This document shows positions 1-33,055 of a stretch of DNA of 33,055 bases, piece by piece. How positions within the stretch are numbered: the stretch's first letter is position 1; the number at the start of each line of letters is the position of its first letter. A program made the translations under genes and the position numbers. The notes below the pieces were generated by a model, which was given only the letters and a program-made list of their open reading frames with translations, ran no database searches and was not told the origin of the DNA. This DNA comes from Akkermansiaceae bacterium (GTDB taxonomy: Bacteria > Verrucomicrobiota > Verrucomicrobiia > Verrucomicrobiales > Akkermansiaceae), in assembly GCA_903919975.1 (NCBI GenBank), contig CAIXKE010000100.1, positions 1-33,055 of the forward strand, written 5' to 3'.

Positions 1-1
1 A

Positions 2-184
2 ACGCGCAAGGTTCACACCGGTCCCTACATCGAATTCAACGGCCAGGATTATGAAATAGCCCCGACTTCCCGCAAGGTCGTCACCGTGCTTTTCCACCCG
101 TTTCGCAAGCTCTGGGTTCTCGATCATTCACCAAAGTTAACCTGGCCCCCGATTCTCGGCCATTTCACGTTGAAATCTGTCTAG
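2..184 (+). CDS. C-terminal fragment of a probable DDE transposase/integrase
   Basis: The frame is open from the left edge and ends with TAG at 182-184, giving 60 residues. The residues around FNGQDYEIAP and VTVLFHPF resemble the small beta-barrel at the C-terminus of IS481/Mu-type integrases, where a 'form/ligand' strand pair of the type G..Y.....R....V.F.PF recurs. The catalytic core would lie outside the window, so the assignment rests on this tail alone. It could also be the tail of an unrelated protein. It lies 48 bp upstream of pdxH on the same strand. Confidence 0.4.
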   Translation, partial: TRKVHTGPYIEFNGQDYEIAPTSRKVVTVLFHPFRKLWVLDHSPKLTWPPILGHFTLKSV

Positions 185-232
185 TTTTGCTCCGGCGAAA
201 AATCCAGTTTTGAACCAGCGCCGACACTCAGG

Positions 233-913
233 ATGTCTGATCTTGCGCGAGTCCATCCGCACGTTTACCCATTGCCCATGGATCTCGCCGAATTCCGCAA
301 AGAATATTCATCCCGCGGACTGCACCGCAACGAACTGAATCCAGACCCGATCGCGCAATTTTCCCAATGGTTCATCCAAGCCACCGAGCTCGCCGTCCAT
401 GAACCCAATGCCATGACGCTCGCCACCGTGGATGAATCCGGCTACCCATGCCAACGCACGGTCCTACTCAAATATTATGACCAAGACGGATTCGTCTTCT
501 TCACCAACTACGGCAGCCGCAAAGCCAAACAAATCGCGCACTCACCAAAAGTCTCCCTCCTCTTTCCCTGGCTCACCCTCGAACGCCAAGTCGTCATCCA
601 AGGCTGCGCGGAAAAAATCAGCACTGCCGAATCGCTGCGTTACTTCGCCTCGCGCCCCCGCGAATCCCAACTCGGCGCATGGGTTTCCAACCAAAGCGAA
701 GTCATCACCTCACGCAAATTCCTCCTGCAAAAACTCGCCGAAGTCCGCGAAAAATTCCATCAAGGAGAAATCCCGCTCCCCTCGTTCTGGGGCGGCTTCC
801 GCGTGGTGCCCGAAGCCATCGAATTCTGGCAAGGCGGCCCCGCCCGCCTCCACGATCGCTTCCTTTATCGCCGCCAAAACGACGCCTGGAACATCGATCG
901 CCTCTCACCGTGA
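233..913 (+). CDS. pdxH: Pyridoxamine 5'-phosphate oxidase
   Basis: This FMN-dependent cytosolic enzyme oxidises pyridoxamine or pyridoxine 5'-phosphate to pyridoxal 5'-phosphate, in vitamin B6 synthesis and salvage. The 226 residues match the usual length of 210-230. Seen in sequence: the N-terminal [13 protein letters not shown] block, [22 protein letters not shown] (the FMN-site strand pair), [25 protein letters not shown] near residue 140, the [18 protein letters not shown] block and the C-terminal [10 protein letters not shown] signature. The ATG at 233 gives an N-terminus of normal length. It stands alone, with a probable intrinsic terminator about 95 bp downstream. Overlapping frames inside it show no family features. 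Confidence 0.96.
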
Positions 914-1007
914 AATCAGGGGATCCACTTCAAAATCACCCCTCAATCAACGTCCGCGGAGCCACTCCGGTGGCGTCGGTGCTGGCAATTGGTCAGCGGA
1001 CCCCTCG

Positions 1008-1041
1008 GTTGGCTAACACTGGTGTTGGCCAACGGTTTTTT
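1008..1041 (+). terminator. Probable intrinsic terminator after pdxH
   Basis: A 12-bp stem pairs 1008-1019 with 1022-1033, with one G-U pair and a two-base loop that would open to a tetraloop. Two G residues and then six T residues (1036-1041) follow. The arrangement fits Rho-independent termination about 95 bp downstream of the pdxH stop. It was found by eye and no folding energy was computed. Confidence 0.55.
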
Positions 1042-1164
1042 CGTGGGCCTCCCGTTGATTTACCTTTTCCTGACGACCGGAGATTTTGGCGCCAAACGAC
1101 CTCCTTGACCGACACGCATCACCAGAATCGCGTCTTAAGGGCGATAGCTTTAAAATCAGATCGA

Positions 1165-1380
1165 ACACGGCGATCAAGCTAGGACAAACAACCACAGATG
1201 AACAGGATGTACACAGATAAGAAGGAAGACGGATTCAAAACCGGTATATTTGACGGCCAGCTACACCCGCAGGAGAGATTTTTTGTTCTTCATCTGTGTA
1301 CATCCTGTTCATCTGTGGTTGAAATTCCTTCTGAATCTGGTGCCACGTGCCGTCTGTTCTCCCTAGCTTGATCGCCGTGT
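1165..1380. repeat. Nested inverted-repeat element (MITE-like)
   Basis: The outer inverted repeat is 19 bp, perfect, at 1165-1183 and 1362-1380. The inner inverted repeat is 30 bp, perfect, at 1189-1218 and 1292-1321, built on the words ACCACAGATGAACAGGATG and its complement. The central spacer is about 73 bp and has no credible ORF. The inner arm resembles an 'ACCACAGATGAACA' word that recurs in many environmental bacterial genomes; that resemblance is from memory. The element fills much of the 527-bp gap between pdxH and the helicase. No flanking target duplication was established. Confidence 0.7.
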
Positions 1381-1440
1381 CTGACCGACGGCAAATACGG
1401 GCTCGCCAGAATTTTCCGGACCAATCAACCTGTCCTGCCC

Positions 1441-2583
1441 ATGTCCTTTTCCTTGCTCGGCCTGTCGCCCGCTTTCCTCAAGCTTCTAGAAGCGGAGGGC
1501 TATGCCAAACCTACCCCCATTCAAAATCAGGTAATCCCAGTGGTAATCGCCAACAAGGACGTGTTGGGAATCGCGAAAACCGGCTCGGGGAAGACGGCCA
1601 GCTACGTGCTGCCGATCCTGCACCGGCTTGAGCAGACTGCGGTTTCGACATACCGGGAGCCCACGGTTCTAGTGCTGGTGCCAACGCGCGAGCTAGCAGA
1701 TCAAGTCCAACAGGTTTTTCAAACTTTCATCCCGGCACTCACCGGGCAGCCCACCTGTCTGGCAGTGTATGGAGGTGTATCGATCAACACCCAGATGCAA
1801 GCCATCGGCAAGGCGGACATCGTGGTGGCCACTCCCGGGCGGTTGTTGGATTTGCTGGAAAAAAATGCCGTGCGGCTCTCGTCCATCGCCACTCTGGTGC
1901 TCGATGAAGCGGATAAAATGCTCAACCTCGGGTTCAAGGAAGAAGTGGACCGAATCCTCGCGTTACTGCCACCGAGGCGCCAAAATCTGTTATTTTCCGC
2001 CACCCTCAGCGACGACCTCAGCCAGTTCCAACAGCTGATTTTGAATGCCCCGCAGGTGATTAAAATCGCTGCGGAAACGAACGACATCGAACTGATCCAC
2101 CAGCTCGCCTACTTGGTTTCCGAGGAAAAAAAGGGTCCCCTGCTGCGATACCTCATCAAGCATGGCGATTTGAAACAGGTTCTGGTCTTCGCGTCTTCCA
2201 CTCTCAAGGCGGATGCCATCACCCACAAACTACTCAAAAACCGAATCCATGCGGCCGCCGTGCATTCCAAGCTCGGCCAACAAACGAGGTGCTTCACCCT
2301 CCAGCAATTCAAAGCCGGCCAATTGCGCGTGCTCGTCACCACCGACCTTCTTGCCCGCGGGATCGACATCGAATTTCTACCCTGCGTCATCAATTACGAA
2401 CTCCCCCGCTCGCCCAAAGACTACCTTCACCGGATCGGCAGAACCGGACGTGCGGAGTCCACCGGCGACGCCATTTCCTTGGTCAGCCCTGAAGAAATGG
2501 ATCATTTCAAAGTGATCCAAAAAAAGATGGGCATACGCGTCAAGATCCTCAGCGGTGACCAGATCGACGTGCAAGGATATTGA
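1441..2583 (+). CDS. DEAD-box ATP-dependent RNA helicase (RhlE-like)
   Basis: An ATP-dependent RNA unwinding protein of the superfamily 2 DEAD-box group, acting in RNA decay, ribosome assembly or cold adaptation. The motifs occur in order: Q motif (KPTPIQ), motif I AKTGSGKT, Ia PTRELADQ, GG, Ib TPGRLLD, II DEAD, III SAT, then in the second RecA-like domain VHSKLGQQTR, motif V TTDLLARGIDI and motif VI HRIGRTGR. At 380 residues it is close to the bare helicase core; the long basic C-terminal tail found in many RhlE and DeaD proteins is absent. The ATG at 1441 puts the Q motif about 20 residues in, as expected. No Shine-Dalgarno sequence is visible. It converges on crtI with a 23-bp gap. Confidence 0.93.
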   Translation: MSFSLLGLSPAFLKLLEAEGYAKPTPIQNQVIPVVIANKDVLGIAKTGSGKTASYVLPILHRLEQTAVSTYREPTVLVLVPTRELADQVQQVFQTFIPALTGQPTCLAVYGGVSINTQMQAIGKADIVVATPGRLLDLLEKNAVRLSSIATLVLDEADKMLNLGFKEEVDRILALLPPRRQNLLFSATLSDDLSQFQQLILNAPQVIKIAAETNDIELIHQLAYLVSEEKKGPLLRYLIKHGDLKQVLVFASSTLKADAITHKLLKNRIHAAAVHSKLGQQTRCFTLQQFKAGQLRVLVTTDLLARGIDIEFLPCVINYELPRSPKDYLHRIGRTGRAESTGDAISLVSPEEMDHFKVIQKKMGIRVKILSGDQIDVQGY

Positions 2584-2606
2584 TAGAATATCCGCTGCCG
2601 CGCAAT

Positions 2607-4082
2607 TCAGCGATCCCAAGCCACGACTTTTTTAGCGACGTTCTGACCGCAAAGCACGACCATCGGCATCCCTCCGCCGGGATTCACCGAACCACCAACG
2701 AAAAAGAGGTTCGGATATTTCACGCTTTGCTTCGGGGCTTTGAAGGCGAGGTTTTTGAAACGATCGCTGACGACGCCGTAGATCGAGCCTTTGTTCGAGT
2801 TGTATTGCTCGCGAATATCAATGGGCGTCCAGCAATGTTCGAAGACGACGTGCTTGCGGAGATCGGTGAGCCCCATGCGTTCGAGCTTGTCGAGCACGCG
2901 CTCCTTGAGAGCCATGTAGTCCTCGCGGGTGAGCGGGTTCGCATCGTCGATGTAAGGGATGTGCGGCAAGATTTTCAGGCAATCACAACCATCCGGAGCA
3001 ACGGTCGGATCCGTCCTCGATGCGGCGACCAGATAGATCGTGGGATCGGGCGGGAGTTGGTGTTTCTGAAAGACGGTCTTGAAATGTTCCTTCTGATGAT
3101 CCGAGTAAAAGAAGTTATGATGCGCGAGTTGCGGGTATTTGCGATCGAGGCCGAGTTCGAGCACCAGACCCGAGCAGGACGGCTCGTATTTCTCCAGGGT
3201 TTTCATGAACGCGTCATCTTCAGCGAGCAGCTTCTCGTAGGCCGGAATCACTTCCATGTTGGAAACAATGATGTCCGCCACGTGGAATTCGCCGTTGGCC
3301 ATCAGACCGGTGACGCGGTCGCCCTGCTTGCGGACCTCGGTGACCTCGCTGTTGAGGCGGACGGTGATACCGAGTTCGTCCATCAACCGCTGGAGGCCAA
3401 GAGCGATGTGATAGAGACCGCCATCGACATACCATAAGTCATAACGATACTGGATGGTCGCCATGCAATTCATGAAAGCCGGCGAGCGATAGGCGGACGA
3501 TCCGACGTATTTGATGAAATAGTCGAAGATGTCCCGCATGTGGCGGGTCTTGAGGTGACGCGCGACGCCGCCGTGCATGGTGCGGAAGAGGTCGAATTTG
3601 AGAAACTTGCCGAGGCCGTAGAATTCGCGGAAGCCGGCCGCGTCATCGAGTCCTTGCTCGAAATATCCGTCGTTCACGAGGTCGTAGAGATCGGCGGAGT
3701 ATTTGAGAAACCCCTCCACGTTTGCCGGGTCTTCGCCGACCTTGCGCGCCTCGGCAGCCATGATGGCAGGATCGGGATCGAGGTCCACCACCTTGCCATC
3801 CTCGAAGAAATTCCGCCAATGCGGGCGCAACGTGCGGATCGGAATGTAATCGCTCATCTTTTTCCCCGAGCGTTCGAAAAGCCGTTCAAAAATGTGTGGC
3901 AGCGTGAGGATGGACGGGCCGAGATCAAAAGTATAACCTTCGGCCTTGAGCACGTTGAGCTTGCCGCCGATCTTCGGGTTTCTCTCGTGAATGGTGACTT
4001 CGTAACCTTCCTGAGCGAGGGAGATGGCGGCGGACAATCCACCGAGGCCGGAGCCGATGACGATGACTTTTTTCGCAGACAT
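2607..4082 (-). CDS. crtI: Phytoene desaturase family FAD oxidoreductase
   Basis: A CrtI-type carotenoid desaturase or isomerase, likely membrane-associated, introducing double bonds into phytoene or a C30 analogue. The 491-residue protein starts with MSAKK and an N-terminal Rossmann dinucleotide site (VIGSGLGGLSAA, then the HERN/GGKL strand). It ends with the family signature GGSVNPGGGMPMVVLCGQN. The start at 4082 is chosen because it lies just before the FAD site and 7 bp after the stop of the upstream TPR gene; extending the frame to 4286 would add 68 residues without FAD-site similarity, overlapping that gene. It is probably co-transcribed with the TPR gene. Sequence alone does not separate C40 (CrtI) from C30 (CrtN) or ketolase-type (CrtO) activity. 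No phytoene synthase lies in the window. Confidence 0.9.
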   Translation of the reverse strand: MSAKKVIVIGSGLGGLSAAISLAQEGYEVTIHERNPKIGGKLNVLKAEGYTFDLGPSILTLPHIFERLFERSGKKMSDYIPIRTLRPHWRNFFEDGKVVDLDPDPAIMAAEARKVGEDPANVEGFLKYSADLYDLVNDGYFEQGLDDAAGFREFYGLGKFLKFDLFRTMHGGVARHLKTRHMRDIFDYFIKYVGSSAYRSPAFMNCMATIQYRYDLWYVDGGLYHIALGLQRLMDELGITVRLNSEVTEVRKQGDRVTGLMANGEFHVADIIVSNMEVIPAYEKLLAEDDAFMKTLEKYEPSCSGLVLELGLDRKYPQLAHHNFFYSDHQKEHFKTVFQKHQLPPDPTIYLVAASRTDPTVAPDGCDCLKILPHIPYIDDANPLTREDYMALKERVLDKLERMGLTDLRKHVVFEHCWTPIDIREQYNSNKGSIYGVVSDRFKNLAFKAPKQSVKYPNLFFVGGSVNPGGGMPMVVLCGQNVAKKVVAWDR

Positions 4083-4089
4083 AAAATGG

Positions 4090-4860
4090 TTAGTTCGGGG
4101 GTGCAAGGCGGGCGAGTTCGGCTTTCGCCACGTGATCTGCCGGATGCTCGGCCAGTGCTTTTCGGAAATAATCAACAGCCTCCGAATTGTGGCCAAGCGA
4201 GACATAGTTCCGACCGATGAAGGTGAGGCATGAACTCCCGCCCCAGCGCGGATCGAAGGGCTTTGTGGGTTTTTTTTGCTCGGCAACGAAAAGCTTCTCG
4301 GCGACTAGCAAGCTTTTCAGAGATTCACGGCGGTCGGCATCATCTTTGGCAGTGTGGAACAAACCTGTTCCCAACAAATATTGGACACGCGGATTATCCG
4401 CGCCGGACGCGAGTGCCAGCTTTTGATGCTCCTGCAAAATCCGCCCGTAGCGGATGCCATCGATCATGCCGTCGATCTTCATCCCGTAGAGCGTGCCGAT
4501 CAGCGCGTGGCTCTCAGCATCGCGGCCATTGAGTTTGACCGCCATTTCGAGCGACTCCAGTGCTTGGTCCCTTTCCGCCTCGGCGGTGCTGGTGTTCTTC
4601 TCGGATGTGGCAAGTGAGCGGAAATAGAGCATCCGGTGAAAACGCGCTACTCCCAGCCAATAGTAATTCACGGATGAATCGGGAGCCTTGGCGGCCGCCT
4701 TTTTGAAAAGTTCCGCCGCATTCCAAAAGCGCCCGCCATCCCATGCCTGAAAGGCGGCATTGAACTCCGTGATGCCTGCGGACGTGAGTTTATCCGCCGC
4801 ATCATCCGCCCGCAACAGCAGCGCGGTTCCCATCAGTAAGAGTGCCATTCTCAGAATCAT
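4090..4860 (-). CDS. Exported TPR-repeat protein
   Basis: A 256-residue protein beginning with a short hydrophobic leader (ILRMALLLMGTALLL, then RADDAADK), likely a signal peptide. Tetratricopeptide-type helix pairs follow: FKKAAAKAPDSSVNYYWLGVARF, ALESLEMAVKLNGRDAESHALIGTLYG and, at the C-terminus, AVDYFRKALAEHPADHVAKAELARL. TPR proteins act as scaffolds; the partner is unknown. The start at 4860 is preferred over 4923, because the longer form would add 21 polar residues before the leader and overlap the divergent aldehyde dehydrogenase start. It lies 7 bp upstream of crtI on the same strand, so the two are likely one operon. Confidence 0.8.
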   Translation of the reverse strand: MILRMALLLMGTALLLRADDAADKLTSAGITEFNAAFQAWDGGRFWNAAELFKKAAAKAPDSSVNYYWLGVARFHRMLYFRSLATSEKNTSTAEAERDQALESLEMAVKLNGRDAESHALIGTLYGMKIDGMIDGIRYGRILQEHQKLALASGADNPRVQYLLGTGLFHTAKDDADRRESLKSLLVAEKLFVAEQKKPTKPFDPRWGGSSCLTFIGRNYVSLGHNSEAVDYFRKALAEHPADHVAKAELARLAPPN

Positions 4861-4907
4861 TTCTTGACTAAGGCTTAACCTATCGCATCCATGCCGCAAC
4901 CACCAAT

Positions 4908-6290
4908 ATGGATTCAAATGCACTCATGGTATGCCAGCGGGCGTTTTTCCGATCCAAGGCAACGCGCTCGGAAGCCTTTCGCCGCACCCAATTGCAGGCC
5001 CTCTTGGAAATGCTAGTGGCTCATGAAAAGGACTTGCTCGACGCCTTGCACGCGGATCTCCACAAGAATCCACAAGAGGCATACGCCTCGGAAATCGGCT
5101 TCCTGCTGGGCGAAATCCGCCATGCCCTCCGCCACTTGCACAGCTGGATGAAACCCACCCGCCGCCGGGCTCCAATCCTCGCCTGGCCGTCCCGCGCCTT
5201 CGTCCACCAAGAACCCTTCGGCGTAGCCCTGATCATCGGCCCATGGAATTACCCGCTGCAATTGTTGCTCTCGCCCCTCGTCGGCGCCATCGCCGCCGGA
5301 AACTGCGCGGTGCTCAAGCCCTCCGAGTTCGCTCCCCACACCGCCGAGCTCATCGCCCGCATAATCCATGCGACGTTTCCCGCGGAATACATCACCGTGG
5401 CGCAGGGCGGACAATCCACCGCCGAAGCGCTCTTGCTTGAGAAATTCGATACGATTTTTTTCACCGGCAGCACCCAAACCGGCCGCGCCGTGATGAGCGC
5501 CGCCGCCCGGCACCTGACACCCGTAACTCTGGAGCTTGGCGGAAAATCTCCCTGCATCGTGTGCGCCGATGCCCCGCTCGAAATCGCCGCCCGCCGCATC
5601 GCCTGGGGAAAATTCATGAACGCCGGCCAGACTTGCGTGGCCCCGGACTATGTGCTGGTCGATCACCGCGTGGCCACCGCTTTTCTCGCAACACTCAAAC
5701 AAGTGCTACGCGAATTTTATGGCGATAATCCCCAGCAAAACCCCGACTACGGACGCATCATCAATCGCAGGCATTTTGACCGCCTCGCCAAGTATCTCGA
5801 CCAAGGAACCATCGCACACGGCGGCCGCCTCGACACGGATGATCTCTACATCGAACCCACTATTCTAACTGAAACACCCATGACGGAGCCCGTCATGCAA
5901 GAAGAAATTTTCGGCCCGATCCTGCCAATTTTGGAATTCCAGGAAATGGACGCATTGCTCGCCACCCTCGCCGACCAACCATCTCCCCTCGCTCTCTATC
6001 TTTTCACCCACGACCACGACACCCAGGAGAAAGTGCTTTCCGCCACCCGTTCCGGCGGCGTCTGCATCAACGACACCATCACCCACATCCTCGGCAAGGA
6101 CCTACCCTTCGGCGGAGTGGGCGAGAGCGGCATGGGAGCCTACCATGGCCAGGCGAGCTTCGATTGCTTCAGCCACCGAAGATCGGTTTTAAAACGCTCG
6201 CTGCGCAGCGATCCGATGTTCCGCTACCCGCCGCAACGCACCTCGCTCAACACACTGAAACGCATTCTCCGCCTCTTCGGCGCGGGGTGA
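4908..6290 (+). CDS. Aldehyde dehydrogenase, ALDH3-like
   Basis: An NAD(P)-dependent oxidation of aldehydes to carboxylates. The 460-residue length and the layout fit the ALDH3 (fatty-aldehyde) branch, which is shorter than ALDH1/2. Seen: the cofactor segment GPWNYPLQLLLSPLVGA, FTGSTQTGR, the general-base Glu209 in LELGGKSP, the catalytic Cys243 in NAGQTCVAPD, EEIFGPILPIL and the C-terminal LPFGGVGESGMGAYHG. It is divergent from the TPR-crtI pair, with 47 bp between starts. ALDH3-family enzymes oxidise carotenoid aldehydes in the staphyloxanthin pathway, so a pigment role is possible but is only inferred. A second ATG lies at 4926. Confidence 0.92.
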   Translation: MDSNALMVCQRAFFRSKATRSEAFRRTQLQALLEMLVAHEKDLLDALHADLHKNPQEAYASEIGFLLGEIRHALRHLHSWMKPTRRRAPILAWPSRAFVHQEPFGVALIIGPWNYPLQLLLSPLVGAIAAGNCAVLKPSEFAPHTAELIARIIHATFPAEYITVAQGGQSTAEALLLEKFDTIFFTGSTQTGRAVMSAAARHLTPVTLELGGKSPCIVCADAPLEIAARRIAWGKFMNAGQTCVAPDYVLVDHRVATAFLATLKQVLREFYGDNPQQNPDYGRIINRRHFDRLAKYLDQGTIAHGGRLDTDDLYIEPTILTETPMTEPVMQEEIFGPILPILEFQEMDALLATLADQPSPLALYLFTHDHDTQEKVLSATRSGGVCINDTITHILGKDLPFGGVGESGMGAYHGQASFDCFSHRRSVLKRSLRSDPMFRYPPQRTSLNTLKRILRLFGAG

Positions 6291-6317
6291 TCGGAATCAG
6301 AATACAACAGAAATCCA

Positions 6318-7205
6318 TCACGCTCGCGGATGGGCGTCGTCGTAAGCTTTTTTCAAGCGCTCCTTCGTCACGTGGGTGTAGATCTGAGTCGTGGAAAGCG
6401 AGGCATGACCGAGCATCGACTGCACACTGCGCAAGTCCGCGCCCGCATCAAGCAGATGAGTCGCAAAGCTATGCCTTAACTTGTGCGGACTGATCGCAAA
6501 TGGAATGGAACTGTGCTTGAGGTATTTCTTCAGCAATAAATCCACCGACTGCTGGGTAATCCGCGTGCGGCGCTTGCTCAGAAACAACGGCCCGGATGTC
6601 ACCACCGCCTCTTGCCGGTAACGTTGGATCGCACTCACCGCCGGCCCGCCGATCGGGACAACTCGCTCTTTCGAACCTTTACCCATCACACGCACCGTAT
6701 CGCCGATGAAATCCACATCCTTCACATCCAGCGCGAGCAACTCGGATATGCGCAACCCGCAGGAATAGAACAATTCGAGGATCGCCGCATCACGGAATGA
6801 CAACCAAGGCGGCGACTTCTTATCCACCGGCAGCCTCAGTGGGATCGCTAACAAATCGTCGATCTGCGCGATGGTCAGCACCACCGGCAGACTGCGCTCG
6901 GGTTTCGGAAGCTGAACCGCTGCCACCGGACTGCGCCCCAACCCGCCGCGCAATACCAAGTATTTGTAAAACGACCTCAACGCCGCAAACCTCAAACGGA
7001 TCGTCGCCCGCTTGAATCCTTGTTTCATCAACGCAAATAGGTAATCCCGGAAATCGTCCTCCGATTCATCACGCCATGAAACAAAAGCCTCACCGCGCCA
7101 TGTCCGGTAGACGGCCAGCGCATCCCGATAGTTCCCCAAGGTCCGGGGCGAGGCGCTCCGCTCGACCGTCATGAAACTAAAAAACGCGTTTTCGTCTGAA
7201 TCCAT
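6318..7205 (-). CDS. Tyrosine site-specific recombinase, XerC/XerD type
   Basis: A 295-residue DNA strand-exchange enzyme, probably for chromosome dimer resolution at dif. An N-terminal SAM-like core-binding domain (about 1-100, with SPRTLGNYRDAL and ATIRLRFAALRSFYKYL) is followed by the catalytic domain. The full catalytic set is visible: Arg152 in GLRISELL, Lys176 in MGKGSKER, His241 and Arg244 in HKLRHSFATHLL, His267 in LGHASLSTTQ and Tyr276 in IYTHV. Length and motifs match Xer rather than phage integrases. I start at the ATG at 7205; an in-frame TTG lies two codons upstream at 7211. It is divergent from the TIM-barrel gene and convergent with the aldehyde dehydrogenase. XerC and XerD cannot be told apart here. 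Confidence 0.9.
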   Translation of the reverse strand: MDSDENAFFSFMTVERSASPRTLGNYRDALAVYRTWRGEAFVSWRDESEDDFRDYLFALMKQGFKRATIRLRFAALRSFYKYLVLRGGLGRSPVAAVQLPKPERSLPVVLTIAQIDDLLAIPLRLPVDKKSPPWLSFRDAAILELFYSCGLRISELLALDVKDVDFIGDTVRVMGKGSKERVVPIGGPAVSAIQRYRQEAVVTSGPLFLSKRRTRITQQSVDLLLKKYLKHSSIPFAISPHKLRHSFATHLLDAGADLRSVQSMLGHASLSTTQIYTHVTKERLKKAYDDAHPRA

Positions 7206-7304
7206 GCTCAATACTGAGCCTAATCAACCGAAATCCCAAGACCAAGTAAAAGCCGGCGCGGCAGGAAAGATCGCAAATGGGCTGTCGGCAAATGAGCTTA
7301 TCGG

Positions 7305-7331
7305 TTGATTCGTCCCACAAAGCCTTATACT
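7305..7331 (+). promoter_or_regulatory. Possible sigma70-like promoter of the TIM-barrel gene
   Basis: TTGATT (7305-7310) and TATACT (7326-7331) are separated by 15 bp, just upstream of the ATG at 7346. The -10 matches consensus at five of six bases, but the spacer is short and the leader would be under 15 nt. The call rests on pattern only. Confidence 0.25.
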
Positions 7332-7345
7332 TACTTCATTGCACT

Positions 7346-8203
7346 ATGAAACGCCGTTCGCTTTTGACCATGATCCCCGCCGCTACCGCCCTGCTCGCCT
7401 TTCGTTCCAAGGGCGCACCGATCCCGCCGCCCGCATTGACAGCCGCCGGCTTCGCGATTTCCGTGCAATGCTGGTCGTTCAGGGAATTCACTCTCTTTGA
7501 AGCCATCGAAATGGCCGCCGCCGCAGGCACCCACGTCGAGGTTTTTCCCGGCCAAAAAATCGGCGGGCCACTCGCGGATGTCAAATTCACCCCCCATCTT
7601 CCCGATGAAAGCCTCCAGATCGTCATCAATCACCTCAAAGCCCACCAAGTCAACGCGGTGAACTTCGGCGTCACCGCTATTTCTAAAGATGAAACCGAAG
7701 CCCGCAAAACCTTCGAACTCGCGAAAAAACTCAACCTCTACGGCCTCAACACCGAAAGCATCGACGCCATAGACACGCTCGAAAAACTCGCCAAGGAATA
7801 CGACATCAAGGTCTGTTTCCACAACCACCCGAAAAAGCCTTTCTATGACTTGTGGAATCCGGATTTCGTTTACAACGCCGTCAAGGACCGCCACGCAAAT
7901 ATCGGCATCTGCGCCGACATCGGCCACTGGGCCACCTCCGGGCTCGATCCTCTCGAAGTAATCAAAAAAGTCGCTCCACGCGTCCACTCATTTCACATGA
8001 AAGACCGCGAATCGAATGTGAAATGGTCGCACGATCGCCCGTTCGGCACCGGTGTCATCGACAACTTCGCCATTCTCGATGAAGTCCGCAAACACGGGTT
8101 TGCCGGCAACGTCAGCATCGAATACGAACACAACTGGAAGACCAACCTCGCCGAAGTCGCTCAGTGCTCCGGTTATCTTCGCGCCTATTCGAAGATGCGC
8201 TAA
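7346..8203 (+). CDS. Secreted sugar phosphate isomerase/epimerase-like TIM barrel
   Basis: A 285-residue protein of the xylose-isomerase-like TIM-barrel family (AP endonuclease 2 fold). It starts MKRRSLLTMIPAATALLAF, a twin-arginine-like leader, so export is likely; such exported members are frequent in Planctomycetes and Verrucomicrobia. Barrel motifs: FREFTLFEAIEMAAAAG, the VEVFPGQ strand, the metal-type ligand strands CFHNHP and ICADIGHWATSGLDP, HSFHMKD, and the C-terminal VSIEYEHNW. The Glu/His/Asp set suggests a divalent-metal site. The substrate is unknown. The ATG at 7346 is chosen over 7277, because the upstream codons add only an unrelated stretch before the leader. Its last 4 bp overlap the convergent RNase III gene. 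Confidence 0.85.
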   Translation: MKRRSLLTMIPAATALLAFRSKGAPIPPPALTAAGFAISVQCWSFREFTLFEAIEMAAAAGTHVEVFPGQKIGGPLADVKFTPHLPDESLQIVINHLKAHQVNAVNFGVTAISKDETEARKTFELAKKLNLYGLNTESIDAIDTLEKLAKEYDIKVCFHNHPKKPFYDLWNPDFVYNAVKDRHANIGICADIGHWATSGLDPLEVIKKVAPRVHSFHMKDRESNVKWSHDRPFGTGVIDNFAILDEVRKHGFAGNVSIEYEHNWKTNLAEVAQCSGYLRAYSKMR

Positions 8204-8883
8204 GCCTCCCACAACCGGGAACGCAAAGCCTCGGCTGCCGCCCTAGCCTCAGCGTCCTTCTTGCTCTTGCCCTTGCCGGTCGCGAGCACCAAGCCCCGCC
8301 ACGAAACCTCGGCCTGAAAAACCCGCCGATGGTCCGGACCGCTTTCGCTGATCACCCGATAATCCGGCGCCTGCGGATGAATCGACTGCAAACGCTCCTG
8401 CAACTCGCCCTTGGGGTTCTGCTCCTCCGGGCTGGTGACCATATCGCCGATTTCCGCCTCAAAGAGCCGTAAAATCAATTCACTGGCCGACTGCGGCCCG
8501 GAATCCAGATACACCGCACCGATCAATGCCTCGAAAGCATCTGCTAGGGTCGATAGCCGACGGCGGCCGCCGGTTGCCTCCTCGCCCTTACCGAGCAGCA
8601 TGTAATCGCCCAGATGAATCGCGACCGCGAAGCGGGCAAGCGCCCTGCGGGAAACCACCCGCGAACGCAACTTGGTAAGCCGACCTTCCGTAAAATCCGG
8701 AAACATCTTGTAGAGTTCCTCGGTCACAATCAGTTGCAGCACCGCATCCCCCAAAAATTCCAACCGCTGATTGTCGAAATGCGGCTTCTGCGATTCGTAG
8801 GCAAGGCTCGGATGAGTCAACGCCTCCGCCAATAGCAGCGAATTGCGAAATTTATAGTGAATCCGGCTTTCCAGCGGCTGCAT
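8200..8883 (-). CDS. rnc: Ribonuclease III
   Basis: An endonuclease cutting double-stranded RNA, for rRNA precursor processing and mRNA turnover. The 227-residue length is typical. The catalytic domain carries the signature NQRLEFLGDAVL with Glu42 and Asp46, and DAFEALIGAVYLD with Asp115 and Glu118, so all four metal-binding acidic residues are present. The C-terminal double-stranded-RNA-binding domain (about 155-225) holds NPKGELQERLQS and the GKGKSKKDAEARAAAEAL helix. It lies 65 bp downstream of tRNA-His on the same strand. The stop overlaps the convergent TIM-barrel gene by 4 bp. Confidence 0.97.
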   Translation of the reverse strand: MQPLESRIHYKFRNSLLLAEALTHPSLAYESQKPHFDNQRLEFLGDAVLQLIVTEELYKMFPDFTEGRLTKLRSRVVSRRALARFAVAIHLGDYMLLGKGEEATGGRRRLSTLADAFEALIGAVYLDSGPQSASELILRLFEAEIGDMVTSPEEQNPKGELQERLQSIHPQAPDYRVISESGPDHRRVFQAEVSWRGLVLATGKGKSKKDAEARAAAEALRSRLWEA

Positions 8884-8948
8884 CGGTCGTAGGGCTTGAT
8901 TTCCTCCCTCCCCCTCCCGGATTCATCGTGAAATCCCGATGGGAAAGA

Positions 8949-9025
8949 TGGGGTGATCGACGGGACTCGAACCCGCGACAACCGGAATCACAATCCGGGG
9001 CTCTACCAACTGAGCTACGACCACC
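8949..9025 (-). tRNA. tRNA-His (anticodon GTG), CCA encoded
   Basis: The minus-strand transcript folds as a cloverleaf. The acceptor stem pairs 9024-9018 with 8959-8953 (seven pairs, one G-U), with a D-arm (TAGCTCAGTTGGTAGAGC), an anticodon loop TTGTGAT with GTG at 8991-8989, and a T-loop TTCGAGT. The extra 5' G-1 (9025) opposite C73 (8952) is the tRNA-His identity pair and is encoded in the genome. The 3' CCA is also encoded (8951-8949). Confidence 0.97.
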
Positions 9026-9182
9026 ATTTATAGGCGGGCGGCAGGGTTATTCGATGCCCGCGATTTTGGAAAGGTAAAAATCTCCCGACTTGCAGGAAAG
9101 ACGCATCCCACTCGGACCTCGCCGGTTTTTCCGGGCTTGGCAGGCGGCTCGGACAAGGCATTCTGGCCGCCTTCCAGCGCCC

Positions 9183-10793
9183 ATGCACCGAATTCTCCAC
9201 TGTCTGCCCCCCATTCTGGCCACCTTGATGCTATGCCACTGCGGAGCACCTCAGCCACCGCAATGCCAGCGCGTGCCGCTGGCCTCGCAGGTGCCTGCCG
9301 CGCCGCTGATCACCCAAGCCCGCGCGGATTGGGCGATTCTTGAAAATCCCGCACGCACCTCGGAGTGGCCCGCCGCCCGCTCACGCTACAATGCGGCGAT
9401 CTCAAAATTGTTCGATCAACTCCGCTGCGGCCCGAACGGATGGGACACTCGCGCCGCCGCTCTCGGCACCCGCATCGCCGAAGCATCCACCTTCGAAACC
9501 GATCCCTCGTCGCTCAATGCCTTGTTTCCCGCTTCCAAAGTCAATGGCAACATCGTCCACAACCACAACACCACCGACGGAATCGGCGTGCCACTCGTAG
9601 GTTGGAAAAAGACCTCTCCCGTGGGCCAAAAACGCGGGAAATTCCTCCTACCCAATGGCCTTCCCTACAATCTAACCGCCACCCTCGCCTTCGATCGCTC
9701 CGCCACGCCCACCTGGCATTTCAGCAAACGCTGGACCCGCGACGAACTCGAAATCGGAAACGCCCGTCATACCCTCGCCGCGGATTGGACCGCCCCGAAC
9801 GCGTTCTATTGGAAAATGTGCGAGCTCGACGACCTGAAGATCCAAAACGTCATTCTACCGGACCGCTACACCGAGGAAACCGGCATCTATTTCATCACTC
9901 CCTACGATCCCAAAAAAATCCCCCTCGTCTTCATCCACGGCCTCGTCTCCAGCCCGGACGCCTTCAAAAACATCATCAACGAACTCGCGCCCGAACCGTG
10001 GTTCCGCGATCGCTATCAGATCTGGCTCTACAACTACCCGACCGGAAATCCATGGCTCTATAGCAGCGCGAGATTCCGCGAGTTGATGCGCGAGGCCTGC
10101 GCCTACGCCAGAACCCAAGGTGACGACGCCAATCTCGAACGCATGGTCATCGTATCCCACTCGATGGGCGGCCTGCTGGCACGCTCCAGCGTCACCACCC
10201 CCGGCACCGCAATCTATGAGGCCCATTACAAAACCCCGATCAACCAGCTCGCCGTATCCGGAAAGACCCGCGAGTTCATCCGGGAAAACATGCTCTATCA
10301 GCCGCTATCGGAGCCGAAACGGGTCGTCTTCCTCGCCGTCCCCCACCGCGGCAGCCCGATCGCCAACTTGCGGATTTCCACCTGGATTTCACGCCTCATC
10401 CGCCTACCCAAGACCCTTACCGTAGAACTACTGGACGGCTCCCTACTCGCCATCAACGATGTGCTTCAAGGCCAAGCCCCCTCCACCCAGCTCCCGACCT
10501 CCATCAACAGCCTCTCCCCATCCAACCGCGCCAGCATCGGACTCAATAAGCTCCCCCTCCCCAAAAACATCGCCTTTCACTCCATCATCGGCGATCGAGG
10601 CAAGGGCGATTCGCCTAACAGCAGCGATGGAGTCGTCCCCTACTGGTCGTCCCACATCATACCGGTTGCCTCCGAAAAAATCACCCCCTGCAACCACAGC
10701 GTCCCCGACAACACCGCCGCCGCCGAAGAACTCAAACGCATCCTCAAACAACACCTCAAATCATCCCCCCAATCACTGATCACTGATCACTGA
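9183..10793 (+). CDS. Alpha/beta-hydrolase, lipase-like, probably exported
   Basis: A 536-residue protein starting MHRILHCLPPILATLMLCHC, a hydrophobic leader ending near two Cys residues; a lipoprotein is possible, though the lipobox is imperfect. The central hydrolase core shows the strand/oxyanion motif PLVFIHGLVSSPDAF, the nucleophile elbow SHSMGG (Ser327), a likely acid in NSSDGVVPYW and a C-terminal His in PCNHSVPDN. The family hydrolyses esters or lipids; the substrate is unknown. The ATG at 9183 is chosen because the leader begins there; the frame is open 31 codons further upstream. The last residues (SLITDH) and the stop are supplied by a 7-bp tandem repeat, so the native C-terminus may have been replaced. 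It lies 24 bp upstream of tyrS. Confidence 0.8.
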   Translation: MHRILHCLPPILATLMLCHCGAPQPPQCQRVPLASQVPAAPLITQARADWAILENPARTSEWPAARSRYNAAISKLFDQLRCGPNGWDTRAAALGTRIAEASTFETDPSSLNALFPASKVNGNIVHNHNTTDGIGVPLVGWKKTSPVGQKRGKFLLPNGLPYNLTATLAFDRSATPTWHFSKRWTRDELEIGNARHTLAADWTAPNAFYWKMCELDDLKIQNVILPDRYTEETGIYFITPYDPKKIPLVFIHGLVSSPDAFKNIINELAPEPWFRDRYQIWLYNYPTGNPWLYSSARFRELMREACAYARTQGDDANLERMVIVSHSMGGLLARSSVTTPGTAIYEAHYKTPINQLAVSGKTREFIRENMLYQPLSEPKRVVFLAVPHRGSPIANLRISTWISRLIRLPKTLTVELLDGSLLAINDVLQGQAPSTQLPTSINSLSPSNRASIGLNKLPLPKNIAFHSIIGDRGKGDSPNSSDGVVPYWSSHIIPVASEKITPCNHSVPDNTAAAEELKRILKQHLKSSPQSLITDH

Positions 10794-10797
10794 TCAC
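10773..10797. repeat. Heptad tandem repeat (TCACTGA)3.6 at the lipase-tyrS junction
   Basis: Three perfect copies of TCACTGA and a partial fourth cover the end and stop codon of the hydrolase gene. The same heptad and its complement form the arms of the large inserts in uvrA. Confidence 0.85.
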
Positions 10798-10817
10798 TTC
10801 TTCACTTTTCCACCACC

Positions 10818-11999
10818 ATGTCTCCCGAACAACAACTCGCCCACCTCACCGCCGGTGCCGCCAAGGTGCTCTCCGAAAAAGAATTGCTCGAAAAACTCCG
10901 CCTCGGCCGTCCCCTTCGCGTCAAACTCGGCGTCGATCCCACCGCCCCGGATATCCACTTCGGCCACACCGTCGCACTGGAAAAACTCCGCCAGTTCCAA
11001 GAACTCGGCCACCAAGCGGTGCTGCTCATCGGCGATTTCACCGCCACCGTCGGCGATCCCTCCGGCCGCTCCGCCACCCGCCCGCCGCTCACACGCGACG
11101 AGGTGCTCGTCAACGCCGAAACCTACACCGATCAAGCTTTCAAGATTCTCGATAAATCCAAAACCGAGATCGTTTACAACGGTGACTGGTTCCGGAAAAT
11201 GAACTACGAGGAAATCCTCAAACTCAACTCCCGCGTCACCCTCCAACAAATGCTCCAACGCGAAGATTTCCGCAACCGCCTCGACGCCGGCCAGGAAATC
11301 CGCCTCCACGAACTCCAATACCCAATCATGCAGGGCTGGGACTCGGTCGAGATCCGCGCCGATGTTGAACTCGGCGGCACCGACCAACTCTTCAACATCC
11401 TCGTCGGCCGCGACCTCCAAAAAGAAGAAGGCCAACCCCAACAGGTGGTCATGGTCATGCCGTTGTTAGAAGGCCTCGACGGCGTCCGCAAGATGTCCAA
11501 GTCCTATGGCAACTACATCGGCGTCAGCGATCCACCACAGGAAATGTTCGGCAAGCTCATGAGCGTATCCGACGAGTTGATGGACCGTTATTATTTACTG
11601 CTGTTAGGCGAGACCCGCGATCTATCCGGCCACCCGATGGATGCCAAAAAGGCCCTCGCGGAACAACTGACAAACCGCTACCACGGCGAACAGGCCGGCA
11701 CCGCCGCCCGCGAGGATTGGGACACCCGTTTCTCCAAAAAAGACCTCGCCGCCGCCGAACTCCCCGAACTCGCCCTCGCGGATCTGCCTGCGGATCTCAC
11801 CGTGCTCAGTCTCAGCGCCCACGCATTCGAAGCCGCCTTCGGCGTCGAAAAATCCAATGGCGAACTAAAAAAACAATTCATCACCAGCGGCTCCGTCCAA
11901 CTCAACGGCGAGAAACTCACCGACCCCAACGCCGCCGTCTCACCAAAGCCCGGCGATGTCCTCAAGCTCTCAAAAAAACACGCCGTCAGATTGATTTAA
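10818..11999 (+). CDS. tyrS: Tyrosyl-tRNA synthetase
   Basis: A class I aminoacyl-tRNA synthetase charging tRNA-Tyr in the cytosol. Of the 393 residues, the catalytic domain has the HIGH-type motif HFGH (47-50) in LGVDPTAPDIHFGHT, the tyrosine-site segment LHELQYPIMQGWDS, the ELGGTDQLFN block, and KMSKS at 225-229. The last 60 or so residues form an S4 RNA-binding domain (SNGELKKQFITSGSVQLNG...PGDVLKL). The length fits the shorter bacterial TyrRS subgroup. A dispersed two-hairpin repeat begins at the last base of its stop codon. Confidence 0.97.
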   Translation: MSPEQQLAHLTAGAAKVLSEKELLEKLRLGRPLRVKLGVDPTAPDIHFGHTVALEKLRQFQELGHQAVLLIGDFTATVGDPSGRSATRPPLTRDEVLVNAETYTDQAFKILDKSKTEIVYNGDWFRKMNYEEILKLNSRVTLQQMLQREDFRNRLDAGQEIRLHELQYPIMQGWDSVEIRADVELGGTDQLFNILVGRDLQKEEGQPQQVVMVMPLLEGLDGVRKMSKSYGNYIGVSDPPQEMFGKLMSVSDELMDRYYLLLLGETRDLSGHPMDAKKALAEQLTNRYHGEQAGTAAREDWDTRFSKKDLAAAELPELALADLPADLTVLSLSAHAFEAAFGVEKSNGELKKQFITSGSVQLNGEKLTDPNAAVSPKPGDVLKLSKKHAVRLI

Positions 12000-12059
12000 G
12001 ACCTTGGACTGCGTGCAGCCTGCTGCCGCTTTCCGTGTGACAGCCTGCTGTCCACGGCG
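12000..12059 (+). repeat. Two-hairpin dispersed repeat, copy 1
   Basis: This 60-bp segment matches the complement of 26196-26254 with about five substitutions and one base of indel. It contains two small palindromes, GCAGC-CT-GCTGC near 12014-12027 and GACAGC-CT-GCTGTC near 12039-12052, separated by CGCTTTCCGT. The layout of two adjacent hairpins is like a REP doublet. It occupies the tyrS-thiL convergent gap; the remaining 80 bp of that gap show nothing else clear. Confidence 0.8.
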
Positions 12060-12139
12060 GAGGATCGGAAAAGATCAAGTCCTGCCAAAGCCAATCGCAG
12101 AGCGAAGCCCAAATCCCCATATTCATCCGCTGAAAAAAA

Positions 12140-13045
12140 TCAGCGCTCAACCGCAAAATGGTCCCAGCCGCCACGCAGCATCCCGCCTTTCCCCGCTTCC
12201 ACCAAGCGGCCGATCACCGTCAACGGCAATCCCGGAAACGCCTTCACCCACGCAGTAAGCAAGCCCGGCACCCGCTCTTTCTCGATGGCCAGTAGTAACT
12301 CAAAATCCTCCCCATCGCCCAAGGCCTGATCCACCGAGCACCCCGCCGCAAGCGGCAGCGCCCTCTCATCCAGCTCAAACCCACATCCCGACGCCCCAGC
12401 CAAACGCGGCAAATCCTTCGCTAGCCCATCCGATACATCCATCATCGCCGTCGGCTTGTATTGAGATACCAACCAGTCTGATTCTTTTTTGCGCGGGGTG
12501 AAATCGAGGTGTTTTCCATGGATCGAGCCACCCAAGGTTCCGGTCACAAGCACCACCTGCCCGGGTTTCCCGGTCGAGCGGAGAGCCAAATGCTCCCTCC
12601 GGACACTACCAGTCGCAGAGACAGAGATCACGGGCGCGGAACCCTCAGGAACACGCGTAGTTTCTCCGCCGGCAAGCACCGCATCAAAGGCATTCAGACA
12701 ATCGCTGATGCCCCGGTAAAGATCCTCGACCCACGCCACTTCGGTTTCCACGGGCAAAGCGACGGTCACCAGAAAACGCTCGGGCATCCCCCCCATGGCG
12801 GCGAAATCAGACACCACCCGCGCCGCCGCCTTCCAACCCACCGCTCGAGGATCGGCCTCTGGCAGAAAATGCACCCCACCTACGAGCGCGTCGGTTTTCA
12901 AGAGCTGGAGCGTCTCGTGATCCGGACCGAAATCAATCACCGCGCAATCGTCCCCCGGCCCGGCAAGCGGATCCGGATCATGCGGCACGAGAGCGACGAG
13001 CCGCGCGATCAAAGCATCTTCACCGATATCGCGGAGAGTGGTCAT
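12140..13045 (-). CDS. thiL: Thiamine-monophosphate kinase
   Basis: An ATP-dependent phosphorylation of thiamine monophosphate to thiamine diphosphate, the last step of the pathway. The 301-residue protein has the AIR-synthase/ThiL fold motifs GPGDDCAVID, KTDALVGGVHF, VSDFAAMGG, AGGETTR, the glycine-rich TGTLGGS, MMDVSDGLAKDL and GDGEDFELLLAI. The ATG at 13045 is chosen because it overlaps the stop of the upstream CPBP gene as ATGA, a typical coupled start, and places the first motif at the usual distance. The longer frame to 13264 lies in the neighbour's coding sequence. Confidence 0.95.
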   Translation of the reverse strand: MTTLRDIGEDALIARLVALVPHDPDPLAGPGDDCAVIDFGPDHETLQLLKTDALVGGVHFLPEADPRAVGWKAAARVVSDFAAMGGMPERFLVTVALPVETEVAWVEDLYRGISDCLNAFDAVLAGGETTRVPEGSAPVISVSATGSVRREHLALRSTGKPGQVVLVTGTLGGSIHGKHLDFTPRKKESDWLVSQYKPTAMMDVSDGLAKDLPRLAGASGCGFELDERALPLAAGCSVDQALGDGEDFELLLAIEKERVPGLLTAWVKAFPGLPLTVIGRLVEAGKGGMLRGGWDHFAVER

Positions 13046-13998
13046 GGGGCAGGTGAAAGCGGAAAGTCGTAGTAGCGGGCGAGAAGCTGAACGATGACCG
13101 TGACGCCGTTGAAGCAGAAATGCACGGCGATCGGCGCCCAAATCGATCCAGTTTTTTCGTAGATAAAAACCAACAAACCGCCAAACAAAAAGAGCGGTAA
13201 AAGGGATGCAAGACTGCCATGAGCGGCCGCAAAAACCAGTGACGAGCAAACCGCCGCAGGCCATGCCCCGCCGAATTTTTTCAACACCGGATAAAAATAC
13301 CCGCGAAAAACAATCTCCTCACACAGCGGAGCCACGATCACGGCTGCTGCGGTCATCAATCCGAGAATCAGTGGATCCTCGGATTCTTGCAGGAGCTTGA
13401 CGGTTTCCTGCACGGTTTCCACCCCGAGCGATTCCATCCATTCCATATAACCGCACGCCTGGATCCCTGCGAAAAGCGCCCACATGAAACCCACCGCACC
13501 AGGTGCAATGAGAAAAACCCGTCGCCAAGATGGCCAACGCAAGCCAAGCCAACCATTCAAATCCATCCGGCTCATGGCGAAAACCATCACTACTCCGGCA
13601 ATGAAGAACTGGAGACCGATGTTGACCAACAATGCCCGCCAATTCAATACCATAGGTTGCTCCGGCACCCCCAAAGTGGCGGAAAACAACCAGCCAAAAA
13701 CCAGAAATACAAAACCCGCGCCCGCAAGGTCAGCCGGGCGATAAAACCACACCGGCACCCGACCCGACGGCGAAACTGCCGACGACGGAAATCGTTCATC
13801 TGGCACTTGATCCAACGGGATACCGTCCATTAACTTACAATCTTCGCCCGCAACCGTTTGCCTTCTCCCCGCGAAAACGGAACGGACGATTGCGGAAATC
13901 ACAAAAACACCAAAAGCCACGACAAAGCTGCCGACAATAACCAGTTCTGTGGGATCAGTCATGAGTGATGAATCAGTAGAATTCTGCAATGCCCCCAT
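13042..13998 (-). CDS. CPBP-family intramembrane metalloprotease
   Basis: A multi-pass membrane protein of the CAAX-protease/bacteriocin-processing (Abi) family, 318 residues. Conserved metal-site residues are visible: Glu227-Glu228 and Arg232 in CEEIVFRG, His260 in FAAAHGS, and His293/Asn297 in VHFCFN. Hydrophobic segments lie near 18-38, 92-112, 124-143, 162-180, 210-226 and 245-300. Its substrate is unknown. The ATG at 13998 is given; ATG at 13962 (MTDPTELV) is equally plausible and brings the first membrane segment close to the N-terminus. It is the first gene of a coupled pair with thiL and is divergent from the pseudokinase gene. Confidence 0.87.
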   Translation of the reverse strand: MGALQNSTDSSLMTDPTELVIVGSFVVAFGVFVISAIVRSVFAGRRQTVAGEDCKLMDGIPLDQVPDERFPSSAVSPSGRVPVWFYRPADLAGAGFVFLVFGWLFSATLGVPEQPMVLNWRALLVNIGLQFFIAGVVMVFAMSRMDLNGWLGLRWPSWRRVFLIAPGAVGFMWALFAGIQACGYMEWMESLGVETVQETVKLLQESEDPLILGLMTAAAVIVAPLCEEIVFRGYFYPVLKKFGGAWPAAVCSSLVFAAAHGSLASLLPLFLFGGLLVFIYEKTGSIWAPIAVHFCFNGVTVIVQLLARYYDFPLSPAP

Positions 13999-14127
13999 GA
14001 AATCGCCAATGGAAAAAATTTAATCCAAGCTGAGCATTTCATTCAGAGCGCGCGAACATCAACCCTTGCTTGCAATATTCCCTGATTCCACAAAGCTCCG
14101 CCCGCCCGCTTAAACCCGCCGCAATCC

Positions 14128-16194
14128 ATGATTCATCCGCCATTCAAAGCTCCTTCACTGGAGACCATGGGCACACTTTTGCCAGCTTTCGAATTCATCT
14201 TCCTGCTCGCATCTGACGAATTCGGCGCCGTTTACCTATCAAACCAACGATCACTCGGCCGCGACGTCGCCATCAAAATCCTTGCGCCGCACGTCAGCGA
14301 TGACCCGCTATCCAAGTCCCGATTCGAAAGCACCTGCCGCTCAATGGCGCAGCTGAATCATCCCAATCTGGTCGGCATCTACAACTCGGGCAGTATCGAA
14401 GGGATGCTCTATTTCGTCATGGAATACGTTCCGGGCAAATCCCTCGGACATTCCACCAAGGGCAAGCCCATTGATTTCAAACAAGCCCTGCTCCTTGCCG
14501 AGGGCATCTGCGCCGGTCTCGTCCACGCCCACCACCACCAGATCGTCCACGGCGATCTTAATCTACGGAACATCCTGCTGAATAATAAAGCCGAACCCAA
14601 ACTCACCAATTTCGGCCTCTCCCATCATAACGACAAGTCCACAAACCCCTCCGTCATCACCTCCCGGTTCGTCGCCCCGGAAGTAATCCGCTATGCCGGC
14701 CCAACCTCGCCCCAATCCGATATTTTTTCGCTGGGAGCCATCCTTTACGAACTGATCACCGGCAAACCCCACCGCGCGGACGCGCCGCCGCCCTCGACGC
14801 TATCCGAATGCGGCCCGGAAATTGACGCCATCTGGCGCCAAGCCACCCACATCGATCCCAGCGAGCGCACACCCGATGCTATCAACCTCCAAGCGGCGCT
14901 CACCGCCGCAAGTGCCGGGCCCAAACCCAAGGCCAAGACTCCCATGGCCACCACCGCCCTTAAACCGGTCTTACGACCGCAATCGGCTTCCCCGAACAAT
15001 CGAAAACTCTCTCTCACCCCCAACAGTAAGGCGCTTTCCGCCTCTCATAACACCCCTCCCACAACATTAAAGGTCGGCTTTAATTGGACGCTGGCTCGCA
15101 ATCTCTTCATCATCGCCGGCCTTCTTTACGCCATTAAAATCGCCTGGAGTTGGCACCAAGAAGCCGACCAGAAGCGCAATAACACCTCGCAGCAAACCCC
15201 TATCATCGCAAAAAAAACCAAGCCCGAGATCAATCGCCCGCTCACACCAGACCCTTCGACGCGTCCGCCCATCGATCCCTCTAAAAATCCCGCACCGCCT
15301 AAACCCATCGTCTCAACCACGCCTGGTTCCCCAGCCGAATCCCTCGCCCGCCTTCGCGATGCCTTAGCCGCGGGAAAACGAGACGAAATGCCCGTCGGCA
15401 GCATTCGCAGAGGCCCAAACGATTATTTTGTCGTCCCCGAGCCCATGACTTGGCCGGACGCTACATGGTTTGCCGAGCAACACGGTGGCCACCTCGCCAT
15501 CCCATCCACCACCGCACCTCTCAGTTGGCTCATCGACCAGTCAACCGCAGACGATGATGTCTGGCTCGGCGCTGCCAGAAACGGACTCAACTCTTGGGCC
15601 CTTGCTGATGGCACCGCCTGGCCACCCAAAAAACAACCCAGCGGCATCGGACATTACCTCGCTGCCGACAAACATGGATTCCTAAAGGCTGAAAATGGGA
15701 AAACTACCCATCCATTCATTATCCAATGGCATTCCGATGGCTCAAATCCCGGCGCGCTCGCCACTTTGCTCGCCTCCACCCGCAACTCGCTGACCCAACC
15801 CAATCCCAAGTTCCCCCCCGGAACCCGGACCTACGGCATTCGCCATTACCTTTTCGTATCCCGGCCCTTCAATTGGCAGAATGCCGCCGATCTCGCTAAT
15901 GCCGCCGGCGGCCACCTCGCGGTCTCTTCCTCCATCGCCGAAATATCCAATATCGGAGAAATGACCAATGATCTTAATGCGAAAAATGGCATCTGGCTTG
16001 GCGCATCCCTCCAAAAAAATCAGTGGCAATGGATCACCGGCGAGCCTTGGAAGGAACCCAAATGGGCGGATGGCACCAACACCACACTCGTGGATTCAGC
16101 CCTGATCATTCACCCGGGAAACGGTTGGCATACACAAAATGTCACAGACCACGCCTCCGGATTCATCATCGAGTGGAGCAACGACCGAAAATAA
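14128..16194 (+). CDS. Membrane pseudokinase with two C-type-lectin-like domains
   Basis: A 688-residue protein. Residues 20-280 follow the Ser/Thr kinase fold: the strand-3 Lys50 in DVAIKIL, helix-C Glu67, VMEYVPGKSL, and an APE-like VAPEV. The glycine loop has become ASDEFGAVY, the catalytic loop is HGDLNLRN (141-148, Lys replaced by Asn) and DFG has become NFG (161-163), removing the Mg-binding Asp. This suggests a pseudokinase. A single membrane helix spans about 325-345 and a Pro/Thr-rich linker follows. Two C-type-lectin-like units, about 432-535 and 568-685, each have a GGHLAxxS motif and a WLGA strand, the second with QWQWITGEP. It is likely an outside-facing sensor. It is paralogous to the next gene, whose motifs are intact, and the two are probably transcribed together. 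Confidence 0.82.
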   Translation: MIHPPFKAPSLETMGTLLPAFEFIFLLASDEFGAVYLSNQRSLGRDVAIKILAPHVSDDPLSKSRFESTCRSMAQLNHPNLVGIYNSGSIEGMLYFVMEYVPGKSLGHSTKGKPIDFKQALLLAEGICAGLVHAHHHQIVHGDLNLRNILLNNKAEPKLTNFGLSHHNDKSTNPSVITSRFVAPEVIRYAGPTSPQSDIFSLGAILYELITGKPHRADAPPPSTLSECGPEIDAIWRQATHIDPSERTPDAINLQAALTAASAGPKPKAKTPMATTALKPVLRPQSASPNNRKLSLTPNSKALSASHNTPPTTLKVGFNWTLARNLFIIAGLLYAIKIAWSWHQEADQKRNNTSQQTPIIAKKTKPEINRPLTPDPSTRPPIDPSKNPAPPKPIVSTTPGSPAESLARLRDALAAGKRDEMPVGSIRRGPNDYFVVPEPMTWPDATWFAEQHGGHLAIPSTTAPLSWLIDQSTADDDVWLGAARNGLNSWALADGTAWPPKKQPSGIGHYLAADKHGFLKAENGKTTHPFIIQWHSDGSNPGALATLLASTRNSLTQPNPKFPPGTRTYGIRHYLFVSRPFNWQNAADLANAAGGHLAVSSSIAEISNIGEMTNDLNAKNGIWLGASLQKNQWQWITGEPWKEPKWADGTNTTLVDSALIIHPGNGWHTQNVTDHASGFIIEWSNDRK

Positions 16195-16309
16195 GCAGGC
16201 CCACCTCGCCCTGCACTTACCACGCCCCCCACTTCATTACTGTTGATATTCATATCTCCAGTGATTATTGAACTGCGGCATCACCATCGCAAATGCCTCA
16301 TTTCTGTCC

Positions 16310-18079
16310 ATGAGTGATTCCGCTCCGAACGCTGCCTTCCTGGCGCCTGAACCCTCCGAACTCGCACCCCTTTTCCCGGGATACGAGATTGAAATACTGA
16401 TTGCCTCCGGCGGCATGGGCGCGGTCTACCGCGCTATCCAGAAATCGCTCGATCGCACCGTCGCCATCAAAATTCTGCCCCGCGAATTCAGCAACGACGC
16501 CGCGTTCTGCGCCGGTTTCGAAGCCGAAGCCAAGGCCATGGCGCGCCTTAACCACCTCAATCTCGTTGGCGTTTACGACTTCGGCGAGGTGAACGGAATG
16601 CTCTACATCGTCATGGAGTATGTCGCGGGCAAATCCCTCTTCCATTCCTCCAACGGCAGAGCCATCGATCCCTCCGAAGTCATCCGTCTCGTCACCGGCA
16701 TTTGTGAAGGACTCGCCCACGCCCACGAAAATGGAATCCTCCACCGCGATATCAAACCTTCTAACATTCTTCTCGATCCAAACATACAACCGAAAATTGG
16801 CGACTTCGGTCTTGCCCGGCCAATTGAAACCACAATCCAAGAAGGTGAGGAAATCTTCGGCACTCCCCATTACACCGCTCCGGAAGTCGTCGACTCTCCC
16901 AACTCGGTCGATTACCGCGCCGACATCTTCTCGGTCGGCGTGCTGCTCCACGAATTACTCACGGGACGCCTCCCCGCCGACGACCCCCGCTCCGCCTCGG
17001 CTATCAGCCATTGCGATCCCCGCTTTGACGCCGTCATCCGCCGCGCCACCCATCACAAACCGGAAGGCCGCCACAATAGCGCTTCTGAAATCGCCCAGGA
17101 CCTCCACAACATTGCCAATACAGCTGGCCCCAGAGTCTTGAGAACCGCAAGACCCGCCAATCCCAGAAACCTCTCGCGCACGGCAACCACCACCCGCCAT
17201 TTCACCAAACCCAAGTCCTCCGGTTCTCCATTCATCATTTTCCTCATCATCGCCATCATCGGTGGCGCCATCGCCTACCTGTTACTTTCTAACAAACATA
17301 TCATCGCTCCCACTCCGCCTGCTACCAAGCCTACCCTCCCACAACCTAACCAAAACCCATCGCTACCGGACACCTTACACGCGCAGCAACAGAAGAAAGA
17401 ACAACAACGGGAACGAGAACGGGAACGAGAACGGGAACGAGAACGGGAGCAGCAATGGGAACAGCAAAGACAACAACAACAACAACAACAACAACGAGAA
17501 CAGGAACGAGAACAGGAACAACGGGAACAGCAAAGAGAACGGGAACAACAACAGCAGGAACAGAGCATCTCAGCCGGACCCAAATTCGATATTGCCCCAT
17601 TTTTCGAACGGGGCCGCGCTATTATGTATGAGCAGGCCTTGCCTCTGATTGCCACCCGCGACCGGGATTTAAAGAAAAATCTCACCCATTTTGAACACGA
17701 GGCCAGACGACTGCTGCGCAAACCCGGATCCAATGACAGAGAGCGGGAAATGGCCAACGAAGAGCTCGACAGTTTAATCAAGGACAGTGAAGAAAATCAC
17801 AACCGCATTGATGCGGAACTCCACAAACGCTTGAAAAAACGTGATCGAGTAGAGGATCTCTATGAGGAGTGCCGCGACAAGCAGACTGAGATCGACCTCG
17901 TTCTCAAACAATCTCTCACTCAGCTCTCGAGCACATACATCCTCGGCCTCCAAAAACAAATCGAACGCCTTCAAAAAGAGAAGGACCCCGACGCGATCCA
18001 GATCATCGAGGAGGAAATCAAAAAAACCCGCGAGGATGAGACGTATTTCCCGGATCTCATGCTCAATCATCCGGAGTGA
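16310..18079 (+). CDS. Membrane Ser/Thr protein kinase with Gln/Arg/Glu-repeat coiled coil
   Basis: A Hanks-type kinase of 589 residues. The catalytic set is intact: glycine loop IASGGMGAVY, Lys54 in VAIKIL, HRDIKPSN (145-152), DFG (165-167), APEV and the YRADIFSVGVLLHELLTG helix. A membrane helix lies at about 307-327, then a Pro-rich linker, then a low-complexity Gln/Arg/Glu tract at about 360-419, then about 160 charged residues with heptad character (coiled coil) up to the end. The ATG at 16310 is preferred; a TTG at 16268 is in frame. The kinase domain is close to that of the preceding pseudokinase (shared GMLY.VMEYV.GKSL), so the two arose by duplication. Targets are unknown. Confidence 0.9.
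   Translation: MSDSAPNAAFLAPEPSELAPLFPGYEIEILIASGGMGAVYRAIQKSLDRTVAIKILPREFSNDAAFCAGFEAEAKAMARLNHLNLVGVYDFGEVNGMLYIVMEYVAGKSLFHSSNGRAIDPSEVIRLVTGICEGLAHAHENGILHRDIKPSNILLDPNIQPKIGDFGLARPIETTIQEGEEIFGTPHYTAPEVVDSPNSVDYRADIFSVGVLLHELLTGRLPADDPRSASAISHCDPRFDAVIRRATHHKPEGRHNSASEIAQDLHNIANTAGPRVLRTARPANPRNLSRTATTTRHFTKPKSSGSPFIIFLIIAIIGGAIAYLLLSNKHIIAPTPPATKPTLPQPNQNPSLPDTLHAQQQKKEQQREREREREREREREQQWEQQRQQQQQQQQREQEREQEQREQQREREQQQQEQSISAGPKFDIAPFFERGRAIMYEQALPLIATRDRDLKKNLTHFEHEARRLLRKPGSNDREREMANEELDSLIKDSEENHNRIDAELHKRLKKRDRVEDLYEECRDKQTEIDLVLKQSLTQLSSTYILGLQKQIERLQKEKDPDAIQIIEEEIKKTREDETYFPDLMLNHPE
17389..17565 (+). repeat. Hexa- and trinucleotide repeat tract in kinase gene
   Basis: Tandem GAACGG/GAACGA hexamers, a (CAA)n run and interspersed GAACAG units encode alternating Arg-Glu and poly-Gln. 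All units are multiples of three, so length change alters the coiled-coil arm without breaking the frame. Confidence 0.85.
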
Positions 18080-18183
18080 CGGCGAAAACTGGAAATCCGC
18101 TGGAGCAGGCCCCAAGCCGCACTGCATGGCAAATCCCCCACACTTCCACTGGCGGCCACGCATTTCTCATCTAGAATCCCCGC

Positions 18184-20178
18184 GTGCCATCCCACACGAA
18201 CGATTCCCCAGCCATCCGCCTTCACGGCTGCCGCCAACACAACCTCCAAAACCTCGACCTTGAGATCCCACTCGGGAAACTCACCGTCGTCACCGGCCCA
18301 TCCGGCTCAGGCAAATCCTCCCTCGCTTTCCACACACTCTATGCCGAGGGTCAACGCCGCTACGTCGAGACTTTCTCGCCCTACGTCCGACAGTTCTTCG
18401 ACCGCATGGACAAACCGGATGTCGATTCCATCGAAGGCATCCCTCCGGCCATCGCCATCGAGCAAAAAAACCACGTCCGCACCACCCGCTCCACCGTCGG
18501 CACCCTCACGGAAATCAACGATTACCTGAAACTCCTCTTCCCCCGCCTCGCCACCGCCTACGATCCCAACACCGGCGAAACCATCCAGCCGGACTCCCCG
18601 GAATCCGCCGCCGCATGGGCCATGCAAAACCTCGCCGGCCAGCCCGTCCTCATCACGTTTCCCATTCCCATCCCCCCCGGCACCAAAACGGAGGAACTCT
18701 TCCCCTTCCTCAATCAACAAGGATACCTCCGCATCCTCATCAACGGCGAAGTCATCCGTACCGACGAAAACTGGAGCGCGGAATTCATTCCGCCCGTCAT
18801 CCAAATCCTCCAAGACCGCATCACCCTCACCCCCAAAAATAAAACCCGCCTACTAGAAGCCCTCGAAGCCGCCTTCCACCTCGGCAAAGGCCACGCCACC
18901 GTAGCTGGAGCGTCTCGCTCCAGGCCGTCCGAGGAGCGTCTCGCTCCAAGTCTTTCCAAATCCTTCTCAACCACCTGGCACAATCCCGCCACCGGCTTCA
19001 CCCTCCGTGCCCCCACCCCCGCTCTCTTCTCCTTCAACTCCCCACTCGGCGCCTGCCCCACTTGCCGCGGCTTCGGCCGCATCATCGGCCTCGACCTCGA
19101 AAAAGCCGTCCCCGATCCCTCACTCTCCATCGCTCAAGGCGCCATCAAACCCTTCCAAGGCGAACGCGGCGATGAATGCCAGCGCGACCTCCTCCGCTGC
19201 TGCAAGGAACGCGGAATCAATCCCAAAACCCCATGGGAAGACCTCTCCGAGGACGAACACGAATGGATCTACTACGGGGATCGTAAAACCAACGAAATCA
19301 CTCCGGACGAACTCGAAGCCCTCTGGCAATCCGGCGAATGGTATGGCGTCAAAGGCTTCTTCGATTGGCTCGAAACCAAAGCCTACAAGATGCACGTCCG
19401 CGTCTTCCTCTCCCGCTACCGCTCCTACACCACCTGCTCCGCCTGCCGCAGCAAACGCCTCCAACCCGAAGCCCTCTGCTTCAAAATCAACGGCCTCACC
19501 CTCCCCGACCTCTGGTCCCTATCCATCTCCGATCTCCTCCCATGGTTCCAAAATCTCAAATCCAAAATCCAAAATCAGCAATCAGCAATCAGCAATCATG
19601 CCCCCCCCGATCCCACCCTCAACCTCGTCCTCACCGAAATCTCCTCTCGTCTTTCCTACCTCAATCAAGTCGGCCTCGGCTACCTAACACTCGACCGCCC
19701 CACCCGCACCCTCTCCGGCGGCGAGGTTGAGCGCGTCAACCTAACCACCTGCCTCGGTGCCTCCCTCACCGGCACCCTATTCGTGCTCGATGAGCCCACC
19801 GTCGGTCTCCACGCCCGCGACATCCAAAACCTCGTCGGCGTCATGCACGGCCTCCGCGACAAGGGCAACACCCTCGTCGTCGTCGAGCACGAACAAGCCG
19901 TCATGCAAGCCGCAGACCACCTCATCGACCTCGGACCGGCGGCGGGGCGACTCGGGGGTGAACTCGTATATCAAGGACCGCCGCCGGAAGTGAGCAGTGA
20001 TCAGTTAGCAGTGATCAGTGAAAAGAAAAAGACCAAACGCACCAACCCACCACTGCTCACTGCTCACTCGGCACTTTGCCTTGGCTCTCCGGCCAAAAAT
20101 CCATTCCCGTTCCGAAAACCCGCCGCAAACCCACCCAAAAGCTCATCCAAATCCGCGGCGCCACCCGCCATAACCTGA
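18184..20178 (+). CDS. uvrA: UvrA, 5' part (ABC module 1), frame-broken
   Basis: Nucleotide-excision-repair damage sensor and ATPase; this part is the first ABC module of a double-length UvrA. Seen: a GTG start, AIRLHGCRQHNLQNLDLEIP, Walker A GPSGSGKS, EGQRRYVETFSPYVRQF, the GACPTCRGFGR and TTCSACRSKRLQPEA zinc pairs, signature LSGGEVERVNL, Walker B VLDEPTVGLHARD and VVVEHEQAVM. The first zinc module (Cys-X2-Cys twice) present in module 3 is lost here; the matching positions read YDPNTGE and HNPATG. Short repeat inserts lie at 18773, 18901, 19552 and 19990. Module 1 is complete; after 20022 the frame runs through a heptad insert and then through out-of-frame uvrA sequence to a stop at 20178, while modules 2-4 continue one frame over. 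The gap to the kinase gene is about 100 bp. Confidence 0.9.
   Translation: MPSHTNDSPAIRLHGCRQHNLQNLDLEIPLGKLTVVTGPSGSGKSSLAFHTLYAEGQRRYVETFSPYVRQFFDRMDKPDVDSIEGIPPAIAIEQKNHVRTTRSTVGTLTEINDYLKLLFPRLATAYDPNTGETIQPDSPESAAAWAMQNLAGQPVLITFPIPIPPGTKTEELFPFLNQQGYLRILINGEVIRTDENWSAEFIPPVIQILQDRITLTPKNKTRLLEALEAAFHLGKGHATVAGASRSRPSEERLAPSLSKSFSTTWHNPATGFTLRAPTPALFSFNSPLGACPTCRGFGRIIGLDLEKAVPDPSLSIAQGAIKPFQGERGDECQRDLLRCCKERGINPKTPWEDLSEDEHEWIYYGDRKTNEITPDELEALWQSGEWYGVKGFFDWLETKAYKMHVRVFLSRYRSYTTCSACRSKRLQPEALCFKINGLTLPDLWSLSISDLLPWFQNLKSKIQNQQSAISNHAPPDPTLNLVLTEISSRLSYLNQVGLGYLTLDRPTRTLSGGEVERVNLTTCLGASLTGTLFVLDEPTVGLHARDIQNLVGVMHGLRDKGNTLVVVEHEQAVMQAADHLIDLGPAAGRLGGELVYQGPPPEVSSDQLAVISEKKKTKRTNPPLLTAHSALCLGSPAKNPFPFRKPAANPPKSSSKSAAPPAIT
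18773..18796 (+). repeat. Intragenic palindrome in uvrA (GCGGAA-TTCA-TTCCGC)
   Basis: CTGGAGCG is followed by a 6-bp stem (18778-18783 with 18788-18793) around TTCA, then CCG. The same design recurs at 20881-20906 (stem 20888-20893 with 20898-20903), also in uvrA. They are translated as WSAEFIPP and TGARDSSRP, that is, in different frames. Confidence 0.65.
18901..18950 (+). repeat. GTCTC-loop hairpin doublet, copy A, inside uvrA
   Basis: Two hairpins with identical GTCTC loops: stem CTGGAGC/GCTCCAG at 18905-18923 and GGAGC/GCTCC at 18933-18947, joined by GCCGTCCGA. It is translated as [17 protein letters not shown]. It interrupts the domain between the ATP site and the zinc module. Confidence 0.8.
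19552..19598 (+). repeat. Heptad array inside uvrA (ATCCAAA / ATCAGCA units)
   Basis: Seven successive 7-bp units beginning ATC (ATCTCAA, ATCCAAA twice, ATCAGCA three times, then ATCATGC) encode KSKIQNQQSAISNHA. The array sits just before the signature region of module 1, where UvrA normally has a short linker. Confidence 0.75.
19990..20075 (+). repeat. Heptad hairpin insert 1 in uvrA, site of the frame break
   Basis: The left arm is GTGAGCAGTGATCAG-type heptads (19990-20019), followed by a purine stretch (20020-20031), a spacer, then the right arm of ACTGCTC heptads (20050-20070) complementary in type to the left. It follows the codons for VYQGPPPE at the end of ABC module 1. Frame 3 opens at 20022 and frame 1 closes at 20178, so the frame change must lie between them. 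Adding one 7-bp unit here makes the two frames continuous. Confidence 0.8.
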
Positions 20179-23100
20179 AGAAACTCGACGCCGATCTCCC
20201 GCTCGGCCTCTTCCTCTGCCTCACCGGCGTCTCCGGCTCCGGCAAGTCCACCTTCGCCCACGATGTCCTCTATCTCAACCTCGCCCGCAAGCTTGGCCAG
20301 GATGCCGTGGGCGACGCCGCGCCCATCAAATCCCTCAACGGCAGCCAACATCTATCAGGCGTCGAACTCGTCGATCAATCCGCTGTCGCTCGCACCCCCC
20401 GCTCCACCCCCGCCGTGTTCCTCGGTGCCTTCGATCCGATCCGCCAACTTTTCTGCGAAACAGAAGCCGCCAAATCCGCCGCCCTCAAACCCGGCTTCTT
20501 CTCCTTCAACTCCGGCGATGGCCGCTGCGACCGCTGCGCCGGCAACGGCTTCGAAAAGGTCGAAATGCAATTCCTCTCCGACCTCTACGTCACCTGCCCG
20601 GACTGCAACGGCCGCCGCTACAAATCCTCCACCCTTGAATACACCCTCGAAGCAAAATCCATCGCCGACATCCTGGATCTAACTACCGACGAAGCCATCA
20701 CCTTCTTCTCAAGGAGCGTTGGCGTCTCGCCAACGGGCGCGAAGCGCCGGAAACAAATCATCCAACTCCTCACCCCCCTCGTTCAAGTCGGCCTCGGCTA
20801 CCTCAAACTCGGCCAACCGCTCAACACTCTCTCCGGCGGCGAATCCCAACGCCTCAAACTCTGCCAACTCCTCGCCACAACTGGAGCGCGGGATTCATCC
20901 CGCCCGAAGCTCTTGATTCTCGATGAACCCACCACCGGTCTCCACTTCTCCGACATCGAAAACCTGCTAGAAGTCTTTCAAAAACTCGTCGATTCCGGCC
21001 ACACCCTGCTCGTCATCGAGCACAACTTCGAAGTCATCAAATCCGCCGACTGGATTCTCGACCTCGGCCCGGAAGCCGGTAAACACGGCGGTCAACTCGT
21101 CGCACAAGGCCCACCCGAAGAAATCGCCAAACTCAAAACCCCCACCGCCGAGTTCCTCAAAAAATCCCTCGTAGCTGGAGCGTCTCGCTCCAGGCCGTCC
21201 AAGGAACGTCTCGCTCCGTCTCCAAATCCCCCAATCCCAAATCCTCAATCTCAAATTTCTCTAAAAGGTGCCCGCCACCACAACCTCAAAAACATCTCCA
21301 TCGACATCCCACGCGACCAATTCGTCGTCATCTCAGGCCTCTCCGGCTCCGGCAAGTCCACCCTCGCCTTCGACATCCTCTTCGCCGAAGGCCAGCGCCG
21401 TTTCCTCGACTCGATGTCCGCCTACGCCCGCCAATTCGCCGAGCAGTTGGAAAAACCCGAGATCGACCAACTCCAAGGCCTGCCGCCCACCGTCGCCATC
21501 GAACAACGCGTCTCCCAAGGCGGCTCGAAATCCACCGTCGCCACCGTCACCGAGCTCTGGAATTTCATCCGCCTGCTCTACTCGAAACTCGGCACCCTCT
21601 ACTGCCCGGATTGCCACGTCCCCGTCGAAAAACAATCCATCACCGCGATCGAAAACGCCATCAACCTCCACCTCAAAAAAGGCCCCGTCACCCTCTTGGC
21701 CCCCATCATCCGGGGCAAAAAAGGCTACCACACCGAGATCGCCGAGTGGGCGCTCAAACAAGGATTCACCCGACTGTTAGTCGATAAACAATTCAAAGAC
21801 GCCGACGGCTTCACCCGCCTCGAACGATTCAAAGAACACGACATCGATGTGGTGATTAAAGAAGTGAGCAGTCATCAGTCATCAGTGATCAGTGGAAGAG
21901 GAAGAGGAAGAAAATCTCCGCCCAAAGGCTCTTCACTGCTCACTGCTCACTGCTCACTCGGCGCTTCCATCGCAAGAGCGTTGGAAATCGGCAAAGGCCT
22001 CCTTAAACTCCTCACCGCCGACAAAAAATTCATCCTCCTCTCCACCCATTCCAGCTGCCCGTCCTGCAATCAATCGTTCGAGGAACTCGATCCCCGCCTT
22101 TTTTCCTTCAACTCCCCGCACGGCTGGTGCCCGAACTGCCGCGGCCACGGCCGCGTCCCGAAACGCCGTGCCCAATTCCTCGATACCTCACGCTTCGACT
22201 CCGTGCTCGAAGCCGAACTCGACGCCGACCGCGCCCTCGAGCGCATGGAAGACGATGAACTCGTCCAATGCCCCGCCTGCCAAGGCACCCGCCTCAACCC
22301 CACCGCCTCCGCCGTCCGGCTCCATGCAAGTGGCTGGGGAGTCTCGCCCCAGGCCGTCAAAGGTGCGTCTCGCCCCGAGTCTTCATTCTCAATCTCCTCC
22401 CTCTCCAACCTCTCCATCACGCACGCCGCCAACCATTTCACCAAACTCACCTTCACCGAAAAACGCCAGCAACTCATCGCCCGCGATATCCTCCCGGAAA
22501 TCCGCCAGCGTCTTTCGTTTCTTCAAGAAGTCGGTCTCGGTTACCTCCAGCTCGACCGCTCCGGCAACACTCTATCAGGCGGCGAATCCCAACGCATACG
22601 CCTCGCCGCCCAGCTCGGCTCGAACCTCCGCGGCGTGCTCTACGTGCTCGACGAACCCACCATCGGCCTCCACCCGCGCGACAACGCCGCCCTCCTCAAA
22701 ACCCTCATCAAACTCCGCGATCACGGCAACTCCCTCATCATCGTCGAGCACGACGAAGACACCATCGCCGCAGCCGACCACCTCATCGATCTAGGTCCCG
22801 CGGCGGGCAGGTTTGGTGGTGAGATTGTATATCAGGGGCCGCCGCCCCAAGTGAGCAGTGATCAGTCAGCAGTGATCAGTGGAAGAAAAAGAAAAGGCAC
22901 ATCCAAAGCCTCTTCACTGATCACTGATCACTCGGCACTGATCACTTCCTCTCCCACCCTCCGCGCGCTCCTCCACCCCCTCATCCACCCCACCCGCGGA
23001 TCACGCCGGGCAATCAACAAATCCCACCCACTCCTCACCCTCACCGGTTGCACCGCAAACAACCTTAAAAACATCACCGCCGCCATTCCGCTCGGCCGAC

Positions 23101-24047
23101 TCACTGTCCTAACCGGAATCTCCGGCTCCGGAAAATCCACCCTCATGCACCAATGCGTGGCGGCGGTTTTCAACCGCCAAGCCAAATCAAAACCTCCATT
23201 CGCCAAAGTCTCCGGCGAAAAATCCATCAAGGCCTGTTACGAAGTCGACCAATCCCCGATCGGCAAAACCTCCCGCTCCTGCCCGGCGACTTATGTCAAA
23301 GTCTTCGACCACATCCGCGCCCTCTTCGCCCAACTCCCGGAAGCCCGCATGCGCGGCTTCGATGCCTCCCGGTTCTCATTCAACACCGAAGGCGGGCGCT
23401 GCCCCGAATGCAAAGGCAACGGCCGCGTGAAGTTAGAAATGGATTTTCTGCCATCCACCTGGATCCACTGCGAATCCTGCAACGGCCAACGCTACAACCC
23501 CGCCACCCTCGAAGTCACCTTCCGCGAGAAAAACATCGGCCAAGTCCTCTCCATGACCATCGATGAAGCCGCCGCCTTCTTCGAATCCCAGCCACGCATC
23601 GCCGCCCCACTCAAGCTCATGGCCGACACCGGACTCAGCTACCTCCAACTCGGTCAACCCTCGCCCACCCTCTCAGGCGGCGAGGCCCAACGCATCAAAC
23701 TTGTCTCCGAACTCATCAAAGGCCGAGGCGCGAAAGCGCGCATCACCAATCTCCAATTTCAAATCTCCAATCTCTATTTAATCGAAGAACCCACCGTTGG
23801 CCTCCACCACGAAGACATCCGCCGCCTCATCGACATCCTCCACCGCCTCGTCGATGAAGGCCACACGGTCGTCGTCATCGAGCACCACATGGCCATCGCC
23901 GCCGAGGCCGACTGGATCCTCGACATCGGTCCCGAAGCCGGAGACGGCGGCGGCGAAATCGTCGCCCAAGGCCCGCCGGAAAAAATCATCGCTTCCAAGA
24001 AATCCCGCACCGCGCCGTTTTTGAAGGCGGCGCTGCGCCTCGCGTGA
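20076..24047 (+). CDS. uvrA: UvrA, 3' part (ABC modules 2-4)
   Basis: This continues UvrA in the -1 frame relative to the first part. The listed TTG at 20076 is only the first possible start in a frame that is open from 20022, so it is probably not a real start. Module 2: GVSGSGKST, zinc pairs [10 protein letters not shown] and [35 protein letters not shown]. Module 3: [17 protein letters not shown] with [19 protein letters not shown] with [35 protein letters not shown]. Module 4: [19 protein letters not shown] with [21 protein letters not shown] and Walker [14 protein letters not shown] (Glu replaces the usual Asp). Joined with the first part it is about 1,950 residues; without repeat inserts about 1,790, near the roughly 1,786 of chlamydial UvrA as I recall it. 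Confidence 0.9.
20714..20750 (+). repeat. GTCTC-loop hairpin pair inside uvrA module 2
   Basis: The GTTGGC/GCCAAC stem around GTCTC (20718-20734) is followed by GGCGC-GAA-GCGCC (20736-20748). It is translated as [13 protein letters not shown] between the 'EAITFF' helix and the helix before the signature motif. Confidence 0.7.
21171..21220 (+). repeat. GTCTC-loop hairpin doublet, copy B, inside uvrA
   Basis: Nearly identical to copy A and read in the same frame ([17 protein letters not shown]). The second hairpin has one mismatch. It lies in the linker between modules 2 and 3 and is followed at 21229-21262 by a heptad array of CAATCCC/CAAATCC-type units (translated [13 protein letters not shown]). 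Confidence 0.8.
21864..21962 (+). repeat. Heptad hairpin insert 2 in uvrA
   Basis: Left arm GTGAGCAGTCATCAG and related heptads, a GGAAGA purine tract, the spacer CTCCGCCCAAAGGCTC, and a right arm with one more ACTGCTC unit than insert 1. It is translated without a stop ([17 protein letters not shown]...[11 protein letters not shown]) in module 3, before ARALEIGKG. Confidence 0.8.
22329..22378 (+). repeat. GTCTC-loop hairpin doublet, copy C, inside uvrA, other frame
   Basis: A diverged copy of A/B with a CTGGGG/CCCCAG stem (22334-22339 with 22347-22352) and a second GTCTC-type loop. It is translated as [18 protein letters not shown], a different frame from A and B, so conservation is at DNA level. 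A weak heptad-like stretch follows to about 22410. Confidence 0.7.
22851..22950 (+). repeat. Heptad hairpin insert 3 in uvrA
   Basis: It follows VYQGPPPQ at the end of module 3, the exact counterpart of insert 1 in module 1. The left arm is almost the same as insert 1; then a GGAAGAAAAAGAAAA tract, ATCCAAAGCC, and a right arm of ACTGATC heptads. It is translated [19 protein letters not shown]...[12 protein letters not shown] without a stop. Confidence 0.8.
23157..23219 (+). repeat. Two palindromes inside uvrA module 4
   Basis: GGCGGTT-TTC-AACCGCC (23162-23178) and TTCGCC...GGCGAA (23199-23219) lie between Walker A and [11 protein letters not shown], a region where UvrA proteins vary in length. 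They are translated as [20 protein letters not shown]. Confidence 0.5.
23728..23776 (+). repeat. Palindrome plus heptad array before the module 4 Walker B
   Basis: GCGC-GAAA-GCGC (near 23728-23739) is followed by 7-bp units CACCAAT, CTCCAAT, TTCAAAT, CTCCAAT, CTCTATT. It encodes [17 protein letters not shown] directly before LIEEPTVGL and lengthens the usual linker by about eight residues. Confidence 0.6.
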
Positions 24048-24051
24048 TTCT

Positions 24052-24609
24052 TCAATTCAAGGATTTTCTGAGCTCCATGATGTGGAGTGGCGGGACGTTG
24101 AGCAGGCAATGTTCACTGCGGATCAGTTCGAACAGTTCGTGATCCGACATCCGCAGGGATGCCTGATAGGTGATGAAGCGGCTGTCCGGCCCCATCGCCG
24201 TGGCGATGCTCTTGAAAAGCGTTTCCCTCAGGCTTCGCTCCATGATGGTGAACGGAAGCCCGGAAACAATGTAGTTAGGGTTTGAGGCATCCAGCTTCTC
24301 AAGGATTTCAGCCAGGTGAATGGCATTGGCATGCACCACGGTCACTCGGTCATCATCAAAAAACTGCTGCTCCAAATGCGCGGCGAAACATTCATCCAGC
24401 TCAATGAGAATAATTCTGGAGCCGGACTTCATGCGCCGCAGAATCCGGCGCGTGTGGCAACCCTCGCCAGGGCCCAACTCGATCAACGTGCCGGCTTTGG
24501 AAAAATCGATGAATCCCGCAGTCCGGCGCGTAAGAAACGGCAGACTGGGGACGATGTATCCGACCCTTACGGGATTCGCCAGAACGCGCTTGAAGAAAAG
24601 GAGACTCAT
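24052..24609 (-). CDS. SAM-dependent methyltransferase, PmtA-like
   Basis: A 185-residue class I methyltransferase resembling phospholipid N-methyltransferases and rRNA-dimethylase-like proteins. Seen: FKRVLANPVRVGYIVPSLPFL (the amphipathic N-terminal helix typical of PmtA), the SAM motif I LIELGPGEGCHTR, IILIELDECF at the end of strand 2, VTVVHANAI, and the catalytic-loop motif YIVSGLPFTIM. In this family SGLPF-type motifs accompany lipid amine methylation. The ATG at 24609 is chosen because it starts at the family's N-terminal helix; the frame extends 32 codons upstream without similarity. It converges on uvrA with a 4-bp gap. The product could be N-methylated phosphatidylethanolamine, but this is inferred. 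Confidence 0.8.
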   Translation of the reverse strand: MSLLFFKRVLANPVRVGYIVPSLPFLTRRTAGFIDFSKAGTLIELGPGEGCHTRRILRRMKSGSRIILIELDECFAAHLEQQFFDDDRVTVVHANAIHLAEILEKLDASNPNYIVSGLPFTIMERSLRETLFKSIATAMGPDSRFITYQASLRMSDHELFELIRSEHCLLNVPPLHIMELRKSLN

Positions 24610-24730
24610 GATCGCTGCGGCAAGTAATAGCCGCCCGGCGATGCAGGTCGAGCACCAGATTGGTCCGGATAGAATCCCGGGCGAGAGGGGAGTCCCAGAC
24701 CCCATGAACGACGGCCGTGGGTGGGGAGCC

Positions 24731-26113
24731 TCAGAGAAACTTCCCCGGATTCAACAGGCCGGCGGGATCGAGCGCCTGCTTGAGAGCCTGATGCACATCG
24801 AAGGAAACCTCGCCGAGCGCCTGGCGGAACCAACGTTTTTTGGCGAGTCCGATGCCATGTTCGCCCGTGATGGCTCCCTTGTTTTCGAGAACCCAAGTGA
24901 AGAGCAGATCCAACGCGCGGTCGGCGCGCTCCTTGATGACAGGGTCATGGTAATCGCCAACCATGAGATTGGTGTGAATGTTGCCATCTCCGGCGTGCCC
25001 GAAGCAGGCCACAGGGATGCCGGTGTCCGCTTGCAGTTTTTGGGCGAATTCGACGAGCTCAACGAGCTTGGAGCGCGGAACCACGATGTCCTCGTTGAGC
25101 TTGTGGAGCCCGGTCTCGCGCAGGGCATACGAAAACTCGCGACGAAGTTTCCAGATCCGTTCGCAGGAGGACTCGTCAGGAGCGCGTTCGATGAAGGTGG
25201 CACCCAGCGATTCGATGAGTTGATGGAGCTCCTCAAGCTCGGCGGCGACCGCAGCCGGGCGACCGTCAATCTCGACAATGAGGTGGGCGTTTCCGGGCGG
25301 AAACGTTTCCGCACCGAGCATCCTGCGAGCGGCACCGAGCGTGAAGGAATCGGTGATTTCCAAAGCGGATGGAAGATGCCCGGCATTGAGGATCGCCTGC
25401 ACGGCGGCGGCCGCCATCGGGAACTCGGGAAAAATCGCCGCCAACATCGATCGGTGCGTGGGCTTGGGAATGAGACGCAGCGTGGCTTCGGTGACAATCC
25501 CTAACATGCCCTCCGATCCCGTGAACAACCCGACCAAGTCAAAGCCGGTCTTGTTTTTATGAAGGCGGCCTCCGGTGCGAAGCACGCGGCCATCGGCGAG
25601 CACGACTTCCAGGCCTAACACATAACTGCGCGTGACGCCGTATTTCAAACAACGCGGGCCGCCGGCATTGGTGGCGATGTTTCCACCGATCGAACATTCC
25701 TTCAATGAAGCGGGGTCCGGCGGGTATTCCCAACCGACGGCGCGCGCAGCCTCCTGCAGATCACACGTGATGACGCCGGGTTGCACGATGGCGACACCAT
25801 CTTCCGGGTGCATGCCGAGAATGCGGTTCATGCGCATCACGGAAAGCGCGATGCCGCCGTGCACGGGCACGCAACCGCCGACGTAGCCGATGCCCGCGCC
25901 ACGAGTGGTCACAGGGATGCTCCGCTCGCTCGCAAATTTCATCACAGCGGAAACATCCGCCGTGCATTCCGCAAACACAACGACCTCCGGCGGATGGCTG
26001 GCGGACCACTTGTCTCCGGAATGGGAAGCGAGGGTTTCCGCAGAGGCGGTGACTTTTTCCAAACCCAGCAGGGAAACAAGCGGAGCAAACCAATCAGGAG
26101 GTGTGGCATTCAT
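24731..26113 (-). CDS. glcD: FAD-linked oxidase, GlcD/D-lactate dehydrogenase type
   Basis: A 460-residue flavoprotein oxidising 2-hydroxyacids such as glycolate or D-lactate. The FAD-binding PCMH domain spans about 45-225 (VVVFAECTADVSAVMKFA, TTRGAGIGYVGGCVP, CSIGGNIATNAGGPRCLKYG, FTGSEGMLGIVTEATLRL). The C-terminal oxidase domain carries CFGHAGDGNIHTN and ITGEHGIGLAKKRW, the His-rich signatures of this family. GlcE and GlcF partners are not in the window, so it may work alone or with distant genes. The ATG at 26113 is used; a GTG two codons upstream (26119) is in frame. Confidence 0.88.
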   Translation of the reverse strand: MNATPPDWFAPLVSLLGLEKVTASAETLASHSGDKWSASHPPEVVVFAECTADVSAVMKFASERSIPVTTRGAGIGYVGGCVPVHGGIALSVMRMNRILGMHPEDGVAIVQPGVITCDLQEAARAVGWEYPPDPASLKECSIGGNIATNAGGPRCLKYGVTRSYVLGLEVVLADGRVLRTGGRLHKNKTGFDLVGLFTGSEGMLGIVTEATLRLIPKPTHRSMLAAIFPEFPMAAAAVQAILNAGHLPSALEITDSFTLGAARRMLGAETFPPGNAHLIVEIDGRPAAVAAELEELHQLIESLGATFIERAPDESSCERIWKLRREFSYALRETGLHKLNEDIVVPRSKLVELVEFAQKLQADTGIPVACFGHAGDGNIHTNLMVGDYHDPVIKERADRALDLLFTWVLENKGAITGEHGIGLAKKRWFRQALGEVSFDVHQALKQALDPAGLLNPGKFL

Positions 26114-26195
26114 GGACACCAGTGAGGGTCGGCACGCAGGCGATCTTCGTCAATCCTGCATAATCCGCGTGTCATGACTTCACATGACATCATGG

Positions 26196-26254
26196 CGCCG
26201 TGGACAGCAGGCTGCCCACGGAAAGCGGCAGCAGACTGCAGGCAATCCAAGATC
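26196..26254 (-). repeat. Two-hairpin dispersed repeat, copy 2
   Basis: A 59-bp match, in the opposite orientation, to 12000-12059. It lies between the sucB stop and the glcD start. The palindromes GGACAGC-AG-GCTGCCC and GCAGCAGACTGC are slightly degraded compared with copy 1. Confidence 0.8.
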
Positions 26255-26261
26255 GAGGCAG

Positions 26262-27713
26262 TTACATTTCAAGCATCAATCGCGCGGGCGATTCAAGGCA
26301 ATCCTTGATGCGGATGAGGAAGGTAACGGCTTCCTTGCCATCGACGAGGCGGTGATCGTAGCTGAGGGCGAGATACATCATCGGGCGGATGACGACTTGG
26401 CCATTCAGCGCGACCGGGCGCTGTTGGATAGTGTGCATGCCGAGGATCCCGCTTTGTGGTGGATTCAGAATGGGCGTGCTGAGCAGCGAACCGTAGGTTC
26501 CTCCGTTAGAAATACTGAACACTCCGCCTTGCAGGTCATCGATGGTGATTTTCCCATCACGGGCCTTGGTGGCGTAATCGAGAATATCCTTTTCGAGTTG
26601 AGCGAAGGATTTTTGATCGGTATCGCGGATGACGGGCACGAAGAGGCCTTTCTCGCTGCCGATGGCGACGCCGATGTCGTAGAAATGGTTTTGAATGACG
26701 TCATTGCCCTCGATGCGGCCATTGATGGAGGGCACATCCTTGAGGGCTTGGGTGACGGCTTTGATGAAAAATGACATGAAGCCGAGTTTTACGCCGTGTT
26801 TTTTCACAAACTCATCCTGCACCGACTTGCGGAGGTCCATCACGGCGGACATGTCCACTTCATTGAAGGTGGTTAGAATGGCGGCGGTCTGCTGGGCATT
26901 GACCAGATGCGTGGCGATCTTGCGGCGCAACATCGACATCTTGCGGCGGGTGGTCCGGCCGTCGCTGATGACGGCGGGCGTTTCACGCGGCGAGGGTGCG
27001 GATAGAGCGGTGAAATCGGGCTTCGGCGATTGGACTGCGGCGGTCGCTGGCGCAGGAGTGGGCGCTGGCGCTACGGTTGGGGAAAGTGCTGGTGCTGGTG
27101 CGGGTGCGGGCGGATTCGCTGGCAGCGGACGGTGTTCGGGAACGGGAGCGGCCCCGACTTCGATTCTGGCGATGGCGGTTCCGATGGAGACTTCTTCGCC
27201 CTCGGGGACGAGAATTTTCAGGCGCCCGGTGGCAGGCGATTCCAGCTCGTTGGAAACCTTATCGGTTTCTATCAAAACGAGCACCTCGCCTTTCGCGACT
27301 GAATCGCCGTCATTCCGGCGCCATGAAGCGACATTGGCGGAAGTGATCGATTCTCCAGAGGCGGGGACGATGAGATCCACCGGACCGGCGACGGGTTGGG
27401 CAGAGGGAGCGGGTGCGGAAACGGCTGCCGAAGGGGCAGAGACCGGAACAGGAGCGGGTGCCGCGAACGACTGTGCCGCATGGCTCTGAATGCGGGCGAT
27501 GAGCGTGCCAATGGCGACTTCCTCGCCTTCGTTCACAAGGATTTCAAGCGTGCCATCGGCGGAGGCCTCCAGTTCGGTGGAAACCTTGTCGGTTTCAAGC
27601 GTGACCAGCACCTCGCCGACGCGGACGGAGTCGCCATTTTTTTTGTGCCATCGGGCGACGTTTGCGGAGGTGACGGATTCTCCGGAAGCGGGGATTTTGA
27701 CTTCGGTGGTCAT
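26262..27713 (-). CDS. sucB: Dihydrolipoamide succinyltransferase (E2), two lipoyl domains
   Basis: The E2 core of the 2-oxoglutarate dehydrogenase complex, moving the succinyl group from E1 to CoA. Of the 483 residues, lipoyl domain 1 (about 1-76) has lipoyl Lys43 and lipoyl domain 2 (about 110-186) has Lys152, both in ETDKVS. An Ala/Pro linker (about 187-255) follows, then the catalytic domain with [26 protein letters not shown], and the active-site DHRLVDG. Most SucB proteins have one lipoyl domain followed by a peripheral subunit-binding domain; here the linker shows no recognisable one. It sits 42 bp downstream of sucA, so one operon is likely. The succinyl specificity is inferred from the neighbour. 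Confidence 0.92.
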
Positions 27714-27755
27714 GGGAAAATGAGAGTGAAAATAGTTGGAAGAACCGGTGACGGA

Positions 27756-30548
27756 TCAGATCGAGAAAGCGTGTTCGAGAAGTTGTTTTTGTTCGCGATA
27801 GTGCATGACCTTCGCGCCTCCGGCAGGACTGGAGGCCGCGTCGCGACCGGCGTAGCGGACCTTGACACCGACGGCGCGATCGAGGCGCGGCCAGATGTAA
27901 GACCATGCGCCCATGTTGAGCGGTTCTTCCTGGCACCAGACAAAGTGTGAGGCGCAGGTGTATTGGCTGAGGATCGCCTCGACCATTTCACGATGGAATG
28001 GATAGAGTTGTTCGATGCGGATGATGGCGGTGTTTTCGATGCCCTTCTCCCGGCGATAATCCATGAGGTCGTAAAACACCTTGCCGGTGCAGAAAATCAC
28101 CCGGCTGACATTGGCCGGATTTTCAAAGACTTTCGGATCCGGAAGCACTTCTTGGAAACAGGAGCCTTCGAGGAAATCCTCCTCAAGCGAGACCGCCTCG
28201 GGCCGGCCCAGCAAACTCTTGGGCGTCATCAGCACCAAAGGCTTGCGGAAATCCCGGTGTTTCTGGCGACGCAAGGCGTGGAAATATTGAGCCGGGGTGG
28301 TGAAATTGCCGACAATCATGTTTTTCTCGGCGCAGAGTTGCAGGAATCGTTCCAAGCGTGCGCTAGAATGCTCCGGGCCCATGCCTTCGTAGCCGTGCGG
28401 CAGCAACATGACCAAGTCCGTGGGAATCTGCCACTTGGACTCGGCGGAGGAAATGAATTGGTCGATGATGACTTGCGCGCCGTTGGCGAAGTCCCCGAAT
28501 TGCGCCTCCCAGAGCGTGAGCATTTTCGGATAGGCCAGCGAATAGCCGTAATCGAATCCAAGCACGGCAAACTCGGAGAGCAGCGAGTTATGCAGGCAGA
28601 ATTTCGCCTGATTGGCAGCCAGGTGCTCCAGCGGGATGTAGTGACCAGGATGCTCATAATCGTGCAGGACGACGTGGCGTTGAGAGAAGGTGCCGCGGCC
28701 GACGTCTTGGCCGGACAAGCGGACCGGGGTCCCTTCCAGCAAAAGCGAACCGAAGGCCAGGCTTTCGGCAAACGCCCAATCGATGGGGCCACCGCTGGCG
28801 AGCGCTTCGACCCGGCGTGGGATGAAGCGTTTTGCTAGCGTGGGATGCAGGCGGAAACCGTCGGGAACGCTCGTGATCACGCGGCCGATGTGCTGGAGTT
28901 CCTCGCGAGCGATGCCTGTGGCCACCGGCGCGTGCGAGTAATCCGGTTGCATGATCGCCGTCGAACCACTGAAAGCGGTGCGGTCACCGGCTTCGCTGAG
29001 GGCGAGCATTTTCTGATAGCCTGCCTCCAGCGTTTCCCAGATGCCGCGGTCGATCTCATCCACCTCGACTTGAGAGATGACGCCCTCAGCGACCAGTTTC
29101 TGTTGATAGATTTTCCCGAAAGTCGGACGCTCGGCGATTTTACGCGAGATATAAGGTTGGGTGAACGCCGCCTGATCCGCCTCGTTATGGCCTTGACGGC
29201 GGTAGCAATACATATCGATGACGATATCCCGTCCGAATTTCTGGCGGAATTCCAAGGCGAAAAGCGCGGTCCAGTAGAGTTCCATCGGCTCCTCGCCGTT
29301 CACATGGAGGATCGGAGCCTCGATCATTTTCGCGATATCGGTCGCATAATCCGAGGACCGGGCATCGGTCGGCACCGTGGTGAAACCGATCTGATTGTTG
29401 ATGATGATGTGGATCGTGCCGCCGGTGCGGTAACCGGAAAGTTGCGAGAGATTGAGCACCTCGGCCACCGAGCCTTGGCCGGCGAAGGCCGCATCGCCAT
29501 GAAGTAGAATTGGCAAGACTTGGCCACGATCGATTTCCCCAGTCCCGCTGAGTTCGCTGAGCACCCGCTGGCGGGCGCGCGCCTTGCCCTCGACGATCGA
29601 GTTCACGGCTTCAAGGTGGCTCGGATTGGCGGCTAGGCTGACGCGGACATTTCCATCGGGGAACTCGCGGATGCTTTCGTATCCGAGGTGGTATTTCACA
29701 TCGCCATCGCCGGCCACGAGTTCCGGCTCATAGTTAGGGGTGAATTCGTAGAGCACCGTGGTGATCGATTTGCGAACGAAGTTGGCGAGCACATTCATCC
29801 GGCCGCGATGGGACATGCCCATTTCGATTTCACGGACGCTCTGCGACGGGCAGGCTTCGAGAATCGCATTCAGCAGAATCATCACGCCTTCTCCGCCTTC
29901 ATTGGAAAAGCGCTTTTCACCAAGGAAACGTTTGCCGAGGAAATTCTCGAACGCCTCCGATTCAAGCACCCAACGCAGCGCACGGAGTTTCCGATCCGGG
30001 AAATTCTCGGCGCTGAATCCATGGGCCTCGATCCGCTCGCGGACCCAGTGCCGGATCGGCGTGTGATTGATGTGCATGAACTCGAAACCAATTTTGTTAG
30101 AATAGGTTTTTTCGAGCGCGTCCAACATATCGCGCAGACGCATTTTATCGCCGTGGCGGAAATAGGAATTCCAAGCCTCGCGGTCGAGATCAGCTTCGGA
30201 CAGATTGAACTGGGAGAGGTTCAGGCGAGGATTGCGTTCCGGTTGATCTTCAAGCGGATTGATGTGGGCTTGGGTGTGGCCGAGCGTCCGGTAGTTGTAG
30301 ATCAGGGCCACCACCCGGCCGAAAAACGCGAGATCTCCTTCCGATGCCGGAACCTCGGCAGGCGCGGCAGCAGCAGGAGCGGCGGCGGCAGTCACCCCAT
30401 CCCTGGGTTTCAACTGGGCCATGCCCAACTCAAAACCCTCGAAAAAAGCCGACCACGACGCGTCCACCGAACGCGGGTCTTCACACCACATGGTGTATTG
30501 GGCCTCCATCACATCCGCATTCTGCCGTGCCGAAACCGAAGAGTTCAT
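27756..30548 (-). CDS. sucA: 2-oxoglutarate dehydrogenase E1 component
   Basis: A thiamine-diphosphate-dependent decarboxylase feeding succinyl groups to E2 in the TCA cycle. At 930 residues it is close to the E. coli enzyme. Features in order: an N-terminal E2-contact segment (EAQYTMWCEDPRSVDASWSAFFEGF), an Ala/Pro linker near 53-68, MSHRGRMNVLANF, HLGYESIR, SLAANPSHLEAVN, the TPP motif HGDAAFAGQGSV...NNQIGFTT, RRQGHNEADQAAFTQP, and the transketolase-like C-terminal part with LLPHGYEGMGPEHSSARLERFLQ. First gene of the sucA-sucB pair; divergent from the ABC ATPase with a 139-bp gap. E3 is not in the window. Confidence 0.97.
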   Translation of the reverse strand: MNSSVSARQNADVMEAQYTMWCEDPRSVDASWSAFFEGFELGMAQLKPRDGVTAAAAPAAAAPAEVPASEGDLAFFGRVVALIYNYRTLGHTQAHINPLEDQPERNPRLNLSQFNLSEADLDREAWNSYFRHGDKMRLRDMLDALEKTYSNKIGFEFMHINHTPIRHWVRERIEAHGFSAENFPDRKLRALRWVLESEAFENFLGKRFLGEKRFSNEGGEGVMILLNAILEACPSQSVREIEMGMSHRGRMNVLANFVRKSITTVLYEFTPNYEPELVAGDGDVKYHLGYESIREFPDGNVRVSLAANPSHLEAVNSIVEGKARARQRVLSELSGTGEIDRGQVLPILLHGDAAFAGQGSVAEVLNLSQLSGYRTGGTIHIIINNQIGFTTVPTDARSSDYATDIAKMIEAPILHVNGEEPMELYWTALFALEFRQKFGRDIVIDMYCYRRQGHNEADQAAFTQPYISRKIAERPTFGKIYQQKLVAEGVISQVEVDEIDRGIWETLEAGYQKMLALSEAGDRTAFSGSTAIMQPDYSHAPVATGIAREELQHIGRVITSVPDGFRLHPTLAKRFIPRRVEALASGGPIDWAFAESLAFGSLLLEGTPVRLSGQDVGRGTFSQRHVVLHDYEHPGHYIPLEHLAANQAKFCLHNSLLSEFAVLGFDYGYSLAYPKMLTLWEAQFGDFANGAQVIIDQFISSAESKWQIPTDLVMLLPHGYEGMGPEHSSARLERFLQLCAEKNMIVGNFTTPAQYFHALRRQKHRDFRKPLVLMTPKSLLGRPEAVSLEEDFLEGSCFQEVLPDPKVFENPANVSRVIFCTGKVFYDLMDYRREKGIENTAIIRIEQLYPFHREMVEAILSQYTCASHFVWCQEEPLNMGAWSYIWPRLDRAVGVKVRYAGRDAASSPAGGAKVMHYREQKQLLEHAFSI

Positions 30549-30687
30549 GAAAAATGGTTCAAATTATGAGGTCAACATGCGAATTTCCAGCTTGGCCCGT
30601 CGCGCGCGGGCATTCATTAAAGGGCGTGTCCCGCCACGTCAACCGCACAGCGGCATTTTTACCGCACTCGCCGCGAACCGGAGCCCC

Positions 30688-31620
30688 ATGATCGAAGTCC
30701 AAAATCTTACCAAGCGATACGCCCGCCACGAAGCGGTGCGCGATATTTCGTTTTCCGTCGCGCGCGGCGAAATCGTCGGCTTTCTCGGGCCGAACGGAGC
30801 GGGCAAGACCACCACCTTGCGCATGCTCACCGGCTACCTGCCCCCCACGTCCGGCACCGCCCGCATCGCCGGATTCGATATTTTCCGCCAATCGATCGAA
30901 GCCCGTCGAAAAATCGGCTACATGCCGGAAAATGTGCCGCTCTATGGCGATATGCGGGTGCGGGAATACCTGAATTTCCGCGCCCAGCTCAAAGGACTCT
31001 CCGGCGGTGACACCCGCCGGCGCGTCGGCGACGTGCTTGAGACATGCGGCCTTCAGGCGGTGCGCCGCAAGATGATCAAAACCCTCTCCAAAGGATTCCG
31101 CCAGCGCGTAGGCCTGGCCGACGCGCTAGTCCACGATCCGGAATTGCTGATTCTCGACGAACCCACCAATGGCCTCGATCCCAATCAAATCCGGCAAATC
31201 CGCGAGTTGATCCGCCGCCTCGCCGAGTCCCACACCGTTCTGATTTCCACCCACATCCTCCACGAAGTGGAAATGACCTGCAACCGCGTGATCATCATCG
31301 ATGGAGGGAAAATCAAAGCCTCCGACACCCCGGCCAACCTAACCAGCCAAATGCGCGCTGCCGGGCGGATCCAGGTGGAACTCCATGCCGACCCGGAAGT
31401 CGCCGCCGGAGCGCTCAAACGCCTTGAGTATGTGAAAAAAGTCGTCCCGGAAACCTTGGAAGACGCTTGGACCCGCTTCACCATTTGGGTGGATTCCGAT
31501 ACCGACGCGCGGGAGCAAATCGCCCGCCTCGCCATGCAATACGGTTGGCCGCTACGCTCGCTTTTCCGCCACGTGGCGACATTGGAAGATGTTTTCGTCG
31601 AGCTCACCCGCAAGGACTGA
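30688..31620 (+). CDS. ABC transporter ATP-binding protein (ABC-2/GldA-like)
   Basis: A 310-residue ATPase of the NatA/GldA type. Walker A GPNGAGKTT, Q-loop region IGYMPENVPLY, a variant signature LSKGFRQRVGLA (Ser-Lys-Gly in place of Ser-Gly-Gly, as seen in GldA-like proteins), Walker [14 protein letters not shown] and the H-loop STHILHE are visible. A C-terminal extension of about 90 residues follows, as in drug- and gliding-type ATPases. The start at 30688 (MIEVQNLTKRY) is standard; the open frame upstream overlaps the sucA start. The permease usually next to it is missing: rsmH begins 6 bp after the stop. Substrate unknown. Confidence 0.9.
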   Translation: MIEVQNLTKRYARHEAVRDISFSVARGEIVGFLGPNGAGKTTTLRMLTGYLPPTSGTARIAGFDIFRQSIEARRKIGYMPENVPLYGDMRVREYLNFRAQLKGLSGGDTRRRVGDVLETCGLQAVRRKMIKTLSKGFRQRVGLADALVHDPELLILDEPTNGLDPNQIRQIRELIRRLAESHTVLISTHILHEVEMTCNRVIIIDGGKIKASDTPANLTSQMRAAGRIQVELHADPEVAAGALKRLEYVKKVVPETLEDAWTRFTIWVDSDTDAREQIARLAMQYGWPLRSLFRHVATLEDVFVELTRKD

Positions 31621-31626
31621 AATTTC

Positions 31627-32652
31627 ATGAGTGACGAATCTCCCCGCCCGCCGCGGCGCAAGCGCTACAGCGGCAAGAATCCCCGACGCTTCGAGGACAA
31701 ATACAAGGAACACGATCCGTCCCGCCATGCGGAAACGGTGGCCAAGGTAATCGCTTCCGGGAAGACGCCTGCCGGCTCGCATGTCCCGGTGCTGATGGAA
31801 GAATGCTTGGACGCGCTCAAGTTAGAGCCCGGCATGATCGGCGTGGACTGCACGCTCGGCTATGGCGGGCATGCCGCGAGGATTTTGGAATCCCTCGCCC
31901 CCGGTGGAAAATTGATTGGGCTTGATCAGGATCCCATCGAACTCCCGAAAACCGAACAACGCCTGCGCATGGCGGGCTTCGACGCAGAGGCGTTCACCGC
32001 AGTTCGATCAAATTACGCCGGCATCGCCAAGGTTCTCAGCGAGCAGGGTTTCCAAGACGTCGATTTCATTTTAGCGGATCTCGGCTGTTCCTCGATGCAG
32101 TTCGACGATCCCTCACGCGGTTTCAGTTTCAAGAATGCCGGCCCGCTCGACATGCGCATGAATCCAAACCGCGGACTCTCCGCCGCAGACTGGTTGGCGC
32201 GGATCACCCCGGAAAAACTCGCGGAAGCCCTCCATCACCATGCGGATGAACCGCGTGCCGAGTCGATCGCCACGGCCATCGCCGGAAAAACATTCCGCAG
32301 CACCTTGGAACTGGCCGCCGCCGTTCGGGTCATTGTGCGGGCGGATCCGGACGAAATCGATCTCAGCGTGCGCCGGGTTTTCCAAGCGGTGCGGATTGCC
32401 GTGAACGAGGAATTCGTCGCGCTCGACGCCTTCCTCCGCGCCCTCCCGGCGTGCCTGAAACCCGGCGGTCGTGCCGCCATTCTAACGTTCCACTCCGGCG
32501 AGGACCGCCGGGTGAAAAAAAACCTTCAAGCGGCCCTGCGTGACGGGCAGTTTTCCGCCATCAGCGAAAACGTCATCACCGCCAGCCCGGAAGAACGCCG
32601 CATGAACCCACGCAGCGCCCCGGCAAAACTCCGCTGGGCCGTGCGGGCTTGA
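31627..32652 (+). CDS. rsmH: 16S rRNA (cytosine-1402-N4)-methyltransferase
   Basis: A SAM-dependent enzyme methylating C1402 in the ribosomal decoding centre. The 341-residue protein has HVPVLMEECL, SAM motif DCTLGYGGHAARIL, DLGCSSMQFDDPSRGFSF, PLDMRMNP, RRVFQAVRIAVNEE and FHSGEDRRVKK, all family signatures. Before HVPVL there are about 52 mostly basic residues (PRRKRYSGKNPRRF...), while E. coli RsmH has only a few; this may be an RNA-binding extension. It is 6 bp behind the ABC ATPase. In many bacteria rsmH leads the dcw cell-division cluster; here ftsL, ftsI and mur genes do not follow, because the next ORF is a transposase remnant on the other strand. Confidence 0.96.
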   Translation: MSDESPRPPRRKRYSGKNPRRFEDKYKEHDPSRHAETVAKVIASGKTPAGSHVPVLMEECLDALKLEPGMIGVDCTLGYGGHAARILESLAPGGKLIGLDQDPIELPKTEQRLRMAGFDAEAFTAVRSNYAGIAKVLSEQGFQDVDFILADLGCSSMQFDDPSRGFSFKNAGPLDMRMNPNRGLSAADWLARITPEKLAEALHHHADEPRAESIATAIAGKTFRSTLELAAAVRVIVRADPDEIDLSVRRVFQAVRIAVNEEFVALDAFLRALPACLKPGGRAAILTFHSGEDRRVKKNLQAALRDGQFSAISENVITASPEERRMNPRSAPAKLRWAVRA

Positions 32653-32745
32653 AACGAGATGCGGTGAGGCGAGAACAAAGCGCCTCCTTCGCTTCATTGA
32701 TTTTTATAGGCACAACACTTATTCAGTTCTTAACACCTCAGATCG

Positions 32746-33054
32746 TCAAATTCTCACTCGCAGGTCTCTCATGCTCCACAGCTGGCCCTTCGCCCCGCTA
32801 CCGCTGCCTCTCATCGTCCGCGCACCGTCCTTGCGCTTCGGCCCGAAGCGCTCCCGCGCATTCGCAAACGCCTCATTCACAAACTCTTTGCTGCCGATCA
32901 CCGCGCCATCTGTGAAATACCTCACCCGGCACCGAAGCATCTTCGTCATTCCAAGATCTTTGAGCACGGTCCCGTTGTCTTTGCTCTCCAACATCTCCGC
33001 CGTGTTCAGCGTGCTCTGGCCAAGCCCTTTTGCGGCCTGTGACACCTCGGCCCG
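32746..33054 (-). CDS. RAYT-like transposase, C-terminal fragment (runs off the window)
   Basis: The frame is open to the right edge on the minus strand, giving 102 visible residues ending MRDLRVRI. The segment CRVRYFTDGAVIGSKEFVNE, then ERFGPKRKDGAR and MRG, matches what I recall as the C-terminal region following the HUH nuclease domain in REP-associated transposase-like proteins common in Verrucomicrobiota and Planctomycetes. The nuclease core (HUH motif and Tyr) would lie outside the window, so activity cannot be judged. It is convergent with rsmH, with a 93-bp gap. The GTG at 33045 is not taken as the start, because the frame continues upstream. Confidence 0.65.
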   Translation of the reverse strand, partial: RAEVSQAAKGLGQSTLNTAEMLESKDNGTVLKDLGMTKMLRCRVRYFTDGAVIGSKEFVNEAFANARERFGPKRKDGARTMRGSGSGAKGQLWSMRDLRVRI

Positions 33055-33055
33055 C

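Follow-up and report, generated by a model that had tools for sequence, protein, structure and literature searches.

The window, that is the whole 33,055-nucleotide stretch of DNA that was analysed, carries two paralogous membrane kinase genes, P1 and P2, arranged in tandem on the same strand. Both ORFs match Pfam Pkinase, in agreement with the original prediction of two such genes lying head to tail. The P2 ORF is open from a TTG at 16268, but the ATG at 16310 is the likelier start, because the alignments of its relatives begin there. The features of the locus are as follows.

14128..16194, + strand: P1, predicted transmembrane receptor pseudokinase with two C-type lectin-like domains (CTLDs), 688 aa (ORF, Pfam, 11-protein alignment)
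14176..14925, + strand: pseudokinase domain of P1, approximately residues 17-266 (Pfam, AF2 model, fold comparison)
14206..14232, + strand: degenerate glycine loop LASDEFGAV of P1; IASGGMGAV in P2 (alignment)
14266..14277, + strand: retained VAIK of P1, with Lys50; VAIK also in P2
14548..14571, + strand: catalytic loop HGDLNLRN of P1, Lys gone and Asp retained; HRDIKPSN in P2
14608..14616, + strand: NFG of P1 at the DFG site; DFG in P2
15091..15147, + strand: membrane helix of P1, a hydrophobic stretch at residues 322-340 read from the sequence; helix 320-353 in the model
15391..15744, + strand: CTLD1 of P1, residues 422-539 (profile against PDB chains, hhalign to CTLD2)
15814..16191, + strand: CTLD2 of P1, residues 563-688 (Pfam Lectin_C, profile against PDB chains)
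16310..18079, + strand: P2, active-looking transmembrane Ser/Thr kinase
17225..17287, + strand: membrane helix of P2, a hydrophobic stretch read from the sequence
17398..17549, + strand: tandem-repeat DNA encoding the Q/E/R-rich stretch ("coiled coil") of P2
17564..18076, + strand: C-terminal module of P2, apparently helical; the tail found in most P1 relatives is related to it

Kinase folds and catalytic motifs

P1 belongs by its fold to the Hanks-type Ser/Thr kinase superfamily. It is matched by Pfam Pkinase at 1.6e-36 (126.5 bits, cut-off 31.7), and P2 at 2.3e-50. The AF2 model of the P1 kinase domain has pLDDT values mostly of 69-95, the poorly modelled activation loop (163-192) excepted, and its VIA-align comparison to Mtb PknA/PknB, which effectively covered residues 7-266, gives Z 26.2/26.1 and rmsd 2.5 over 238/231 residues. 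PknB/PknA-type receptor kinases, the best matches by both sequence and fold, share with P1 and P2 the order of kinase domain, single membrane helix and C-terminal ectodomain. Their ectodomain is made of PASTA domains, whereas the P1 type has CTLDs plus a further module; P1 itself lacks catalytic residues. Neither P1 nor P2 qualifies as a PASTA kinase (NF033483: 173 and 249 bits, respectively, for a cut-off of 450), and PASTA families are absent among their Pfam matches.

The losses initially reported for P1, those of the glycine loop, of the Lys of HRDxK and of the Asp of DFG, are borne out by the alignment. Also lost are the alpha-C Glu, whose position is presumably in the segment ESTCRSMA of P1 and EAEAKAMA of P2, the HRD Arg and the GTP preceding APE, the APE itself being present in both proteins. 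When the motifs of active Ser/Thr kinases are considered (VAIK Lys, HRDxK, DFG, GTPxYxAPE), P1 is missing the catalytic Lys, the DFG Asp and the GTP, and with its NFG and HGDLN it is a pseudokinase as defined by sequence. P2 has all of these motifs, as had been claimed, and looks like an active Ser/Thr kinase.

Lectin-like ectodomains and the P2 tail

The outer domains of P1 are C-type lectin-like domains. In the window pair, Pfam Lectin_C matches P1 only, at residues 582-660 (6.4e-8), and CTLD1 of this protein has no Pfam match; Lectin_C is found in 11/11 aligned P1-family members, with E up to 0.01. Profiles were built from 11 of the 22 CTLD relatives described below. Against solved CTLDs, they reach 9.1e-19 (CTLD1) and 3.2e-28 (CTLD2) with Ly75, which has many CTLDs and for which domains are summed, and 2.7e-9 and 1.2e-7, respectively, with the best single-CTLD chains; the two profiles also match one another (hhalign 99.2%). 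The evidence for the CTLDs lies in the profiles, not in the AF2 model of P1, where both domains are mostly poor because the input alignment consisted only of P1, P2 and three distant kinases.

EPN/QPD and WND motifs are the mark of calcium-dependent sugar-binding C-type lectins. By pattern search, neither EPN/QPD ([EQ]P[ND]) nor WND-type patterns occur in any of the 22 CTLDs of the same 11 proteins, which contain 0-2 Cys each. On this pattern search, P1 was not assigned to the calcium-dependent sugar-binding lectins; a glycan had been proposed as its ligand, and glycan sensing by its CTLDs is unsupported at the sequence level.

As for P2, the long coiled coil that had been thought to stand in place of a sensor corresponds to the DNA tandem repeat of the window, and this Q/E/R-rich stretch is present in none of the seven other P2 sequences compared. 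It was consequently rejected as a conserved sensor. The proposed contrast between a sensor in P1 and a coiled coil in P2 is also weakened, as 19/22 P1 relatives possess a further tail related to the P2 tail (12 P1 tails vs 12 P2 tails, hhalign 96.9%, E 1.3e-10). The window P1 is itself without this tail.

Origin and maintenance of the dead kinase domain

In 73 genomes of the genus, 22 close CTLD relatives of P1 are counted, 16 of them dead and 6 looking active, with HRD and DFG kept. This count omits weaker CTLD matches (G030:C225, which is a P2-clade kinase, G026:C242, G076, G070 and G023) as well as a kinase-less protein of G016. Outside the genus, 16 CTLD kinases were read, and all of them likewise keep HRD and DFG. 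Relatives retaining these motifs had been named beforehand as an argument against the original prediction, and to that extent they limit it: the dead state is derived and no family trait, because 6/22 CTLD kinases of the genus and 16/16 of other genera keep HRD/DFG. Conservation of the lost residues nevertheless holds within a single clade, in which the dead state is common to 16 proteins from 15 genomes. This clade (support 100/100) is nested in intact CTLD kinases, and the kinase tree contains one change of catalytic state. Catalysis thus appears to have been lost once, in one clade of the genus, and, judging from these sequences, the CTLDs are older than this loss, which corrects the original account.

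Within the pseudokinase clade, the branching order is weakly resolved, G082 being a long branch; the trees include a selection of P2 rows, and one partial duplicate row was removed from an earlier tree. The 16 CTLD kinases of other genera are distributed over the kinase tree, with 4 in the P1 clade, 6 on the side of P2 and 6 in other places. As only four of them join the P1 clade, gene order is a stronger argument than the tree for an ancient P1-P2 pair. A scan of the contigs of named genomes for P1 yielded four distant kinases (26-31% identity) and no P1.

The pattern of retained and lost residues is highly consistent in the clade. The VAIK Lys and the APE are kept in 16/16 pseudokinases and the HRD Arg is changed to Gly in 16/16, while the alpha-C Glu, the catalytic Lys, the DFG Asp and the GGM of the glycine loop are found in none. 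The GTP preceding APE is present in 0/16, vs 10/10 intact relatives compared, and the HRD Asp is missing in 14/16, being retained by the window P1 and G020. It could be argued that P1 is alive after all, with nucleotide held by Lys50 and the HGD Asp and a weak or altered transfer, as SelO and SidJ are active with unusual residues (PMC12599244). The universal VAIK Lys and the HRD Asp of the window and G020 would be in line with such residual activity, but the losses common to all 16 proteins, together with that of the HRD Asp in 14, make it highly unlikely.

Despite these losses, the dead kinase domain seems to be maintained by selection. In G005/G008, one close pair outside the sublineage of the window, the dN/dS of the dead domain is 0.105 (NG86) and 0.066 (YN00), and that of the P2 kinase in the same genomes is 0.116/0.117. 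Reading frames are open in 16/16 pseudokinases over the domains read, and 59 kinase positions have an identical residue in at least 15/16 of them. Mean pairwise kinase identity is however 51% among the 16 pseudokinases vs 78% among the 6 intact proteins. Compared to four intact P1 of other genera, the window P1 has a kinase identity of 44% and intact members of the genus one of 64%, whereas CTLD identities are alike (42%/37% and 43%/37%, respectively); change in the window P1 is thus concentrated in the kinase. P1 could also be a degenerating receptor, whose kinase has been drifting since the catalytic loss and in which only the CTLD part matters, for binding, for adhesion or as a decoy. The low identity among pseudokinases would agree with this, as would the G016 protein, which by eye lies at the P1 locus with a membrane helix, one CTLD and a tail but no kinase, and two CTLD-only relatives in other genera. 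The open frames, the 59 shared positions and a dN/dS of ~0.07-0.10 in the one pair argue in the opposite direction, and we consider degeneration unlikely.

Gene neighbourhood and the proposed partnership

The original prediction implied a conserved gene pair. P2 is indeed found in 15/15 pseudokinase genomes, but it adjoins P1 in only 5/16 cases, and the co-occurrence tells little because P2 is also found in 57/58 of the remaining genomes of the genus. P1 and P2 are ~485 kb apart in G004, a single contig; in the other non-adjacent cases, they are on separate draft contigs or P2 is unseen in the examined flank (short in G060 and G008). Ten pseudokinases form a group for which the genes of the old locus were not found in the flanks examined, and the best P2 match of G080 contains two stop codons. 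Tandems with both partners intact exist for 3/6 intact P1 of the genus, and a CTLD kinase is followed by a P2-like kinase at three loci of other genera (G263, G328 and G357).

The explanation that we favour, though tentatively, makes P1 a receptor pseudokinase that needs no catalysis to act and whose most likely target is P2. Its ancestor would have been a CTLD-bearing membrane receptor kinase whose gene shared a locus with that of the sister kinase P2. The catalytic and substrate-binding residues would have been lost once, in a single clade of the genus, where the kinase domain would have been retained as a non-catalytic signalling module. The two outer CTLDs might bind a protein or envelope ligand, and this binding might alter the oligomeric state of P1 through the membrane helix. 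The dead cytoplasmic domain would then dock on a partner, an active Hanks kinase for which P2 or a P2-like paralogue is the likeliest candidate, and either switch it on or hold it off, like animal and plant pseudo-receptors. Allosteric control of P2 by P1, as first suggested, is plausible; the window P1 is devoid of the tail common to most P1 relatives and P2, one possible contact, and this weighs against such control.

Alternatively, P1 could serve as a scaffold or substrate of P2, its dead domain or juxtamembrane region being phosphorylated and recruiting an effector while P2 activity is unchanged. The kinase fold, the strongly conserved VMEFVPGKSL, the 2 to 6 Ser/Thr of the activation segments and the presence of P2 in all 15 pseudokinase genomes are compatible with such a role, which has a precedent in mycobacterial MviN with PknB and FhaA (PMC12599244). 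By eye, no conserved phospho-acceptor is evident in the 16 activation segments, and we regard the scaffold role as rather unlikely. As described there, MviN of Mycobacterium tuberculosis resembles P1 as we propose it, a membrane pseudokinase with an active kinase partner (PknB), but it acts in peptidoglycan synthesis and recruits FhaA, whereas P1 is a CTLD receptor (PMC12599244).

The combination of kinase and lectin fold is not new in bacteria, as cyanobacterial proteins are described with a C-type-lectin-fold domain and an N-terminal serine kinase domain, many of them retroelement-diversified (PMC7517822); their likeness to P1 is by description only, and the main text of that paper has no use of 'pseudokinase'. 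Bacterial Ser/Thr pseudokinases, described as largely unexplored experimentally, comprise the families ActPs1-3, GLW, CP1, DYD and DLHK (O'Boyle et al., 2025, PMC12599244). These are, like P1, Hanks-fold pseudokinases, several of them membrane-bound; in a comparison by description only, the three tabulated ActPs3 members have VALT at the VAIK site, where P1 keeps the Lys, and the words 'lectin', 'verrucomicrobi' and 'planctomyc' do not occur in the main text (PMC12599244). No title among the literature matches listed concerns a bacterial CTLD pseudokinase, although one may still be in print.

Functional models for P1 as a non-catalytic receptor come from eukaryotes. In HER3, a receptor pseudokinase, the kinase domain activates its partner non-catalytically. 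In plants, the kinase domain of the receptor EFR is described as activating its partner BAK1 without catalysis (PMC10473708). Both are eukaryotic, with ectodomains unrelated to those of P1, for which an effect on a partner is only proposed. In its fullest form, which we put forward as possible and with more reserve than its core, our proposal is that a pseudokinase clade with tandem CTLDs arose by a single catalytic loss in a receptor-kinase tandem and is now a ligand-gated allosteric switch for its active sister. Bacteria would then have their own version of the HER3/EFR principle, with sister species carrying active and dead relatives at the same locus. Intact and dead relatives of P1 occupy one conserved locus in related species, and intact members, both of the genus and of other genera, set the direction of change, so that the effect of catalytic loss in a bacterial receptor kinase becomes testable. 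P1 and P2 may also provide a test case for bacterial receptor signalling through a partner kinase, as in animal and plant pseudo-receptors.

Anatomy of the kinase pair

Reading of the open frames, together with Pfam detection of a Pkinase domain in each product, confirms the tandem, same-strand kinase pair of the original prediction. The features are:

14128-16194, + strand: P1, 688 aa, kinase-fold domain, putative membrane helix and two C-type-lectin-like domains (CTLD1 and CTLD2)
16310-18079, + strand: P2, paralogous kinase (frame opening at TTG 16268)
17398-17549: DNA tandem repeat encoding a Q/E/R-rich stretch of P2
18184-20178 and 20076-24047: UvrA, split between two ORFs that overlap and differ in frame

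As predicted, P1 has lost the glycine loop (LASDEFGAV vs. IASGGMGAV in P2), the catalytic Lys (HGDLNLRN vs. HRDIKPSN) and the Asp of DFG (NFG). It also has no GTP ahead of APE, and the only landmarks left in the alignment are the VAIK Lys (Lys50), the HRD Asp, the catalytic-loop Asn and APE. The catalytic landmarks of P2 are all intact, again in agreement with the prediction. Hidden catalysis in P1 is very unlikely and ranks fourth among the readings considered. In an AF2 model built on a five-row alignment (mean pLDDT 53.9), the P1 kinase domain mostly scores 69-95, and the activation loop (163-192) and most of the CTLDs fall below 50; the predicted kinase part matches Mycobacterium tuberculosis PknA and PknB (Z 26, rmsd 2.5, over 238 and 231 residues).

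C-terminal to its kinase domain, each protein has a single stretch of strong hydrophobicity, read as a putative membrane helix. In P1 it is followed by the two CTLDs, CTLD2 being detected by Pfam and CTLD1 by profile only, though clearly. The coiled coil thought to replace a sensor in P2 is not upheld as a conserved feature, its Q/E/R-rich stretch arising from the tandem repeat and the equivalent linker of seven other P2 proteins being Pro/Glu-, Asp/Ser- or Ala/Pro-rich.

Distribution of the P1 family and history of the loss of catalysis

The CTLD2 profile retrieves 22 strong relatives, window P1 included, in 20 of the 73 genomes of the genus (E up to 1e-38). When their DNA was read, 16 (15 genomes) were pseudokinases by motif and 6 (5 genomes) were intact. 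Outside the genus, matches at E up to 1e-15 were found in 13 of 286 class members, a set that includes some of the genus; all 13 are of the same family. The 17 stretches fetched around other-genus matches hold 18 CTLD proteins, two without and 16 with a kinase domain, and all 16 kinases keep the VAIK-type Lys, HRDxK and DFG. The residue losses are conserved in part of the family, and not in the six intact relatives or in the 16 CTLD kinases read from other genera.

In a tree of 37 rows, all P1-family members from the genus group together in a clade of 24 rows (100/99), including two relatives without CTLDs. Within the same tree the 16 pseudokinases form a single clade (100/100), with one change of state. 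With 20 other-genus rows added, they still form one clade (100/100) amid intact CTLD kinases. The CTLDs are therefore older than the loss of catalysis, and were not gained beside it as had been proposed. Among the 16 other-genus CTLD kinases, four join the P1 clade (91/87; G323, G347, G290, G313), six lie on the P2 side (G338, with two, G328, G357, G263, G267) and six fall outside both. This scatter speaks against a simple P1/P2 history: CTLD receptors may predate the P1/P2 split, or domains may have been exchanged. An intact P2-clade kinase of 845 aa (L094 891-3425, G030) has a CTLD-profile match of 5.2e-14, so CTLD-kinase recombination may have occurred more than once.

Other architectures were also met. 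Proteins related to the P1 ectodomain that have CTLDs but no kinase domain occur in another genus (L167 3572-5320, G323; L171 3589-5415, G318), and the P1 slot of G016 (L072 5481-6782) encodes, by eye, a membrane helix, one CTLD and a tail, with no kinase domain. P1-clade kinases without CTLDs (L019, G006; L020, G019; L021, G029), of which two (G019 and G029) show HSD in place of HRD, probably reflect secondary CTLD loss. Two short degenerate kinases (L077 10616-11488, G033; L079 6686-7702, G004) with HGDI(R/H), SFG and no aligned APE are sisters (100/98), forming a second lineage separate from P1.

Constraint on the dead domain and conservation of the locus

All 16 pseudokinases have open frames, that of G008 leaving the contig end within the tail. 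At 59 kinase positions the same residue is found in at least 15 of the 16 dead domains, including Lys50, E99, G103, K104, L106, A183-P184-E185 and D198. In the one pair compared (G005/G008), dN/dS is 0.105 (NG86) or 0.066 (YN00) for the dead kinase domain, 0.116 or 0.117 for the P2 kinase, 0.197 or 0.137 for the P1 CTLDs and 0.19-0.46 for the P1 linker and tail. Against constraint, mean pairwise kinase identity is 51% in the dead vs. 78% in the intact proteins. The kinase domain is wholly lost in G016. Within the dead clade the CTLDs are less alike too (46% and 49% identity, against 59% and 58% in the intact proteins), perhaps owing to the age of the clade. Relative to four intact other-genus proteins, identity drops from 64% (intact) to 42% (dead) in the kinase domain, from 43% to 38% in CTLD1 and from 37% to 36% in CTLD2. 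Taken together, these sequence comparisons are read as relaxed but real constraint, fitting a non-catalytic role. A decaying kinase domain, only the CTLD part being useful, ranks third and is unlikely; P1 as a phosphorylated scaffold ranks second, and is itself rather unlikely.

The genes flanking P1-P2 encode ThiL and a CPBP protease at one end and, at the other, a UvrA of great length. Sister species show the order ThiL-CPBP-[P1]-P2-UvrA again, in whole or in parts truncated where contigs end. P2 adjoins UvrA in 9 of 20 stretches (G016, G020, G026, G010, G032, G035, G001, G009, G023), several of the others stopping short of UvrA or having no P2, and also in the additional stretches of G036 and G082; in two other genera (G263, G328) the neighbour of UvrA is a P2-like kinase. 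P2 of G018 does not adjoin UvrA, and none was found in the fetched P2 flanks of G033, G004, G005 and G008. The tandem UvrA is a single frame in G032 and G009 (1920 and 1978 aa) and two ORFs in G010 and G035; the split in the window may be a natural break at a linker or an assembly frameshift.

P2 is nearly universal in the genus (72 of 73 genomes have a match at E up to 1e-85; intact P1 kinases pass this threshold too, as extra rows). P2 is the next gene to P1 in 5 of the 16 dead cases (window, G020, G091, G086, G082) and 3 of the 6 intact ones (G021, G026, G018). These five dead P1 and that of G080 either adjoin P2 or keep the old ThiL-CPBP position. G080 has its P1 at the old locus, whereas its P2 match, with two stop codons, is on a different contig. 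The other ten dead P1 form one group (100/88, tree with other-genus rows), and no old-locus genes were found in their fetched flanks, which are short for G060 and G008.

Ectodomain, tails and proposed role

No calcium/sugar motif and nearly no Cys were found in 22 CTLDs of 11 proteins, making classical calcium-dependent glycan binding unlikely and leaving the suggestion of a glycan ligand unsupported. Proteins, lipids and calcium-free glycans are candidate ligands.

An extra tail follows CTLD2 in 19 of the 22 relatives (three judged by eye). Twelve P1 tails are related to 12 P2 tails (hhalign 96.9%, E 1.3e-10), and Pfam gave no family in more than two of the 12 of either set, such matches being weak. 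Window P1, G082 and G075b end directly at CTLD2, and no tail-like coding is readable in any frame 3' of the window P1 stop codon. If P1-P2 contact normally involves this extracellular tail module, the window pair would be incapable of it.

Bacterial pseudokinase families have been reviewed (PMC12599244); in the main text, 'lectin', 'verrucomicrobi' and 'planctomyc' are absent. Cyanobacterial proteins in which a lectin-fold domain is fused to a serine kinase have been described (PMC7517822), so that the combination itself is already known. P1 is filed as a bacterial membrane pseudokinase whose ectodomain and origin were not found in the literature searched. The reading that we tentatively favour is that P1 would be a receptor pseudokinase whose target is P2 or a P2-like kinase.
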